From positions 9,132-73,131 of the forward strand of contig JAHDEJ010000009.1 of NCBI GenBank assembly GCA_020628865.1: DNA of 64,000 nucleotides. Direction: 5' to 3'. The stretch comes from Acidimicrobiales bacterium (lineage in GTDB: Bacteria > Actinomycetota > Acidimicrobiia > Acidimicrobiales > SHLQ01). The notes under the pieces are model-generated. The model was not told the origin of the DNA, searched no databases, and worked only from the letters and a program-made list of their open reading frames with translations. The position numbers and the translations under genes were made by a program. Of the stretch, positions 1 to 64,000 are shown in pieces; within the stretch, counting starts at the first letter, position 1; each line of letters opens with the position of its first letter.

Positions 1-2
1 AC

Positions 3-59
3 TCCAACATGTTCGGCCAGCCCCAAGACGGCAACGGCCGCCCAAGCAACGACGTTTAA
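3..59 (+). CDS. C-terminal tail of an unidentified protein, cut by the window edge
   Basis: An open frame enters from the left edge and ends at a TAA at 57-59, three bases before the convergent DUF3048 gene. The visible tail is Gly/Asn/Gln-rich (reads SNMFGQPQDGNGRPSNDV) and looks like a flexible C-terminus. In mycobacteria gyrA and tRNA-Ala lie near the same kinase cluster, so GyrA is a possible identity, but nothing in 18 residues proves it. Confidence 0.35.
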   Translation, partial: SNMFGQPQDGNGRPSNDV

Positions 60-62
60 CCC

Positions 63-1328
63 TCAGCTCCAGCTGGCGGAGCCAGCTGGAGCGAGGACGA
101 CCCAGGTTTGTCCTGGCGCGAGGGTGACGGTGGCGCCGGCGGCGTCGGTGAGGATCCACGGCGAGTTCGGGCCTGGGCGGGACCAGCTGCCCTCGGTCGC
201 GGTTCCGTCGCGGAACGTCCATGCCGTGCCGGAGCCGACGGTTTGTGCGTCGACCGACGCGGCGTCGATCTGGCTGGCCACGTACGGCACGAAGAGGACG
301 ACCACGTTCTCGGGTGCGAGTTGTGCACCGGATCGAGTGACGTGTGGTGTTCCGTCCTGGCTGCGCAGCCAGGTTCCGGTGCCCGCGTTCCAATCGAACC
401 GGTACGGAGACCGTGCGTCGAGTGAAATGGATGCCGCCGGCTGCGCCGTCGTCGAGGTGGCGGCGCCGTACGTGAAGACGGCGCTGGGCGTGCCCCCATT
501 TCCGCAGGCGCCGAGGCTTGCGGGGTCCACGAACAGGTTGTCGGGCGCCGAGTATCGGCCGTCTCGGGCGAACGGGGCGCGATCCGTGTTGATGAACGGC
601 ACGAGCCAGCCGTTGGTTCGGGCCTCGTTGATCTGGGCGGCAACACCGCGGTTGCTGCCCGAGTAGCCGAAGACGGGTGTGCCGAGGTTGCGCACGAGCT
701 GAATGTCGGTCGTGCGGCCGGACCGGACCGGCCCGACGTTCTCCGGGAGCTCGGAATGGAAGACCGCAGCGAAGCGGGTGGCGTTCGCCTCGATGCGTTC
801 CTCGTAGACGATGTCGGCCGAGTCGAGGCCGAGCAGCGCCCGACGGCTCGCACCGCTGTTGTTGGACACCTTGACCACGACGGCGGGGAGACCTGCCGGA
901 ATTGCGGCGCTCTGCCCCGTGAACGGAGCGATCTGATCGACGGTGGCTTCGAGGCCGGCGGCGCAGGTCGGTCGAGGAATTCGGATGGGTTCGGGCGCCG
1001 GCGCTGCCGGCACGGTGGTGCTGGTGGTCGAGGTCGTCTCGGGGATCACGACGGTGATCGACTCGAGCCGTTGGGCGAAACTCGGTTCACCCTCTTCGTC
1101 GTTGTCTCCCGCTTCGTTCGAGTCGTCGTCGGTGGTGACGACATCGGCGAGGCTTCGAGCCGACGGTGCGATCGACGAGGTGGTTGTGGTGGACGACGCG
1201 GCGTCGGTGGCGAGATCGTCGGATCCGTCGGCCAGTCCCCGAACGGCAAGAACGACGATGACGGCCAGCGCGGAGGCAATGATGCCGGTCTGAATCATCG
1301 GCACGCTGAGCTGGCGCTTGTCGGTCAC
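63..1328 (-). CDS. DUF3048 (YerB-like) membrane-anchored extracellular protein
   Basis: A 421-residue protein with a short basic N-terminus, one hydrophobic segment (about residues 10-30) that anchors or exports it, a Thr/Ser-rich linker, and then the DUF3048 fold. Diagnostic stretches are VVKVSNNSGASRRALLG, DIVYEERIEANATRFAAVFH and VGPVRSGRTTDIQLVRNLG, followed by the C-terminal DUF3048 part. The family includes YerB of Bacillus, whose function is poorly known. It lies 18 bp downstream of the rRNA methyltransferase gene on the same strand and may be co-transcribed with it. Confidence 0.85.
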   Translation of the reverse strand: MTDKRQLSVPMIQTGIIASALAVIVVLAVRGLADGSDDLATDAASSTTTTSSIAPSARSLADVVTTDDDSNEAGDNDEEGEPSFAQRLESITVVIPETTSTTSTTVPAAPAPEPIRIPRPTCAAGLEATVDQIAPFTGQSAAIPAGLPAVVVKVSNNSGASRRALLGLDSADIVYEERIEANATRFAAVFHSELPENVGPVRSGRTTDIQLVRNLGTPVFGYSGSNRGVAAQINEARTNGWLVPFINTDRAPFARDGRYSAPDNLFVDPASLGACGNGGTPSAVFTYGAATSTTAQPAASISLDARSPYRFDWNAGTGTWLRSQDGTPHVTRSGAQLAPENVVVLFVPYVASQIDAASVDAQTVGSGTAWTFRDGTATEGSWSRPGPNSPWILTDAAGATVTLAPGQTWVVLAPAGSASWS

Positions 1329-1346
1329 TGCGGCAACCGTAATCGC

Positions 1347-2591
1347 TCAGGCGATGACCGCTGAGATGGCCTTGAGGTAGCGGCCCTGGGGGAAGGTCAC
1401 CGGATGGTCGATGGCATGGCCGGTGATCTCCGGGTCGACCAGCTGCCGCCCCTGGGACCGGACGGCGGCTTCGACGGTGTGGACGAGGTCGTCTTCGCTG
1501 ATGCGGGAGGAGCAGGATGCCTGGAGGAGTCGGCCACCCGATGCGAGCAGCGGCAGGCCGAGCTCGGTGAGCTTCCGATAGGCGCGCATGGCGGCGTCTC
1601 GTTCGCGGGCTTTCGAGGCGAAGGAGGGCGGGTCGATCACGATCAGGTCGTAGCGCTGTCGGTCGCCGGCCAGGTCGGCCATGACTTCGAATGCGTCGCC
1701 GACGGTGGACACGGTGCGGGTGCCGGCGGCAGCGTCGGGGTTGTGGCCGAAGTTCCGGCCGACGGTGGCGATGGCGTGCGGCGACAGGTCGACGCTGTGA
1801 ACTGAGGCTGCCCCGCCGAGCGCGGCGTTGACGGAGAATCCGCCGGTGCAGCTGAACACGTCGAGCACGGCGGCGTCGGCGCTGTTGTGCCGGACGTGGA
1901 GTCGGTTGTCTCGCTGGTCGAGGAAGTGGCCGGTCTTTTGACCGTGGAGCACGTCGGCTTCGAAGGTGAGGTCGTTCTCGATGAACGGGATCGGCCCGTC
2001 GGGGGCGGTCCCGTCGATGACCATGCCGTCGTCGAGTCCGAGTTCCGGGGCGATGGGAGATCGGGCGAGGAGGCGGCCGAGCCGGAGCACGATGCGTTCG
2101 GGGTGGAGCTGGGTGTGGAGTGCTCGCAGGATGGGTGCAAGGTGCGGCAGCCAGGCTTCGGTGTAGACCTTGGCGACGAGGGTGGTGTCGTAGCGGTCGA
2201 CGACGAGGCCGCCGAATCCGTCGTTCTCGCCGTGGAGGACGCGGTAGCCGGTGGTGCCGGCGGCGACGAGCGGTTGGCGCACGGCGACGGCGGCGGCGAT
2301 GCGGTCGGACCAGAACGTTTCGTCGATGGTCGTGGGATTGCCGGCGTGGAGAATGCGAACGCGGATGGGCGACGTGGGATCCCAAAGCCCGATGGCAGCG
2401 AACTTGCGCTTCTGGTCGAACACGACGGCCAACGTCCCGGCAGCCGCCGTCTCATCAGAGCAGGAGTTGATCGCCTCCGCCCAAACCCAAGGATGCCCCG
2501 ATCGAACCTGCCGCAAAGCATCAGCAGAAACCCGAACCGCGAGCCGGGAGGCCCCCAAGGAAGGCAAAGAGGAAAGAAACGAATCAAGCAC
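1347..2591 (-). CDS. Class I SAM-dependent rRNA large-subunit methyltransferase, RlmI-like
   Basis: About 414 residues when started at the GTG at 2591; the frame stays open upstream into the tRNA-Ala gene, so the longer version is not credible. The N-terminus (ADALRQVRSGHPWVWAEAI) matches the PUA-like domain of RlmI/RlmK enzymes, the centre carries HGQKTGHFLDQRDNR, and the Rossmann part shows VLDVFSCTGGFSVNAALGGA (SAM-binding loop) and DLIVIDPPSFA (the DPPSF methyltransferase motif). Family members methylate cytosine C5 of 23S rRNA. The exact target base cannot be read from sequence. Confidence 0.85.
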   Translation of the reverse strand: MLDSFLSSLPSLGASRLAVRVSADALRQVRSGHPWVWAEAINSCSDETAAAGTLAVVFDQKRKFAAIGLWDPTSPIRVRILHAGNPTTIDETFWSDRIAAAVAVRQPLVAAGTTGYRVLHGENDGFGGLVVDRYDTTLVAKVYTEAWLPHLAPILRALHTQLHPERIVLRLGRLLARSPIAPELGLDDGMVIDGTAPDGPIPFIENDLTFEADVLHGQKTGHFLDQRDNRLHVRHNSADAAVLDVFSCTGGFSVNAALGGAASVHSVDLSPHAIATVGRNFGHNPDAAAGTRTVSTVGDAFEVMADLAGDRQRYDLIVIDPPSFASKARERDAAMRAYRKLTELGLPLLASGGRLLQASCSSRISEDDLVHTVEAAVRSQGRQLVDPEITGHAIDHPVTFPQGRYLKAISAVIA

Positions 2592-2725
2592 GATGGAAGC
2601 CGACGCTCGGGGAAAAGGCGAAAAGCCCCGCCGGGAGGGCGAGGCTTGAGGACCCGCCAAGAGCGTTTCGGCCCCCCAGGGCCGAAAGGCGGTAAGTGAC
2701 GAGGCCGCTAGGCCGAGGAACGACG

Positions 2726-2798
2726 TGGAGCCAGGGAGAATCGAACTCCCGACATCTTGCTTGCAAAGCAAGCGCTCTACCAACTGAGCTATGGCCCC
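2726..2798 (-). tRNA. tRNA-Ala (anticodon TGC)
   Basis: On the minus strand the gene starts GGGGCCATAGCTCAG and ends TCCCTGGCTCCA. The 7-bp acceptor stem pairs with one G-U, the anticodon loop is CTTTGCAAG and the T-loop is TTCGATT. The 3' CCA is not encoded beyond discriminator A. In mycobacteria a tRNA-Ala gene also lies near gyrA and the pknB cluster. Confidence 0.95.
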
Positions 2799-2855
2799 GG
2801 TGAGTTGTCCAGCGTAGCGGGATCAAGTCGTGGCTCAACCGGTCGATGGATTCAC

Positions 2856-3584
2856 ATGTCGGAGCGCCGACTTCTCGTGTGGTGGTGCCTTTTGGGCCTG
2901 CTGCTTGGCGCGTGTTCGCTGGACTCGTCGAGTGAGGTGGCGAGCACGGGTCGTCAGGCGGTGGATGTGGCGCCGAGCCGTTCGTTGACGTCGGTGGTGT
3001 CTCGTACACCGGTGGAGCCGGTTGCGGATGGGGTGCCTGCGGCGCCGGTGATTCCGCCGGGTTCACTTCCGGATGCGTTGGCGTTCAAGGCGGAACCGTC
3101 GGGTTCGGTGTCTGCAGATGCTTCGGGCTCGACAACGACGACGGTTGCTTCGCCCGCGCCGTCGAGTGCGGCGCCGGCGACCTCTCCGGTGACGACGGAG
3201 TCCGTTCCGGAGTCGACGACCACCACGACGACGGAGCCGGTCGAACCGGAGGAGGAGCTGCGGACGTCTGTGTGTCCTGCTCCGGTGTTCGACAATGGTT
3301 CGTTGGATGATTCGGTGTTGGCGGTCGGTCGAGTGGACGCGGATGCCGCTGACGATGTGGTGGTGGTCGGTCTCGATGACGACCTCGTGATTCGGGTCGT
3401 GGTGGACTTCGGCGATGGTGGCCAGTCTGAGGTGGGCGTGCTCTCGTCGTTCGGCGAGTTCGGTTCACCGTTCGTGGTGGAGTTCACGGGCATCGTGGAT
3501 CGGCCGCTTCGTGTGCATCGTGGGAGCGAGTCGGTGTTGGTGTGGGTGGAGGACTGTGTCCCGCTCCGCGCCGCGAACGACTGA
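2856..3584 (+). CDS. Putative secreted lipoprotein with Thr/Ser-rich linker
   Basis: About 242 residues starting at the ATG at 2856. The N-terminus MSERRLLVWWCLLGLLLGACS is a lipoprotein signal with lipobox LLGAC. A long Pro/Ser/Thr linker (TTTTTEPVEPEEE) follows, then a compact C-terminal part with acidic beta-like repeats (VGRVDADAADDVVVVGLDDDL) and a CPAPVF/EDCVP cysteine pair. No known family is recognised. The reading frame is open further upstream across the tRNA, so the lipoprotein start is chosen on the signal peptide. Confidence 0.65.
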   Translation: MSERRLLVWWCLLGLLLGACSLDSSSEVASTGRQAVDVAPSRSLTSVVSRTPVEPVADGVPAAPVIPPGSLPDALAFKAEPSGSVSADASGSTTTTVASPAPSSAAPATSPVTTESVPESTTTTTTEPVEPEEELRTSVCPAPVFDNGSLDDSVLAVGRVDADAADDVVVVGLDDDLVIRVVVDFGDGGQSEVGVLSSFGEFGSPFVVEFTGIVDRPLRVHRGSESVLVWVEDCVPLRAAND

Positions 3585-3605
3585 TCGGCTCCCTAACATG
3601 ACCCC

Positions 3606-3869
3606 ATGATCTTCGGGGTCTCCATCGTGAACCTGATTGTGGCGATTCTTGCGGCAACGCTCATCATCCGTTCGGGTCTGGCCATTCTTCGGGGCATGGC
3701 AGCGCCGATTCCGGAGCCGCCGCCGCCGGGCGAGTTGCGGAAGGTGAAGATCCAGTTCCGCTGTGCGGTGTGTGGGACGGAAGTGCGCATGACCGCGGCC
3801 AACGACCAGGAGCCTGAGGCGCCGCGTCATTGCATGCAGGAGATGGATCTGGTGGCGCCGATTGAGTGA
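3606..3869 (+). CDS. Small membrane-anchored protein with a zinc-ribbon-like segment
   Basis: An 87-residue protein with an N-terminal transmembrane helix (VNLIVAILAATLIIRSGLAIL), a proline-rich joint (PIPEPPPPG) and a short domain with CAVCGT and, later, HCMQEMD. The CxxC plus H/C spacing suggests a single metal-binding site, but the set of ligands is incomplete for a classical zinc ribbon. Function unknown. Confidence 0.6.
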   Translation: MIFGVSIVNLIVAILAATLIIRSGLAILRGMAAPIPEPPPPGELRKVKIQFRCAVCGTEVRMTAANDQEPEAPRHCMQEMDLVAPIE

Positions 3870-3902
3870 GCAGATCGAGGCGTGCCCGTTTTGACGGGCG
3901 AC

Positions 3903-4126
3903 TTGTCCACAGTTGTTCCGCATCGTGAACAACACAAACAACATTCGCCACATCAGGCGCTTGTTCCCACCCAATCGCAGGCGAAACAGTTGAAAAATCA
4001 ACGGTTACCACCGCGACGAAGCAAGGGTGAGGGATTCACCACACGCTGTGGGAAACGTTGTGGACGTTGTGGAAAGCCCCGAAACAGCGCCAAAACGGCA
4101 TTCAGTTATCCACAAGGTGTGGAAAC
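3903..4126. promoter_or_regulatory. Cluster of DnaA boxes in a convergent intergenic region (possible replication-origin element)
   Basis: The gene-free stretch 3870-4153 contains a perfect TTATCCACA (4106-4114), a TTGTCCACA matching the actinobacterial consensus (3903-3911), and near matches on the opposite strand at 4047-4055, 4059-4067, 4068-4076 and 4118-4126 (TGTGGNNNN forms). Five of the six lie within 80 bp with short regular gaps. The DNA between about 3925 and 4015 is visibly richer in A/T than its surroundings, as expected of an unwinding element. The neighbouring crgA-to-fhaA block is origin-proximal in other Actinobacteria. It could be oriC, part of it, or a DnaA-titration site. 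Confidence 0.55.
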
Positions 4127-4153
4127 GTTTGGGGGAAACTACAACGGTGTGAT

Positions 4154-4438
4154 TTAGCGCAGCTGGGTGGCGGTGATGATGCCACCCAGGATGAAGCCGA
4201 GACCAAGCAGCGTGTAGCCGTTGTGGGCGTCATCGATGCCGGGCATGAGGCCGACATAGTTCAAGAAGATGATCAGCATTCCCACAGCCAGCAGGCCGAA
4301 CAACAGGTACGTGACCCACGCCGGGCTGGGCGTGTCGTCCAGTTCACGAACCGTCTCCACCTGACGAATGTTGTGCGGTTGCGTGCCCTTCGGGGTCACA
4401 CGACCGCCCTGGACCTTGCGCTTCTTCGGACTGGCCAT
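4154..4438 (-). CDS. crgA: Cell division protein CrgA
   Basis: 94 residues from the ATG at 4438 (MASPKKRKV...). A basic N-terminus is followed by two transmembrane helices (WVTYLLFGLLAVGMLIIFLNYVG and YTLLGLGFILGGIITATQLR) joined by a short extracellular loop, the layout of CrgA. CrgA is a small divisome protein that interacts with FtsZ, FtsQ and penicillin-binding proteins in Actinobacteria. Its place beside trpG and pknB is the conserved one. Upstream codons exist in frame but add an unlikely Pro/Arg-rich tail. Confidence 0.8.
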   Translation of the reverse strand: MASPKKRKVQGGRVTPKGTQPHNIRQVETVRELDDTPSPAWVTYLLFGLLAVGMLIIFLNYVGLMPGIDDAHNGYTLLGLGFILGGIITATQLR

Positions 4439-4494
4439 TCCCAGAGTGTACGGGGCCGACGGCCCGGCCGGAAACCGGCGGGCCAACCACCCGC

Positions 4495-5076
4495 TCAGGC
4501 GGGTGTCTGTGCTCGGGCGATGAAGTTCCGCAGCAGGTCATGTCCGGCTTCGGTGAGGATCGACTCGGGATGGAACTGCACGCCTTCGATGTCGAACTCC
4601 CGATGCCGCAACCCCATGATCAGGCCGTCGTCGGACTCCGCCGTGATCTCGAGCACGTCCGGAAGCGTCGAACGATCGACGATCAGGGAGTGGTAGCGGG
4701 TGGCTTCGAGCGGGTTCGGCAACCCGGCGAACACACCGATGTCCCGGTGGTCGACCATCGACGTCTTTCCGTGCATGACGTTCGGCGCACGAATGACGTC
4801 ACCGCCGAAGACCTCACCGATGCACTGCAGCCCGAGGCACACCCCGAAGAGCGGTCGCTTGCCTGCCGAGTCGGCAATCAATGCGTTGGAGATGCCGGCA
4901 TCCTTCGGGCTGCCGGGTCCGGGGCTGATGAGGATGGCGTCCGGGTTGAGCTCGTCGACGCCGGCGAGGTCGATTTCGTCGTGGCGGCGCACGATGGGGT
5001 TCACCCCGAGCTCACCCAGGTATTGGACGAGGTTGTAGACGAACGAGTCGTAGTTGTCGATGACGAGAATGTTCAC
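4495..5076 (-). CDS. trpG/pabA: Glutamine amidotransferase of anthranilate/aminodeoxychorismate synthase
   Basis: 193 residues, the usual length for class I glutamine amidotransferases. It starts with the family signature [14 protein letters not shown], has the oxyanion motif SPGPGSP, nucleophile Cys80 in GVCLGLQ, and His169/Glu171 in VQFHPES. It supplies ammonia from glutamine to TrpE or PabB, neither of which is nearby. The start codon lies 2 bp after the pknB stop, so it is the last gene of that operon, as in mycobacteria where it is annotated trpG. Sequence alone does not separate TrpG from PabA. Confidence 0.9.
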
Positions 5077-5078
5077 GA

Positions 5079-7223
5079 TCAGCCGTCGTCAGCAGGTGCT
5101 TCGGTGGTGGTGGTCGTTGTCGTCGTCGTGGTGGTCGTCGTCGTGGGCGCCACCGTCGTCGTGGTGGTTTCCTCGACGGTCAATTCGCCGACGATGATGC
5201 GGACGGTCTCGCCCTCTTCGAGTTCGATGAAGGGCGGCGGGCTCTGCTCGAGCACTCGGGCGTCCTGGGCGGCGTCGGTCACCGGCTCGAATTCGACCTC
5301 GACCTCGAAGCCCGAGGAGACGAGCTGCTGGCGGGCGGAATCGACGAGCAGGTCGACCACGGACGGCACCTGTACCCGGGCGACACCGCTGGACACGTAG
5401 ATCGTCAGCAGGCCGTCGCCGCGCAGGAGCGCCCCGGCGGCGGGCTCGGTGCGCAGCACGAGTCCCTCTTCCACCTCGGGATCGGGCTCTTGGATTTCGA
5501 CGAAGCGGAAGCCGAGTTCGAAGACCTCGTTGAGTGCCTCGTTGAACGGCTGGCCGGCAAAGTCGGGGACGGTGCGCTCGGACGGGCCGAGGGACACGGT
5601 GATCTGGACGAGCGAGCCGCGGTCGGCCAGTTCGAGAGGAAGCGGGTCCTGGGCGATGACTTCCCCGGCCGGGAAGATGTCGTTGTCTTCCTCGATGGTC
5701 TGGACCTGGAAGCCGAGGCGTCCGAGCTGGCGAGCCGCTTCATCGACAGGAAGCCCGACGACGGCCGCGACTTCGATGCGGCCTTCGGCCTCACTGACCA
5801 CGATGTTCACGACGGAACCGGCGTCGACGCGGGCGCCAGCAGGCGGATCCTGGCTGAAGATGCGGCCGTCGGGCACGTCCTGGTTCGGCTGGGCGCTGAC
5901 GCTGGGAACGAGGCCCTGGCTCTCGATGAGGCTGATCGCCTGGTTCATCTCGAGGTTCGTGTAGTCCTCGAGATCGACCATGTCGACGGTCTCGTCTTGG
6001 GGCGCATCGCTCTCGACGGTGTCGTCATCGCCGGTGAGTGCGGCGATGAACGCCTGGCCGAGGAAGCCGAGCAGGACGAGAAGGATCATCAGGGCGACGA
6101 AGAACAGCGCGTTGCGCTTCCACGTATCGTCGCGCTCGACCACGACGGTTGTGGGCTCGACCGGCGGAACCGGTTCGGCGGTCATGACGGGGACCGAAGC
6201 GGCGACCGGCGCAGCAGCAACTGCCGCAGGACGCGCGGTGGGCGGCTCGGTGGCGGGGATCAGAACGGTGGCGTCCTCGATCTCGGGAGCCGTGGACCGG
6301 CCGGTCGTCGGGCGAACGGGTGCGGGTGCCTGCGGCTTCGGGGCGGCGGCGCCGGCGCCGCCGTTCAGCGAGTGGGCACCGCCCAGGTAGCGCTTGAGGT
6401 CGGCGGCGAAGTCACGAACCGACGGGTAGCGGTTGACCGGGCTCTTCGCGAGGCCCTTGAGCGTGATCGCCTCGAGCGACTGCGCCATCTCGACCCCGAG
6501 ACGGCTCGGCCGCTGGGGTGCCTGGTCGACGTGCTTGCGAGCGATCTCGACCGGCGAATCGCCGATGAACGGCGGGCGGCCGGTCATCATTTCGTAGAGG
6601 ACGACGGCGAGCGAGTAGACGTCGCTGCGTGGGCCGACCTTCTGCCCCTGGGCCTGTTCAGGCGAGAGGTAGGTGGCGGTGCCGAGCACGGTTCCGCCTT
6701 CGGCGGTCATGTCGGTCTCGGCGCCGGCGGTGAGCGCCTTGGCGATGCCGAAATCGGCCAGCTTCACCTGTCCGTCGGACGTGATGAGCACGTTGCCGGG
6801 CTTGACGTCCATGTGGACCATGCCCTGGCGGTGGGCGGCATCGAGGGCAGCCGCCACATCGATGGCGACCTTTGCCGCCCGGTCGGGGTGCAGGCGGCCT
6901 TCGTTTCGCAGCACATCGGCAAGGCTGCGCCCGTCGACGTACTCCATGACGATGAACGGGGCACCATCCTCTTCGCCCTGGTCGAACACACCGACGATGT
7001 TCTGGTGGTTCAGGCTCGCAACGAGCTGCGCCTCACGGCGGAGGCGCTCAACGAACGCATCGTCCTGCGAAAGCTCGTCGCTGAGGATCTTCACCGCCAC
7101 AGGACGGTTGAGGAGTTGGTCGCGCGCAAGGTAGACATCGGCCGAACCGCCGGTGGCCAGCTGACGATGCAGTTCGTATCGGCCCGCGAGGACCTCGTAG
7201 GACGTGTCCGACATAACCGCCAT
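5079..7223 (-). CDS. pknB: PASTA-domain Ser/Thr protein kinase PknB
   Basis: 714 residues. The Hanks-type kinase domain spans roughly residues 14-275: glycine loop [11 protein letters not shown], catalytic lysine in VAVKIL, loop [16 protein letters not shown] and the APE-region equivalent YLSPEQAQG. An Ala/Pro linker and one membrane helix ([22 protein letters not shown]) lead to four extracellular PASTA repeats that bind muropeptides, then a Thr-rich tail. HMD replaces the more common HRD. PknB controls growth and cell-wall synthesis; the phosphatase, FHA readers, SEDS protein and PBP lie in the same operon. MSDTSYEV at 7214 is an alternative start. Confidence 0.95.
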
Positions 7224-7281
7224 AGGTTACAGACCCATTGCGAAGAACGCAGATCGAGACCCCCCACGAATCGCGGTCTGG

Positions 7282-8826
7282 TCAGCGGGTGGCTGCCCAG
7301 GCGGCGATCACGGCCTGGGCCACCGGTCCCGCCACCCGCCCGCCGGTCTGTTCGCCGACTGCCTCGTCGGCCTCCACGAGCACGGCAACGGCAATCGATG
7401 GCCGGTCCGGATTGGTGCCGGCGAACGCGATCACCCATGCGTGGGTCGATTCGATGTCGGCACCCAGCTGGGCGGTTCCGGTCTTGGCCCCCACGATCAA
7501 TCCGTCCACCGCAATGCTCTGCCCGGTTCCGCTCTCGACCACCCCGACCATCGCCTCGCGCATGTCGATGGCGGTGTCGGGCCGGACGGCTCGCATCCAG
7601 GGGGTGAGGTCGCCCTCGGCCAGGACGGCGCCCTCGGAGTCGATGACCGTGTCGATCAGGTGCGGCGTGGGGACGACGCCATCGTTGGCGATGGTGGCCG
7701 CAACGAGCGCCATCTGGAGCGGTGTGGCCTTCACTTCGAACTGGCCGATGGCGCTCTGGGCGAGCGATGGGGCGTCGTCGGTGAGCGGGACGGGCATGAG
7801 GCTGTCGCCAAGCTGACGGAGAAGGTCGACGTCGACATCGACATCCCGCCCGAGCTCGTCACCGAAATCGGTGGGCATGACGGACGCCTCCACACCTGGC
7901 AGCTCGAGCGGTGGCACCGCGTTGAACCCGAACCGTTCGGCCGTGTCGATGAGCGCCGCCTCGCCGAGCAGTTCGACCGCCAGCTGTGCGAATCCAGCGT
8001 TGCAGGAACGGCGGATGAGGTCTCGCATCGGGCCGCCGCACTGACCGCCATTGAAGTTGGAGAGCTCGCTCGTGGTCAGCGGCGGCGTGTAGGAGGTGAC
8101 CGACGGGAACGTCGGAACGTCGAGCGAGGCGACGGCCGCTTCGAGCGCTGCCGATGCCGTCACGATCTTGAAGGTCGAGCCGGGGAAGTAGATCTCGCGG
8201 ATCGTCTTCGGCAGCAGCGGATCACCGGGGGCGGAGAGGAGGGCCTGCCGTTCCCGCCGGGCGGCGTCGGTGTCCAGGCTGGACAGGAGGTTCGGGTCGT
8301 AGCTCGGCCACGACCACAGCGCCTCGACCGCACCGGACTGCGCGTTGAGGACGACGACGGAGCCGTTGCGATCTCCGAGCGCCTCGCGTGCCGCCTCCTG
8401 CACCTCGACCGACAACGTGAGGTTCACGTCGGCCGTGCTCGAGTCGCCGCCGATGAGCTCCCGGATCGTGTCGTCCAGCTCGTTCTGTTCACCCCGGAGC
8501 TCCGAGTCGAACTGTGCTTCGAGGCCGGTGCCTCCGCTGTCGAAGCTGAAGTGGCCGGTGACCTCGGCGAAGAGTTCGCCGAGCGGGTACTCGCGCTGCC
8601 GGGCGAACGGCCCGTCCTCCACGTCGATCGAGCGGGCGAGAACGGTGCCGTCCGCCGCCCGGATCTCGCCCCTCGGTGCACCAAAGTCGGCCACCAACGG
8701 CCGGCTGTTGGACGGGTGTTCGTTGTATTCGGTGGCGTCGAACACCTGCAACCGATTGAGCTGGACGAAGAGGACGAAGTAGGCGACGAGCAGACCGATT
8801 CCGAGGCGTCGGATCTGTTGGTTCAC
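7282..8826 (-). CDS. pbpA: Class B penicillin-binding protein (PbpA)
   Basis: 514 residues: a short cytoplasmic tail, one transmembrane helix (LGIGLLVAYFVLFVQLNRLQVF), a dimerisation region and a transpeptidase domain with the three motifs GSTFKIVTA (catalytic serine), SCN in RRSCNAGFAQL, and KTGTAQ. It cross-links peptidoglycan outside the membrane with the SEDS polymerase encoded just upstream. Its start overlaps the rodA stop by 4 bp (ATGA type), which implies translational coupling. Confidence 0.93.
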   Translation of the reverse strand: MNQQIRRLGIGLLVAYFVLFVQLNRLQVFDATEYNEHPSNSRPLVADFGAPRGEIRAADGTVLARSIDVEDGPFARQREYPLGELFAEVTGHFSFDSGGTGLEAQFDSELRGEQNELDDTIRELIGGDSSTADVNLTLSVEVQEAAREALGDRNGSVVVLNAQSGAVEALWSWPSYDPNLLSSLDTDAARRERQALLSAPGDPLLPKTIREIYFPGSTFKIVTASAALEAAVASLDVPTFPSVTSYTPPLTTSELSNFNGGQCGGPMRDLIRRSCNAGFAQLAVELLGEAALIDTAERFGFNAVPPLELPGVEASVMPTDFGDELGRDVDVDVDLLRQLGDSLMPVPLTDDAPSLAQSAIGQFEVKATPLQMALVAATIANDGVVPTPHLIDTVIDSEGAVLAEGDLTPWMRAVRPDTAIDMREAMVGVVESGTGQSIAVDGLIVGAKTGTAQLGADIESTHAWVIAFAGTNPDRPSIAVAVLVEADEAVGEQTGGRVAGPVAQAVIAAWAATR

Positions 8827-10148
8827 GGGACGACCTCGAAGTCGTCGGTCGGGGCGAGCTCGGGCCGAAGCGCAGCGTCGTTCGAGATGCGGAGCAGGAG
8901 GGCGACGAGCACCCAGTTCGCAACGAGGGAGGACCCGCCGTAGGAGACGAACGGCAGCGTGATCCCGGTGAGCGGAACGATGCGGATGATCCCGCCGATG
9001 ATGATGAAGGCCTGGATGCCGAGCAGGGCTGACAGCGACACGGCGAGCAGTTTGGGGAACTGGTCGCGGGCGCCGGTGGCGATGCGAAGGCCGGACGCAA
9101 CGATCGACACGAACGCGATGAGGATGGCGGTGGAGCCGATCAGGCCGAGTTCCTCACCGATGGCGGCGAAGATGAAGTCGGTCTCGACCTCCGGGATCCG
9201 GTACGGCTCGCCCCGGCCGGGGCCGGTTCCCGTGATGCCGCCGTTGGCGAGCGCGAAGGTTGCCTCGACCGGCTGGAAGCCCTTGCCATCCGGGTCGGCC
9301 CACGGGTCGAGCCAGATGTCGAGCCGGTCCTGCACGTGGCCGAAGATCTGCGAAGCCATCCATCCGCCGATGAGGAACAACCCCACCCCCGTCAGCAGGT
9401 ACGACAGGCGAGACGTGGCGACCCAAAGCGTCACCGCGGCGACGAGGAAGAGCAGCAGGGACGAGCCGAGGTCCTTCTCGGCGACCATGACCAGCAGGGC
9501 GAGGCCGAGCGCCGCGAACACGGGCGCAAGGTGGCGGGGTTCGGGAAACGACATCGGCCCGATTCGCAGACGGGCCACCTGCAGGATCTCCCGCTTCTCG
9601 GCCAGGTAGCTGGCGATGAAGATGGCGAGCGCGATCTTGGCGAACTCGCCCGGCTGGAAGTTGACCGGGCCGAGCCGCACCCAGATACGGGCGGAGTTCA
9701 CTTCACGACCGAGGAACGGCAGCAGCGGAAGGAGCAGCAGCACGATTCCGGAGACGCCGGCCAGGTAGCGGTAGTCGTCGAGGATGCGGGTTCGTGGGAC
9801 GAAGATCATCGTCGCCGTGAAGGCGGCGATGCCGATGGCCGTCCACACCGCCTGCTGCCCGGGAAGTGCGGTGGCGTTGTCGATGTCGTTCGCGAGCCGG
9901 GCGATGAAGACGTAGCCGAGGCCGTTCAGCAGGGCGACGACCGGGAGGATCGTCGGGTCGGCATGCGGTGCGAAGCGGCGCAGCACGAGATGTGCGCCGA
10001 GCAGCAGACCGAGCACGATCCCGAAGAACGGCAGCAGATCGGCCGGCATGGACGCCGTCCGCCCGAGGCTGGCGAGTGCGTAGGCGCCGGCGGTCCCACC
10101 CGCAGCGAGCGCGAGGAGGATCAGCTCTCGGTTTCGGCGGGATCGCAT
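8823..10148 (-). CDS. rodA: SEDS-family peptidoglycan glycosyltransferase RodA/FtsW
   Basis: 441 residues, about ten hydrophobic helices. Family signatures include FQPGEFAKIALAIFIASYLAEK, VVMVAEKDLGSSLLLFLV (the aspartate of KDLGSS is the conserved SEDS residue), TDFIFAAIGEELGLIG and LPFVSYGGSSLVANW. SEDS proteins polymerise lipid II glycan strands and work as a pair with a class B PBP, here pbpA. It overlaps pstP by 28 bp, so the cluster is one tightly packed operon. RodA rather than FtsW is chosen from the conserved operon context. Confidence 0.93.
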   Translation of the reverse strand: MRSRRNRELILLALAAGGTAGAYALASLGRTASMPADLLPFFGIVLGLLLGAHLVLRRFAPHADPTILPVVALLNGLGYVFIARLANDIDNATALPGQQAVWTAIGIAAFTATMIFVPRTRILDDYRYLAGVSGIVLLLLPLLPFLGREVNSARIWVRLGPVNFQPGEFAKIALAIFIASYLAEKREILQVARLRIGPMSFPEPRHLAPVFAALGLALLVMVAEKDLGSSLLLFLVAAVTLWVATSRLSYLLTGVGLFLIGGWMASQIFGHVQDRLDIWLDPWADPDGKGFQPVEATFALANGGITGTGPGRGEPYRIPEVETDFIFAAIGEELGLIGSTAILIAFVSIVASGLRIATGARDQFPKLLAVSLSALLGIQAFIIIGGIIRIVPLTGITLPFVSYGGSSLVANWVLVALLLRISNDAALRPELAPTDDFEVVP

Positions 10149-10879
10149 TCAGCGCCATCCACGACGTCGACGACGAGCACGGTCGTGTTGTCCCGTCCGC
10201 CCGACCAGTTGGCCATGTCGACAAGCTTGGCCGCCGCATCGCCCGGCTCGTCGATGTTGCGCAGGACGGCGCCGATCTCTTCGTCGGTGACCTCGTCGAT
10301 CAGTCCGTCGGAGCAGAGCAGGTACCGCTGGCCGACGACACCGGTGAACGTCCACTTGTCGACGTCGACCTTGTCGTCCACACCCAACGCTCGGGTGACC
10401 ACGTTTCGTTGCGGATGCCGAGCGGCTTCCCGGGGCGAGAGTTGCCCGGCTCGGGTGAGTTCACCGACGAGGCTGTGATCTTGGGTGACCTGTTCGAACT
10501 CGCCGTCTTCGAGCCGGTACATGCGACTGTCGCCGACGTTCACGGCAGCCAGCAGCAGCTCGTCGTCCTCCGAGGGGATGCGGGCGAGGGCAACGAGGGT
10601 GGTGCCCATGCCGCTGAGCGTCGGGTCCGTGGCGGCGCGAGCTCGGATCAGCGTGTTGGCTTCGACGACGGCGTCGGCGAGTTCGTCGGCGTTCGTCACC
10701 TCCTGCTGCAGCCGGAAGTGTCCGGCGGCGATGTCGGAGGCGACCTCGCCACCACGGTGACCGCCCATGCCGTCGGCGACGGCAAACAGCAGGCCGTTGG
10801 CCATCGCTGCATCCTGATTGACCTGCCGCACGCGGCCGACGTGGGAACTCAATCCCCATCGCAGTGCCGTCTCACTCAC
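10121..10879 (-). CDS. pstP: PP2C-type Ser/Thr protein phosphatase PstP
   Basis: 252 residues, the length of the catalytic domain alone. PP2C motifs are visible: HVGRVRQVNQDA, FAVADGMGGHRGG (metal-binding Asp), LCSDGLIDEVTDEE and SGGRDNTTVLVVDV. Mycobacterial PstP carries an extra transmembrane and extracellular part; this protein stops after the phosphatase fold, so it should be cytoplasmic. It is expected to reverse PknB phosphorylation. Confidence 0.92.
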   Translation of the reverse strand: MSETALRWGLSSHVGRVRQVNQDAAMANGLLFAVADGMGGHRGGEVASDIAAGHFRLQQEVTNADELADAVVEANTLIRARAATDPTLSGMGTTLVALARIPSEDDELLLAAVNVGDSRMYRLEDGEFEQVTQDHSLVGELTRAGQLSPREAARHPQRNVVTRALGVDDKVDVDKWTFTGVVGQRYLLCSDGLIDEVTDEEIGAVLRNIDEPGDAAAKLVDMANWSGGRDNTTVLVVDVVDGAECDPAETES

Positions 10880-10913
10880 CTCGGCCTACCTCCGCCCCGG
10901 GCGTCCAGGCCCA

Positions 10914-11369
10914 TCATGAGAACTCCAGCACCGTACTGCCGATCTGTACCCGGTCGCCCGGTCGGAGCACGACGGCGCCGCGGATCTGCTCGCGGTTGAC
11001 GAAGGTCCCATTCGTGGATCCACGGTCTTCAACAAGGTGCTCCTGCTCGCGTCGCACAATGCTGGCATGTTGCTGCGATACATACGTGTCGTCCAATGTG
11101 AGCGTGCATGCGGCGGCCCGACCGATGGTGAGCTCGTCGCCGATCGGCATGACGGATCCGGCCAGCTCCGGGGGTTCGAGCACCGTGATCTGGCCCCGGA
11201 CGGCCGTACGGGTTCGACCCGCCTGCGGCGTTGCCGAGCGGGTGGCCGGCGCGGCGGTTGGGGCCGGTACTCGGATCTGGGCGATTGCCGTCCAGAGCAC
11301 CCACGCGAAGAAGAGGTAGAGGGCGGCGAGGAGCCCGAACTTGAGGAGGGTGAGGACGGCGTCAGACAT
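10914..11369 (-). CDS. fhaB: Membrane-anchored FHA-domain protein FhaB
   Basis: 151 residues: an N-terminal transmembrane helix (LLKFGLLAALYLFFAWVLWTAIAQ), a short Ala/Pro linker, and a C-terminal FHA domain with GRAAACTLTLDD, SxxHA (SQQHASIV) and DRGSTNGTFVN. FHA domains bind phosphothreonine, so this protein can dock onto kinase-modified partners in the divisome. It corresponds in position and layout to FhaB (FipA) of mycobacteria. 34 bp separate it from pstP. Confidence 0.88.
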   Translation of the reverse strand: MSDAVLTLLKFGLLAALYLFFAWVLWTAIAQIRVPAPTAAPATRSATPQAGRTRTAVRGQITVLEPPELAGSVMPIGDELTIGRAAACTLTLDDTYVSQQHASIVRREQEHLVEDRGSTNGTFVNREQIRGAVVLRPGDRVQIGSTVLEFS

Positions 11370-11378
11370 GGCGGGCTT

Positions 11379-12056
11379 TCATGATGCGTCAAAGCGGAAC
11401 CCGGTTCCACCGATCATCACCTGATCTCCGTCACTCAGGAGCTGCGCAGCGCTGCGAAACCCATTGACGCGTGTGCCGTTGGTGCTGTCGAGATCTTCGA
11501 TGAGCCAGCCGCGGTCGGTTGGCCGAAGGCGAGCGTGGCGGCGCGATGCGTTGTCGTCGTCGATCTCGATGTCGCAGCCGGGGTCGCGGCCGAGGGTGAG
11601 CCCTTCCGTTCCGAATGGCGGCAGCGCAAGGCGATGCCCGTCCGGGTAGACGAGGGTGCCCGGGGCGATGCCGGCGATCGACGGTTGTGCCGCCGCAACG
11701 ACTCGAATCGTGCCCTTGGATGCCGTGTCGGACGCTTCGACACGAACGACGAGCGGCCCTTCGAACGAACAGTTCGCGTCCTTCGCCCGGTTGCGAACCA
11801 GGTCGACGAGCTCACGCTGCAGTTCGTCGGTGTCGGCATCGAGCGTTTCGACGTCGGCAGGGTTGAGGTGGACCTCGATGTCGTTCGGCATGATCTGGAC
11901 CGGTTCGCCGGCCCGATCACCGGGTCGGGTCGCGGCGTCGAGTTCACGTTCGATGCGCTTGTGGATCTCGAGCCGGTTCACTTCGGACTTGAAGACGCGG
12001 CCGAGCACGCCGTCGACACCGCGCTCGATTGCCTTCTCCAGATCGCGTAGTCCCAT
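11379..12056 (-). CDS. fhaA: FhaA: DUF3662 and FHA-domain protein
   Basis: 225 residues. The N-terminal 120 residues match the FhaA/DUF3662 domain (MGLRDLEKAIERGVDGVLGRVFKSEV...IQRELVDL-like helices), and the C-terminal FHA domain has LGRDPGCDIEIDDDNASRRHARL and DLDSTNGTRVNG. The mycobacterial homologue has a long low-complexity middle that is lacking here. FhaA interacts with PknB-phosphorylated MviN in mycobacteria. It is the first gene of the operon that runs to trpG; the promoter must lie in the 33 bp before tRNA-Leu or within that gene. Confidence 0.9.
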   Translation of the reverse strand: MGLRDLEKAIERGVDGVLGRVFKSEVNRLEIHKRIERELDAATRPGDRAGEPVQIMPNDIEVHLNPADVETLDADTDELQRELVDLVRNRAKDANCSFEGPLVVRVEASDTASKGTIRVVAAAQPSIAGIAPGTLVYPDGHRLALPPFGTEGLTLGRDPGCDIEIDDDNASRRHARLRPTDRGWLIEDLDSTNGTRVNGFRSAAQLLSDGDQVMIGGTGFRFDAS

Positions 12057-12089
12057 GAAAAGACGGTAGCCTCAGTCTCTCCAACACTC

Positions 12090-12173
12090 GCGCGAGTGGC
12101 GGAATTGGCAGACGCGCAGGCTTCAGGTGCCTGTGTCCGAAAGGACGTGAGGGTTCAAGTCCCTCCTCGCGCA
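12090..12173 (+). tRNA. tRNA-Leu (anticodon CAG)
   Basis: 84-nt gene beginning GCGCGAGTGGCGGAATTGGC, with a long variable arm, anticodon loop TTCAGGT, T-loop TTCAAGT and 3' acceptor strand CTCGCGC plus discriminator A. The 3' CCA is not encoded. It is divergent from fhaA. Confidence 0.95.
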
Positions 12174-12190
12174 CAACACACATCAACGCA

Positions 12191-12219
12191 CGAAACCCGG
12201 ACCCAAGGTCCGGGTTTCG
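12191..12219 (+). terminator. Rho-independent-like terminator after tRNA-Leu
   Basis: A 13-bp perfect inverted repeat (CGAAACCCGGACC / GGTCCGGGTTTCG) with a CAA loop starts 17 bp after the tRNA and is followed by a short T-run (CCGTTTTCC). Confidence 0.75.
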
Positions 12220-12233
12220 CCGTTTTCCCAAAC

Positions 12234-12297
12234 GGGTGAAGGGGTCGCGTCTCACTTTCACCCAAACCGGTGAAGGGGTCGCGTCTCACTTTCACCC
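12234..12297. repeat. Two tandem copies of a 30-bp repeat (34-bp period)
   Basis: Copies at 12234-12263 and 12268-12297 read, on the plus strand, GGGTGAA...TTCACCC around a constant core GGGGTCGCGTCTCACT; the spacer is AAAC. The second copy has C instead of the first G. Terminal 7-bp inverted repeats flank a non-palindromic core. The same unit recurs at 13953-13981 and, reversed, three times at 16018-16115. Confidence 0.85.
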
Positions 12298-12393
12298 TCT
12301 CGGAACCTCCAACACAATTCCTTCAGTTGTCGCCTTGGCCGCAACCAGTACGGTCCAGGCATGGGTCCATCTCGAACCCAGAGACACTGGTCT

Positions 12394-12591
12394 ATGACGA
12401 CGACCCTCCGACTCGCTCCGTGGGTGGCGGTGATCACGCCGATCGCAATGTGGCGCACAGGCGCGCCCATCGCCTCTACGCCGTTGTTCGTGGCAGCCGT
12501 GCTGCTCGGTCTGATGTTTGCGTTCGGCGTCCGAAATCTGTTCCACCAAGCGCGAGAGCTTCGACAGATCCTCAGGCGAGCGGGACGCTGA
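12394..12591 (+). CDS. Small membrane protein, function unknown
   Basis: 65 residues from the ATG at 12394. Two hydrophobic stretches (APWVAVITPIAMW and STPLFVAAVLLGLMFAFGV) and a basic amphipathic tail (RELRQILRRAGR) suggest a small inner-membrane protein. An upstream in-frame ATG at 12361 adds eleven residues. No family recognised. Confidence 0.45.
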   Translation: MTTTLRLAPWVAVITPIAMWRTGAPIASTPLFVAAVLLGLMFAFGVRNLFHQARELRQILRRAGR

Positions 12592-12602
12592 TCCACCAAG
12601 AG

Positions 12603-12725
12603 ATGACCGACATCGTGATTGAGATGATCAAGAACAGAACGTCTCCCGATGCGACCGACGCTGAGTCAACGAAGCGAATCCTCGACGCGCGAGATCTTCG
12701 AGCTCGCTCCAAGTGGGGAAGCTAG
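12603..12725 (+). CDS. Possible 40-residue protein
   Basis: A short frame (MTDIVIEMIKNRTSPDATDAE...) starts 11 bp after the preceding small membrane protein gene on the same strand and is rich in charged residues. Without homologues it is only a candidate. Confidence 0.25.
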   Translation: MTDIVIEMIKNRTSPDATDAESTKRILDARDLRARSKWGS

Positions 12726-12811
12726 AGCCAGCACACTCCACAGACTCGCCGGCTTTCGAAATACACATTCACCCAACGTTCGCCGGCGCGAGGACTGCGT
12801 CCAAGCCAGAC

Positions 12812-13537
12812 TCATTCGTTCGCGGGCTGGATGACCTCTCGCACGAAGCTGCTCGCCTCCAGTGCCACCACAACGTTGGGATCGAGTTGATCGCCACGGA
12901 GGTCGATTCGCCAGGAGGGCGGCATCTGATGAGCGGCGATCGACTCAATCTGTGCCGAGTCGGCAATGTAGAACGCTCTGAACTCCTCGAGAGTTTCCTC
13001 CTGCCCAACGAAGTAGCGGCCCTCGTAGTCGGCGAGCACATCGTTGATCGCCTCCCGGCCCGCTACTCCAGCGTCCGCTCGCAGATAGACGATGGTGAGC
13101 CCGGCACGCGGATCCGGGTCTGGCTGTTCTGCCAATTCGCTCCCTGGTTCGACGATGGCCCGAACTGCTGGATGGGCTTCGAGGTCTGAACGCAGTCCCT
13201 CGGCCAGTGGTCCATCGGTACGAAGCCGAAGTGAGGGAGGCATCTCGCTGACGGACACACGCTCAGCCACATCGTCACCTTCGAAGAATCGTCGAAACTC
13301 CTCAAACGACTCCTCTTGGCCTACGAATGTAACGATCCCATCGGCTGGTTCCAGAGCATCGCGCACCGACTCCACCCCCGTCGGACCAGTTTCCGGGTGC
13401 AAGAAGACAACCGTCTCGTAGGAGGGAGCAGAAAGTTCGGTCTCCGTGGACCCACAACCAACCATGACCAACCCGAGCATCGCCAACCCAACGAAGTACA
13501 CGGCCGCCTGAGCGACAGATATCGAGCTCGTCCGCAT
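12812..13537 (-). CDS. Lipoprotein with two FtsX-like extracellular domains
   Basis: 241 residues. A signal sequence with lipobox LGLVMVGC is followed by two related halves. Each has the pattern of the FtsX extracellular domain: VVFLHPETGPTGVESVRDAL...GIVTFVGQEESFEEFRRFFEG...MPPSLRLR, and TIVYLRADAGVAGREAINDVL...YFVGQEETLEEFRAFY...MPPSWRIDL. In FtsEX this domain contacts a cell-wall hydrolase or its activator. Here it is duplicated and lipid-anchored with no permease part, so it may compete for or recruit such partners. No ftsE or hydrolase gene adjoins it. Confidence 0.75.
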   Translation of the reverse strand: MRTSSISVAQAAVYFVGLAMLGLVMVGCGSTETELSAPSYETVVFLHPETGPTGVESVRDALEPADGIVTFVGQEESFEEFRRFFEGDDVAERVSVSEMPPSLRLRTDGPLAEGLRSDLEAHPAVRAIVEPGSELAEQPDPDPRAGLTIVYLRADAGVAGREAINDVLADYEGRYFVGQEETLEEFRAFYIADSAQIESIAAHQMPPSWRIDLRGDQLDPNVVVALEASSFVREVIQPANE

Positions 13538-13700
13538 AGTCGAATGAACGGCAATATGACCTCGACACCTGAGATGCGCGAAATGGCAAAGGGAGTCGCG
13601 TCTCGCTGTGTGGCCATGATCGTTCCGTCGCCATCGCTCGAACGGGGGCCTTGGCGGCCGGAGACGATTGTGCCCTCCGGCTGAAACAGACCCATGGCTT

Positions 13701-13895
13701 CTAGATGCCTGTGCCTATTTGCCGACCCTTCTCGATTGCGACGGCCAAGTCGAACGCATCCTCGTTTGCCTTGTCGATTCGCCGACGCGCTGCGGGTGCG
13801 CGCTCTTTGGACACAGCGGCTGGATGCGGGCCGGGTGTTGCCACGATTCGCTTCCACAGCCGTCGAACCAGTTTCCGTATTCGTCGCTCGCTCAT
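13701..13895 (-). CDS. Short basic hypothetical protein
   Basis: 64 residues beginning MSERRIRKLVRRLWKRIV, strongly basic at the N-terminus and followed by an Ala/Arg/Glu helix-like stretch (RRIDKANEDAFDLAVAIEKG). It lies downstream of the FtsX-like lipoprotein gene on the same strand. No family recognised; it could be chance coding. Confidence 0.35.
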   Translation of the reverse strand: MSERRIRKLVRRLWKRIVATPGPHPAAVSKERAPAARRRIDKANEDAFDLAVAIEKGRQIGTGI

Positions 13896-13952
13896 GGGTA
13901 AAACCTATTGATCGACTCGCCACCGGCAACCACGTCGTACTTCCCCTGTCCC

Positions 13953-13981
13953 GGTGAAGGGGTCGCGTCTCACTTTCACCC
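13953..13981. repeat. Single copy of the 30-bp repeat
   Basis: Reads GGTGAA...TTCACCC with the same core as the copies at 12234-12297, in the same orientation, one base shorter at the left end. It sits just past the 3' end of the MocR gene. Confidence 0.85.
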
Positions 13982-13990
13982 GTTGTTGGA

Positions 13991-15349
13991 TCAGCCGACC
14001 TCGAGGCGGGTGAAGGCGTCGTCGAGGACGTCGATGGGGCGATCGAAACAGATGCGGATGAACGGTGTCGCTGCCTGGTCGACCCGACACGCCCGACCGG
14101 GCAGAACCGACACGCCCTGTTGGCTGGCACGTTCGGCCAGGTCGTCGCCGTCCTCTCCCGCATCGATCCAGACGGCGAGGCCTCCGTCCACCGGCATCGC
14201 TGTCCACTCCGGGAAGCGGTCGGCGATTCTCTGCTGCACCCAGGCGGATCGTTCATGCAAGAGGGACCGGCGCACCTTGAGCGCATCGTCGATTGCGTCG
14301 AGAGCACCCAACGCAAAGAGCTGCGAGGGGATTGAGGGGCCGAGGTCGAACTGTTGCCAGCGTCGGCGCTCGAGCGAACGACCGTGATCGGGAGGCGTGA
14401 TGATCCAGCCGGTGCGCAAGCCGGTCCACAGCGCCTTCGACAGTGAACCGGTCCGGATCGCCCGGTCGCCGAGCTCGGTGACGAGGTGGTGCCCGCTCGG
14501 TTCGAACTCGAGCTCGGCGTACGTTTCGTCGATGACGACCGTTGCCTCGGTGTGGCGCAGCACTTGTGCGAGGTCGCGGCATCGCTGCGGCGACGACACC
14601 CGACCGGTCGGTGAGTGCACCGAGCCGACCACCACGACCGCGGCAGGACGATGCGACCGGAGCAGATCGGCGAGCCGGTCAGGGATCGGACCGTCGGCGT
14701 CTCTCGGGATCGCAACCGGATGGCAGCCGTTGGCATGGGCCATGTCGACGAGGCCGCCATAGGTCGTCTCCTCGAGCAGCACGGTGGCGCCGGGTGTGGT
14801 CTCCGCCGCCAGCACGAGGGCAAGCGCCTGGTGCGCACCGGAGGTGACGATCACGTCGTCGGTCGTCGTGGGCGATGTTGCCGATGCCCGCTCGGCGATC
14901 CGTCGGCGAAGCTCTCGAAGACCCACGGGTGTGAGGCCATTGGCCGGCTCCGCTCCGAGGAGGTCTGCGGTCTCGATTCGTATGGCGGGGAGCAGACTTG
15001 CGTCTGGCGCGGTGGCCGACGCCAGATCGATCGAGCCCGTCGCCTGCACCAGTTCGACGAACGGCACAGCCGGCCCGCTCGCACGCGAACCTCCCGAAAC
15101 CCAGGTGCCGCTGCCCTGTCGACTTCGCACGAGCCCGGCGGAACGAAGATCGTCCATCACGGCAGAGACGGTCGGACGGCTGACGTTGAGCGCCGATGCC
15201 ATCGCCCGCTCCGGCGGGAGCCGAACGTCCTGCGCGAGCTGGCCCGAGTCGATGGCCTGGCGAATGGCCAGCGTCAGCTGGGCACGGAGGGGCTGGTCGG
15301 TTGGGGCGAGCCACGGCGTGATGGCGTCGGCGAACGTTTCGGTGTCCAC
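13991..15349 (-). CDS. MocR/PdxR-type transcriptional regulator (GntR HTH fused to aminotransferase fold)
   Basis: About 452 residues from the GTG at 15349; an ATG at 15400 would add 17 residues but would run through the palindromes that look like the operator. The N-terminus is a winged helix (PLRAQLTLAIRQAIDSGQL...LPPERAMASALNVSRPTVSAVMDDL). The rest is a fold-type I PLP enzyme with a TSGAHQAL segment and the PLP-lysine region RTGSLSKALWTGLRTGWI. Such regulators sense a PLP adduct or amino compound. It is divergent from a LysE exporter, the likely target. Confidence 0.88.
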   Translation of the reverse strand: MDTETFADAITPWLAPTDQPLRAQLTLAIRQAIDSGQLAQDVRLPPERAMASALNVSRPTVSAVMDDLRSAGLVRSRQGSGTWVSGGSRASGPAVPFVELVQATGSIDLASATAPDASLLPAIRIETADLLGAEPANGLTPVGLRELRRRIAERASATSPTTTDDVIVTSGAHQALALVLAAETTPGATVLLEETTYGGLVDMAHANGCHPVAIPRDADGPIPDRLADLLRSHRPAAVVVVGSVHSPTGRVSSPQRCRDLAQVLRHTEATVVIDETYAELEFEPSGHHLVTELGDRAIRTGSLSKALWTGLRTGWIITPPDHGRSLERRRWQQFDLGPSIPSQLFALGALDAIDDALKVRRSLLHERSAWVQQRIADRFPEWTAMPVDGGLAVWIDAGEDGDDLAERASQQGVSVLPGRACRVDQAATPFIRICFDRPIDVLDDAFTRLEVG

Positions 15350-15369
15350 GGGGTCCTCGTCGCTATGAA

Positions 15370-15406
15370 TGGCCAATTGGCCAACAGGTGACATGTCCAA
15401 TTCACC
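15370..15406. promoter_or_regulatory. Paired CCAATT operator-like sites between the MocR and LysE genes
   Basis: A perfect 14-bp palindrome TGGCCAATTGGCCA (15370-15383) is followed 24 bp on by a half-related TGTCCAATTCACC (about 15394-15406). Both share CCAATT. Spaced repeats of this kind in a divergent promoter region are typical targets of MocR-type regulators. Confidence 0.5.
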
Positions 15407-15420
15407 GTACTCTCGAATGC

Positions 15421-16008
15421 GTGGATCTCGCCGCCCTCATCCCGCTTGCGTTCGTTGCCTCGATCACACCCGGGCCAAACAACCTGATGTTGCTGGCATC
15501 CGGCATGAACCACGGCGCGCGACGATCGATCCCACACCTCGCCGGGGTGAGCATCGGGTTCACCTTTCTGCTCTTCCTCGTCGCCCTCGGCCTCGGGACC
15601 ATCTTCGAGCGATTCGCCGCCGTCGAACTCGCACTGAAGATCGCCGGGTCGGCCTACCTACTGCTGCTCGCCTGGCGGATCTTCAACACCGACACCGTCA
15701 ACGCCGCCGAAGGTGCCGCCAAACCGCTGACCTTTCTCGAGGCGGCCGCCTTCCAGTGGGTCAACCCGAAGGCCTGGGTGATGGGGACCACCGCCACGTC
15801 CACCCTCCTCGACACGACCGCATCGGTCGTGGTGGCGGCGGCCGCGCTGGCTGGAGCGTTTTGGGCAGTGAGCCTGCCGTGCATTGCCACGTGGCTGTTC
15901 TCCGGCGTCTCTGCCACGAAGTGGGTCAACGACCCGGCTCGGCTTCGGCGCCTCAACCGCTTCCTCGGGGTGCTTCTTGCCCTGACCGTCGTCCTGCTCG
16001 TGGCCTGA
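15421..16008 (+). CDS. LysE/RhtB-family amino-acid exporter
   Basis: 195 residues from GTG 15421, giving the standard start VDLAALIPLAFVASITPGPNN, in which TPGPN is the family signature. Six hydrophobic segments follow, with FQWVNPKAWVM as the second conserved motif. It exports amino acids or related small molecules; substrate unknown. An ATG at 15388 would extend the protein into the putative operator. Divergence from a MocR regulator suggests induction by the transported compound. Confidence 0.88.
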   Translation: MDLAALIPLAFVASITPGPNNLMLLASGMNHGARRSIPHLAGVSIGFTFLLFLVALGLGTIFERFAAVELALKIAGSAYLLLLAWRIFNTDTVNAAEGAAKPLTFLEAAAFQWVNPKAWVMGTTATSTLLDTTASVVVAAAALAGAFWAVSLPCIATWLFSGVSATKWVNDPARLRRLNRFLGVLLALTVVLLVA

Positions 16009-16017
16009 CGCCCATTC

Positions 16018-16115
16018 GGGTGAAAGTGAGACGCGACCCCTTCACCCGTTTGGGTGAAAGTGAGACGCGACCCCTTCACCCGTTTGGGTGAGAGTGAGAC
16101 GCGACCCCTTCACCC
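16018..16115. repeat. Three tandem copies of the 30-bp repeat (inverted orientation)
   Basis: Copies at 16018-16047, 16052-16081 and 16086-16115, each GGGTGA...TTCACCC around GTGAGACGCGACCC, separated by CGTTT-type 4-bp spacers, so the period is 34 bp. The third copy has one A-to-G change near its start. They lie 10 bp after the LysE stop codon, oriented opposite to the 12-kb and 14-kb copies. Confidence 0.88.
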
Positions 16116-16137
16116 GGTGTCGACTGACTGAGTGGTG

Positions 16138-16647
16138 TCAGCAGACTTCTTCGCCGACGACGGCATTGAGCGCCGTCCATCCGTAGTCGCCAACCATGTC
16201 AGCGATTCGACCCTCGGACGCAGCGACGAGATCGGCCTCGATGATGTCCAGATCCTCGCGGGGTGGCCCGAAGATGCCGTCAACGTCCTGGATCACCCGA
16301 AGCTTCTCAACGGCTGCCAGGGTGGCGTCGAAGTCCAGCTCGAGTCCCTCTCCGTTCCCCGCGGCGGTTGCCGTCAGGAACGCATTCGAGGAGCGCAGGG
16401 TGATCACCGCTTCGCTCGCTTCGTCGCAGGTGATGCCAAGGTCGCCCTCCTCGCCTTCCGCTGACGAGCTCGAGGGTTCCTCTTCTTCCGCTTCGTCCTC
16501 GGCGACCGGGGCGGCCTCGGTTTCCGTTTCCGATTCGATTGCCGCCGTGTCGGTTGCTTCATCCTCGCCTGAGGAGCACGCGCTGGCGAGCAGGAGTATC
16601 GCTGCGAACATTGCCAGTCGTCGACCAAGAGATCGTGAGCGCACCAT
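16138..16647 (-). CDS. Putative lipoprotein
   Basis: 169 residues with a basic start, hydrophobic stretch and lipobox (RRLAMFAAILLLASACSSG), then a Glu/Ala-rich linker and a C-terminal domain containing ITCDEASEAVITLRSSNAFL and a terminal EEVC cysteine that could form a disulphide with the CDEAS cysteine. No family recognised. Confidence 0.65.
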   Translation of the reverse strand: MVRSRSLGRRLAMFAAILLLASACSSGEDEATDTAAIESETETEAAPVAEDEAEEEEPSSSSAEGEEGDLGITCDEASEAVITLRSSNAFLTATAAGNGEGLELDFDATLAAVEKLRVIQDVDGIFGPPREDLDIIEADLVAASEGRIADMVGDYGWTALNAVVGEEVC

Positions 16648-16770
16648 CGGTTCAATCCGTTCGTTGAGGTGCCCCGAACATATGGGGACTGCTCATCGCG
16701 ATCTGACGCCCAGGTTGCAGATGTGCTGTGACACATGACTGGCCCGCTGGTTGCGGTGCGCTCCGAGTCG

Positions 16771-17142
16771 TCAGGCAGGTGTGTGACAGACGGCCTCGAC
16801 GTTGTTGCCGTCCGGGTCGCGCACGAAGACCCCGAAGTAGTGGTCGTGATACTCAGGCCACTCCTGCGGAGGGTGGAGCACCTCGGCGCCGGCTTCGATG
16901 GCGGCCTCGAAGAATGCCTGGACGGCGGCCCGGTCTGGCGCCGTGAAGGCAATGTGCGATTCGCGGAACCCGGTGCCGGTCACATGCTCGCCCAACCAGA
17001 AGTCCGGCATCGGAGGAACGCCGTATCCGAACGTGTCGCCGAAGTCGAAGAGGCGTTCGCCGCCGATGGTCGCCAGCACGGCGTCATAGAAGGCACCGCT
17101 GGCGGCCAGATCCGAGCACTGAATCGAAAGATGATCGAGCAT
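16771..17142 (-). CDS. VOC-superfamily (glyoxalase/bleomycin-resistance fold) protein
   Basis: 123 residues, the size of a single VOC module: starts MLDHLSIQCSDLAASGAFYDAVLATIG, has FRESHIAFTAPDRAAVQAFFEAAIEAGA in the middle and FGVFVRDPDGNNVEAVCH near the end. Metal-ligand candidates are His4 in DHLSI, His in SHIAF and Glu in NNVEAV. Substrate cannot be predicted. Confidence 0.82.
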   Translation of the reverse strand: MLDHLSIQCSDLAASGAFYDAVLATIGGERLFDFGDTFGYGVPPMPDFWLGEHVTGTGFRESHIAFTAPDRAAVQAFFEAAIEAGAEVLHPPQEWPEYHDHYFGVFVRDPDGNNVEAVCHTPA

Positions 17143-17146
17143 GCGG

Positions 17147-17566
17147 TCAGTTCTCCTTTGCTTCGAGCAGGTCGATGAGTCGCTGCACCTGGAGTTCGAG
17201 CCGATGGATGTCGGCCTCCGTGTGCGAGCTGACGCGCAACGTCTCTTCGTCCCGAAGGCGGTCCCGTTGGGCGGATCGTCGCTGTGCGGTGAGGATCAGC
17301 GGCCCCTGCAATGCCGCGACCGTGGCGAGCACCGCGCTCGTGACCGCGAAGATGATGACGGGGTACGGCTCGAACGGCTGCCAGATGACGTTGATGCCAA
17401 CCCACACCGTGAGGCAACCAAAGACGAGTGCGGGAAACGCCCAGGACGCCACGTGGCTGGCCACCCAAAGCGCCACCCGTTCGGTGCGGTCCGGTTCGGG
17501 TGGTTCCCACATGCTGAGCGCGTGCCCGCAGTGCGGACATGCTGCTTCGTCGTGCCACTCCCCCAT
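17147..17566 (-). CDS. DUF1003 family membrane protein with N-terminal zinc knuckle
   Basis: 139 residues. The core matches DUF1003: two helices (SWAFPALVFGCLTVWVGINVIW and PYPVIIFAVTSAVLATVAALQGPLIL) followed by QRRSAQRDRLRDEETLRVSSHTEADI and a coiled-coil C-terminus. A short CPHCGH motif at the start could bind metal. It ends 4 bp before the VOC gene begins, so the two are probably co-transcribed. Confidence 0.75.
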   Translation of the reverse strand: MGEWHDEAACPHCGHALSMWEPPEPDRTERVALWVASHVASWAFPALVFGCLTVWVGINVIWQPFEPYPVIIFAVTSAVLATVAALQGPLILTAQRRSAQRDRLRDEETLRVSSHTEADIHRLELQVQRLIDLLEAKEN

Positions 17567-17633
17567 GCGCTCGGTCTACTACCCGTGTGGGAAGCCGACA
17601 ATGCCGCCGAGACCGGCCTGACTCAGTCGACCC

Positions 17634-18179
17634 TCAGGTGTCGACGCGACCCCCGCTGCGCCAGTACTCGCCGTCGTCGCGATCCAGGTAGCCCTCGTCC
17701 ACCAGGTAGCGCCGAAGGGTCACGTGATCCTCGTGGAACGCGTGCAGCAAATCGTTGACCGCCGTCTCGTCGTACCGTCGCCCGATGTCGAATTCGAGCG
17801 CCAACCGCTCGAGCACGATCTTGCGCTTGGCCCGGCTCGCCGGAATCTCCACCAGCATTCGGCCCTCGAAGTAACGAGACAGAATCGTCCGCTCCTCGTC
17901 CATCATTCCGTAGCCGATGTACGGGTCCATCGGCAGTTCGACCTCGGCTGCGGCAGCGGCGAGCGAGCGAAGGTTGGAGACCGGAATCGTCCACGCCCCA
18001 TCCGCCGACACCGCCAGCTCCGCCCGCTGGAGTTCCGCCAACGCTTCGAGCACGGCTCGCCCGGCGATTCCCAGTTCCGCCTCGAGCTCAGCCGCCGTCC
18101 ACGAACGGGAGGTCAACAGCCCGGCGATGCGGAGCCGGGTGGGATCGAGAAGCGCAGAGAGCGCAGCAGCAACCGTCAT
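17634..18179 (-). CDS. DUF2087-containing winged-helix regulator
   Basis: 181 residues from the ATG at 18179. The first half is an ArsR-like helix-turn-helix (LLDPTRLRIAGLLTSRSWTAAELEAELGIAGRAVLEALAELQRAELAV). The second half is DUF2087 (ILSRYFEGRMLVEIPASRAKRKIVLERLALEFDIGRRYDETAVNDLL...DHVTLRRYLVDEGYLDRDDGEYWRSG). Such proteins are predicted transcription factors. It begins 14 bp after the end of the hydrolase gene on the same strand. Confidence 0.85.
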   Translation of the reverse strand: MTVAAALSALLDPTRLRIAGLLTSRSWTAAELEAELGIAGRAVLEALAELQRAELAVSADGAWTIPVSNLRSLAAAAAEVELPMDPYIGYGMMDEERTILSRYFEGRMLVEIPASRAKRKIVLERLALEFDIGRRYDETAVNDLLHAFHEDHVTLRRYLVDEGYLDRDDGEYWRSGGRVDT

Positions 18180-18193
18180 CCCTCGGAGGCTAC

Positions 18194-19072
18194 TCAGCCC
18201 CCGGTGAGCGTTGGGAGCAGCGCTGCCGCCACCCGCTCGGGCGCCTCCTCGTGGCTGAACAGACCGACGCCATCGAGCTCGACGAGGTTCGCGTCGGCGA
18301 ACGTGCCGACCATGTCGCGGGCCTTGGCGATGGGGAAGAACGGGTCCTCGGCGCCCCACACCATCTGCACGGGAACATCGATCCGAGCGTGCACTTCAGC
18401 GAGGTCGTTCACGTGGTTCTCATCGAAGCTCTTGAGCACCTTGATGGCGGCGGCCCGACGATGGGCGTCGGTATGAATGGGCTGGAGGAAGAACTCGTCG
18501 AACTCGCCGTCGAGAAGGGACTTGTCGGCGAATGCGTCGCCGAGCACGAAACCGTTTCGGCGAAGCGTCGGCTGACCGACGAGCCAGCCGAGGATGCCGG
18601 CCACGCCGGGAACGTGACGCAGCGCCAGGAAGGAGCGGAAGCGCCAGTCGAGCCCGGACGGCATCTCCGTGTTGATCAGACCCATCGCCCGCAGCCGCGG
18701 GTCACCGGCCATCGCGTGGCGGGCGATCATGCCGCCGCTGTCGTGACCGATCAGGGCGACGTCGTCGAGCTCGAGGAGATCGACGATCGCGCGGACCGAC
18801 TCGATGTGGGACTGCACCGACAGCGGTGCGTCGGCCGAGAATCGACTGTCGCCGGCGCCGGGCAGGTCCACGATGTGACACGTGACGTGATCGGCCAGGA
18901 GTGGAAGGAGGCGACGCCAGGTTGCGCCGCTGACCGGCCACCCGTGCACGAAGAGCACGTCGGGGCCGGTGCCCACCCGGCGATAGGCGGCTTCGGCGAT
19001 GCCCACGTCGAGCATCCGGTCGGGGGCCTGCCGGAAGAGCTCGGCGGCGGAGGATTCAGTCAGTGTCGTCAT
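18194..19072 (-). CDS. Alpha/beta hydrolase with an aspartate nucleophile elbow
   Basis: 292 residues from ATG 19072. The oxyanion motif is VLFVHGWPVSG and the nucleophile elbow reads ALIGHDSGGMIARH, giving Asp rather than Ser at the nucleophile position (G-x-D-x-G). That is the signature of the haloalkane/haloacetate dehalogenase and epoxide hydrolase branch. VWGAEDPFFP carries the likely acid region and LFSHEEAPE the catalytic His. Substrate unknown. It is divergent from the XRE regulator and upstream of the DUF2087 gene. Confidence 0.82.
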   Translation of the reverse strand: MTTLTESSAAELFRQAPDRMLDVGIAEAAYRRVGTGPDVLFVHGWPVSGATWRRLLPLLADHVTCHIVDLPGAGDSRFSADAPLSVQSHIESVRAIVDLLELDDVALIGHDSGGMIARHAMAGDPRLRAMGLINTEMPSGLDWRFRSFLALRHVPGVAGILGWLVGQPTLRRNGFVLGDAFADKSLLDGEFDEFFLQPIHTDAHRRAAAIKVLKSFDENHVNDLAEVHARIDVPVQMVWGAEDPFFPIAKARDMVGTFADANLVELDGVGLFSHEEAPERVAAALLPTLTGG

Positions 19073-19160
19073 GGGGATCACCTTCGCAAGCACGCCCGGA
19101 CGGGCGCAACGAACTGCAGAGGTAAGTGACGGGGAACGGAGAGAAACGTACGGTCGAGGC

Positions 19161-19964
19161 ATGCCAGCCACCGATCGACGTGCCGGACTGTTCCCTGCCC
19201 TCCTCAAGCACTGGCGGCATTCCCGCGGGCTGAGCCAGCTCGACCTGGCGGTGGCCGCCGATGTGTCGGCCCGCCACGTGAGCTTCCTGGAGACCGGCCG
19301 ATCCACGCCGAGTCCCGAAATGGTGCTGCTGCTCGGCCACACCCTGGGCGTGCCCCTGCGGCACGTGAACGAGATGCTTCGTGCTGCGGATCACGAACCC
19401 GTCTACGACGATGACGACCACCTTCCTCCGGAGGTTCAGGCCGCCATCGACCTGCTCAAGGTCCACCACGACCCCCACCCGCTGATCGTCGTCGATCGCC
19501 TCTACACCATCCGCGATTCGAACGATGGGGCAATGCTGTTGCTGCAGGCGATGCTCGGCGACGGCACGGAGGGCGCAAACCTCGCCCGGGCCACCTTCGA
19601 CCCCGACGCGGCACAGCCGTTCATCGTGAACTTCGAGCACGTCGGCCGCGAGCTGCTCTGGCGTATCCAGAGAGAGGTTCTGGCCGATCCGAACGACAAC
19701 GAGCTGCAGGAGTTGCTCGCCGACTTGCTGGAGATGCCGACGGTCGACCCGGACTGGCGGCAGGTCGACCTGGCCACACCGTCGGAACCCGTGCTGGTGA
19801 TTCACCTGCGCAAGGACGACCTGGACCTGCGGTTCCTCACGATGGTCACGGCCTTCCAGGCACCGCAGAACGTGCTGGCCGAAGACCTTCGCATCGAGAC
19901 ATGGTTCCCGGCCGACGACGCCACCCGCGCGTTCTACGAGAGCCTCGCTGCGCTCACGAACTAA
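19161..19964 (+). CDS. XRE-family regulator with MmyB-like ligand-binding domain
   Basis: 267 residues. N-terminal helix-turn-helix LKHWRHSRGLSQLDLAVAADVSARHVSFLETGRSTPS, followed by the MmyB-like domain (LIVVDRLYTIRDSNDGAMLLL; LDLRFLTMVTAFQAPQNVLAEDLRIETWFPAD). Members often sit divergent to the enzyme they control; here the 88-bp gap faces the alpha/beta hydrolase gene. The ligand may be a fatty-acyl compound by analogy with the family, which is inference. Confidence 0.85.
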   Translation: MPATDRRAGLFPALLKHWRHSRGLSQLDLAVAADVSARHVSFLETGRSTPSPEMVLLLGHTLGVPLRHVNEMLRAADHEPVYDDDDHLPPEVQAAIDLLKVHHDPHPLIVVDRLYTIRDSNDGAMLLLQAMLGDGTEGANLARATFDPDAAQPFIVNFEHVGRELLWRIQREVLADPNDNELQELLADLLEMPTVDPDWRQVDLATPSEPVLVIHLRKDDLDLRFLTMVTAFQAPQNVLAEDLRIETWFPADDATRAFYESLAALTN

Positions 19965-19973
19965 CGTGGCGCC

Positions 19974-20294
19974 ATGGCGCTGCACTTCCTCGCCGAAGCC
20001 GCATTCGACGACCTGTTGGTCGCATGGCGCCACCACGACGACCTGAAACGCACGCCCAAGGTCGCGGTGACCCGCCTCGCCGCCAGCCGGAGTGCGCTGG
20101 AAGATGCCCGTTCCCGGATGCGGCGGCTCCGAGAGGCCCTCTACCCCACCTCCGACGAACACGAAGACGTGCTGGTCACGGCGCTTTGCAGCGTGCTCGA
20201 CGAGGTGGTCCACCTGAACTGGCGGCACGTGCATCCGCATCGCCCGGGCGTCGCCGTCTGCATCTGCGGGGAGCACATCGCCATCCACCGTTGA
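19974..20294 (+). CDS. Hypothetical protein
   Basis: 106 residues, starting 9 bp after the regulator. An Arg/Ala-rich N-terminal helical half (LAASRSALEDARSRMRRLREAL) leads to CSVLDEVVHLNWRHVHPHRPGVAVCICGEHIAIH, in which three Cys and five His could form a metal site. No family recognised. Confidence 0.55.
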   Translation: MALHFLAEAAFDDLLVAWRHHDDLKRTPKVAVTRLAASRSALEDARSRMRRLREALYPTSDEHEDVLVTALCSVLDEVVHLNWRHVHPHRPGVAVCICGEHIAIHR

Positions 20295-20312
20295 GCGCTA
20301 GGCTCCCGCACT

Positions 20313-20324
20313 ATACGATCGTAT
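20313..20324. promoter_or_regulatory. Perfect palindrome ATACGATCGTAT over the Rieske gene start
   Basis: A 12-bp perfect inverted repeat ends at the first ATG of the Rieske oxygenase gene. Its size and symmetry fit a TetR-type operator, and a TetR gene lies at the other end of the same gene. Binding there would block both transcription start and translation start. Confidence 0.5.
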
Positions 20325-21549
20325 GATGAGCGAGCTGCCGTCGATCGAGGACATGGTGGGGCCGGGGTTCACCGACGACGCCCGCACCTCCCACGCCGCA
20401 ATCGGGCGCTACTACACCGATCCGGTGGTGCATCAGATCGAACAGGACCGCGTCTTCGGCCACGAGTGGAACTACCTCGGCCATCACAGCGAACTCCCGG
20501 ATCCCGGCAACTACCTCGTCCGCGACGTCGCCGGTGAATCCATCTACGTGATCCGGGGGAAGGACGACGAACTCCGCGCGTTCTTCAACGTGTGCCAGCA
20601 CCGCGGCCACCAGCTGCTGCAAGGACGCGGAACCATCGGCAACGTGGTCGTCTGCCCCTATCACGCGTGGAGCTACGGAACGGACGGCACGCTGCGGGGC
20701 GCACCGAAGATGCGTCAGGTGCCCGACTTCTGTGCCGCCGATGTGGCGCTCACTCCGGTGCGCCTCGAACTCATCGGCGGGTTCATGTTCGCCAACCTCG
20801 ACCCGGACGCAGCCAGTCTGCGGGAGATGGCCCCGAGGTTCGAACCCGCCCTCCTGTCGATGGTGGCCGAATCCGCCGACCTCCATCCGGTCCGCACACG
20901 GAGCTTCGAGATCGCCGCCAACTGGAAGATCGTGACCGAGAACTTCCTGGAGGCGTATCACGTCGAGTTCTCCGGACCCGCCCACCAGGGCCTCGCCCGA
21001 GTCATCGACACCGAAACCTACGAATTCGACATCGACGGTCGGACGATCGAATACCGGGCCGCCGGCGGTGCGCCAGACACGCTCCCGTACGAATCGAACG
21101 AGCACGACGCGTTCACCAACACGGCGAACGCACCGTTCCAACAGATCTTCCTCTTCCCGCACACGACCTTCTCCGTGTTCCCCGGCACCAACGTGGTCTT
21201 CGTGTTCAACATGGCGCCCAGCGGGTTCGACCGATGCGCCGAGGAGATCACCTACTTCTCCCTCGACGCCGAGATGACCGAACCGTCACGCACCGCCGAG
21301 GCGTACATCAGCGAACAGCTGAACGAGGAAGACATCGCGCTGGTGGAGGCCGTCCATCGAGGCGTCGGCTCGCGCGGGTATCGGCCCGGTCGGCTAATGG
21401 TCGACGCCGAGGAGAAGGAGGGGTGGAGCGAGCACTTCGTGCATCACTTCAATCAGCTGAACGTGGCCGCGCTCCGTCGTCACGAACCGAGCAGCGCATC
21501 TGCCACCCGAATCGCTGCCGCCAGCGCATCCGCCCGACCCAACGAGTGA
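20323..21549 (+). CDS. Rieske non-haem iron aromatic ring-hydroxylating oxygenase, alpha subunit type
   Basis: 408 residues; a second ATG at 20326 (MSELPS) is equally possible. The Rieske cluster ligands are in CQHRGHQ and VVCPYHAW (C-x-H...C-x2-H). The catalytic SRPBCC domain has NWKIVTENFLEAYHVEFSGPAHQG, whose two His are mononuclear-iron ligands. Such enzymes hydroxylate or demethylate aromatic or quaternary-amine compounds with electrons from a reductase that is not encoded nearby. Confidence 0.9.
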   Translation: MMSELPSIEDMVGPGFTDDARTSHAAIGRYYTDPVVHQIEQDRVFGHEWNYLGHHSELPDPGNYLVRDVAGESIYVIRGKDDELRAFFNVCQHRGHQLLQGRGTIGNVVVCPYHAWSYGTDGTLRGAPKMRQVPDFCAADVALTPVRLELIGGFMFANLDPDAASLREMAPRFEPALLSMVAESADLHPVRTRSFEIAANWKIVTENFLEAYHVEFSGPAHQGLARVIDTETYEFDIDGRTIEYRAAGGAPDTLPYESNEHDAFTNTANAPFQQIFLFPHTTFSVFPGTNVVFVFNMAPSGFDRCAEEITYFSLDAEMTEPSRTAEAYISEQLNEEDIALVEAVHRGVGSRGYRPGRLMVDAEEKEGWSEHFVHHFNQLNVAALRRHEPSSASATRIAAASASARPNE

Positions 21550-22031
21550 CCTTCGAGGCGGTGCCGCAGCCACAGCCCATCGGCTGAGGCAACCAGGCCG
21601 AGCGCCGCCGTACTCGCATCGTGCACGCCCGCACGCGTGAAGGCCTGCTCGAGCTGGTCGGTCCAGATCGCCTGAGCACGATCGCGCAACCGCCGTAGCT
21701 CGTCGTCTCCCGTGGCGGCGACGGACAGTGAGAGCCATGCGTCGATCAGCGGCGCCTGGAACACGTCGGGTGCAAACATCGCCTCGACGATCGCCCGGAC
21801 CTGGGATGGCCCATCGAGCGTCGGATCGGGCTCGGTCGCCTGCGTCCAGTCGGAACAGACCCGCTCCATGGCCTGCACGATCATCGCCTGCTTCGAACCG
21901 AACTCGTGACGCACCATCCCGCGGGACAGACCGGCCAGGTCGGTCACCGTGGTCACCGTCGTGCCGTCGAGACCATGACGATGGATCGACTCGAGTGTTG
22001 CGGTGATGAGCGTGTCGGCCGTCGACGTCAT
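21480..22031 (-). CDS. TetR-family repressor (BetI-like)
   Basis: 183 residues with an N-terminal TetR helix-turn-helix (TLITATLESIHRHGLDGTTVTTVTDLAGLSRGMVRHEFGSKQAMI) and a C-terminal domain resembling BetI regulators. The gene is convergent with the Rieske gene and their 3' coding ends overlap by 70 bp. It probably controls the Rieske gene and perhaps the divergent acyl-CoA dehydrogenase gene that starts 31 bp from its start. Confidence 0.87.
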   Translation of the reverse strand: MTSTADTLITATLESIHRHGLDGTTVTTVTDLAGLSRGMVRHEFGSKQAMIVQAMERVCSDWTQATEPDPTLDGPSQVRAIVEAMFAPDVFQAPLIDAWLSLSVAATGDDELRRLRDRAQAIWTDQLEQAFTRAGVHDASTAALGLVASADGLWLRHRLEGHSLGRADALAAAIRVADALLGS

Positions 22032-22062
22032 GCCGCGTCGACACTATTGCTACCGTCGATTC

Positions 22063-23208
22063 ATGGCCACCATCTACGACGACACGCACGAGATGTTCCG
22101 CGAGAGCTTCGCCGCTTTTGTCGAGGCAGAGATCGTTCCCCACTTCGCCGACTGGGAGCGTGAAGGCATCATGGACCGGACCGTGTTCGCCGAAGCCGGC
22201 AAGCACGGCTTCCTCGGTTTCGCCGTCGACGAAGCCCACGGCGGTGGCGGTGTGGACGACTTCCGCTTCAACGCCATCATCAGCGAAGAGCTCGCCCGGC
22301 AGGGCATCGGCGGCGCCGGGCTCGGAATCACGCTGCACAACGACATCACCACCCCGTACTTCGTCGAGTACTGCACCGACGAACAGCGCGAGCGCTGGCT
22401 GCCCGGCATCGCGTCCGGCGATCTCGTGACCGCCATCGCCATGACCGAGCCGGGCACCGGCTCCGACCTGGCGAGCATCGCCACCACCGCCGTACGCGAC
22501 GGCGACGAGTGGGTGGTCAACGGCTCGAAGACGTTCATCACGAACGGCATCAACTCGGACCTCGTCATCACCGTGTGCCGCACCAAACCGGAAGGTGGAC
22601 GCAACGGCATGTCCCTCCTCGTGCTGGAGCGAGACATGCCCGGCTTCGAACGCGGACAGAACCTCGAGAAGGTCGGCCAGCACAGTCAGGACACCGCCGA
22701 GCTCTTCTTCAGCGATGTCCGTGTTCCTGCCGCCAACATGCTCGGCGAAGAAGGCCGTGCCTTCGAGTACCTCACGTTCAACCTCGCCCAGGAACGCCTG
22801 TCGATCGGCATCTACGGCCTTGCTGCGGCGAAGGCCGCGCTCGACTGGACCGTCGAGTACGTGAAGGAACGCACTGCGTTCGGTTCGCCGCTCGCCAGCT
22901 TCCAGAACACGAAGTTCGAACTGGCCGACGTGGCCACGGAGATCGCCGTGACCGAGCCGTTCATGCAGGAGTGCATCACCGAGCTCATCGCCGGCGAGCT
23001 CACCCCGGCCAAGGCCGCCCAGGCGAAGCTGTGGGGAACGGAGCTCCAGGGTCGGGTCACCGACCGGTGCCTCCAACTCTTCGGCGGCTACGGCTACACC
23101 ACCGAGTACCCGATCAGCCGGGCGTGGGCCGACGCCCGGGTCACCCGCATCTACGGCGGCACGTCGGAGATCATGAAGACGATCATCGCCAAGGACGTCC
23201 TCGCCTGA
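22063..23208 (+). CDS. Acyl-CoA dehydrogenase
   Basis: 381 residues from ATG 22063. FAD/substrate signatures are AMTEPGTGSDLASI, VVNGSKTFITNGINSDLVITV and RVTDRCLQLFGGYGYTTEYPISRAWADARVTRIYGGTSEIM; the Glu in GGTSEI aligns with the catalytic base of medium/short-chain enzymes. It oxidises acyl-CoA thioesters. Chain length cannot be read from sequence. Confidence 0.92.
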   Translation: MATIYDDTHEMFRESFAAFVEAEIVPHFADWEREGIMDRTVFAEAGKHGFLGFAVDEAHGGGGVDDFRFNAIISEELARQGIGGAGLGITLHNDITTPYFVEYCTDEQRERWLPGIASGDLVTAIAMTEPGTGSDLASIATTAVRDGDEWVVNGSKTFITNGINSDLVITVCRTKPEGGRNGMSLLVLERDMPGFERGQNLEKVGQHSQDTAELFFSDVRVPAANMLGEEGRAFEYLTFNLAQERLSIGIYGLAAAKAALDWTVEYVKERTAFGSPLASFQNTKFELADVATEIAVTEPFMQECITELIAGELTPAKAAQAKLWGTELQGRVTDRCLQLFGGYGYTTEYPISRAWADARVTRIYGGTSEIMKTIIAKDVLA

Positions 23209-23238
23209 CCCACCCCCGGCTGACGTAGAGTTCGGCCC

Positions 23239-24093
23239 ATGGGTGAAACCGATCTCGACGCCGTCGTCGCCAGTCTTCAACTCGAAGAGCTCGACCTCAA
23301 CCTGTATCGGGCCACCTCGCCGTCGTGGGAACGCGGTCGCCTGTTCGGCGGCACGGTGGCCGCCCAGGCGCTTGCCGCCGCGTACGAAACCGTCGAGGAC
23401 CTGCACGTGCACTCCCTGCACAGCTACTTCCTGCGGCCGGGCGATCCATCGATCCCCGTCATCCTCGACGTGGACCGCATCCGTGACGGGCGAAGCTTCA
23501 CAACCCGACGGGTCGTCGCCCGCCAACGCGGTGAGGCGATCTTCAACCTTGCGAGTTCGTTCCACAAAATCGAGCCCGGCCCGGAGCACCAGGTGGACAT
23601 GCCGGACATCGGCTCAGTCGACGACTTCCCGTCGGCCGAAGACCACGGCGTGACACCCAACGACTTCATGCCCCGCCACTGGAAGGGAGCCGCCGCACCC
23701 ATCGAGGTCCGCCGGCAAATGGGTCCCGAAGAGATGCCCGAAGTCGGCCTTCTCACCGGGGAGGTGTGGCAGCGCGCGTTCGGCACGTTGCCCGACGATC
23801 AGGCGCTCCACCGCATCATGCTCACCTACATGAGCGACCTCTCGCTGCTCGGAACCTCGATCCGGGCGCATGTCGGAGAGATCGGCGAGGTCATGGCGGC
23901 GAGCCTCGACCATGCCCTCTGGTTCCATCGAGACGTGAAGGCCGACGACTGGCTGCTCTATTCGTTGAACTCGCCGTCGGCGTCGAACGCCCGCGGCTTC
24001 AACCTGGGCAACTACTTCGCGCAGGACGGCACGCTGGTCGCCTCCTCGGCCCAGGAGGGCCTGATCCGACCGATCGCACCACGCGCCACCTGA
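23239..24093 (+). CDS. tesB: Acyl-CoA thioesterase II (TesB)
   Basis: 284 residues with the double hotdog layout of TesB: SPSWERGRLFGGTVAAQALAAA and VHSLHSYFLRPGDPSIPVILDVDRIRDGRSFTTRRVVARQRGEAIF in the first half, and LDHALWFHRDVKADDWLLYSLNSPSASNARGF and VASSAQEGLIRP in the second. It hydrolyses acyl-CoA to free acid. It lies 30 bp after the acyl-CoA dehydrogenase on the same strand. Confidence 0.92.
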   Translation: MGETDLDAVVASLQLEELDLNLYRATSPSWERGRLFGGTVAAQALAAAYETVEDLHVHSLHSYFLRPGDPSIPVILDVDRIRDGRSFTTRRVVARQRGEAIFNLASSFHKIEPGPEHQVDMPDIGSVDDFPSAEDHGVTPNDFMPRHWKGAAAPIEVRRQMGPEEMPEVGLLTGEVWQRAFGTLPDDQALHRIMLTYMSDLSLLGTSIRAHVGEIGEVMAASLDHALWFHRDVKADDWLLYSLNSPSASNARGFNLGNYFAQDGTLVASSAQEGLIRPIAPRAT

Positions 24094-24141
24094 CCGAATT
24101 GCTCATTCGGTCGGAGACCACGCACTGCTACCTTCGGGACC

Positions 24142-25749
24142 GTGATGACCACTCGGCGGACCGCCATCAGTCTTGTTCTCGCGCTCCTCGCCACCCTGAC
24201 GACGATCGTCATCGGCGGACCGGCGACCGCCCAGCAGAACTCGTCCACGTACATCGCCCCGACGGCGAGCACGTCGATCCCCGTGTACGACACGGCCTGG
24301 CAGATGTTCGCCCGCGCCACTCCCGCCCAGGCGGACGAGTACTTCGAGGAGTTGAAGGATCGTGGCTTCAGCGGCGCCTGGATCTCGGTGATCGGGCACG
24401 CACCCGCCACGTACAACCACACGTATCCGGGCGGCGGCCTGATCGGCGAGTACACGAACGGACAGATCGTGCTCTCGTCGGGCTACATCGCCCACGTCAA
24501 CGCCATCCTCGACAAGGCGCACGCCCACGGCATGAAGGTGGGGCTCCTCCCGGCGTGGCAGAACCTCTACCTGCCCGGTGGACAGTCCGACGCCCACGTG
24601 CCCGCCAGTGATCTCGTGCGAGAGAAGCTCACGACAGCGAACGCGTGGGCCTACGGCGTGCAGATGGTCGACGCCTTTGGCGACCATCCGGCGCTGAGCG
24701 CGTGGGTCTTCGGCGGCGACGGTGGCACGAACAACACGGCGGCGAACATCGAGGTCTGGGAGATCATGGCCGACGCGATCCGGGCCGAGGGCTCGACGAT
24801 CGACATCGGCATCCACCTCCCTCCCTACGAGTTCGATTCGCTCCTCTACCGAGACGTGGACTTCCTCGACTTCGCCGCACCCGAAGTCGGCCACAACAAG
24901 ACCCCGGCCGAGGGTCAGTGGGAGATGGAACAGGCGGTCGCCGCCTACGACGTGCCCGTCTGGATGGGCGAGGCCCGCTACTTCAACAACGACTTCCTGT
25001 GGCTGCCCGAGGAGTGGCGCAACCCGGGTGCCGCCGAGATGGCAGCCGATGCCCAAGCCTCCAAGAACGCCGGCGTCAGCGGCTACCTCTACGGCGACTC
25101 GGGCCGGTGGAACTGGTGCGCCGGTTACGGCGACAGCACGCCGTGCGATCCGGAGAACATCGCCGACTCGTTCGGACCCGGCGAAGACGCCGTGATCGCC
25201 GTCTTCCAGGGGACGCCGCCGACGCCCACCACAACGACGACCACGACCACGGTTCCGGCCGTCTACTGCGGAGCGCATCGGGTGACGGTGGACTTCAACA
25301 AGGGCGACCGACCAACCGGCGGCGACGACGTGATCCTCGGGACGCCGGGCAACGACTTCATCTCCGCTGGAGCAGGCGACGACATCGTCTGCGCTGGGGG
25401 TGGTGACGACATCGTCCGCGGCGGCGACGGCATGGACCGCATCTACGGACAGGACGGTGACGACACCCTCCACGGCGACGACGGGCGGGATCGTGTCTTC
25501 GGTGGGGCCGGACACGACGAGCTGCACGGCGGTGACAGCCGAGACGTGCTCGATGGCAACCGCGGACGGGACCTCCTCTTCGGCGACGGCGGCCGCGACC
25601 GAATGAATGGATCAGCCGGCGACGACTCGCTGACCGGCGGTGGTGGCAACGACCGTCTGAGCGGCGGCAACGGCACCGACCGCGCCTTCGGCGGTATCGG
25701 CACCGACCGCTGCGTCGGCACCGAGCGGTCCAACGGCTGCGAGCGCTGA
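24142..25749 (+). CDS. Secreted glycosidase-like (DUF4038-type) protein with C-terminal RTX calcium-binding repeats
   Basis: 535 residues. A signal peptide (ISLVLALLATLTTIVIGGPATAQ) precedes a TIM-barrel-like domain of about 340 residues (WQMFARATPAQADEYFEELKDRGFSGAWISVIGH; WVFGGDGGTNNTAANIEVWEIM; DFLDFAAPEVGHNK) resembling DUF4038/apiosidase-like glycoside hydrolases. A Thr linker leads to about a dozen GGxGxDxxxG nonapeptides (residues about 405-520) of the RTX type. RTX repeats usually bind calcium and go with type I secretion, yet this protein has a Sec signal. Catalytic residues are not certain. Confidence 0.7.
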   Translation: MMTTRRTAISLVLALLATLTTIVIGGPATAQQNSSTYIAPTASTSIPVYDTAWQMFARATPAQADEYFEELKDRGFSGAWISVIGHAPATYNHTYPGGGLIGEYTNGQIVLSSGYIAHVNAILDKAHAHGMKVGLLPAWQNLYLPGGQSDAHVPASDLVREKLTTANAWAYGVQMVDAFGDHPALSAWVFGGDGGTNNTAANIEVWEIMADAIRAEGSTIDIGIHLPPYEFDSLLYRDVDFLDFAAPEVGHNKTPAEGQWEMEQAVAAYDVPVWMGEARYFNNDFLWLPEEWRNPGAAEMAADAQASKNAGVSGYLYGDSGRWNWCAGYGDSTPCDPENIADSFGPGEDAVIAVFQGTPPTPTTTTTTTTVPAVYCGAHRVTVDFNKGDRPTGGDDVILGTPGNDFISAGAGDDIVCAGGGDDIVRGGDGMDRIYGQDGDDTLHGDDGRDRVFGGAGHDELHGGDSRDVLDGNRGRDLLFGDGGRDRMNGSAGDDSLTGGGGNDRLSGGNGTDRAFGGIGTDRCVGTERSNGCER

Positions 25750-25806
25750 TCCACAAACCTGCGGCCGCGGCCCATCTGCACGCAGCGAATCCGCGATGAT
25801 GGCCGG

Positions 25807-27045
25807 ATGCGCCAACGCCTGTGCTCTCTGCTCGCTCTGATCGCCCTGCTCGCTGCAGCGTGTTCGGGTGATTCGACCGACTCCACTGCAGACAACGCAG
25901 CGGAGGCCACGACCACGGAAGCGCCTGCCACGACGGCGGCACCGGAAACCACAGCGGAACCGACGACCACCACCGAGTCGACCACGACCACTGCGGCACC
26001 ACTCGCGGACCTCGAGCTCCTCGGCGCTGGACCGTACGACGTCGGCGTCGTCACGATCGAGATCGCCAACGACGCCAATGAGCGCCCGCTCACGGTGGAT
26101 GTGTGGATGCCGCTGGTGGACGGCACCACGGGTGACCCGCACGAGTACACACTGATTGCCGGAAGCTATTACCCGTCGCCGGAGGCAATCAGCGCCACGC
26201 CAGATGCGCTGGCCACCGACGGCCCATTCCCGCTCGTGCTCTACTCGCACGGCAGCGGCGGCCTCCGCTACATCCACTCGAGCTACACCGAGACGATCGC
26301 TAGCCACGGCTACCTCGTGGTGGCCCCGGACCACACGGGCAACACCGCCGTGGATGTGATCGCCGGCTCGGGAACGGATCCGGAGCTGACCGCTTGGAAC
26401 CGCGTGAACGATGCACGGGCCGTGCTCGACGCAATGACGGATCCGGCCAACGAGGTGACGGCGCCGTTCCAGGCGGCGATCGACCCCGAACGCATCGCCG
26501 TCACCGGCCACTCGTTCGGAGGCTTCACCGCCCACGCCATCGTCTCCGGGTTCAGCAGCACGTTCGGGTCCGTCGAGGGCGACGATCGTGTCGGGGCCAT
26601 CATCTCGTTGGCTCCATTCACCCGGCCGATTCTCGATGACGAGCAGCTCGCCGCCATCGACGTGCCGAACCTGCTGATCGGCGCCTCGGACGACATCACG
26701 ACGCCAGTCGATCCGAACGTCGACGACCCGTGGGAGCTCGCCGTCAGCGAAGATGCGGCCCGGGTCGTGCTCGTCGGGGCGGAGCACGAGTCCTTCACCG
26801 ACGTCTGCAAGATGGTCGAGGCGCTCCCCGAAATCGACACCGTTGCACCCTTCGTCGTGGAGGCGCTCGAAGCTCGCACGGAAGCCGGATGCGATCCCGA
26901 CGATCTTCAGATCGATCGCGTCGAGGATCTCACCGAGACGTTCGCCGTCTCGTTCCTCGACACCATCTTCAAGGGCGGCCAGATGATCGACCCCGACGCG
27001 GTCGCACTTCCCGACGATGCGCTCTACGAGCGCCGGGGATTCTGA
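25807..27045 (+). CDS. Lipoprotein alpha/beta hydrolase (PAF-acetylhydrolase/chlorophyllase-like)
   Basis: 412 residues. Lipobox LIALLAAACSG, then an acidic Thr-rich linker, then a hydrolase fold with FPLVLYSHGSGG (oxyanion region), IAVTGHSFGGFTAHAI (serine nucleophile) and a later AEHESFTDVC candidate histidine. DVWMPL and the overall pattern resemble platelet-activating-factor acetylhydrolase-type esterases. It would act outside the membrane on an ester substrate that cannot be named. Confidence 0.75.
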   Translation: MRQRLCSLLALIALLAAACSGDSTDSTADNAAEATTTEAPATTAAPETTAEPTTTTESTTTTAAPLADLELLGAGPYDVGVVTIEIANDANERPLTVDVWMPLVDGTTGDPHEYTLIAGSYYPSPEAISATPDALATDGPFPLVLYSHGSGGLRYIHSSYTETIASHGYLVVAPDHTGNTAVDVIAGSGTDPELTAWNRVNDARAVLDAMTDPANEVTAPFQAAIDPERIAVTGHSFGGFTAHAIVSGFSSTFGSVEGDDRVGAIISLAPFTRPILDDEQLAAIDVPNLLIGASDDITTPVDPNVDDPWELAVSEDAARVVLVGAEHESFTDVCKMVEALPEIDTVAPFVVEALEARTEAGCDPDDLQIDRVEDLTETFAVSFLDTIFKGGQMIDPDAVALPDDALYERRGF

Positions 27046-27137
27046 CCCACATCCGCCGCAGCAGCAGGTTGCCACACCTAACGTTGGGCCGAGCGGTTCC
27101 GACCCAAGAGTGAACCGCCAAACCTGCGAGGACCCCC

Positions 27138-28781
27138 ATGCACGAGCGAGCCGGACAGATCGCGCTGCCCGAGGATCTGGTCGACATCGACCAGTTGTTG
27201 AGCGCGTACCACGACATCACTCCGGATCCCGACGATCTCGACCAGCAGGTCGCCTTCGGCACGTCCGGTCATCGCGGCTCGTCGCTCGACGGCGCGTTCA
27301 ACGACGCCCACATCGCCGCGACCACCCAGGCGATCGTCGACTATCGCACGGCTGAGGGGATTGCGGGTCCGCTGTTCCTCGGCAAGGACACGCACGGTCT
27401 GTCGGAGCCCGCGTGGGTGACCGCGCTCGAAGTCCTCGCCGCGAACGGTGTCGACACGATGATCGATGCCGCCGGTCGTTTCACGCCGACGCCGGCGATC
27501 AGCCACTCGATCCTCGGCCACAACGCCGGCATGGCGGTCGGCGCATCGACGCGAGCCGACGGCATCGTGATCACCCCGTCGCACAACCCACCGCGAGACG
27601 GCGGGTTCAAGTACAACCCGCCCCACGGCGGGCCGGCCGACACCGACGCCACCGGCTGGATCGCCGACCGGGCGAACGAGTTGCTCCGGTCGGGGAACGC
27701 GGGCGTGCGACGTATCGGCATCGACGCTGCCCGGGCTGCGGACACGACGCACACCCACGACTTCATGGGTCTGTACGTTGCCGACCTGCCGAACATCGTG
27801 AACCTCGACGCCATCCGCTCGGCCGGCGTCCGCATCGGGGCCGACCCGATGGGCGGTGCTGCCGTGGACTACTGGGGTGCCATCGGCGAGGCGCACGGGC
27901 TCGACCTCACCGTCGTGAACCCGGAGGTCGACCCGACCTGGCGGTTCATGACCCTCGATTGGGACGGCAAGATCCGCATGGACTGCTCCTCCCCCAACGC
28001 GATGGCGTCGCTCGTCGCGGCCCGCGCCGAATACGACATCGCCACAGGAAACGATGCCGATGCCGATCGCCATGGCATCGTCACCCCCGACCACGGCCTG
28101 ATGAACCCGAACCACTTCCTCGCGGTTGCCATCAACCATCTGTTCGCGAACCGCCCCAACTGGGGTTCCGGCACCGCGATCGGCAAGACCCTCGTCTCGT
28201 CCTCGATGATCGATCGGGTCGCCGCCGACCTCGGACGCACGCTCATCGAGGTCCCGGTGGGATTCAAGTGGTTCGTCCCCGGCCTGATCGACGGCTCGGT
28301 CGGATTCGGCGGCGAAGAGTCCGCCGGTGCGTCCTTCCTTCGACACGACGGCACGGTGTGGAGCACCGACAAGGACGGCCTGATCCTGTGTCTGCTTGCG
28401 GCCGAGATCCAGGCAACCACCGGGTCCAGCCCGAGCGAGCACTATGCCCAGCTCACGGCACGACACGGCGAACCCGCCTACCAACGGATCGACGCGCCCG
28501 CGAACCGCGAACAGAAGGCCAAGCTCAAGGCCCTCACTCCCGATCAGGTCACGGCATCCGAGGTTGCGGGCGAGTCCATCACGGCGATCCTGACGAACGC
28601 TCCGGGCAACGACGCCGCCATCGGCGGGCTGAAGGTCCAGACCGAAAACGCGTGGTTCGCCGCCCGTCCGTCGGGCACGGAAGACGTCTACAAGATCTAT
28701 GCGGAGAGCTTCCGCGGCCCCGAGCACCTCGCAACGGTGCAGGCGGAAGCGAAGCAACTCGTGGACGACGTTCTCGGCTGA
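27138..28781 (+). CDS. pgm: Phosphoglucomutase, alpha-D-glucose-phosphate specific
   Basis: 547 residues, the size of bacterial Pgm. It has VAFGTSGHRGSS near the start, catalytic phosphoserine motif TPSHNPPRDGGFKYNPPHGGPAD, metal-binding GNDADADRHGIV, sugar-binding GGEESAGASF and phosphate-binding RPSGTEDVYKIYAESF. It interconverts glucose 1-phosphate and glucose 6-phosphate, linking glycolysis with glycogen, trehalose and nucleotide-sugar synthesis. It is monocistronic here. Confidence 0.95.
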   Translation: MHERAGQIALPEDLVDIDQLLSAYHDITPDPDDLDQQVAFGTSGHRGSSLDGAFNDAHIAATTQAIVDYRTAEGIAGPLFLGKDTHGLSEPAWVTALEVLAANGVDTMIDAAGRFTPTPAISHSILGHNAGMAVGASTRADGIVITPSHNPPRDGGFKYNPPHGGPADTDATGWIADRANELLRSGNAGVRRIGIDAARAADTTHTHDFMGLYVADLPNIVNLDAIRSAGVRIGADPMGGAAVDYWGAIGEAHGLDLTVVNPEVDPTWRFMTLDWDGKIRMDCSSPNAMASLVAARAEYDIATGNDADADRHGIVTPDHGLMNPNHFLAVAINHLFANRPNWGSGTAIGKTLVSSSMIDRVAADLGRTLIEVPVGFKWFVPGLIDGSVGFGGEESAGASFLRHDGTVWSTDKDGLILCLLAAEIQATTGSSPSEHYAQLTARHGEPAYQRIDAPANREQKAKLKALTPDQVTASEVAGESITAILTNAPGNDAAIGGLKVQTENAWFAARPSGTEDVYKIYAESFRGPEHLATVQAEAKQLVDDVLG

Positions 28782-28935
28782 TTTCCCTCGAATCTCACGG
28801 ATTCGGGCCGTTTTTGCGCGCACCGGTTCGCGGCGCGCGAACACGCCTTTTCATCGATTTCCTCTTTAGCGCGACTTCTTGACGACGAGTAGCGTCCTCC
28901 GTCGGACGGATAGATGCAGAAGAGGGCTAGTTTTC

Positions 28936-31401
28936 ATGACCGATACCCCGCCAAATGACAACGAAGGCGTAGACGGACTCGCCGATCGAGCAAAAGAGAT
29001 GCTCGATCGGGTCAAGGGCGGCACCGCTGACGCCGCCGATACCGGCGACGGTCTTGCCGACAAGGCAAAGTCCGCGCTGAGCGGAATCACCGACAAGGCA
29101 AAGGACGCCGTTTCGGGCGCCGGTGATGCCGTGGACAGCACGGTCGACGCCGGCGCTGCCGTGCTCTCGACCTCGGGAGGGACCACCTCGCCGGACCACC
29201 CGTATGGTCCCGGATCGGCCGCACCGCTGGCCGACAAGCGTGAGATGCCGGCCTGCCACCCCATCAAGGGCAACGTCGACTCGATGCTCTACCACCGTCC
29301 CGACAGCCAGAACTACGGCGCCACGATCGCCGAGGTCTGGTTCGACTCCCCCTCTGCTGCAGAAGCCGCCGGATTCACCCTCTCCCCGACGCACCCCGCT
29401 GCATCGAGCGCTGCGGACTACGAGCCGGGCGGCTCGGGTCACCCGTGCTCCGTCGCCGACGTGAACGCCGGCCGGTCTGCGGTCGCTGCCAGCCTCGGCG
29501 GTGTCGCCGCCGGTGGAGCGAGCACCGTGGCCGGAAACCTCGACGCCGACGCTGATGTCGCCGGCGACGCCGGTGCTTCGATGGCCGACAAGGCCGCCGA
29601 CGCTGCAGGCAACACGACCGCGAAGGTCGCTGGTGCGGCAGCAGGTGTCGCCGGAGGCGTCGCTGCCGCTGGTGGCGGCCTGGCCGACCGGGCGAAGGGT
29701 CTGGTCTCCTCGGCCAAGGACAAGCTCGATGGCGACGATGACGCAGACGACGACAAGGGCGCTGGCATCGGCGGCAAGCTGGCCGGCGCAGCCGGTGGAG
29801 CTGCCGCAGCCGTTGGCGGTCTCGCCGGCAAGGCAAAGGACGCCGCCGGCAGCGCAGTCGACTCGGTGCAGGACGCCGTGTCGGATGGCGTCGACGCCGT
29901 CAAGGACACCGCAGACGACGGCGCCGCAGCGGTGTCGTCGAGCGCCGCAGCCGCGGGTGCAGGCGCAGCCGCCGCAGGCGCAACCGTTTCATCCACCACG
30001 ACCACCGTGTCCGGCGGCGGAGCTGCCGGCGGTGCCGGTGGGTCTGGCTCCGGCGGCGGAGGCGGCGGCTGGTTCGGCGACGATGACGACGACGAAGAGA
30101 AGCTCTTCGCCGACATCCCGCTGTCCGGTACCGCACAGATCTTCGGCCTCGGCCTCCTCGCAGCGGCGATCATGCTGTTCGGTTCGTCGGTCTGGGGATT
30201 CTTCTTCCCGGGCGACGACGCTGCGACTGCGAGCGAGTCCATCGTCGCTGCCGACGAAGGCCCCTGCGCCGACGTCCTCGACGAACTCGACGACGACGAC
30301 TCGGTCACCCGCGACGATCTCAGCGACGTGCGCTGCGAGTTCCGCAACGGTCAGGTCATCCTGACCGGTGACGTGGCCGATCTGGCCACCAAGACGAACA
30401 TCGGCACCGTTGCCGGTGGCGCCACGCTCGGCGGTGCGCTCATCGCCAACGAGCTGAACTTCGACGACGCGGATGACGCCGACGAGACGGAGGTGGCCGC
30501 CGAGACGACGACCACGGCCGCACCGGAGACGACCACCACGACGACCGAGGCTCCGGAGACGACGACGGCCGCTCCCGAAACCACGGAGGCTCCCGAGACG
30601 ACGACGGAAGCGCCGACCACGACGGCCGCCGCCCCGTACACGATGTGGCAGGCACTCAATGACTCCGGTGAAGCCGGGCAGTTCGCTGCCGTCGGTGCCG
30701 CTCTCGGGCTCCAGGCCGACCTCGAGGCACTCGTCGACGAGGACGGAGTCGAGGTGAACCGTACGCTCTTCGCTCTCAGCGACGAGTCGATGGCGCTGCT
30801 CGACGTGCCTGCGCTGGCAGCGGATCCTGAGGGCGCCACGGCGCTCGTCGGCTACCACTTCATCGATCAGCGGCTCTCGGCCGCCGATCTGGCGGAGCGC
30901 GACGGCCAGGCGATCATCACCCGCACCGGTCTCCCGATGACCATCACGGTCGACGGCGACGACATTCTGCTCAACGGCAACAGCCTGGTGATCAGCTCGG
31001 ACATCGAAGCCGACAACGGCATCATCCACATCATCACGCCGGCACTCACGCCGCCGACGATCAACGAGGTCATCGACCTCGAGAACATCGAGTTCGAGGT
31101 GAACTCGGCGGTCATCACTGCAGCCGGTCAGGCCGAACTGCAGAAGGCCATCGACTTCTTCGCCGCCAACCCGACGGTCACGGCCCGCATCGAAGGCCAC
31201 ACCGACACGGACGGCAACGACGTCTCGAACCAGGCACTCTCCGAGGCCCGGGCCGAGTCGGTCAAGACGTTCCTCGTCGACAACGGTGTGAACGGCGACA
31301 ACCTGGACACGATCGGCTTCGGCGAGACGCAGCCGATCCTCGACGCCAACGGCGCTGAGGACAAGGCGGCCAGCCGCCGCATCGAGTTCAACGTGCGCTA
31401 G
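28936..31401 (+). CDS. Sunset-domain, FAS1 and OmpA-like fusion membrane protein
   Basis: 821 residues from ATG 28936. In order: a cytoplasmic Ala/Lys/Asp-rich helix-repeat region (DKAKDA repeats); a sunset domain at about 106-150 (CHPIKGNVDSMLYHRPDSQNY...AEVWFDSPSAAEAAGF); more DKAKDA repeats and a Gly/Ser stretch; one membrane helix at about 398-420 (GLGLLAAAIMLFGSSVWGFFF); a small cysteine-bearing domain; a Thr-rich linker; a FAS1 domain at about 568-712 (LFALSDESMALL...LVGYHFIDQRLSAADLAE...IEADNGIIHIITPALTPP); and an OmpA-C peptidoglycan-binding domain (ARIEGHTDTDGND...LSEARAESVKTFL). It should tether wall to membrane. Confidence 0.85.
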   Translation: MTDTPPNDNEGVDGLADRAKEMLDRVKGGTADAADTGDGLADKAKSALSGITDKAKDAVSGAGDAVDSTVDAGAAVLSTSGGTTSPDHPYGPGSAAPLADKREMPACHPIKGNVDSMLYHRPDSQNYGATIAEVWFDSPSAAEAAGFTLSPTHPAASSAADYEPGGSGHPCSVADVNAGRSAVAASLGGVAAGGASTVAGNLDADADVAGDAGASMADKAADAAGNTTAKVAGAAAGVAGGVAAAGGGLADRAKGLVSSAKDKLDGDDDADDDKGAGIGGKLAGAAGGAAAAVGGLAGKAKDAAGSAVDSVQDAVSDGVDAVKDTADDGAAAVSSSAAAAGAGAAAAGATVSSTTTTVSGGGAAGGAGGSGSGGGGGGWFGDDDDDEEKLFADIPLSGTAQIFGLGLLAAAIMLFGSSVWGFFFPGDDAATASESIVAADEGPCADVLDELDDDDSVTRDDLSDVRCEFRNGQVILTGDVADLATKTNIGTVAGGATLGGALIANELNFDDADDADETEVAAETTTTAAPETTTTTTEAPETTTAAPETTEAPETTTEAPTTTAAAPYTMWQALNDSGEAGQFAAVGAALGLQADLEALVDEDGVEVNRTLFALSDESMALLDVPALAADPEGATALVGYHFIDQRLSAADLAERDGQAIITRTGLPMTITVDGDDILLNGNSLVISSDIEADNGIIHIITPALTPPTINEVIDLENIEFEVNSAVITAAGQAELQKAIDFFAANPTVTARIEGHTDTDGNDVSNQALSEARAESVKTFLVDNGVNGDNLDTIGFGETQPILDANGAEDKAASRRIEFNVR

Positions 31402-31427
31402 TCATTGCGGGCTTCGGCCCGAACAAC

Positions 31428-31859
31428 TCAGCCCGATCGTTCGCCGAGGATCCAATCCCGCGATCGATCGGGCTCGAGTTCGTTTTGGAGGTACTCGTCG
31501 AGACGATCGTCGAGCGACGGATCGTGGGCGGCCCAGCTCTCGTAGAGCGACGTGGGGTCGGGGGCGACGAAGCCGGGTTGGATCCGCTCGGCCTCGTACT
31601 GCGCCTGACGGATCAGTTCGGAGGCGTGCTGCTTTGCCGACTCGAGGATCTGGTTTCGACGTTCCTTGGCGCCCCGCGCGTCGGCCTTGATGGCACGCAC
31701 GGCCCGGTGGACTCGAAGCAGCTGTTCCTCCGCCAACCGGCACCGTTCTTCGGCGTCCGCCAGGGCGGCCCGAAGGTTGTCGTTCTCGGCCGCAAGATCG
31801 CCGGAATCGGCGTCAACGGTCACGACCAGACGATCGTGTTCAGAATTCGTGTCCATCAC
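31428..31859 (-). CDS. Coiled-coil hypothetical protein
   Basis: 143 residues. After a short N-terminal strand the segment AENDNLRAALADAEERCRLAEEQLLRVHRAVRAIKADARGAKERRNQILESAKQHASELIRQAQYEAERI has a heptad pattern over about 70 residues, with an acidic C-terminus. DivIVA/FtsB-like scaffolds look similar, but there is no diagnostic motif. It is convergent with the OmpA fusion gene and divergent from the zinc-ribbon protein. Confidence 0.6.
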   Translation of the reverse strand: MMDTNSEHDRLVVTVDADSGDLAAENDNLRAALADAEERCRLAEEQLLRVHRAVRAIKADARGAKERRNQILESAKQHASELIRQAQYEAERIQPGFVAPDPTSLYESWAAHDPSLDDRLDEYLQNELEPDRSRDWILGERSG

Positions 31860-32045
31860 GGCGATCCATCGGCGGATTCGCCGATTTCATGAACATCCGA
31901 CCGTGGCGATTTGGCGGCGCACCCATGACAGAACGCGCACGAAACGGCTCATATTGACCCGGGTACGCGCCGATGAGGCAAGAGCACGTCTTATCAACAT
32001 CGACAGCGGTGCCGATCCCGGCAGACCGGCACCAGGAGTCTCACC

Positions 32046-33593
32046 ATGACCGACAACACCGAGCGCGAATGGCCAACATTCGGCGACATCCTCAATGAGC
32101 TCAACACCCTCGGGCACCTGAGCCAGGTCTCTCCCTCCGTGGACACCATCGCAGAGCCGATGGCTGCCCAGCCGGTGACGGCCCCTTCGACCCCGCAACC
32201 GGTGATCACGCCGGAGCCGGTCGCTGCCGCACCTGTCGAAACGTTCGATGCGTCCGCCTCCGCAATCACGCCGGCGGCCCCGGCGATCGATCACGACATC
32301 GTCGTGCCGATCCTGCCGCCGTCCTCGCTGGACACAAGCCTGCTTGCCGGACCGAGCTCCGACTCGGCCGAAGCTGCGTTCGACACCTCAGCGCTCGAGC
32401 CGCTCGCCCCAGCGCCGGACGTCGATGCGCTCGTCGGGTCGGCTGACGTGCTGCCGATCGTCGACACCGAAGCGGATGCCGGTTCCGTCTTCGATGCTCC
32501 TGCACTGTCCGATGTTGCCGAAGTGGCCCCGATGTCCTTCGATCCGGTCGAGATCGAGCCCGTCGAAATCGAGACCCCGGAGCTGCTCGACCCGGCAGCA
32601 TTCGAGAACGTTGCGCCGGTCGAGCCCCTCACGTTCGAGGCGCCTGCTGCGGCCTTCGAACCCATGACCTTCGAGCCGGTCGAGATCGAAACCCCGGAGC
32701 TGCTCGACCCGATGGCCTTCGAAAACGCTGCGCCGGCCGAACCCGCTCCGCTGGAGACTCCGGGCTTCGAGCCCATGGTCTTCGACACGCCGGACTTCGC
32801 GACCGAAGAGGTCAGCATGGACTGGGCCGAGACTGCGCTCGAGCAGGATCCCCCCTTCACCGGTGAAGCACCCGGCAGCGTGATCGCGTTCGATCCTGCC
32901 GGCGCCGATCTCACTCCGGCTCCCGAGGCGACGGCACCGGTTGCTCCAGCCGAGGAGTTCACGTCGACTGACTGGTCAACCGGCGACTCCCCGGCCGAGG
33001 ATGGAAACTTCGATTCGGTCGCCACGGCCGACGCCATTGAAAGCGACCTTCAGGATCTCTTCGCCCTCGACCAGTCCGTGTCCGAGGACAACTTCGACGC
33101 CTTCATGGGCGACGGACCGGCCGAGGCGATCGACGATGCTCCGGTGGCCGATGTGGTGCCGCTGCATCCGCCGACCGACGAGAACGAGGAAGTCTTCGGA
33201 CTGGACGCCGTGTTCGACCCGGCTGCTCCCGTGCAGGAAGACCCGATCCAGCCGTGGGTTGGCGTCCAGCACGAGGACGAAGAACACGAGGATCCCTGGG
33301 CCTACATGCGCCCGGACGAGGCCGAGGACATCAAGGGAGGCTTCTGGGCCAACCGTCCGAAGTTCTTCGGTGGTGCCGAGCGCAAGGCCAAGAAGGCGGC
33401 CCGTCAGCAGGCTGCCGCGGCATCGGAAATGCGCACGGACGAGAACGGTCCGATCTGCCCGAACTGCAACGAGATCGGCCAGGTCGACCTGGATGATCCG
33501 GTCGGCGGAAAGATCCACGCCAGCTGCCAGAGCTGTGGCCACGTGTGGTCACAGGCATCGGATGCAGCAGCGATGCAGAGCGAATCCGCCTGA
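32046..33593 (+). CDS. Proline/acid-rich repeat protein with C-terminal zinc ribbon
   Basis: 515 residues, very acidic. A central stretch repeats a unit of the form EPVEIETPELLDPxAFENxAP (about residues 165-235, two clear copies and a degenerate third). The C-terminus has a basic block (RKAKKAARQQAAA) and a zinc ribbon: CPNC (residues about 477-480) and, later, CQSC (about 499-502). The arm looks disordered and may act as a flexible tether or protein-docking region. Family unknown. Confidence 0.65.
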   Translation: MTDNTEREWPTFGDILNELNTLGHLSQVSPSVDTIAEPMAAQPVTAPSTPQPVITPEPVAAAPVETFDASASAITPAAPAIDHDIVVPILPPSSLDTSLLAGPSSDSAEAAFDTSALEPLAPAPDVDALVGSADVLPIVDTEADAGSVFDAPALSDVAEVAPMSFDPVEIEPVEIETPELLDPAAFENVAPVEPLTFEAPAAAFEPMTFEPVEIETPELLDPMAFENAAPAEPAPLETPGFEPMVFDTPDFATEEVSMDWAETALEQDPPFTGEAPGSVIAFDPAGADLTPAPEATAPVAPAEEFTSTDWSTGDSPAEDGNFDSVATADAIESDLQDLFALDQSVSEDNFDAFMGDGPAEAIDDAPVADVVPLHPPTDENEEVFGLDAVFDPAAPVQEDPIQPWVGVQHEDEEHEDPWAYMRPDEAEDIKGGFWANRPKFFGGAERKAKKAARQQAAAASEMRTDENGPICPNCNEIGQVDLDDPVGGKIHASCQSCGHVWSQASDAAAMQSESA

Positions 33594-33616
33594 TCCGCGT
33601 TCAGTGATGTCGGCGC

Positions 33617-34330
33617 TCAGCCGAACATTGCCATCCACTGCTCGGCCGAGGTCGGGGCGAACACCATGTTGCTGGCCCGCGTCTCGCCCATCGTGGCCGA
33701 AGGCATCGGCGAGTACTGGTGGCCCGGGAACAGAATCGCGTCGTCGGGCACCTTCGCCAGGACCTTGGTGAGGCTCTGATAGAGCTGTTCGGGATCGCCG
33801 CCGGGAAGGTCGGTGCGACCGCACCCCTGAAGGAACAGCGTGTCGCCGGCAACAAGGCGGTTCTCCACGAGGAACGACTGCGAGCCGGGCGTGTGGCCGG
33901 GTGTGTGCAGGAGCTCGATCGTGATGGCTCCCACATCGATGGAGCCACTGCCCCCGTGCGTCTGGAGCTCGGCGTCGGTCAGGCCGGTCACCTTCTTGAC
34001 GTACTCGGCCTCGTCCGCCTGAACGTGCAGGGGCACGGAGGTGTGCGTCAGCAGCTCGGCCGCGCCGGACACCTGGAAGCCCATCATTGAGCCGCCCACG
34101 TGGTCGGCGTGGTAGTGCGTGCCGAGCATTCCCGTGCACGTCATGCCGTCGGCCTCGAGCACCGCGAGGATGCCGGCGGGGTCGTAGGCCGGGTCGACGA
34201 TGACGGCTTCGCCGGTCTCGCGATCCCCGATCAGATAGACGAAGTTGACCATCTGCTGGGCGACAGGGTCGGTCGTGGCGAAGTCTCGTCCGGAGAGAAG
34301 CTGGCGGAAGTACAGGCGATCTTCGGTCAT
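33617..34330 (-). CDS. MBL-fold metallohydrolase (glyoxalase II / persulfide dioxygenase-like)
   Basis: 237 residues from ATG 34330. Metal-binding motif THYHADHVGG, then LHTPGHTPGSQSF, VAGDTLFLQGCGRTDLPGGDPEQLYQSL and FPGHQY. The GCGRTDLPGG motif is characteristic of the glyoxalase II/ETHE1-like branch. Substrate is likely a thioester or persulfide, by family. Confidence 0.87.
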   Translation of the reverse strand: MTEDRLYFRQLLSGRDFATTDPVAQQMVNFVYLIGDRETGEAVIVDPAYDPAGILAVLEADGMTCTGMLGTHYHADHVGGSMMGFQVSGAAELLTHTSVPLHVQADEAEYVKKVTGLTDAELQTHGGSGSIDVGAITIELLHTPGHTPGSQSFLVENRLVAGDTLFLQGCGRTDLPGGDPEQLYQSLTKVLAKVPDDAILFPGHQYSPMPSATMGETRASNMVFAPTSAEQWMAMFG

Positions 34331-34361
34331 CGCCTCATCGTAGGTGGTCCGTCGAGGTTGA

Positions 34362-35516
34362 TCAGTCGTCGGCCGAACGCCAGGCGGCCTCGGCGCGGGC
34401 GGCGATGTCTCGGGCCGGCTGATCGAGGACGGTTGCCGCTCGTACGACATCGTCGTGTTCGGCCTTGTGCCGGTGGGCGGTGACCTTGATGCGGATTGTC
34501 TGGCCGTCCACTTCGACGGTGTCGACCCGTCGTTCGGCGGCGGTCCGTTCGACGGTGCTGCGCCGGACGCCGATGCTGCCCGTTTCGCCGAGCAGGACGG
34601 CGGCGAGGTGGTCGGCGTCGCCCGGATTCGCAAGGACGGAAACGACGTGCGCCGGCCGTCCCTTCTTCATCACGATGGGGGTGATCCAGGCGTCGAGGGC
34701 GCCCGCTTCGAGGAGCTGATCGACCGCGTGGCCCAGGATCTCTCCGGTGGCATCGTCAACGTTCGTCTCGAGCTGCACCAGTTGCTGGGTGTGTGCGTCG
34801 CCGTGCTCGCCCAGCACCACCTGGAGAAGGTTCGGAAACTCGTCGGGCTCGGCGTCTCCGGCGCCGAAGCCGGAACCCGTCACCCGCATGGCCGGCATCG
34901 CGCCACTGCGGCTGGCGAGCGTGGTGGCCAGGGCGGCACCGGTTGGCGTGGTGAGTTCGATCGTCGTGTCGAGCCCCTTCACTTCCCATCCTTCGAGGAG
35001 CTGCACGGTGGCGGGCGCGGGGTTGGGGATTCGTCCGTGGGCGCTGCGCACCATGCCGCGTCCCAGGGCGATCGGGCCGACGACCACCTCGTCCACGTCG
35101 AGGAGCTCGAGTGCGCAGCACACGCCGACCACGTCCACGATGGCGTCGATCCCGCCGACCTCGTGGAAGTGGACGGTGGCGGGGTCCTGCTGGTGGATGT
35201 GCCCCTCCGCTTTCGCCAGCGCATGGAAGACGGCGGAGGCCCGGTCGATGACCCGTTGGGGAAGGTCCGCAGCGGAGACGAGGTCGATGATGTCGCCTGC
35301 AGTCCGGTGCACGTGGCCTTCGTCGGCATCGACCGAAAGGTTGACCGCACCGATGCCGTGCCGGGAAACGGGCTGGACGGCGAGCTCCCATCCGTCGACT
35401 GAAAGCGTTCCGAGCATCTGCTCGATCTCACCCTGGTCTGCGCCGGCGGCGATGAGTGCGCCGAGCAGCATGTCGCCGGCGATGCCATTGAATGGATGGA
35501 TCCAAAGGGTGGTCAC
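34362..35516 (-). CDS. larC: Nickel pincer cofactor biosynthesis protein LarC
   Basis: 384 residues from GTG 35516. The N-terminal signature is VTTLWIHPFNGIAGDMLLGALIAAGA, followed by HEVGGIDAIVDVVGVCCALELL, ALGRGMVRSAHGRIPNPAPATVQLLEG and VQLETNVDDATGEILGHAVDQLLEAGALDAWITPIVMKKGRPAHVVSVL. LarC inserts nickel into the pincer cofactor of lactate racemase-type enzymes. In Lactobacillus plantarum it is made by a programmed frameshift; here it is a single frame. It overlaps larB by 4 bp. larE and larA are not in the window. Confidence 0.92.
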   Translation of the reverse strand: MTTLWIHPFNGIAGDMLLGALIAAGADQGEIEQMLGTLSVDGWELAVQPVSRHGIGAVNLSVDADEGHVHRTAGDIIDLVSAADLPQRVIDRASAVFHALAKAEGHIHQQDPATVHFHEVGGIDAIVDVVGVCCALELLDVDEVVVGPIALGRGMVRSAHGRIPNPAPATVQLLEGWEVKGLDTTIELTTPTGAALATTLASRSGAMPAMRVTGSGFGAGDAEPDEFPNLLQVVLGEHGDAHTQQLVQLETNVDDATGEILGHAVDQLLEAGALDAWITPIVMKKGRPAHVVSVLANPGDADHLAAVLLGETGSIGVRRSTVERTAAERRVDTVEVDGQTIRIKVTAHRHKAEHDDVVRAATVLDQPARDIAARAEAAWRSADD

Positions 35517-36265
35517 GGGTTGGCCATCCGGAGCTGGCGGAGCGCAGCAACCGCGGCGCCGTAGCCGTTGTCGATCCCGACCACGGTGAGCCCGGCCGCA
35601 CACGAGGCGAGCATGCCGAGGAGCGCTGTCACGCCTTCGAGACCGGCGCCGTAGCCGACACTCGTCGGCACGGCGATGACGGGTGCGCCGCTGAGACCGC
35701 CGAGCACGCTCGCGAGCGCCCCTTCCATCCCGGCGACAACGATGATGATGTCGGCCGCCATCAGCCGGTCGGTCTCTGCGAGCAGCCGGTGGAGGCCGGC
35801 GACGCCGACGTCGGTCACGCGGTCCACGGTACGTCCGTGGGCGAGCAGCGTTCCGGCGGCTTCGTCGGCCACCGGAAGGTCGGCCGTCCCGGCGGTGACG
35901 ACGGCGATCGTGCGGCCGTCGTCGACCGGCTGATCGGGTCGCCACACCATCAGCTGTCCGGTTCGCTCGGCGCCCGGATGCGCGGCGTCGAGCGCCTTGC
36001 GCTGTTCGCCGGTCGTTCTGGTGACGAGGATCGGCCCGGTGCCGTTCTCGAGCAGTTCGGCCACGATCGTCACGCAGTCCTCGGGCGACTTGCCGGGCCC
36101 GTAGACGGCTTCGGGTAGCCCCTGCCGCAGGGCGCGGTGGTGGTCGATTCGGGCCACGCCGAGGTCGGCGAAGGGAAGCCGGCTGAGTTCGGCAACGGCG
36201 TCGTCGGGGTGCACGGCTCCGGTTCGGACCTTGTGCATGAGCTCGGTGAGTGCGGCGTCGTCCAC
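35513..36265 (-). CDS. larB: Nickel pincer cofactor biosynthesis protein LarB (AIR carboxylase-like)
   Basis: 250 residues from GTG 36265. ADLGVARIDHHRALRQGLPEAVYGPGKSPEDCVTI in the N-terminal half and the PurE-like C-terminal half (VVTAGTADLPVADEAAGTL, VVAGMEGALASVLGGLSGAPVIAVPTSVGYGAGLEGVTALLGMLASCAAGLTVVGIDNGYGA) match LarB, which carboxylates and hydrolyses nicotinate adenine dinucleotide, the first step of the pincer cofactor. Divergent from pheA. Confidence 0.92.
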   Translation of the reverse strand: MDDAALTELMHKVRTGAVHPDDAVAELSRLPFADLGVARIDHHRALRQGLPEAVYGPGKSPEDCVTIVAELLENGTGPILVTRTTGEQRKALDAAHPGAERTGQLMVWRPDQPVDDGRTIAVVTAGTADLPVADEAAGTLLAHGRTVDRVTDVGVAGLHRLLAETDRLMAADIIIVVAGMEGALASVLGGLSGAPVIAVPTSVGYGAGLEGVTALLGMLASCAAGLTVVGIDNGYGAAVAALRQLRMANP

Positions 36266-36357
36266 GGCGTACAGGGTACGCAGACCAGCCCGATTCAGGC
36301 CCTCCCGAACGCCAGGTCGATTCAGGGCCGAGGACGCAACACCGGTAGGCTCGTCGG

Positions 36358-37206
36358 ATGGCTGAAACACCCCGCATCGCATATCAGGGCGTTCGCGGCG
36401 CGTACTCACACCTTGCGTGTGCGACTGCGTACCCGGACATGGAACCGGTCGGTTACGACACTTTTGCGGCGGCGTTTCAGGCGGTGGAGGACGGCAAAGC
36501 CGAACTCGCCATGATCCCGATCGAGAACACACTGGGCGGTCGGGTGGCCGACATGCACCATCTGCTCCCGGAGTCGAACCTCTACATCGTCGGCGAGCAC
36601 TTCCAGCCGGTGCGGCATTGCCTGCTGGGCGTGGAAGAGGCATCGCTCGAAACCCTGAAGACCGTCGCCTCGCACGAGCAGGGCCTGGCCCAGTGCCGCG
36701 GCCTGATCCAGGAACTCGGCGTCGAGCCGCACGACTTCGGCGACACTGCCGGTGCGGCGAAGGAAGCGGCGGAGCGGAACGATCCGACCTACGGGGCGAT
36801 CGCCAGTGAACTGGCGGCCGAGATCTACGGCCTCAAGATCCTCCGCACTCGCATCGAGGACCGACTCGGCAACACGACCCGCATGGTCGTCATGTCTCGG
36901 CGTTCGGCCGAACCCGACCCGCGTGATGGCGGCGCGATGACGTCGATCGTCTTCCAGGTTCGGAGCGTTCCCGGTGCGCTGTACAAGGCGCTCGGTGGCT
37001 TCGCGACGAACGGCGTGAACGTGACGAAGCTGGAGAGCTACATCACCGACCAGAGCTTCACGGTCGCCCAGTTCTACGCCGAGTTCGACGGCCACCCGGC
37101 CGACCCATCGGTGGCAAACGCGCTCGAGGAACTGCAGTTCTTCTGCACCACGCTGAAGCGGCTCGGCACCTACCCGAAGTCGGAGTATCGGGCCGCCAAC
37201 CACTGA
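36358..37206 (+). CDS. pheA: Prephenate dehydratase
   Basis: 282 residues: the catalytic part starts RIAYQGVRGAYSHLACATAYP and has AMIPIENTLGGRV and a TTRM variant (NTTRMVVM) of the catalytic TRF motif with Met at the aromatic position. The C-terminal ACT domain (IVFQVRSVPGALYKALGGFATNGVNVTKLESY) is the phenylalanine sensor. It makes phenylpyruvate from prephenate. ESY replaces the usual ESRP motif. Confidence 0.93.
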   Translation: MAETPRIAYQGVRGAYSHLACATAYPDMEPVGYDTFAAAFQAVEDGKAELAMIPIENTLGGRVADMHHLLPESNLYIVGEHFQPVRHCLLGVEEASLETLKTVASHEQGLAQCRGLIQELGVEPHDFGDTAGAAKEAAERNDPTYGAIASELAAEIYGLKILRTRIEDRLGNTTRMVVMSRRSAEPDPRDGGAMTSIVFQVRSVPGALYKALGGFATNGVNVTKLESYITDQSFTVAQFYAEFDGHPADPSVANALEELQFFCTTLKRLGTYPKSEYRAANH

Positions 37207-37265
37207 GCCTCTCCAAGTCGGTGCCGTCGCCTCTCTAGACTGGCGGCCGTAGAGGGGGAACGCCG

Positions 37266-38684
37266 GTGCCGTTCAATTCCATCGCGTTCGCTGTCTTCTT
37301 CGCGATCGTTCTGCCCACCTACTGGGCCACGCCGGCCCGATACCGCAATGCCGTCCTGGTCGTCGCGTCGTGGGTGTTCTACGGCTGGTGGGATTGGCGG
37401 TTCCTCTCGCTCCTGCTCATCTCGACCGTCGTCGATTTCAGCCTCGGAATCCGGATGGAGTCCACGTCGGACCTTCGGCGGCGACGTCGCCTGCTCCTCG
37501 TCAGTGCGGTGGTCAACCTCGGCCTGCTGGCGACGTTCAAGTACTTCGGGTTCTTCGCCGACAGCTTCGCCGTCCTGCTCGAAGGATTCGGACTGGAAGC
37601 CGACCCGATCACGCTCGAGGTGATCCTGCCGGTCGGCATCAGCTTCTACACGTTCCAGACACTCTCGTACACGATCGACATCATGCGGGGCCGCATCGCC
37701 GCCACGAGAGACATCGTGGCGTTCGCCGCCTACGTGTCGTACTTCCCGCAGTTGGTCGCCGGGCCGATCGAGCGGGCCAACCAGCTGCTGCCGCGCATCT
37801 TGGACGTCGAGCGTCGGTTCCCCGATGCCGCGGAGCGGATGGCCGCTGGTCGGCTGATCATCGTCGGCCTGGCGAAGAAGGTGGTGCTGGCCGACGGTGT
37901 GGCCGGCATCGTCAATCGCTCCTTCGAGGATTCGGCCGAGGCGGGCTGGGTCACGCTGATGGCGGGTGTGGTCGGGTTTGCGATTCAGATCTACGGCGAC
38001 TTCAGCGGCTACACCGACATCGCCCGGGGCGTGTCCCGCTTCTTCGGGATCGAGCTGTCGATCAACTTCACGCAGCCATACCTGTCGAGGAACATCACCG
38101 AGTTCTGGAGGCGCTGGCACATCTCGCTGTCGAACTGGTTGCGCGACTACCTCTACATCTCGCTCGGCGGCAACCGCCACGGCGTGCGCAAGACCTACCG
38201 CAACCTGATGCTCACGATGCTGCTGGGCGGGTTGTGGCACGGCGCATCGTGGACGTTCGTCGTGTGGGGTGGACTGCACGGCCTGTACCTGGTCGTCCAT
38301 CGGCTGATTGGTTCGGGTCAGGCCCCTGATGCACCGCCGACCTTCACCGACATCCCCCGCATTCTCGTGACCAACGTGGCCGTCTTCGTGGCCTGGGTGT
38401 TCTTCCGCGCCGAGTCGTTCGGTCAGGCGGGCGAGGTGTTGGCTGGCATCGCCACCTTCCGGTCCGGGCCGGTGGCCGGCGGCGATGTGGCCATGGTCGT
38501 CGTGTTTGCGACGCTGATGGTGGTGACCGACCTGTGGCAGCGGCGCCGGGACGAGCGCCCAACCGATTCACCTGCCACCCGGCCCCATCCGATGCTCACC
38601 GGCGCTGCGTTGGGCACGGTGCTGGTGGCCCTGGTGTTGTTCAGCGGCGGCTCGCCGGTTCCGTTCATCTACTTCCAGTTCTGA
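37266..38684 (+). CDS. MBOAT-family membrane O-acyltransferase
   Basis: 472 residues, about eleven hydrophobic helices. Signatures: VGISFYTFQTLSYTIDIMRG, YVSYFPQLVAGPIERANQLLPRI, GDFSGYTDIARG, FWRRWHISLSNWLRDYLYISLGGNRHG and the catalytic-histidine motif GGLWHGASWTFVVWGGLHG. The family includes AlgI and DltB, which move acyl groups to extracellular polysaccharide or teichoic acid. Three bases separate it from a double-SGNH protein gene, its probable partner. Confidence 0.92.
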   Translation: MPFNSIAFAVFFAIVLPTYWATPARYRNAVLVVASWVFYGWWDWRFLSLLLISTVVDFSLGIRMESTSDLRRRRRLLLVSAVVNLGLLATFKYFGFFADSFAVLLEGFGLEADPITLEVILPVGISFYTFQTLSYTIDIMRGRIAATRDIVAFAAYVSYFPQLVAGPIERANQLLPRILDVERRFPDAAERMAAGRLIIVGLAKKVVLADGVAGIVNRSFEDSAEAGWVTLMAGVVGFAIQIYGDFSGYTDIARGVSRFFGIELSINFTQPYLSRNITEFWRRWHISLSNWLRDYLYISLGGNRHGVRKTYRNLMLTMLLGGLWHGASWTFVVWGGLHGLYLVVHRLIGSGQAPDAPPTFTDIPRILVTNVAVFVAWVFFRAESFGQAGEVLAGIATFRSGPVAGGDVAMVVVFATLMVVTDLWQRRRDERPTDSPATRPHPMLTGAALGTVLVALVLFSGGSPVPFIYFQF

Positions 38685-38687
38685 GCT

Positions 38688-41036
38688 GTGTCGACCACGC
38701 CGAGCCGCGCCGTTGCCCTACAGGTCCTGATCGGGATCCTGGCCGTCGTCGTCCTGGCCGAGGTGGCGGCCCGCCTGGTCATGTCGCAGACCACGGAGGC
38801 GATCCGGTGGTATGACGCGACGGCGCAGCTGAAGGTCGAGCAGATGGAGAACCTGGGCGAGGTCGATGTCGTCTTTGCCGGCACGTCCATGGCCCAGCAG
38901 GCCTTCGTGCCCGCGGCCTTCGCCGACGAGGCGGGCCTGACCGCCTGGAACGCCGGGCTTGCGGGCGGGACGCCCGAGGTGATGTCGCCGTGGCTGCTCG
39001 AGGAAGTGGTGCCCCGGCTGCAACCATCGACGGTGGTCTGGGGTCTGTCGAGCTTCGATGTTGCGCCCGCCTACGGACCGGCCCAGGCCGCCGTGTACGA
39101 CGAGGCGCTCGAGACGCGGGACGGTTGGCTGGCCGAGGTCGACCGGGCGGTTTCTGCGGGATCGACGCTGGTCCGCAATCGTGCCGTGCTGCGGTCGCTC
39201 GATGCGCTTGCCGGTGCGGCCGCGCACGAGCGCGGAGTGGCCCATGCCGAGGCGGAGCGGATCACCGGAGCCGACGGTGAACGAACCGAGCAGACGACGG
39301 GCATCACCGAGCAGCGCGGCCAGATCGTGGCCGCCCGACTGGCCGCCTTCGCCCCGGACCCCGACGACCTTGCCTTGATCACCCAAACCGTTCGCTCATT
39401 GGAAGCCAACGGGATCGAGGTGATCCTCGTTCAGCTGCCGGTGCCGGACCGGTTCCGAGATGCACATCCGCAAGGAAACGCAGACCACGCGCTCGTGGGT
39501 CCCGCACTGGCCGAGCTCGCCGCCGAACTGGATGTGCGTTTCCTCCAGATGCTCGACGAGGCCGAGTCGGACGACTTCGTCGACTTCACCCACCTCAACG
39601 CTGCTACGGCCGAATCGTTCAGTCGATCGTTCGCTGCGGCCTACGCGTCGGATCGTGATGACACGATCTCCACGATCGAGCGAAGTGCGCTGCTGGGCAT
39701 CGACGGCGCAGCCGCCGCTGTGGAACCTGAAGACGGTTCCACCGAGGACGTCGTGCCGTGTGAGCCGGAGATCGTTCGGGACGACTACGGATTCGAAGTC
39801 GACATCGCGAACTGCGGGGTGGTCGTGCCGGACCTCGCCGAGCTGGCATCGGTGTCCTCCCGCGACGTGTTGGCCAACGCGTTCGTCTTCGCTCCGCCCT
39901 GCGAAGCCCGAGGCGACGCAACGCGCATTTCGGAAGAGATCGACGCTGCGCAACGATCGAGGCTCGTTCGTGCGTTGGAACTTCGGGCTGACGCCGCGGC
40001 GGCCTGCGATGGCGCCGATCACGGTGCGTTGCTGTCGGCGGCGATCACCGAGCTCGAGCTCGCCGCCGGGCTCGACCGGCCGGTGGTCGACGTGGACGAC
40101 CCGACGGAAGCGTCGAGCCGAATCCTCGCCGCCATGGATGAGCTCCGTCTTCCGGACACGCCCGAGGACGGGGTGGAGAACCCGCCCCGGTCGCCGTGGC
40201 ACAGCAACGAAGAACTCCGGTCCCAGGCCGAACTGCAGCGGTTGCAGGCAGCGGGGGCGCCCATCGAGACCGTGATTCTCGGCTCGTCGATTGCGTTGCA
40301 GATGCTCGACCAGCGCCCGCTCGCCGAGTTCTACGGCGAGGACGTGTTGAACATCTCGCGGCCCGGCATCGACCCGGAGAGTTGGCTGGAGATCTACGAC
40401 CGGCAGTTCGACACGCAGCCTGCTCCGGAGCGGGTCATCTGGGGGCTGACGACGCACCGAATCGTGTCGACCCATCCGACGCCGTGCGAGGATCCGGGAC
40501 CCAACCTGAGCTCGCTCCGGTCGAGCTGGTTCCGGGACAACATGTTCCCCCACCTGCAGGGAACGTTCGAAGATGCGGAGATCATCTTCGGCCGAGACTT
40601 CGAGACGTCCCCCATCCGTGAGACCCGCACGTTCGAGCGTCTGTCCAACGGGTACGAGGCGCCCGGTCTACGCATCTTGCGGGAGAACGACTTCGAGGCG
40701 CTGCCGCAGGGCTTCGTTCGCCGCTACCGGAACGGCGTCGAGGTCTGCCAGAAGCAGGTCGACGATGCAGGCCTGCTGGTCGCCGAGATGGTCGCCGCCG
40801 GCACGGAGGTGATCGTGGTGTCGCTCCCCGTCCACTTCAGCGTGATCGACCTTGCGCCCGAAGCGCACGCCGACGCAAACACCGAGCTCGAAGCAGCGGT
40901 CACGGCGGCGGGCGGCGAGTTCCTCGTCATCGAGGAACAGTTGGCTGATGCCGAGACGCACGATGGGTGGCATGCCCGCGAGGCCGGCCGTTCCCGCGTG
41001 ACCGTACAGCTCATCGAGTTGCTGGCCGCAGGCTGA
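38688..41036 (+). CDS. Membrane-anchored protein with two SGNH/AlgX-like domains
   Basis: 782 residues from GTG 38688. An N-terminal membrane helix (VLIGILAVVVLAEVAARL) precedes two related halves: the first with DVVFAGTSMAQQ (Ser67) and DFTHLNAATA (D-x-x-H near residue 300), the second with ETVILGSSIALQ (near 530) and DGWHAREAG (D-x-x-H near 758). These match the nucleophile and Asp/His of SGNH acyltransferases. It would transfer the acyl group delivered by the MBOAT protein. Duplication of the domain in one chain is unusual. Confidence 0.8.
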   Translation: MSTTPSRAVALQVLIGILAVVVLAEVAARLVMSQTTEAIRWYDATAQLKVEQMENLGEVDVVFAGTSMAQQAFVPAAFADEAGLTAWNAGLAGGTPEVMSPWLLEEVVPRLQPSTVVWGLSSFDVAPAYGPAQAAVYDEALETRDGWLAEVDRAVSAGSTLVRNRAVLRSLDALAGAAAHERGVAHAEAERITGADGERTEQTTGITEQRGQIVAARLAAFAPDPDDLALITQTVRSLEANGIEVILVQLPVPDRFRDAHPQGNADHALVGPALAELAAELDVRFLQMLDEAESDDFVDFTHLNAATAESFSRSFAAAYASDRDDTISTIERSALLGIDGAAAAVEPEDGSTEDVVPCEPEIVRDDYGFEVDIANCGVVVPDLAELASVSSRDVLANAFVFAPPCEARGDATRISEEIDAAQRSRLVRALELRADAAAACDGADHGALLSAAITELELAAGLDRPVVDVDDPTEASSRILAAMDELRLPDTPEDGVENPPRSPWHSNEELRSQAELQRLQAAGAPIETVILGSSIALQMLDQRPLAEFYGEDVLNISRPGIDPESWLEIYDRQFDTQPAPERVIWGLTTHRIVSTHPTPCEDPGPNLSSLRSSWFRDNMFPHLQGTFEDAEIIFGRDFETSPIRETRTFERLSNGYEAPGLRILRENDFEALPQGFVRRYRNGVEVCQKQVDDAGLLVAEMVAAGTEVIVVSLPVHFSVIDLAPEAHADANTELEAAVTAAGGEFLVIEEQLADAETHDGWHAREAGRSRVTVQLIELLAAG

Positions 41037-41058
41037 CAGGTCGCTTGGAGACCGAAGC

Positions 41059-42132
41059 ATGACCATGCGGGAACCAGACGACGGTGGAACACGTACAACG
41101 GTCATGGCGAATCAATGGCGTGCGATGGTTTCGATCCTCTTCGTGGGAGTGCTCGTTGCCACGGTGACGCTGATCTCCACCGAAGACGAGGCGAGGTCAG
41201 GCGGCGCGAATGACCTGCCGCTCGGCGACCTTCCTATGCCGCATGTCGACCCACTTCCAAGACCGACCATCGCTCCCGACCCCGTGCGGTTGAACCTCGA
41301 GCAGCTGATCCCGGAGACAACGTGGCACGGCGCGTCACCTTTGGAGGAACAGCAGTCGCCGATCGCGACCTTTCGACGACGGTTGGTCCCGTCGTCGTGG
41401 GATGTGATCGACAGCGCCGGCACGCTCTTTGCTCCTGGACAGCTCACCCTCGAATTTCACGAGGGTGTGCGGGGGGAGAGCCCAGACTGGGTTGGTGTGA
41501 GCAACGGATGCACCACGAACGGCTGGCTCATCGAATGGTTGGAAGGTGACGGCGATATCGGGCTGATTCGGCGAGTTCGAGAGCTCACGATTCAGGTCGA
41601 TCCGGGTGGCTGCGGGGATGTCGTTGTCGATTGGCCGTTTCCCAAAGGGTGGGTTCGGGTGAGCTTCGACGGCGATCAGCTGATTCTCGGTCGGCAGCGA
41701 ACCGACCTGTTGGCAACTCGCACCGACCGCCTGCCGGTCAATCCGGCCGAGCAGCTGGACTCCGCCGACACCTTCACCTCGACGGTGCGGAGCAGTTTGG
41801 TCGGGTTGCGTTTCGACCTGGGTGAGGAAGACCCCGACCATCGACGGGTTCCCCTGGTCGCAATCGAAGCCGGCAACCCCGACTGGCTTCACACGTACGA
41901 CGGCTGTCGACGGCGATCCTCCTGGATTTCGGAGTGGACGGAGAACGGCTTCGTCGCCGAGTCCAGTCAGCTGCCGATGAGCACTCGTCGAACGGTCGTG
42001 AGCGTGACCCCGTGTCGCGACAGCGTCGTCCACCCGAGTTGGCTGCACGACGGTTTCGTGGAGGTCGTGCCGACGGACGACGGCTTCGAACTCCGCCGGA
42101 ACGACCGTGCGATCGAACTCCGGCCCTCGTGA
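41059..42132 (+). CDS. Membrane-anchored extracellular protein of unknown function
   Basis: 357 residues. Membrane helix (AMVSILFVGVLVATVTLIST), then a proline-rich joint and two imperfect repeats, each with WVGVSNGCTTNGWLIEWLEGDGDIGLI...VDPGGCGDVVVDW and WLHTYDGCRRRSSWISEWTENGFVAESS...VTPCRDSVVHPSW: a GC-x-W pattern plus a second cysteine, likely a disulphide in each. It follows the SGNH gene by 22 bp. No family recognised. Confidence 0.65.
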   Translation: MTMREPDDGGTRTTVMANQWRAMVSILFVGVLVATVTLISTEDEARSGGANDLPLGDLPMPHVDPLPRPTIAPDPVRLNLEQLIPETTWHGASPLEEQQSPIATFRRRLVPSSWDVIDSAGTLFAPGQLTLEFHEGVRGESPDWVGVSNGCTTNGWLIEWLEGDGDIGLIRRVRELTIQVDPGGCGDVVVDWPFPKGWVRVSFDGDQLILGRQRTDLLATRTDRLPVNPAEQLDSADTFTSTVRSSLVGLRFDLGEEDPDHRRVPLVAIEAGNPDWLHTYDGCRRRSSWISEWTENGFVAESSQLPMSTRRTVVSVTPCRDSVVHPSWLHDGFVEVVPTDDGFELRRNDRAIELRPS

Positions 42133-42182
42133 GCGCATCGGAAAACGACGGCGGCCCCCGCCGGAGCGAGGGCCGTGTGCAG

Positions 42183-42256
42183 CGCGCCTGTAGGGACTCG
42201 AACCCCAAACCTTCTGTTCCGTAGACAGATGCTCTATCCAATTGAGCTACAGGCGC
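42183..42256 (-). tRNA. tRNA-Arg (anticodon ACG)
   Basis: On the minus strand: GCGCCTGTAGCTCAATTGGA start, anticodon arm TCTGTCTACGGAACAGA with ACG, T-loop TTCGAGT, and acceptor CAGGCGC. The 3' CCA is not encoded. Confidence 0.95.
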
Positions 42257-42332
42257 AGACCAACGAGTCTAGAGCGAACTTCGCGTTTCGCACTCGATTG
42301 AGTCGAACAACATCCCCGCTAACCTCGACCCC

Positions 42333-42422
42333 GGAGAGATGGCAGAGCGGACGATTGCGTCGGTCTTGAAAACCGTTGGGCCCTCACGGGTCCCGGGGGT
42401 TCGAATCCCCCTCTCTCCGCCA
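42333..42422 (+). tRNA. tRNA-Ser (anticodon TGA) with encoded CCA; island attachment locus
   Basis: The gene starts GGAGAGATGGCAGAGCGG, has anticodon loop CTTGAAA, a long variable arm (TTGGGCCCTCACGGGTCCC), T-arm GGGGGTTCGAATCCCCC and acceptor TCTCTCC plus discriminator G, followed by an encoded CCA (42420-42422). Its last six bases, CCGCCA, recur at three places at the right end of the downstream island. Confidence 0.95.
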
Positions 42423-42980
42423 AAAGCTGCTCTACCGAACACGCTTCAGAGAAGACCCGAGTCAACCAGCTCGGGTCTTTTCTGTTGCACGGATAGTTTC
42501 TACGGTCTCGCTGGACAGCTCCGACGGCTTGGCTGATGGTGCAGCGTGCCGCTCCGTCATTGACCGGGCCTGCTGCTCCGTGGGCGGAGATGAGCATGGT
42601 GATTGGATCGGCGTGCTCCCATTCGACCACGCCGTCCTCGGTAACAAGGATCCGCTTGAACAGGGCTTGATTGATCTGACGGCGGATGTTCTCGTCGCCG
42701 GCCTCGTAGCAGCTGCTGGCGAGCTTCACCAGCATTGTTGATGGTGGCTTCGATCTGTTCGGCCGTGTACTCGGTTCGTGCGAGCGCGGCCTCGGCCGCT
42801 CGCATCTCGTCGGCGATCCGATCTTGTTCCTTCTTCAGCAGGTCAAGCGCCACAGCGCCGGCGCAGTGGGCTTGCAGCAGTTTGGTTCGTTGATCATCGA
42901 GCCGAAGCATCCGTTCTTGGGTCCGGCGCCGCTGCTCTTGGACGTCGTCTTGTGCAGCTGAGATTTCGTAGCGCACTGCG
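42423..42980 (-). pseudogene. Remnant of a serine-recombinase C-terminus (left copy), frameshifted
   Basis: On the minus strand a coiled-coil part (LDLLKKEQDRIADEMRAAEAALARTEYTAEQIEATIN) and the terminal part (GDENIRRQINQALFKRILVTEDGVVEWEHADPI) lie in different frames with a shift near 42720. Both are typical of the C-terminal region of large serine recombinases. The catalytic N-terminal domain is absent. Translation of the second part runs through the terminator and into tRNA-Ser without a stop, so the original 3' end has been replaced. Confidence 0.7.
42452..42479. terminator. Bidirectional terminator after tRNA-Ser
   Basis: AAGACCCGAG / CTCGGGTCTT stem of 10 bp with an 8-base loop, followed by TTTCTG on the plus strand. 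It serves tRNA-Ser. A near-identical copy lies at 61987-62014. Confidence 0.8.
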
Positions 42981-43221
42981 GACGCTGTCTCGACAGATCC
43001 CTCACCCCACAATGGTCCCACAGGACCGGCTGGTGATCCCCGCGGCTGCTGGACTCTGCTCAGCCTGAGCGACGGATGTCCGAACGGATTCCGCTCATGG
43101 ACGCGCGGCATCGGCTCGCAGAGCCTCAGTCACCGTTGACAGATCGATAGCGATGTGCCGTTGCTAGGTGGCTCCCGAGACATCTAGGCGACCCAGGAAC
43201 GCCCAAACAGGTCGCGAATAG

Positions 43222-44613
43222 GTGGCTGCGTTCAGGCAGACTGGTGTCGTGTTGCGAAGATGGTTCACCAAGTCGGGGTGGCAGCAAGCGAGGGCTGATC
43301 GAGGCGTACGGCGCGCGCAGAGAAAGGCGCAGAAAGCAAAGCGTGCGGCCGCATCGGAGATGAGCCGTTCCGCCTATGAGCAGTTTGCCCGGGGAATTCA
43401 CCCGGATTCCTTCGTATCGATCCAGCTTCCTAGCAGTGAAGGCAACAGAAACTATGCGGCCCAGGGCCTTAACGAGGCACAGGCCAACGGCACCTTCAAC
43501 GTCGACATGCGCGTTGATCCAGGGAGCGCGTCTCCGAAGACTTCCTCGTACACGATTCGTGCAAGGTATCTCGGCCAGCAACAGCTACGAGCACCGATCG
43601 GTGAGCTCGCCGTCGGCGATACTGTGGAGATACCAACAGACGAGGGCCCGCTGGCCGGGCTCGTCGGCCGTATCGACCACCAGTCCGCTGGGATGAAGAT
43701 CAAGAGCTTTCCGTACAAGGGTCCGTGTGGGGAAGCGTGGACGGGTTGGCTCGTGACGACACCGCACCTCCTCCTTACCTTGAATGACTGCATCTTCGGT
43801 TCCGGCAGTGGTAGCCGCAGTGATGACCGACACCTGATGGAGGCCGCCATCGCTGAGATGCGCCTCTCCACGGCTACACCCAAGGTCGGAGCGGTGATCG
43901 CAGACGCCAGTGGTGAGGTAGTAGCCGCCGCGTACAAAGTGAAGACCGAGGGGATCGACGCACACGCTGAGAGAATCGCTCTTGATCAGCTTGACGATGA
44001 GGTTCAGCGCCCCCTGACTCTGTTCACGACCCTCGAGCCTTGCACCGACACCAAGAGCAACTGCGCTCAGGCGATCATCGACGCCGGCATCGAGACCGTC
44101 GTAATCGGCCGATACGACATGAACACGAAGATCAACCTCAAAGGTAAGCAGGCGCTCCAACGGGGCGGCATAGCCACTCGCGACTTCGACGCTGATCTCC
44201 GGAACCGTTGTGACGACATCAACTCCGAGGCGGTGCTCCAGTACCAGAAGAAGGTCGGCCCAACCGGTCACGGGAAGTATGGCTACACCGCAAACGGCAC
44301 TCAGGGGGTGCTCTCGATCAGATTCTCGGGTACCGACGCCCGCATGATCGGGATGGCCTTCAGCGACAGGGACGAGCAATCGGTGTACGCCTGGGGGAGA
44401 AACGGAGTTCAAGTCGCGAGCACAGGCGCCCACACGTTTTCCGAAATCGACGACCCAACGGCCTACGACGCTGGCTTCTCACACCAAGCCGCGGTCAAGA
44501 AAGGGGAAATCGCCATCTTCAACACCGACGATGGTGCGATCCTTGTTCACATCAAGAAGATCCACGCAGCCGAGCACGCTGTTACATTCAGGTTCGAGGT
44601 CCGACCTCGATGA
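43222..44613 (+). CDS. RibD-like cytidine-deaminase-fold protein with extra N- and C-terminal domains
   Basis: 463 residues from GTG 43222 (GTG 43249 also possible). Basic helical N-terminus, an unknown beta-rich domain (about 65-185), a deaminase domain (about 200-325) and an unknown C-terminal domain (about 345-463). The zinc motifs are HAE (248-250) and PC...C (C274, C281): VGAVIADASGEVVAAAY, DAHAERIAL, TTLEPCTDTKSNCAQAIIDAGIETVVIG. Spacing and the following GKQALQRGGI segment are RibD-like rather than CDA-like. Not next to riboflavin genes; nucleotide or RNA/DNA base deamination for defence or conflict is possible but unproven. Confidence 0.75.
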   Translation: MAAFRQTGVVLRRWFTKSGWQQARADRGVRRAQRKAQKAKRAAASEMSRSAYEQFARGIHPDSFVSIQLPSSEGNRNYAAQGLNEAQANGTFNVDMRVDPGSASPKTSSYTIRARYLGQQQLRAPIGELAVGDTVEIPTDEGPLAGLVGRIDHQSAGMKIKSFPYKGPCGEAWTGWLVTTPHLLLTLNDCIFGSGSGSRSDDRHLMEAAIAEMRLSTATPKVGAVIADASGEVVAAAYKVKTEGIDAHAERIALDQLDDEVQRPLTLFTTLEPCTDTKSNCAQAIIDAGIETVVIGRYDMNTKINLKGKQALQRGGIATRDFDADLRNRCDDINSEAVLQYQKKVGPTGHGKYGYTANGTQGVLSIRFSGTDARMIGMAFSDRDEQSVYAWGRNGVQVASTGAHTFSEIDDPTAYDAGFSHQAAVKKGEIAIFNTDDGAILVHIKKIHAAEHAVTFRFEVRPR

Positions 44614-44954
44614 GTAGGGCTGAAGCCGGCGAGCGAGTCTGTTGGAGTCAACTTCCCCTCCCGCAAAGACTGGCCAGAACCAAGCGCGGATAAGCTCCGA
44701 TCGGTCGCACGGCAGGTTCAGGAGAACCGACTAGAAGCCCAAGGCCCAGGCTCAGCATGCGCTCGAGAGTGCGATGTAACCCGCCCATATCCGGCAATAT
44801 CGATCGGGTTGGCAGAGGCACCTCGACTCGGGCGGCAATCGTCCGGTTGACTCCCTGAAGCCACCCCGTTGAGCGACGTGGCTGCCGTCGGGACAGCGCA
44901 GGCTCTCGAGTGTGGCCAAGTAGGTGTCCCCCAGAGGGTCTCCGGCAGGTCTGC
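44614..44954. other. Intergenic region without a recognisable gene
   Basis: Lies between the deaminase gene and the convergent six-helix membrane protein gene. No supported coding frame, tRNA or clear terminator was found on either strand. Confidence 0.6.
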
Positions 44955-45815
44955 CTATTGCTCGGGCACTTCAATCTCCTCGATCCTCTCGACCTCCACA
45001 ACCTCCTCGGTCTCCTCGACCTCTTCGGTCTCTTCGGCTTGAGACTTCGTCTTGCGTAAGTGTGCGTTCCCGCTATCGAACGCGGACTTGGCGAGTCGAT
45101 ATGCGAATACGAGTGCGATCAAGGCCACGTCGATCCAGACGACCTTTGCGGGACTGGGTGTGGATTGCGCCAGGCTGTACCAGCAGACCACTAGCGATAT
45201 CAGAAAGAACCAGAAGGTCACCTTTCGTCGTACGCCGAAGCTGCTCTCGGCCGTGCCGCCGAGGGCGTTCTGGGCAATCGGATCCCCTTGAAGCCGCCAG
45301 TTCACGATGTCCCAGAGCAAGTAGAGCCCCATTGCGGTCGCGACGAGGATTGCCTCTGGATTCGAGTCGGCGAATTGGTTCCTTGGTTCTGCGAGTTCAG
45401 ATGCCATCAGATAGACGCCGAGCATCGCGACATCCAGAAGGAACAGAATGAACATAAGGTTGACCAGCCGAATTCTCAGTTTCGGCTTGTTCTTGCTCGT
45501 GTGGTATCCGATGAACGATGTCACCGTTAGCGAGAGGGCCACTGCGTAGTGGGTGATTGATGCCCCGCGGTTTTCTAGCTTGACGTCTTGGATCTGACCG
45601 TCTGGTCCTTGGATCCCGTTGACTATGTCTGTCGCTTGCTCTGCCAGTCCGATGAGGATTGTCCCGGCAACGATTGAGAAGAGTATGTCAACGAACTCGG
45701 CGCCAGTCTGTTCAGTTTTCACCGCCTCTGGTTCCGTCCAGAACATGCGTCGAAACCACTCTGGGCCCTTGCCATAGATTGGTTTCGGGATCGCCGTCCC
45801 GCCGCCGCTCGCCAC
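44955..45815 (-). CDS. Six-helix membrane protein with Glu-rich tail, function unknown
   Basis: 286 residues. Six hydrophobic segments are visible (FVDILFSIVAGTILIGLA, HYAVALSLTVTSFIGYH, LVNLMFILFLLDVAMLGVYLMAS, ILVATAMGLYLLWDIVNW, VTFWFFLISLVVCWYSLA, WIDVALIALVFAYRLA). A cytoplasmic C-terminal tail alternates Glu/Val/Ile (EETEEVEETEEVVEVERIEEIE), probably helical. No transporter or channel signature recognised. Confidence 0.6.
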   Translation of the reverse strand: MASGGGTAIPKPIYGKGPEWFRRMFWTEPEAVKTEQTGAEFVDILFSIVAGTILIGLAEQATDIVNGIQGPDGQIQDVKLENRGASITHYAVALSLTVTSFIGYHTSKNKPKLRIRLVNLMFILFLLDVAMLGVYLMASELAEPRNQFADSNPEAILVATAMGLYLLWDIVNWRLQGDPIAQNALGGTAESSFGVRRKVTFWFFLISLVVCWYSLAQSTPSPAKVVWIDVALIALVFAYRLAKSAFDSGNAHLRKTKSQAEETEEVEETEEVVEVERIEEIEVPEQ

Positions 45816-45905
45816 GGTGAACCTCCATACCGCCAGTCAGGACGTCACACTAGTACGGCGCGACTGATCGTGAGACTGTCACATTCCTCTCGTAGTGTTT
45901 GAAGT

Positions 45906-46589
45906 GTGACACCGCAGCTTGTGATATTCGACGCTGACGACACTCTCTGGGAATCAGAGGTGCTGTACGACCGCGCACGACAAGCCGCCGGTCTCGTGGC
46001 CGCTGAAGCGGGCATTGACTTTGGGACCTGGGATCAGTTGCAGCGAGAGCTGGATCTGAAGAACGTTGATGACATGGGCCTCTCTCCCGCGCGGTTCCCG
46101 TTGTCCTGTCGGCAAGCCTTCGAGCAGCTAACAGATCCCTCGCCCCAACCGGATGTCGCTGATCGGGTACAAGCAGAGGCAGCATCCGTATTTTCCATGG
46201 AGGCTCCACTCATGCCGGATGTGAAGTCAACACTGGAGAGATTCGCCGGTCGCTGCCCGTTGATGCTCCTCACCAAGGGAGACCCAGCCGTGCAGACACG
46301 ACGTATCGACCAGAGCGGTCTAGTCGACCTGTTTGACTATGTGATCATCGTCCCGCGCAAAGACGCCTCCACCTTTCATGCCGCGGCGCTCGCCGCAAGA
46401 GTAGCTCCCCAGTCTGCATGGTCGATCGGGAACAGTCTGCGTTCCGACGTGATGCCAGCGATAGAAGTCGGCATGACAGGAATCTGGATCGACGCGCATG
46501 TCTGGGACCATGAACGCCACGCTGGTGATACTCCACCAGGAGTCATTGCACTAGAGAGCCTTCCCGACGCTCTCGAGCTGCTCGAATAA
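45906..46589 (+). CDS. HAD-superfamily hydrolase
   Basis: 227 residues with the four HAD motifs: VIFDADDTLWESE (Asp nucleophile and acid), MLLTKGD (motif II Thr), a lysine in VPRKDASTF, and SIGNSLRSDVMPAIEVGM (motif IV). A helical cap lies between motifs I and II, so it is a phosphatase of the GPH-like type. Substrate unknown. Start GTG 45906 follows a 90-bp gap from a divergent gene. Confidence 0.85.
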   Translation: MTPQLVIFDADDTLWESEVLYDRARQAAGLVAAEAGIDFGTWDQLQRELDLKNVDDMGLSPARFPLSCRQAFEQLTDPSPQPDVADRVQAEAASVFSMEAPLMPDVKSTLERFAGRCPLMLLTKGDPAVQTRRIDQSGLVDLFDYVIIVPRKDASTFHAAALAARVAPQSAWSIGNSLRSDVMPAIEVGMTGIWIDAHVWDHERHAGDTPPGVIALESLPDALELLE

Positions 46590-46620
46590 GAGCACTGGTC
46601 GGGCACCGCTTCAACCACCC

Positions 46621-47712
46621 CTACTCGAGTCCGATCACCGTCATGGTGACCTCGTCAGTACTCGTTCCTCCAGGACCGATCACTGTTAGCGACAGAACGT
46701 AGTCGCCGGGGATTGAGAATTGGATGCCGAAGTTGGGTGTGTCGTACGTCTTGTCCTCCCAGATCCAGAACGATGAGGTGATCTCGCCGCTCGACAAGTT
46801 TTCGAACTCGACCATCTCCCACTGACCAAGGGTCAAGGCCTTCCCCATCGTGTCGTTCGGCGGCCTAACGCCAATGAGGGCGCTAGGTGGCGGAACGTAG
46901 ACAGTGAGATCTCGTTCGTAGGTGTCAGAACCTCCTGGCCCGACAACAGTCAACGAGATCGTGAATTCGCCAGGATCGTCGTAGCGGCGGGAGTTTGTGG
47001 TCCCTGATGTGTTGTCGCCGTAGTTCCATGTTGCGCTGTTGATCTGCCCAGTCGACTGATCGTGAAACGCAACAGTCGTACCTATTGGCACCTCGGAAGC
47101 GCTCAGGTCGAAGACAGCCGTCGGAGGTTCGTGCGTGACCCGAATGATCGTCGATGCAACGTCCGAGCCGCCAGCACCAGAGACCTCAAGTTCTGCGGTG
47201 AACGTTCCAGCAGTGTTGTAGCGATGCGTCGGCGATGCACTGGCGACGGTAGTGCCATCACCAAAGCTCCAAGAGCGAGCAGAGATGTCTCCGACCGACA
47301 AATCGGTGAATGTCACAGACTGTCCGACGAAGATGGCTGTGGAGGTGACTGAGAAGCTGGCGTCCGGTGCTGGCGGTCTTGGTTCCACCGTCTCGGTTGA
47401 CGATGGTTTGGCTGGTTGTTCCAACACGGTCGTTGTGGTGGTCGACTCAGTCGTCGTCGTGTCGCGCTGCGGGTCAGTGGATGTCGTCCCGGCTGTCGTT
47501 GGCGGCGCCGAATCCTCCTCTTCGCTATCGGGTTCGAGCTGTTCTTCGGCGCCAGCGCTGGCGCCACCGCCGGTTTCGGACGATGAAGGCCACGGCAAGA
47601 TGTACCCGATCACGGCCAACAACACGGCTAGGGCTGCGGCCAGCCACCAGCGTGCGAGGCCGCGCTGTTCGGCTGGCGTATCAGCGAAGAATGGTGACCT
47701 CTTACTCGACAT
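46621..47712 (-). CDS. Membrane-anchored protein with three PKD domains
   Basis: 363 residues: N-terminal helix (WWLAAALAVLLAVIGYILPW), an acidic Thr-rich linker, then three PKD repeats marked by SWSFGDGTTVASASPTHRYNTAGTFTAELEV, TWNYGDNTSGTTNSRRYDDPGEFTISLTV and a third with FWIWEDKTYDTPNFGIQFSIPGDYVLSLTV. PKD domains are extracellular beta-sandwiches for adhesion or protein contacts. No catalytic domain is attached. Confidence 0.85.
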   Translation of the reverse strand: MSSKRSPFFADTPAEQRGLARWWLAAALAVLLAVIGYILPWPSSSETGGGASAGAEEQLEPDSEEEDSAPPTTAGTTSTDPQRDTTTTESTTTTTVLEQPAKPSSTETVEPRPPAPDASFSVTSTAIFVGQSVTFTDLSVGDISARSWSFGDGTTVASASPTHRYNTAGTFTAELEVSGAGGSDVASTIIRVTHEPPTAVFDLSASEVPIGTTVAFHDQSTGQINSATWNYGDNTSGTTNSRRYDDPGEFTISLTVVGPGGSDTYERDLTVYVPPPSALIGVRPPNDTMGKALTLGQWEMVEFENLSSGEITSSFWIWEDKTYDTPNFGIQFSIPGDYVLSLTVIGPGGTSTDEVTMTVIGLE

Positions 47713-47962
47713 AGAGCTGCAGCATAAGCCACGCCAGCCCGGTGGTCCTCGTTGTGCTCCTGGGTCACAAGAAAGCGATCGTTTCTACCTACGCACCAGG
47801 GATCAAGCAGCTCTGGCTCCCTAGAACCACCTCTAAGCTCGGTTGATGGTTCCGCATTCGGAACGGACTTGACTTCCTCACACCTCTTTCGCCGACAGTC
47901 CTCAACTTGGCGGCGGACCAAGTGTTTGCGCAGCTACCACGGGCTGAGCAAGGATCGCTCCA

Positions 47963-48433
47963 ATGATGCCTCAAGATCGATCTACGACCACACCTGACGA
48001 AGCTCGTCAGGCTGCACTAGCCGAGCTTCAGACCACGTGGGGACATCAGATAGATATCTCCCCAAACAACTACGGCTCGATCTACTTGAGTATGGAGACT
48101 ACGTCAGTCCTGTGCCGATTCGAACAACTGTCGCTAGGGCACACGGTCGTGGAACTCGAGTCACCTGTTCTCCTCGATTTCGTCCCACCACCGGGCTTCT
48201 ACGAGATGCTGTTACTTCACCAAGCACGCATCGAGTTCGGCTCGTTTCAGATCGGAGCTGGCATGGAGGCCGACCAGATCATGCTCACCGTCAACGGACG
48301 ACTGTTCGCGGATGGACTTACCAGCACACATCTGAAGCGGGCGATCTCGATGATCCACCGTTCGGCGAAAGACCAGATTGAGATACTCCAACGCATCACA
48401 CCTCCGCTTGGCGGATCGGGCCCCTACGGCTGA
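47963..48433 (+). CDS. Hypothetical protein, YbjN-like fold possible
   Basis: 156 residues, alternating strands and helices without signal sequence: IYLSMETTSVLCRFEQLSLGHTVVELESPVLLDFVPPPGFYEMLLLHQARIEFGSFQIGA. The pattern resembles YbjN/type III chaperone-like sensory folds, but no motif proves it. An adjacent second Met codon (47966) could also be used. Confidence 0.5.
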   Translation: MMPQDRSTTTPDEARQAALAELQTTWGHQIDISPNNYGSIYLSMETTSVLCRFEQLSLGHTVVELESPVLLDFVPPPGFYEMLLLHQARIEFGSFQIGAGMEADQIMLTVNGRLFADGLTSTHLKRAISMIHRSAKDQIEILQRITPPLGGSGPYG

Positions 48434-48529
48434 AGCTGCAACCGACCACCGAACGCAACATCGAAGTCGAATCGAGCACGTTCGTGCGACGGAGGCTGTC
48501 GGCTGGCTATCAACCAGCACGCTCGCCCC

Positions 48530-50114
48530 TCAATCGGCTTCCTCCCATTTGGTAGCGCCGTCGATCTCATTCGCTTCGAGAGTTTCTATTTGCCAGGTGG
48601 CGTCGGATTCGTTGCGGACGGCGAAGAGGAGCCGTCGGCCGTCGGTGCGGATGTTGACGAGGCCGTAGACGAGGTTGTCGACGATGAGGGCGCTTGCGAG
48701 TGGTTGGTTCTCGGAGAAGTCGTCGTCGTTGTCGGTGTCGAGCACGACCCGGGAGCGGCTAACTCGCGTCGAGCCCAGTCGATTCTGTTCTTCGCCGGTC
48801 GGGTGGCCCCATTGTTGGGGTTGGTTGTATTCGACGAGTCGTTCGGTTCGGCCGAATCCGTAGGAGCGAGCCATTTCGGTGTTGTAGATCAAGGGTGCCT
48901 TGATTGGATGTCCGGTACGGACGACTCGGCTTGTGAGAGCGGTCGCACCAAGTAGTTGCGGCCTTGGATGGTCATGACTGTTCGAGTCGCCCGATGAGAT
49001 GATCGTGGCGAGCGGCGATGTCATCGCGAGGAAGTCCCAATCAACATGGTGTGATCCGTGATGGCAGGCTTTGGCCACGTCGACCGCCCATTGCTCGCGG
49101 ACGGCGTTGGTTGGGATCGGTCAGCCCGTTGATGTGGCGGAGAACTGCCCGTTGGGCTTTGTCGTTGAGGTCCCCGGCGAGAAGGAAACTGCGGTCGCCG
49201 TAGTCGAGCCGGAGGCTGACAGAGTGACCGTTCTTGTTCTCTCCACCGTTGCCGACATCTTCCAAGCCGGGGACTCCTGCGATGTCGGCTTCGATCGGGC
49301 CCAATACCGAGATGGCCACGTCGCTCCCGGATCCGGGGGTGCCGGCGAATCCGGCTAGATGGCCGGTCAGTTGGGACACCCGTTCGAACTGGGTTGGCGC
49401 ACCGGCCATTGTTCGGCTGGCGAGTGCCCGCTCGACTGTCGTTCGCCATCGTGGTGTGAGTCGGGGAACGCCGCCGGTTCCGTCGACGGCGGCTTGTGCG
49501 GATGTCCGGTCGTCGATGAGATCAACGAAATGGCCTTGACGCTTCTCGCCGAGGCCGTCGGTGCCGGACGTTCTGGGGCTGAGCCCAGGGTGTATGAATC
49601 GTTCGACTGTGGTCTGGTCGGTGTCGAGGCCGACCCGTTCGTCGCCGGCGCTCAGCAGATCGCTGAGTCCACCAAAATGGTCTTGGTCGGCGTGAGAGCA
49701 GACCATCACGTCCAAGTTCACCTGGGTGGGTGTCGACCGGTCGGTGCGGTAGTCCTTATGGAACTTCCAATCGACAAAGTCGGCGGCGTTCCGTTTGGTT
49801 GGCTGGAAACGGCGAAGGTTCCCGCCGTCGATCATGATCTGATGACCCTCCGGGGTCACGATCAGAATCCCGTCGCCTTGTCCGACATCAATGATGTAGA
49901 CCTCGAGCAGCGGATTATCCCCCAACAAGGCCCCATCGATCACGCCGACCCGGCCACGCGCCGATACCCGCACTCGGCCGCCGCCAACGTTGTCGTCAAG
50001 GACGCGGACTCGGTCGCCCCACAACAGATGACAACCATCGGTCAACTCGACCGAGTCGGCTGTGATCACTTTGTCCCAATAGTCGCCTCGGACTGGTGCA
50101 GGCACTCTGTCCAC
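48530..50114 (-). pseudogene. ComEC-like MBL-fold hydrolase, broken by one frameshift
   Basis: Two minus-strand frames together encode one protein of about 525 residues. The 5' part (50114 to about 49115) has VYIIDVGQGDGILIVTPEGHQIMIDGG, CSHADQDHFGGL and SFLLAGDLNDKAQRAVL; the 3' part continues with AVDVAKACHHGSHHVDWDFL, the fourth metal motif. Removing one base of the GGG at 49113-49115 restores a continuous reading through TDPTNAVREQWAVDV. Such MBL proteins are soluble relatives of the competence nuclease domain of ComEC. It may be a real pseudogene or a sequencing error. Confidence 0.75.
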
Positions 50115-50199
50115 CTCTCACTCGCGCAACCGTTCTCGAACTTTGTTCGTGTGGCTCGCCTCGAATCTGTCGCGACGCCCACCAACCCGGGCAAGGCGT

Positions 50200-50577
50200 T
50201 CAGGTTTGGGTGAAGGTGTCGAATCCAGCCAGGGTTGCGGCCCAGTCGGCGCCGCCGGTGGGTTGTTCGACGAGATGCCACAACAGTTCAAGTTGGCTAC
50301 TCGCTGGGTTGTAGTGACCGGCCCAAGCAGTAATCGAACCGCTGGCGGTGAACGCCACCACGAAACTCACCGCATTCACATCGACATTGCCGACAAGTGG
50401 ATACGTGCTCGTGTCACCAACCGCGCTCGTATACGACCCGGTTATGGTTCCGTCGGGGGCAGCATCGAGGGTCATTGTCGAGCCGAGCTCGTTCACCCAC
50501 GTACTCGACAACGCCTCCGCCGGCCCCGAACCCGGACTCGACGATGTCGATCGTTGGAGTGCATGTTCAACACGCAT
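50200..50577 (-). CDS. Avidin-family biotin-binding protein
   Basis: 125 residues. The barrel matches streptavidin closely: WVNELGSTMTLDAAPDG (N23, S27 equivalents), ITGSYTSAVGD (Y43, S45, V47, G48), SITAWAGHY (S88, T90, W92), LLWHLVEQ (W108) and DWAATLAGFDTFTQT (W120, D128). The streptavidin W79 position appears to be Phe (VVAFTAS). A 25-residue Ser/Pro-rich N-terminus has no signal peptide, unlike secreted avidins. It is 85 bp upstream of the MBL gene on the same strand. Confidence 0.85.
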   Translation of the reverse strand: MRVEHALQRSTSSSPGSGPAEALSSTWVNELGSTMTLDAAPDGTITGSYTSAVGDTSTYPLVGNVDVNAVSFVVAFTASGSITAWAGHYNPASSQLELLWHLVEQPTGGADWAATLAGFDTFTQT

Positions 50578-50737
50578 ATTTAGTTTCCGCCTTCTTCATC
50601 GACCCACCGATAACCGCATCACCCGGTCTAGAACGCCACGCGGCACTCCGTCAAGCAACTTTGCTGGCTCGTCATTCGCTTCAGCTCACTCGTCGATCGG
50701 CTGGGGTATGCGACAAGAGCAGCGTAGATGATGTTGG

Positions 50738-50773
50738 GACCGGCCCCCGGAGGTGGGCTCCGGGGGCCGGGTC
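50738..50773. terminator. Strong GC-rich hairpin
   Basis: GACCGGCCCCCGGAG and CTCCGGGGGCCGGGTC form a 15-bp stem with one bulge around a 5-base loop. It lies upstream of the avidin gene and may end transcription coming from the small gene at 50868-51017. Confidence 0.5.
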
Positions 50774-50867
50774 TTGCGGCCGTGAGGTGGGTTCACGTCC
50801 GTGAGACATCTTCGACGGTAACTCGCCAGTCGGGCGGGTTGAGTCGTGTCGGGTTGGGTGAAAGTAC

Positions 50868-51017
50868 CTACGACGCCCGATTCGCCCTCGGGTTGGTGGC
50901 CCATAGTTGTTTGGCGCGTTCGCCTGCGAGCTGGGCTTTCAGCTCTCGCAGCCGCAGGCGGTCACGAGCCCATCCACCTGCGACAACACAAATGACAACG
51001 AGCTTCACGGCCGCCAT
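50868..51017 (-). CDS. Small single-helix membrane protein (49 residues)
   Basis: From ATG 51017: MAAVKLVVICVVAGGWARDR followed by an amphipathic charged helix (RLRELKAQLAGERAKQLW) and a short tail. Hydrophobic N-terminus plus basic stop-transfer and coiled-coil are typical of real small membrane proteins. Coding support is limited to this composition. Confidence 0.4.
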   Translation of the reverse strand: MAAVKLVVICVVAGGWARDRLRLRELKAQLAGERAKQLWATNPRANRAS

Positions 51018-51210
51018 CACCGATGGTAGGAGCCCGTCGTCGCCGGTGAACTATCGGACGCGATGCCGAAAGGGGCACGCCGGCTGCGGGAGCGTGGCGC
51101 TTGGATTCTGTGTACGGCGACGTTCTGGCTAGCGTGGCCGGTGCTTGGTGTCGACGGCGTAGTTCCGGTGGGTCGGACCAAGCGCTACGCCACAACCAAG
51201 ATGAAAGCAG

Positions 51211-51597
51211 GTGTCCGAACGTATGGATGCTGAACACAAAGCCAAGCTCGCCCAGGGACGTAACGACGCGCGGGCGGTGAAGAACTATCTCGAGTTCCTC
51301 GAAACCCACAAGCCAAAACGCGGCCGCAAGCGCACGGCCGAGACGATCAACCGGCGTTTGCAGACGATCGAAGCGTCGTTTGAGGAGGAGGGGGTGTTGC
51401 AGCGATTGGCCATGATCCAAGAACAACAAGATCTCGCCGACGAGCTCGCAGCACTCGAGGATCAGCCCGACGGCTCTGAGTTCGAGGCGGCGTTTGTGGA
51501 GGCGGCAGGCCGGTATGCGGCCGCGAAGGGCTTGTCTCGCGGGTCGTTCCGACAGATGGGTGTATCGGCTGAGGTTCTGCGGCGGGCGGGCGTCTAA
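51211..51597 (+). CDS. Helical hypothetical protein of a common actinobacterial type
   Basis: 128 residues; the ATG at 51223 is an alternative. Charged helical middle (RRLQTIEASFEEEGVLQRLAMIQEQQDLADELAALE) and a C-terminal region FEAAFVEAAGRYAAAKGLSRGSFRQMGVSAEVLRRAGV. Proteins with this layout are common in Actinobacteria; the C-terminal segment looks like a small helix-turn-helix. Followed by a terminator. Confidence 0.65.
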   Translation: MSERMDAEHKAKLAQGRNDARAVKNYLEFLETHKPKRGRKRTAETINRRLQTIEASFEEEGVLQRLAMIQEQQDLADELAALEDQPDGSEFEAAFVEAAGRYAAAKGLSRGSFRQMGVSAEVLRRAGV

Positions 51598-51654
51598 GCT
51601 CGACCGCGGTTCGGGGTATCGCCGTACACCCGAACCGATCAACTACATGCTTGG

Positions 51655-51686
51655 AGACCCCGGTGCCCCGCCTGGTACCGGGGTCT
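51655..51686 (+). terminator. Hairpin terminator after the 51211 gene
   Basis: AGACCCCGGTGCC / GGTACCGGGGTCT stem of 13 bp (one mismatch) with a 6-base loop, 57 bp after the stop codon; a weak TCTTCC tail follows. Confidence 0.6.
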
Positions 51687-52040
51687 TCCGCGTCGACACC
51701 GGTGCATTTGCGGGTCCGGTCGGGGTCCGACCCGTAGCTGTGAGCAAGAAACATCCGCCGGACGAGTCGGGCCCCGCCTCGTATCCCAATGGAGGAGCCA
51801 CCGAGCGTAGCGTGCTCGACGCCGCGGCTTCAAGCGGCCGCCACCGAGCTCCGTAGCGTTAGCCGTCCCTGCTCATCTGGTTGATTCACCGAGAAGCTTG
51901 CCACTCAACCGGTGGTGGCTTTCAGGCGCTTGTGGCTGCGGGTCCGTAGCTCTCGTGGGTGTGACAGTTCGCAGATTCGAACCTCCCTCGCACAGCTATT
52001 GCGGGTGAGGCCAGTGGCGGTTTCGTCGAGGCTGCACAAC
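51687..52040. other. Intergenic region without a recognisable gene
   Basis: Separates the terminator from the 3' end of the protease operon. No coding frame could be supported and no repeat was seen. Confidence 0.6.
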
Positions 52041-52682
52041 CTATCCGACGTTCCTGTCGCGCTCCGCTGACACGATCAACTCGCCTCGGGCGAGCGTTAT
52101 GTTGTTCAGGTCTTTGAGCTCGACGACGACCTCGTCCGGAATGTCGGTGAACTGCGGCTGCATTCCGAAGCGGAGAAGGTCAGAAAACGGGCTGTCGCAC
52201 CCGATCGCTCCGACCACGCCTGCGTCGCCGCCTTCGCTTGCAGATAGCAGCCGAAAGTGTCCGAGCTCGGCGACCGCTACGTTTCGTAGTGTGGTGCATC
52301 CATCGAAGACGAACACCTCAACGAGGTCACCTTCAACGGGACGAATCTCGATTGTTTCTGACCCTGCCACTTCGTCGTTAGGGAAGCCCTGCATCTCGGT
52401 GACGACCCAAACTGTGTCGATTGCATCTTCAATCTGCATCTCATCCGCAGGGTCCTCCGTCCCAGCACTTGCCGCTTCTTCGAGTGCACGACTGCTAGCA
52501 CCACCGGACTGGGCAACAGTCGGTGCTAAGCGTGATGTTGCTGGGTTGGTCTGGACTTCAGAGGGATTAGGCCTGTCAGCAGACAGGATGACGAGAAGCA
52601 CGAGTCCCGCACAGCTGATCCCAACCGCGATGCGAACAGCTAACGAGGAATCGGTCTGAGGAGGACCGCCGCCCGGTGCCAT
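52041..52682 (-). CDS. Membrane-anchored secreted protein, last gene of the protease operon
   Basis: 213 residues from ATG 52682. One membrane helix (VRIAVGISCAGLVLLVILSA), a Ser/Ala/Glu linker, then a beta-rich domain (DTVWVVTEMQGFPNDEVAGSETIEIRPVEGDLVEVFVFDGCTTLRNVAVAEL...IGCDSPFSDLL) with two cysteines that may pair. It starts 14 bp after the serine-protease stop. A role as inhibitor or partner of the protease is possible but unsupported. Confidence 0.6.
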   Translation of the reverse strand: MAPGGGPPQTDSSLAVRIAVGISCAGLVLLVILSADRPNPSEVQTNPATSRLAPTVAQSGGASSRALEEAASAGTEDPADEMQIEDAIDTVWVVTEMQGFPNDEVAGSETIEIRPVEGDLVEVFVFDGCTTLRNVAVAELGHFRLLSASEGGDAGVVGAIGCDSPFSDLLRFGMQPQFTDIPDEVVVELKDLNNITLARGELIVSAERDRNVG

Positions 52683-52696
52683 TCGGCGCGCTCGCA

Positions 52697-54130
52697 CTAG
52701 CCCGTCTCGACTGTTACGCCCAGTTCGGTCTCGACGAAGGCGATCCTTGAGAAGAAGACCGAGTAGGTCTGCACGGGGTCGCTGTTGCTGCCGGTTGCAA
52801 CACCACTGCAGGCGGAGAGAATTCCTTCGGCGCGAACTGCGGTGTTCCCCATGAGGGTGAAGACCGCCGCGCCGCTCGCGCCGCCAACCACATTCGTGCA
52901 CGGTGTGCCGACTGATCCACCGGGTAGTCCAATCTTGAGCAGGACGAAGTGGTTCACCTGTGTCGAAACTCCATCGATGCTCATGGGGCCCGAGTAGTAC
53001 CCGTCGACGATGCCGCAGTAGAAACCCGCTCCGAAGTTGCGAGCGCCAGTGCATCGTGTTGACTGGAGATTGTGAGCGCCGCGGTTGACGTCCATCACCG
53101 GCACGAACCGATTAGAGCCGCGTTTCCAGATGTGGTGACTGGCCTTGCCTGACGGGATCTGAATTTCGCCTGCGTCGGCGGTCGTCCCGTCCGTGTAGAC
53201 GTTTGATACATAGCTGCGAGGACCGCCGTGCTCCGCGATGGTGGTTGAGCCTACGACCGTTCCGAAGCCGGTGGAGTCGATGCAGTGCCCAGCGGTAGTT
53301 AAGTTCACCCGGTTCATGGCTGGGTTGTCGACCATGAACGCTGTGTGGCAATTCCCTAGGGCTGAGGCCGTAGACAAGCCGCCCCTTAGGTCGTGTGAAC
53401 TTCCGCCACAGTGATAGCGCTTGTTGCAGTGCGTTCCGACTGGCAGAGGCTCGACTCGCACTTCTGCGTCGCTGCCGTATTGGTCCGCGAGTTCGATCGA
53501 CAGTCTTGGTGGAGCGTCAGGCGAGACGATTGCGGACACGCTATTCGTCCTGGTGTCGATCAGGGTCCCAACGGCTGGGAAGTCCTGTCGAATGCGTCGG
53601 GACAGGTCCTCGAGGTCGTCTAGCGAGTGTTCAACCGGCTCGAAGGTCACTGGGTTCGTCGACCCAAGCCGCGTTGTGCGGGCCTCAAGGTCAGGGAGCG
53701 ATCGAACCTCTGAGAAAGCCACGACCACGCCGCCCGAATCGGAGACGAAACTCCCGGCGTAGCCATCTATTGAGCGGAGGTCCTGAGAGAGAGCAGCAAG
53801 TCGCGCTTCTTGATTCAGCCGCTCACTGACGATCTGTTCCTCCTGCTTTGTCAGCGGAATCGAGTATTGCATCCACGTCGCTAGACCCTGCTTAGTCTGG
53901 ATGAGACGAAGCAGCATCGCGGCGTCAGTATGGAGTCCATACTGCTCTCGGAGCCACTGCCAGTAGCCAAGATCGCCCAAATTGGGTAGATCGGCTTCAA
54001 TGTCAACAACCTCAGCCTCTGCCGTCGGAGTGCTCTCGAGTTCGAGAGCCGATGCGATCGTCGAGGACAGGAGGGCGAATACGACCAGGCCCATCGCAGC
54101 AACCGCTCGCCAACCTATTGCCGTTCTCAT
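52697..54130 (-). CDS. Secreted S1 (alpha-lytic-type) serine protease with pro-region
   Basis: About 477 residues from ATG 54130. Signal peptide, a helical pro-region of about 200 residues, then the protease: TTAGHCIDS (His), a DAGEIQI aspartate, and GGASGAAVFT (Ser in G-x-S-G). Pairs of cysteines (NCHTAF...AGHC, STRCTG...YCGI, TPCTN...SACSG) fit the disulphides of the S1E/streptogrisin group. GASG replaces the usual GDSGG. It follows a membrane-anchored gene in a four-gene minus-strand run. Confidence 0.85.
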   Translation of the reverse strand: MRTAIGWRAVAAMGLVVFALLSSTIASALELESTPTAEAEVVDIEADLPNLGDLGYWQWLREQYGLHTDAAMLLRLIQTKQGLATWMQYSIPLTKQEEQIVSERLNQEARLAALSQDLRSIDGYAGSFVSDSGGVVVAFSEVRSLPDLEARTTRLGSTNPVTFEPVEHSLDDLEDLSRRIRQDFPAVGTLIDTRTNSVSAIVSPDAPPRLSIELADQYGSDAEVRVEPLPVGTHCNKRYHCGGSSHDLRGGLSTASALGNCHTAFMVDNPAMNRVNLTTAGHCIDSTGFGTVVGSTTIAEHGGPRSYVSNVYTDGTTADAGEIQIPSGKASHHIWKRGSNRFVPVMDVNRGAHNLQSTRCTGARNFGAGFYCGIVDGYYSGPMSIDGVSTQVNHFVLLKIGLPGGSVGTPCTNVVGGASGAAVFTLMGNTAVRAEGILSACSGVATGSNSDPVQTYSVFFSRIAFVETELGVTVETG

Positions 54131-54183
54131 TGCGTCACCTTCCACCCATGCGTATTTCGAACCGCGTCGACCGGATCTTGCTC

Positions 54184-55329
54184 TCAGCGCTCAACGAGGG
54201 CCGGCTCAGCGTCAGCCGTCTTTGACTCGAACGGCCATGCGAGCTCGTCGAGCTCCGCAATTGAGGACACCTGAGTAACTGCGCCGGTTTCAACGTTCAC
54301 AAAGAAGTAGATACGGCCGTCTTCTGTCGTGGTCGTTCTAAGTGAGAATTCCATGCCCTTGACGATCTCAGGGCGTAGCGAGGCATCCGACCGGATGAGC
54401 TCGAGCGTCGTGTCGAGAGGCAGATAGCCGATCCCGTAGGCGATACCTGCGTCGTCTGAGCCAAACCAGATGAGATCCTTCTCCCCGCGGACTCCGTAGT
54501 TCGTTGCTGGATCCCCTACGACGACGAACTCAACAGGTGAAAGAAGACTGCGATCGCCGGCATACGCATCATCCTCAAATTGTGGGTAAAGGTCTTCGTT
54601 GATCTGCGGCGCAATCGTCTCAGAAGGCGACGACGAGGCAACGTACTTGTCGAAGAGCGCGCTCCGGTCACGGGATTCGCTTGCACCGGCGTGGATGTCG
54701 GCGTTGAATGCAACGATCGTCTCAAGGTTTGATCGGTCGCCGGCCCGTGCAGCGTCCGCAACGTCCTCAAGGATCTCCGTTGCTCCGAATCGGAAACCAT
54801 CAGCAGGTTGATCGGACTCGAGATCGTGTGCATACGTGAGCCATCTTGACTCGCCAGTATCGTCGCTCTCTGGACCGAGGAACATTGCGTACTCTGTGCC
54901 TGGCTTCAGGACGCCGGCGCTCAAGATGACGTGCATCTCCGAGCCCGTTTTCGGCAGCACTCGACCTTCATCGGCCAGTACGTCGACGACTCGAATAGTC
55001 AGCCCAGGCATAAATTCGGATGGCCCTCCCCCTTCTTCAGCGATTCGGTCAGATTCCTCGAGGCTCCACTCGATGTTGCCATCGTCTCGCAGCGAGATCT
55101 TCGGTCCAGTCGTGTCGACGACCTCTGCAATGATGATCGCCTGGGCTGCAGTGATGAGGCCCCCGGAGTTCCCCCAAGGGTCCGCGGCGTCGCCTCTGGC
55201 AGCGACGGTCTCAGCGAGCGCCTCGGATTCCCTTCGCTCACCACCGTCGTCTTGGCGGAGTACCACCGTCAGTATGAATATGAGACCCGCTGCAAGTGCG
55301 ATCGTCGTTATGCCACTGCTGAGTTTCAT
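54184..55329 (-). CDS. Membrane-anchored extracellular protein of unknown function
   Basis: 381 residues: N-terminal helix (ITTIALAAGLIFILTVVLRQ), then a long soluble acidic region with GLITAAQAIIIAEVVDTTG, GTEYAMFLGPESDDTGESRWLTY and FFVNVETGAVTQVSSIAELDELAWPF. No family recognised. Its start is 2 bp after the metzincin stop, so expression is coupled. Confidence 0.65.
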   Translation of the reverse strand: MKLSSGITTIALAAGLIFILTVVLRQDDGGERRESEALAETVAARGDAADPWGNSGGLITAAQAIIIAEVVDTTGPKISLRDDGNIEWSLEESDRIAEEGGGPSEFMPGLTIRVVDVLADEGRVLPKTGSEMHVILSAGVLKPGTEYAMFLGPESDDTGESRWLTYAHDLESDQPADGFRFGATEILEDVADAARAGDRSNLETIVAFNADIHAGASESRDRSALFDKYVASSSPSETIAPQINEDLYPQFEDDAYAGDRSLLSPVEFVVVGDPATNYGVRGEKDLIWFGSDDAGIAYGIGYLPLDTTLELIRSDASLRPEIVKGMEFSLRTTTTEDGRIYFFVNVETGAVTQVSSIAELDELAWPFESKTADAEPALVER

Positions 55330-55331
55330 GT

Positions 55332-56588
55332 TCAGTCCTCGTAGTCCCAGTACACCGTCGCTGCGTCGATGAACACCGAGGTGTAGCCATTAGTGCCTGT
55401 TGTTCGATTCACGACCCGGATCTCCGCGTCGACAGCGTCCGGGGAGTCGAGGGCCTCATACGGCCAGTTGAATGGACGCTGCGCGATCTGCGCGCGGTTC
55501 TTAGTCGAGCAGAAACTCCAGCCGGCAGTCGGGAAGCACTTCTTCGTCTCCGTCTGCCACGGACCTACGAGGTCCACGCTGTTGAGATCATCGCCGGTGA
55601 AGTTGCAACCTGTGTCTGTTATGTCGTCGTATCGTATTGCACGATAGCGGTGACGGACGAGTACGTATCCGCCATTGCCCGAAGCTGAGTCCGAAACGTA
55701 CATGCCTGCAAACGATCGGTCCGAGCTAACGTCGCTGTTGAATGTTGGGTCTCCGTTTCCGATTCGAACAGAGTTTCTGATCCAGTTGTCGGAGTGAGAG
55801 GGAGTCTGAATTGTCAGACGGGCTGGGGTGTTGAGCCCAGGGAACGCCTTGTTGACCTGCACATTCTTCTTTGCCCAGTACTGGCCGCCGTGCTCGAAGT
55901 GCTCGTTCGGGGTCACCTTGTGAAACGATCTCGTCTCGGACTGCTGACCATACACCTGGATGGTGTGAGTCTCTTTAGGATGTGTAATCAGAGAGGCTCC
56001 CGCGACCTCGTCCCGCGATAGCGAGCCTCGGTCCCACTTGCCTTCGGCGATGCTTATGCAGGTAGCCATCGTTGGAGCGCCGGTGCTTTGACGGTTGTCG
56101 TAGAGACCAGAGTGGCCGAGACCCCAGGCATGCCCCCACTCGTGAGTAACCAGGCTGTGGAACCGCGAGTAGTCGGAGGTGGCCCACTGACTTGTCTGTG
56201 ATTGCGCGAACCGAATCTGATCGAGCGCACATAGGGTGACGCCTCCGCTTCCGACGAGCGAGTTGAAGACGAGCGTCATTGTGTCTACCGACGAGTTCTT
56301 GAACGCTGCTGAGCCATCGTACATTTTGGGTCCGTTGTGGGTCCACGATCGATGGGCATTCTCAGCTACATCTCTCAGGTCAGAGGCCGGTGGGTGACTC
56401 GCGGGCACGCCTCCACCAGTAAACGGCAGGCTCCACAAACTCCCTGAGAAGGCGTCCCCCTTGTAGTTGTCGTTCGGGCACGTGGCTGAGTATTGGTCAA
56501 ACGCTCCAGACGGTGACGCAGTCGCCGCAAACGACGCTGCGATCAGGATGAGTACGATTAACAGCCGATTGATGAGTTCTAGACGCAT
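55332..56588 (-). CDS. Secreted metzincin-type zinc metalloprotease
   Basis: 418 residues from ATG 56588. Signal peptide (LLIVLILIAASFAATASPSGAF), then a catalytic domain with VTHEWGHAWGLGHSG, a perfect HExxHxxGxxH zinc motif, and a PTMATC Met-turn, as in matrixin-like metzincins. Conserved cysteines occur at CPNDN and LCALDQI. The C-terminal half is beta-rich. First gene of the minus-strand run ending at 52041. Confidence 0.85.
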   Translation of the reverse strand: MRLELINRLLIVLILIAASFAATASPSGAFDQYSATCPNDNYKGDAFSGSLWSLPFTGGGVPASHPPASDLRDVAENAHRSWTHNGPKMYDGSAAFKNSSVDTMTLVFNSLVGSGGVTLCALDQIRFAQSQTSQWATSDYSRFHSLVTHEWGHAWGLGHSGLYDNRQSTGAPTMATCISIAEGKWDRGSLSRDEVAGASLITHPKETHTIQVYGQQSETRSFHKVTPNEHFEHGGQYWAKKNVQVNKAFPGLNTPARLTIQTPSHSDNWIRNSVRIGNGDPTFNSDVSSDRSFAGMYVSDSASGNGGYVLVRHRYRAIRYDDITDTGCNFTGDDLNSVDLVGPWQTETKKCFPTAGWSFCSTKNRAQIAQRPFNWPYEALDSPDAVDAEIRVVNRTTGTNGYTSVFIDAATVYWDYED

Positions 56589-57184
56589 CTTCACACTCCG
56601 AGACGGGTTGTCGATCATGCCCAGTCAGGATGCTCGGCGCGCAGAGAACTAGTCATCAAGTAGCTATCTTGATCATTCAATTTCGCCGAACACTCCTTCG
56701 AGCGCTGTGCTTCATATGCCTGAAGCTATGCCGCCGTCCGCTTCTTGGAACCGTACACATGACTTATGGCCCATGTCAACGCGCCCCGTCCGCCGTACCA
56801 ACACCATTCCTTACCGTGCACGTTCGAATCCGCGATATAGGATACATCCAGACTTCCGCGTAGATGGACTCGCCCACTCCTACCTCACGCATCGCCGAGG
56901 CACTTGCGGGCACGAATCGACGCATGTTTGTCACCGAGACTGGGGAGGTTTGTTTGGGCTGAGACTCTCTGATGCATTCATGTCCGGTGACTGATCGCTG
57001 TCACGGGCTGCGCCAAGCAGGACACCGAGAACGATTGCCTAATGAACGCCCCCACTCGCCGTCCGCGGCTCACGACATCAATCGTGGTTAGCCGGTTGCT
57101 ACTGCATCTGTCGCCGATTGGCGCGAAGACAGGCCTTGGTATTCATCGTACGCTCGGGAGGGTGCGGACTAGGTTTGGCGAATT
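56589..57184. other. Divergent intergenic region with no recognised gene
   Basis: 596 bp, visibly richer in A/T than the chromosomal flanks. It should hold the promoters for the protease operon on the left and the membrane protein on the right. No coding frame longer than chance was supported, and no clear palindrome was seen. Confidence 0.6.
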
Positions 57185-58954
57185 GTGAGTTGGGGCATGG
57201 CTGCCCGTGTTCTTGTTGCGCTGTGTCTGATTGGTGCGGTGCTGATTGGCGCGAGCCATCCAGCGAGTGCGTGCACGTGTGCGAATCGACCGGTTGAGGA
57301 GCGGCTCGCCGCTGCCGATGGCGCGTTCATTGGCACGCTGGTCGGCATTCCGGCTTCGTCGGTTGGACCGCTCGAAGACGGCCGACCCAGCGAGATCCCG
57401 CAGTCGGTCCCGTTTGTCTTCGATGCCGAGCAGTGGGTGAAGGGAGAGAGGGCGCCCGACCTGATCGACGTGCACGGTCCGATCTTCGAATGCGGGATCG
57501 AAGTACCGGTGGGCACGCCGACGGCGGTCTTCATCACGGTGGCGAACGGCCAAGCTGAGGCCAGCCTCTGTTCGTTCATCGATGACACGCTTGTTGCTGC
57601 GTTCATGGAACCCCCACGAACCTCAGACGCACCGGCGAAGTATCTCGCCGTACCAGCCTGGCCCGAACAGGCAGTCATGCTCGCGGCCGACGGTGCTGTT
57701 GTTGCAACACGACCAGAAGACACGTACGGCCGACGACAGGCAGAGTGTGCCGCCGGCGAAGTCGTTGAGGATCGCAATCGCGAGGTCGTCAGAGTCGACC
57801 TTTCCTCATTCGAGGACATCGAGGTCCTGCAATTCCGGCGTGGTGCCAGCCGCCTCCTGTGCAACGAGCAGTGGGTTCTTGCGGTCTCCGAGCGAGACGG
57901 CCCACAGGTCTACGACGTCCGCACGAGACGAGCCGTCGCCGCAGTTACATCGGCCGAATCCCCCATCTCGCTCGTCGGGGACCGTCTCATCGTTCTGGGC
58001 GCAGCCGACGATGCAGGGCCGATCGGCTGGCGAGCCATCGACCTGACAACCGGCGAGACAACCCTGCTACGCGCCTTCGATAGGGAAGTTCGAGACGGCC
58101 TCGTCTCACTCAGTCCGACCGGCGAGGACATCGTCTTCGCGTCGACGTCGGGCAACCAAATCGAGCTTGGCGCTGTGAACCTCACAGACGGCTCAGAGCG
58201 CACGGTCCCGCTAGCGAACCCGTCATATGTCCAGTGGATCGACAACGAACGAATTCTGGTGACCGACGCAACAACCGGCGACTGGACGATCCGAGACGGA
58301 ACGACACTCGCCGTACTCACCATCTTCGACACGCCCTCGCCTGGCAGAGCGCTTCTCACAGACCACGACACACTCGTCTACGCACGCCAGGGAACGATCG
58401 AATCGATTCCGGTGTCTGGAGGATCGCCGACCGTACTCAACCAGCTTCCCTACGCTGTCACTCTCGTGAAACTCGACCACCCGGTCGAAAGCGCAAGACC
58501 ACCCGAGACCACCTCGCCGATCACATGGCCGCTCCCATCGGGGGTCGTCGAGGGGATCGCTTCTAGTTCCCACACCAGCGAAGAACTGCTCGATCCACGA
58601 ACCTTCCTACCAGTGGGGGCTTCTGGTGACCGCAGCGTAGAAAGCGGCTCGCCGTCGGCACCAGCTGCAGGAAACACGGCCGCTGACGATGGGCCCACAG
58701 ACCAGGCCACTCCCGCAAGCGACGATTCGAACGCCACTGCGGACACGACCTGGCGGACCGATGGCCGTTTCATCACTCCTACGGTCCTCTCGATCATCGC
58801 GCTCGCGATCACCGCATGGTTCGCATGGCGCCGCGACCGACGCGCAACCCAAGACTCCGCTCGCGCCGACGTACTCGCCAAGATCGCCACCGACCAGGAC
58901 GAGCGCGCTCAACAACAAGAACAACGAGCCCAAGCACAACACCAACCGCGCTAG
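57185..58954 (+). CDS. Membrane protein with N-terminal TIMP/NTR-like CxC domain and beta-propeller
   Basis: 589 residues. Signal peptide ending at ASA, then CTCANRPVEERLAAADGAFIGTLVG, the C-x-C start and AD-x-x-F-x-G-x pattern of bacterial TIMP/NTR-like domains. A repetitive beta region follows (about residues 200-430; SLVGDRLIVLGA, ISLSPTGEDIVFAST, VQWIDNERILVTD), then a Pro/Ser linker, a membrane helix (ITPTVLSIIALAITAWFAW) and a coiled-coil tail. TIMP folds in animals inhibit metzincins, and a metzincin gene is divergent from it; that functional link is only a hypothesis. Confidence 0.65.
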   Translation: MSWGMAARVLVALCLIGAVLIGASHPASACTCANRPVEERLAAADGAFIGTLVGIPASSVGPLEDGRPSEIPQSVPFVFDAEQWVKGERAPDLIDVHGPIFECGIEVPVGTPTAVFITVANGQAEASLCSFIDDTLVAAFMEPPRTSDAPAKYLAVPAWPEQAVMLAADGAVVATRPEDTYGRRQAECAAGEVVEDRNREVVRVDLSSFEDIEVLQFRRGASRLLCNEQWVLAVSERDGPQVYDVRTRRAVAAVTSAESPISLVGDRLIVLGAADDAGPIGWRAIDLTTGETTLLRAFDREVRDGLVSLSPTGEDIVFASTSGNQIELGAVNLTDGSERTVPLANPSYVQWIDNERILVTDATTGDWTIRDGTTLAVLTIFDTPSPGRALLTDHDTLVYARQGTIESIPVSGGSPTVLNQLPYAVTLVKLDHPVESARPPETTSPITWPLPSGVVEGIASSSHTSEELLDPRTFLPVGASGDRSVESGSPSAPAAGNTAADDGPTDQATPASDDSNATADTTWRTDGRFITPTVLSIIALAITAWFAWRRDRRATQDSARADVLAKIATDQDERAQQQEQRAQAQHQPR

Positions 58955-59331
58955 ACCAGGAAGCCCGAAGCAAGCGGCTCGATGTCATCGCCGACCGCGA
59001 GATCGCCACCCAGCTTCGAGTCAAAGAGGACTTCCCGCCAAGGATCCTGAGCGGAGACGCCGACGACCCACCAGCCACACGTCAAGGCGTCGTACTCACC
59101 AACCACCACGCCACACTCACATTCACCAGCATCGATGTAGTCGTCCAGACCGACACCGTTCCTTCCCCACACATTGAACACGTCGGAATCCTCACCCCAG
59201 GAGAATCCAAACAAGTGTTCTGCAACCCCGACATACACATCCGAGTCGTCTACACCGCCGACCACGCAGGACAATGGGAAATCCGCTACGCCGACCTCGA
59301 CCCACAATGGCAACAAATCGAGCCGACGTAA
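58955..59331 (+). pseudogene. Probable frameshifted 3' continuation of the preceding gene, or separate small gene
   Basis: The frame +1 relative to the previous gene remains open and protein-like from about 58960: LDQEARSKRLDVIADREIATQLRVKEDFPPRILSG then a beta-rich part (GVVLTNHHATLTFTSIDVVVQTDTVPSPHIEHVGILTPGESKQVFCNPDIHIRVVYTADHAGQWEIRYAD). No convincing start codon exists near 58955, and the coiled-coil tail of the previous gene (ERAQQQEQRAQAQH) reads on naturally into ALDQEARSKR after a shift near 58945. A real frameshift or a sequencing error would explain it. Confidence 0.5.
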
Positions 59332-59646
59332 CACAGGACTGCTCCACCAAGGCCGAGCGGCACGAGGCTCTGGGTCAAGCGGCACAAGAGCACGTGCGGC
59401 TGACGATCTGTCCGCCAGGGACCGAAGCAATCGAATCATCGCCGACCATGGTCCACGGCCAACAAGGACAAGCTGAACGCAGCGTTCATCCTTGTCGCCA
59501 AGGTTCGACGAGGAGAAGAAACGATCGCGACAACTGAACACAGAGTGCGACGAATGGGACCGCGTAGCGTGACGCGATAGAGCCTCAGCAGAGGAAATCC
59601 TATGATTCTGGCGGCGGGCGGAATTTCGAACGTTGTCCCAGGAGGG
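59332..59646. other. Gap before the first cassette leader
   Basis: No supported gene. Its right end carries TTCGAA (59624-59629) and 16 bases later CCGCCA (59647-59652), the first of three cassette-type junctions. Confidence 0.55.
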
Positions 59647-59831
59647 CCGCCAGGATAGAACAAATGTTCGGTTCTGACCGAAGTTACACCGCACCGTCAG
59701 GTGTGGTGTTTCACGTTTCGCCCGTGTTGACAACAAAACAGCTGATGGTCTCCCACCCCTGTTGACGGGGTTTGAAAGACATCCCACTTTGAGCGACCGG
59801 TACACCATGAGACAATGAATGCCTAAGGAGT
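59647..59831 (+). repeat. 185-bp structured leader, copy 1 (promoter and ribosome site)
   Basis: Identical, base for base, to 61215-61399. Three stem-loops: TTCGG/CCGAA (59667-59682), ACACCGCACC/GGTGTGGTGT (59686-59709, one mismatch) and ACCCC/GGGGT (59755-59771). A weak promoter TTTGAG-N17-GACAAT (59788-59816) and a ribosome site AAGGAG (59825-59830) precede the first gene. It starts with CCGCCA. Confidence 0.85.
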
Positions 59832-59842
59832 GACATGTACCG

Positions 59843-60298
59843 GTGCCGCGTCTTTCTCACAACACCTACTGCGAGCTTCGCTCGTTCTTAGCCAGCGCCT
59901 GGGATCAAGACCAGACGCTCTTCGCCCTTGTCTGTGGAGCAGACCAATGGGACGTGCACAGATTCTTCGCACCGACAGTCGACCTCACTGACCAGGAACT
60001 CCGTGCTCACCGAATCAAGGTCTCCACAGCAGACCCCTCACTCCCCAGTCGAGCCAGCAAGCTCGCCCGCAAGATGCACCGCTTCCACAATGCCGCCAAG
60101 CACCTCCCCAAGGAGGCCTACCGACCTGCAGTCTTCAAACACTCGAGCCAAGGAAGCCCGATCTCAGTCCGGGCCATCATGAACCCAGAACCAAACTACC
60201 GGTTGCTCGCCAAGGCCTTCATCTCACTAGCTGAAGCACAACTAGCCGAGCAACGAAGCGACGACGGTCAGACCTTGGTCGACGGGAAGGAGGTATAG
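59843..60298 (+). CDS. Cassette A gene 1, unknown function
   Basis: 151 residues from GTG 59843, 12 bases after AAGGAG. Soluble, basic and His-rich: YCELRSFLASAWDQDQTLFALVCGADQWDVHRFFAPTVDLTDQELRAHR, then SRASKLARKMHRFHNAAKHLPKEAYRP. No signal peptide or recognised fold. It ends 4 bp before the next gene, so the two act as a unit. Confidence 0.6.
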   Translation: MPRLSHNTYCELRSFLASAWDQDQTLFALVCGADQWDVHRFFAPTVDLTDQELRAHRIKVSTADPSLPSRASKLARKMHRFHNAAKHLPKEAYRPAVFKHSSQGSPISVRAIMNPEPNYRLLAKAFISLAEAQLAEQRSDDGQTLVDGKEV

Positions 60299-60302
60299 CG
60301 AG

Positions 60303-61178
60303 ATGCCGAACAAGACCGGCACAAGTTGGAAGGTCTACGCAGCGGTCTGCGATGTCTCCCCATCCGAGCAGCTCACGGGTGACGATGATGCACTGCTTCA
60401 CTTGGCAATAGTCATGGGCTTACACTCCCGCTCCTCGTTCGATCAGGTAGGTGACGCGTACCACGATGAGAAACATTGTCTCGCGCTGAGGAAGTGGTCA
60501 GGGTCGAGACCGCCGTACCGTCACAAGTTCGTCACCGCTGCCACTGCCTGGAAACAAAACAGCCACGTGATGTTCGGTCGCGAAGTCATCGACCAACGAA
60601 CCGTGCGAAGGGTGGGAGCAGTCTTCTTCCAGCAACACCTGGGGCCGTTCGGTGACCCGTCTTCATACAGCAAGAAGGGCAAACCTCGCGTTCGCATCGG
60701 AGGACGAAGTGACGCTGGGCTTCCGGTGCTGTCCTACGAGGTTCTTATCGACGATCTCTGTGTGATCGGGTGGTACGGCAATGCACTCACGGAGCTTCAT
60801 CGCTTGCTAGTCGAAACCAACCATGAACCAGCCGGCCACGAACAACCAGAGATTCGACTGGAGATTCTGATCGACAACCTCCCGAACGAAAAAGGTGGCG
60901 AGGACAACTACAAAGCGAACCTCCTGCGGAGTCTCGTCCTGAAAGCCACGAATGGCGGAGCAGAGATCATCGGCGTCCCCGAAAATTCCGACACCAAGAA
61001 CCGCGATCTGCTGGTCGACAACCTTGCAGGACTGGTGCGAGAGCTAGAAAGCGGAACCTTCACTGGTGATCAAGCCACTGCAAACGCTCTCTTCAGCTTC
61101 AGTCGCCGCAACTCGGGTCTCGGCAACAGCCAGCAACCTCCTCCTGGGGCACGAACAGCTGGCCGCCGAACTACTTGA
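60303..61178 (+). CDS. Cassette A gene 2, unknown function
   Basis: 291 residues. A mixed alpha/beta chain with acidic positions at strand ends (WKVYAAVCDVS; LEILIDNLPNEKGGEDNYKANLLRSLVLKATNGGAEIIGVPENSDTKNRDLLVDNLAGLVREL). The strand-Asp pattern and the final LLVDNLAG helix recall RNase H-like DUF3800 proteins, but key motifs are not certain. An AAGGAGGT ribosome site (60287-60294) sits inside the end of gene 1. Confidence 0.6.
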   Translation: MPNKTGTSWKVYAAVCDVSPSEQLTGDDDALLHLAIVMGLHSRSSFDQVGDAYHDEKHCLALRKWSGSRPPYRHKFVTAATAWKQNSHVMFGREVIDQRTVRRVGAVFFQQHLGPFGDPSSYSKKGKPRVRIGGRSDAGLPVLSYEVLIDDLCVIGWYGNALTELHRLLVETNHEPAGHEQPEIRLEILIDNLPNEKGGEDNYKANLLRSLVLKATNGGAEIIGVPENSDTKNRDLLVDNLAGLVRELESGTFTGDQATANALFSFSRRNSGLGNSQQPPPGARTAGRRTT

Positions 61179-61188
61179 ATTCATCCGA

Positions 61189-61220
61189 AGGGTTCGAAAG
61201 AGATCGCAAGACCTCCGCCA
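61189..61220 (+). repeat. Cassette junction, 32-bp repeat copy 1
   Basis: Reads AGGGTTCGAAAGAG...CCTCCGCCA. A perfect copy lies at 61926-61957. TTCGAA and CCGCCA are separated by 16 bases, as at 59624-59652. The T-arm TTCGAA and 3'-end CCGCCA of tRNA-Ser are separated by 11. Confidence 0.8.
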
Positions 61221-61399
61221 GGATAGAACAAATGTTCGGTTCTGACCGAAGTTACACCGCACCGTCAGGTGTGGTGTTTCACGTTTCGCCCGTGTTGACA
61301 ACAAAACAGCTGATGGTCTCCCACCCCTGTTGACGGGGTTTGAAAGACATCCCACTTTGAGCGACCGGTACACCATGAGACAATGAATGCCTAAGGAGT
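61215..61399 (+). repeat. 185-bp structured leader, copy 2
   Basis: Perfect copy of 59647-59831, 1568 bp downstream, with the same hairpins, promoter-like sequence and AAGGAG (61393-61398). Identity stops one base past the ribosome site, exactly where the coding cargo begins to differ. Confidence 0.85.
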
Positions 61400-61406
61400 A
61401 GCCCCT

Positions 61407-61889
61407 GTGAGCAATACAGAAAACGACAACTCTAGCTCTCGACGAGTTGTCCCAGCTATTGAGCTAATTCGAACCGACGAAGAGCGCCGAGATCAAGAGT
61501 TGTCGTGGCGAAGAGCAGACGATGCGTTCTTCGCTGCTGGTGCATGTCACATTCTTGCATTCACCTTTGCAGAGATGAACCCTGATTCAAAGATCATGTT
61601 CATTCGCCCAACTGACGACTCAATCTTCGGTATGCACGTGTTCGCAGTGCAGGACGGTCGTGCGCTTGACTTCAACGGGTGGAGCGATGTTGGTGAGCTA
61701 ATTAGAGTGAATCTTACCGCGTGCTGCAAAGAACGCCCCGAGTGCAAGCTCGAGGTCATTGAGATCAATGGCGACCTAGAAACCTTCTGTGAACAGAACC
61801 GTCATCGAAAGCCAGATGAATTCTTCGCCGATCCGAGACCACGAGCTCGGCAGTATCTGAAATCACTCCTAGGGCCAGCAGATAGCTAG
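61407..61889 (+). CDS. Cassette B gene, possible papain-like/transglutaminase-fold protein
   Basis: 160 residues from GTG 61407, 8 bases after AAGGAG. The core reads AGACHILAFTFAEMNP...FGMHVFAVQDGRALDFNGWSD: a Cys at the start of a helix, a His in a strand and an Asp a few residues later. This order is that of small NlpC/P60- or transglutaminase-like folds. The C-terminus is acidic and helical. The assignment is tentative. Confidence 0.6.
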   Translation: MSNTENDNSSSRRVVPAIELIRTDEERRDQELSWRRADDAFFAAGACHILAFTFAEMNPDSKIMFIRPTDDSIFGMHVFAVQDGRALDFNGWSDVGELIRVNLTACCKERPECKLEVIEINGDLETFCEQNRHRKPDEFFADPRPRARQYLKSLLGPADS

Positions 61890-61925
61890 TCCCAAACCGG
61901 AGGATCACTTCCTGAGCCTCTCGGG

Positions 61926-61957
61926 AGGGTTCGAAAGAGATCGCAAGACCTCCGCCA
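61926..61957 (+). repeat. Cassette junction, 32-bp repeat copy 2 and island right end
   Basis: Perfect copy of 61189-61220. Its right flank (AAAGCTGCTCT...) equals the sequence right after tRNA-Ser at 42423, not a leader, so it marks the right end of the island. Confidence 0.8.
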
Positions 61958-62366
61958 AAAGCTGCTCTTTCGAACACGCTTCAGGAAAGACCCGAGTCAA
62001 CCGGCTCGGGTCTTTTTTGTTGCACGGGTAGTTCCGGCGGTCTCGTTGGACTGCTCTGACCGCTTGGCTGATGGTGCAGCGTGCCGCTCCGTTGTTGACG
62101 GGTCCGGCCGCTCCGTGGGCGGACATCAGCATGGCGGTTGGTTCTGCGTACTCCCATTCGACCACGCCGTCTTCGGTGACGAGGATCCGTTTGAACAGCG
62201 CTTGGTTGATCTGACGGCGGATGCTCTCATCGCCGGCCACGTAGCTGTCGGGGCAGCTGCCAGCCAGTTTCACGGCCTTGTCGATAGTGGATTCGGTGTG
62301 CTCGACCGTGTACTCGGTGCGTGCGAGTGCTGCCTCTGCGGCCCGCATCTCATCGCCGATCCGCGC
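61958..62366 (-). pseudogene. Remnant of a serine-recombinase C-terminus (right copy)
   Basis: On the minus strand: DEMRAAEAALARTEYTVEHTESTIDKAVKLAG, then GDESIRRQINQALFKRILVTEDGVVEWEYAEPTAML. It is in one frame, unlike the left copy, but is cut off upstream of DEMRAAE, where the two copies diverge. Translation runs through the CCGCCA junction with no stop until 61905, so the gene's 3' end spans the attachment point. Confidence 0.7.
61987..62014. terminator. Second copy of the tRNA-Ser terminator
   Basis: AAGACCCGAG / CTCGGGTCTT with an 8-base loop, followed by TTTT. Same as 42452-42479. Confidence 0.75.
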
Positions 62367-62386
62367 TGGCCGAAATGGTGTGCAAC

Positions 62387-62506
62387 CTACCGTGCATCCT
62401 TCCTGATGTGAAGCTCCATTTCCGCCTCGAGGAACTGCACGCCGGGCTTGAGCCAGGCGCATTCAAGGCTGACGTAGTCGGAAGAACCGCGTCGTAGCGA
62501 CAACAT
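62387..62506 (-). CDS. Possible 39-residue protein or C-terminal gene fragment
   Basis: From ATG 62506: MLSLRRGSSDYVSLECAWLK then a segment ending MELHIRKDAR. The composition looks like a protein C-terminus rather than random sequence. It abuts the point where the recombinase remnant breaks off, so it may be debris of the recombination. Confidence 0.3.
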   Translation of the reverse strand: MLSLRRGSSDYVSLECAWLKPGVQFLEAEMELHIRKDAR

Positions 62507-62516
62507 CGGGGATGGT

Positions 62517-63383
62517 TCAGGCACAACCGAAGACGTGGACTGGGGACGGCCACGCTTCGACTCGGTCGGCGGTCACGATGTACGCCGTTGATCGATCTGC
62601 AGCGATCCAGAGCTCGCGGCCGTCCCGGCGATATCCGGTGTCGGTTGCGTCCGCCGGGAGCTGCACGTCGGCCTCGAACGGACCGATCCCGGCGTCGTCG
62701 ATCAGAAGTCCGTCCGGGTCGCGGACGTACGACGTGTCGTAGAGGCGAAGGAATGTCACCGACTCCCAGTCGCAGTGCGAGGGGCCGGACGCGGAAGAAA
62801 CCGTACCGACCGGCACTCGACGACCACCGACGTCCGTCCAGATCTCGAACGGCAGATCCTCATCGACCGACGGATCGAGCTCGGCTGGATCGCAGCTCGC
62901 AAAGGTCTCGACGATCCAGCCGTCGGCGCCATCCAGCGCGACCTCGGTCCCATCCACCACGATGATTGCGACCTTCGGTGCTCCGTCGTTCGTGTAGGTG
63001 AAGAGCCGACGAGAATCGTCCGTCCCGGCGAAGGCGAACCCTGCTCGTGGGACCGCGAACAAACCGTCGCCGAGGAACGCCGCCAACGCCGCCTCGGGAT
63101 CCGGACCACTGCCTGGCGGACCGAAGTCCTCCGACCAACCACCATCCCAGATCCCGTGCTCGCACTCGATGAAGTTCGACGCCGCACCCGCACGCCGGGC
63201 TGGGTCTGGATGATCTGGCACCGGATCCTCGAACAGATTGAGGACGGGAACGGCTGCACCGTCCCCGGCCGACGACACGACCGCTGGTTCCCCCGAGGTC
63301 ACCACCGTCGCGCCACCACACCCGCCGAGGACGAACCCGAGCGCCACCAGCACCAGCGTCGTCTTGCCGAGTCCGATCATCAT
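62517..63383 (-). CDS. Putative lipoprotein, function unknown
   Basis: 288 residues from ATG 63383. Lipobox LVALGFVLGGCGG, then a soluble region with FIECEHGIWDGGWSEDFGPPGSG, a FAVPRAGFAFAGTDDSRRLFTYTNDGAPKVAIIVVDGTEVALDGADGWIVETFASCDP stretch and SHCDWESVTFLRLYD. The cysteines could form two disulphides. First chromosomal gene after the island. Confidence 0.65.
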   Translation of the reverse strand: MMIGLGKTTLVLVALGFVLGGCGGATVVTSGEPAVVSSAGDGAAVPVLNLFEDPVPDHPDPARRAGAASNFIECEHGIWDGGWSEDFGPPGSGPDPEAALAAFLGDGLFAVPRAGFAFAGTDDSRRLFTYTNDGAPKVAIIVVDGTEVALDGADGWIVETFASCDPAELDPSVDEDLPFEIWTDVGGRRVPVGTVSSASGPSHCDWESVTFLRLYDTSYVRDPDGLLIDDAGIGPFEADVQLPADATDTGYRRDGRELWIAADRSTAYIVTADRVEAWPSPVHVFGCA

Positions 63384-63593
63384 CGCCTCCAATCGCCGCC
63401 GTAGATCAAGTGTGACATCGCCGAGTCGTCTTCGAAGTTCACCCAACGACACCGGCCGATCTCCCGGACATGACGCACAGTCGCAACACGACGGCACTCA
63501 CGAAGCCTCTGCGCTGGACCGATGGAGAATCCACGGAAGCGGCCCATGGCAGTACAGTCGTGATGGGCCGGGCGGGTTCTGAAGTGGGTTGAA

Positions 63594-64000
63594 ATGTCAG
63601 CGGTTGCGAGTTCTGAGTACGACGAGCTGATCGAGCGCGCCTCGCGTTGGGCGATGGTGCAGAAGGGCCCCAACCCCATTCCCGAGCTGACCGAGCTCAT
63701 CTCGAACGCGGAAGGGCTCGACCGGGCTGCGCTGCTCAACGCCCGAGCGAAAGCAACGCAAGCCAGCGATCCAGGCCAGGCCGAACGCGACTGCCTGGAA
63801 GCAGCCGAGCTCCTGCTCGACCTCGGCAGGACGACCGCCGCCGGCGAGCAGACGGCCATGGCCGCCGGGTTTGCCGAGTTGACTGGCGAATGGCGGCGCG
63901 CCATCCGCCACGCCACCACCGCAAGCGTGCTTCTCGGAAGCTCTCACCCCGACGACGTCCCGTCCGCCCGAGCGGCCAACGCACTCTGCGCCTACTACGG
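63594..64000 (+). CDS. N-terminal part of a helical (TPR-like) protein, cut by the window edge
   Basis: The first 135 residues of a frame that runs off the right edge, from ATG 63594. Alpha-helical repeats rich in Ala (ELTELISNAEGLDRAALLNARAKATQASDPGQAERDCLEAAELLLDLGRTTAAGEQTAMAAGFAELTGEWRRAIRHATTASVLLG) look like TPR units. It may be the sensor part of a larger signalling protein; the rest is not visible. Confidence 0.55.
   Translation, partial: MSAVASSEYDELIERASRWAMVQKGPNPIPELTELISNAEGLDRAALLNARAKATQASDPGQAERDCLEAAELLLDLGRTTAAGEQTAMAAGFAELTGEWRRAIRHATTASVLLGSSHPDDVPSARAANALCAYY

Follow-up and report, generated by a model that had tools for sequence, protein, structure and literature searches.

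Small recombinase-free units joined at serine recombinase-type half-sites in a tRNA-Ser island of an Acidimicrobiales bacterium

Organization of the island

We analysed a window of 64,000 nucleotides from contig JAHDEJ010000009.1 of an Acidimicrobiales assembly (GCA_020628865.1). The window contains a tRNA-Ser(tga) gene, two remnants of large serine recombinase (LSR) genes and a short array of open reading frames (Table 1). When the left halves of the junctions are designated B, P1 and P2 and the right halves P'a, leader and P'b, the order of the features is tRNA B/P'a-rec1 remnant ... P1/leader-ORF1-ORF2-P2/leader-ORF3-P2/P'b-rec2 remnant. Two recombinase-free tandem units, cassette 1 and cassette 2, lie between two decayed LSR elements.

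The right flank of tRNA-Ser(tga) was found to differ in each family member that we compared. In genomes G010 and G017, a tRNA-Ser(gct) gene follows after 0.5-0.7 kb, and it lies 36 kb away here. In a close relative (G014; C348, L212 ~1767), 97-99% identity extends to the CCGC of tRNA-Ser(tga), beyond which the terminator differs, indicating that the element supplies the CA end of the tRNA. A site at C54:78330 (TCCGAA-N16-CCGCCA) is, by its PWM score, a weak candidate for the right end of the island. Two other genes in the window were noted: positions 43222-44613, inside the island, encode a 463-aa protein that carries a dCMP/RibD-type deaminase domain and weakly matches models of anti-phage dCTP deaminases, and positions 48530-50114 (minus strand) hold an apparently frameshift-split MBL-fold gene, matched in PADLOC by the LmuA and RT-associated MBL models.

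None of ORF1-3 could be confidently named in searches of Pfam, PHROGs, PADLOC and NCBIfam. Searches for relatives of ORF1 among viral contigs, among phages and, its own genome excepted, in 248 genomes of the order gave none, and ORF2 had none in phages or plasmids. The AlphaFold models were of low confidence (pLDDT 36 for ORF2 and 52 for ORF3).

Table 1. Features of the tRNA-Ser island (window coordinates).
Feature	Position	Strand	Basis and remarks
tRNA-Ser(tga)	42333..42422	+	ARAGORN and sequence; 3' end TTCGAA-N11-CCGCCA, attB half (B)
P'a half-site (decayed, ACCGAAC), terminator-like hairpin, rec1 LSR C-terminal remnant	42423..43111	-	LSR residues ~361-503 only, in two frames
P1 half-site and core CCGCCA, junction 1	59625..59652	+	motif search
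Leader copy 1, core to AAGGAGT just upstream of ORF1	59653..59831	+	100% identical to copy 2; diverged homologue in C57
LexA/SOS-type operator GAACAAATGTTC, copy 1	59658..59669	+	host CGAACANNTGTTCG sites; conserved in C57
Leader hairpin, 10 bp, copy 1	59686..59709	+	folding; 10 pairs also in the diverged C57 leader
Cassette 1 ORF1, 151 aa	59843..60298	+	matches no known family; first ~11 codons homologous to C57 cassette
Cassette 1 ORF2, 291 aa	60303..61178	+	matches no known family
P2 half-site and core, junction 2, end of cassette 1 (1568 bp)	61193..61220	+	motif; same half-site in G015
Leader copy 2	61221..61399	+	100% identity to copy 1
LexA/SOS-type operator, copy 2	61226..61237	+	as copy 1
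Cassette 2 ORF3, 160 aa	61407..61889	+	plasmid homologues 27-35% identical; weak YunG-like match
P2 half-site and core, junction 3, end of cassette 2 (737 bp)	61930..61957	+	motif search
Symmetric attP-like site P2/P'b, GTTCGAAAGAG-N25-CTCTTTCGAAC	61929..61975	+	sequence and pattern search
P'b half-site, terminator-like hairpin, rec2 (second LSR) C-terminal remnant	61958..62462	-	LSR residues ~423-504

Exchange of half-sites at the junctions

The motif TTCGAA-N16-CCGCCA occurs three times in the window, and a mean of 0.05 copies was obtained in shuffled sequences, none of 100 shuffles reaching three. A first-pass annotation of this DNA had described the three junctions, which proved real and exact; its coordinates were right for the second and third, and its start of the first, 59624, was one base off. 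It had also reported an identical 185-bp leader behind two of the junctions, and the sequence from the first core onward (59647-59831) is indeed 100% identical over 185 nt to that at 61215-61399. On the left side, the second and third junctions are 100% identical over 32 nt including the core (61189-61220 and 61926-61957). The right side of the third junction resembles the sequence after the tRNA-Ser core, as had been claimed, with 90% identity over 40 nt and 88% over 296 nt. Thus the left and right halves are permuted, with the breakpoints falling exactly at the CCGCCA core. Because the halves were exchanged exactly at this core, the pattern supports site-specific accretion of two recombinase-free units.

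The view that the junctions mimic a tRNA-Ser end was not sustained. The real tRNA end has a spacing of N11 and not N16, and the likeness of the junction to the tRNA-Ser end stops after some 8 nt (in the P2 copies, CTCCGCCA); the motif is instead that of an LSR attP half-site. Three features had been absent from the first-pass annotation, namely an 11-bp inverted repeat that flanks the third core, the serine recombinase remnants, which lie to the right of the tRNA and of the array alike, and a LexA-type box.

The junction motif and tRNA-Ser-specific LSRs

In LSR sites, the distance between the core and the zinc-ribbon (ZD) motif is 5 bp greater for attP than for attB (PMC3783163). The spacing before CCGCCA shows the same 5-bp shift, being N16 at the P junctions and N11 at the tRNA. 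The tRNA-Ser 3' end constitutes an attB half-site and the junction motif the matching attP half, with TTCGAA placed 5 bp outward.

Each of the four closest intact LSR relatives in the order (G001, G132, G416 and G496) converges with the 3' end of a tRNA-Ser gene. Pfam Resolvase, Recombinase and Zn-ribbon domains were identified in the three LSRs tested (G001, with a partial Resolvase domain, G132 and G496), and the open frame in G416 is shorter, at 284 aa. An attL geometry of TTCRAA-N11-(6)-N11-TTCGAA was observed at six loci, the closest relatives reading TTCRAA-N11-CCGCCA-N11-TTCGAA. The same geometry is found at a second LSR of the own genome, located at tRNA-Ser(cga) in C58 and either decayed or cut by the contig edge. 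The other end of the G416 element reads GGGTTCGAAAGC-N13-CCGC, which yields a symmetric attP, TTCGAA-N33-TTCGAA, with a 12-bp inverted repeat (L170). The third junction of the window has the same N33 spacing and inverted-repeat symmetry, with 11-bp arms. Given the 5-bp shift and the attL and attP geometry of these relatives, we assign TTCGAA-N16-CCGCCA, by sequence comparison, as the P half (attP half-site) of tRNA-Ser-targeting LSRs, and the recombinase would recognise TTCGAA of the tRNA T-loop as its attB motif. We do not favour a tyrosine integrase as the enzyme, since the block of identity spans no more than 6-8 bp and the spacing of the half-sites is that of LSRs.

A search of the order with the rec2 remnant detected 29 LSR loci (L139-L167). 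As counted from coordinates, the end of the LSR faces the 3' end of a tRNA gene at a distance of at most 250 bp in 24 of them. These tRNAs are for Ser, Ala, Val, Glu, Ile, Arg, Lys and Gly, which suggests a tRNA-targeting LSR clade. The first-pass annotation had proposed looking for a common recombinase; its class could be named from these comparisons, as a tRNA-Ser-specific LSR, and in this assembly it is represented by remnants only. We detected no intact LSR in this assembly, and mobility of the units is therefore presumed.

The leader and its LexA-type operator

Both leaders end in AAGGAGT, with a start codon just downstream. When the start of the leader was scanned against genome contigs, it matched SOS boxes across bacteria, which revealed a LexA box; this box, GAACAAATGTTC, starts 6 bp past the core and deviates at one position from the pattern CGAACANNTGTTCG. 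Eleven CGAACANNTGTTCG sites were counted in the host genome and none with a control pattern. They include sites upstream of imuA, dnaE2 and recA, names that were read off translations, the recA site being assigned via a frame-shifted reading. Given these host sites, the leader box is probably a LexA operator, through which the cassettes may be under LexA control. A consensus scan found no sigma-70-type promoter, so the leader is only presumed to carry a promoter.

The diverged leader of C57 can form the 10-bp hairpin as well, although both sides of several pairs have changed there. A hairpin near the core was present in all seven right halves folded, and the hairpins of the right halves that are fused to tRNA ends look like terminators.

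Searches that covered up to 395 genomes of the class detected the leader in this genome only, in three copies, one of them diverged. The first-pass annotation had held that confinement of the leader to this place, or a constant cargo away from CCGCCA junctions, would speak against its reading; the leader is indeed confined to this genome, but it always stands at CCGCCA junctions and its cargo differs. Viral scans with the junction, leader and leader-end patterns gave no match, and the 10 matches to a looser P-half pattern all lacked the other features.

The two ends of the units differ: the P2 half-site forms the right end, while the left, leader end meets the core but has no P' motif. Because TTCGAA is absent at the P' position in the first 20 bp of the leader, P2/leader is not a canonical attP, and its use by an LSR is putative.

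Further junctions and arrays

A search with a P-half consensus, which was derived partly from sites that it then found, covered 397 genomes of the order and gave 11 sites, the window junctions included, in 6 of them, against one site with the reversed control. One match in G382 may be due to chance. Further P junctions were detected in C57 and C108 of the own genome and in G015, G645, G496 and G132. Three of these are P1 junctions of the same genome, one in C57 and two in C108 that are 811 bp apart. The C57 junction joins P1 to the diverged leader and the start of an ORF1 homologue, and the G015 half-site matches P2 at 95% over 22 nt left of the core.

A recombinase-free mini-array with other cargo was found at tRNA-Ser(gga) in G645, a genome of another family (L193, C186, 673-3036). 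The tRNA gene is followed by a 1.5-kb unit with an ABC-type ATPase (ABC transporter), and then by a unit of about 0.75 kb that has a PIN-domain gene and ends in a P1-type junction. The right end of the first unit is no more than a copy of the tRNA end, and this unit may therefore be the product of another integrase.

C57, C108 and C58 may be parts of one interrupted island. The starts of C57 (L004 1-55) and C108 (L179 1-56) have 27 nt in common that resemble the end of an insertion sequence. A separate 40-nt stretch is common to L179 2260-2299 and L216, where it follows two tRNA/junction sites, and its translation resembles a transposase C-terminus.

Origin of the array

We consider it probable that the locus is a tandem (accretion) array built by tRNA-Ser-specific LSRs. 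Circular units with a P2/leader junction, predicted to read TTCGAAAGAGATCGCAAGACCTCCGCCAGGATAGAAC, would have been inserted at an existing P/P' site by an LSR acting in trans, like cis-mobilizable elements, and this recombinase would since have decayed or been provided by another element. The permutation of the halves is observed; the circles and the acceptance of the leader half by an LSR are inferred. The leader would supply each unit with its own ribosome-binding site, hairpin and LexA-controlled promoter, so that DNA damage would switch on the cargo. Since the operator occupies the positions 6-17 bp away from the crossover core, within the expected half-site footprint of the recombinase, LexA might block recombination as well as transcription and an SOS response might release both, giving a DNA-damage-coupled, LSR-based analogue of the integron; we regard this extension as doubtful.

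Alternatively, whole LSR islands might have been stacked in tandem and lost their content by deletion, with the identical leaders arising from homologous duplication or gene conversion and not from cassette insertion. Both LSR copies are remnants, the GC content of the island is reduced and deletion is the textbook route to CIMEs, all of which fit such a history. However, duplication would not be expected to place two breakpoints exactly at a 6-bp core, nor to change the left half from P1 to P2 and the right half from the leader to P'b independently of each other. In addition, C108 (811 bp) and G645 (~0.75 kb, with the PIN domain) contain small recombinase-free units with the same half-site ends, so that a decayed composite island seems unlikely to us.

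We give still less credence, and very little in all, to the proposal that the leader is the promoter of an SOS gene at a chromosomal pseudo-attB, with CCGCCA beside a LexA box as found upstream of imuA in some relatives, and that LSR elements inserted there, so that P/leader would be an attR and not a cassette end. The leader has no P' motif and sequences like CCGCCAGTATCGAACATATGTTCG occur in the imuA and dnaE2 promoters of relatives, which fits this proposal, but the leader does not run on into imuA or dnaE2, P2 is also joined to a true P', and two identical leaders precede different cargo in one array beside tRNA-Ser. A cassette system of the integron kind, independent of serine recombinases, would account for the small units, variable cargo, fixed junctions and LexA box; it is nevertheless extremely improbable, because nothing resembling attC was noticed at the junction, the CCGCCA junction core with LSR half-sites argues against an integron, the half-site geometry and the adjoining recombinase remnants indicate LSRs, and each unit has its own leader, unlike the promoterless cassettes of integrons.

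Comparison with known systems

The staphylococcal SCC and pseudo-SCC arrays of CcrA/B/C are LSR-based tandem units, some without ccr, that target rlmH. SCC elements are recognised by a ccr gene above the family cut-off and an attB in rlmH, whereas the G496 LSR matched CcrB with a score of 93.5 (E=1e-26) against a cut-off of 900, and the target here is tRNA-Ser. With integrons, which are recognised by the tyrosine integrase IntI and attC sites and whose integrases are known to be under LexA control, the array has in common short single-gene units and variable cargo, and it differs from them in enzyme class, site architecture and the presence of a leader on each unit.

The first-pass annotation had suggested small units with different cargo that were joined at CCGCCA by site-specific recombination, and this part of its reading agrees with the halves shuffled at the core and the further cases in C57, C108, G015 and G645. 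It had also raised the possibility of an undescribed cassette-capture system, and this part was not supported: the literature already contains LSR/Ccr-type islands located at tRNA or tmRNA genes, as well as tandem islands that lack a recombinase (PMC3146451, PMC3218068, PMC5704250). The Dehalococcoides ssrA islands (DsiB, CcrB-like; PMC3146451) are likewise arranged in tandem downstream of a tRNA-like gene, with a reverse-strand serine recombinase at the left end by the target gene, and several have no integration module. They differ in their tmRNA target, rdh genes, six-gene integration module and 20-bp direct repeat, in place of which we find a 6-bp core with LSR half-sites, and the cited parts of that paper describe no SOS-type leader common to the islands. 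CIMEs formed by accretion (Pavlovic 2004, cited in PMC5704250) are also recombinase-free, att-flanked units in tandem with recombinase-bearing elements; they are described there as decayed ICEs or IMEs, whereas the units here measure 0.7-1.6 kb and have an identical leader. Serine recombinases that insert at tRNA genes have been called rare (PMC3218068) or not known (PMC4383910); phage phiRSM1 (tRNA-Ser) and Mycobacterium AICEs (tRNA-Leu) are examples, for which the cited parts of PMC3218068 report no mini-cassette arrays.

Tandem serine recombinase islands with recombinase-free members (PMC3146451) and CIME accretion (PMC5704250) were already known. What is new is the very small size of the units, the placing of one identical SOS-type leader before different cargo, and the targeting of tRNA genes across the clade. 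Such arrays can be searched for with the half-site rule and the PWM. Our results suggest that LSRs can stack units down to a single gene, each with an SOS-type leader, and that cassette arrays can be reached by LSR stacking without an integron.
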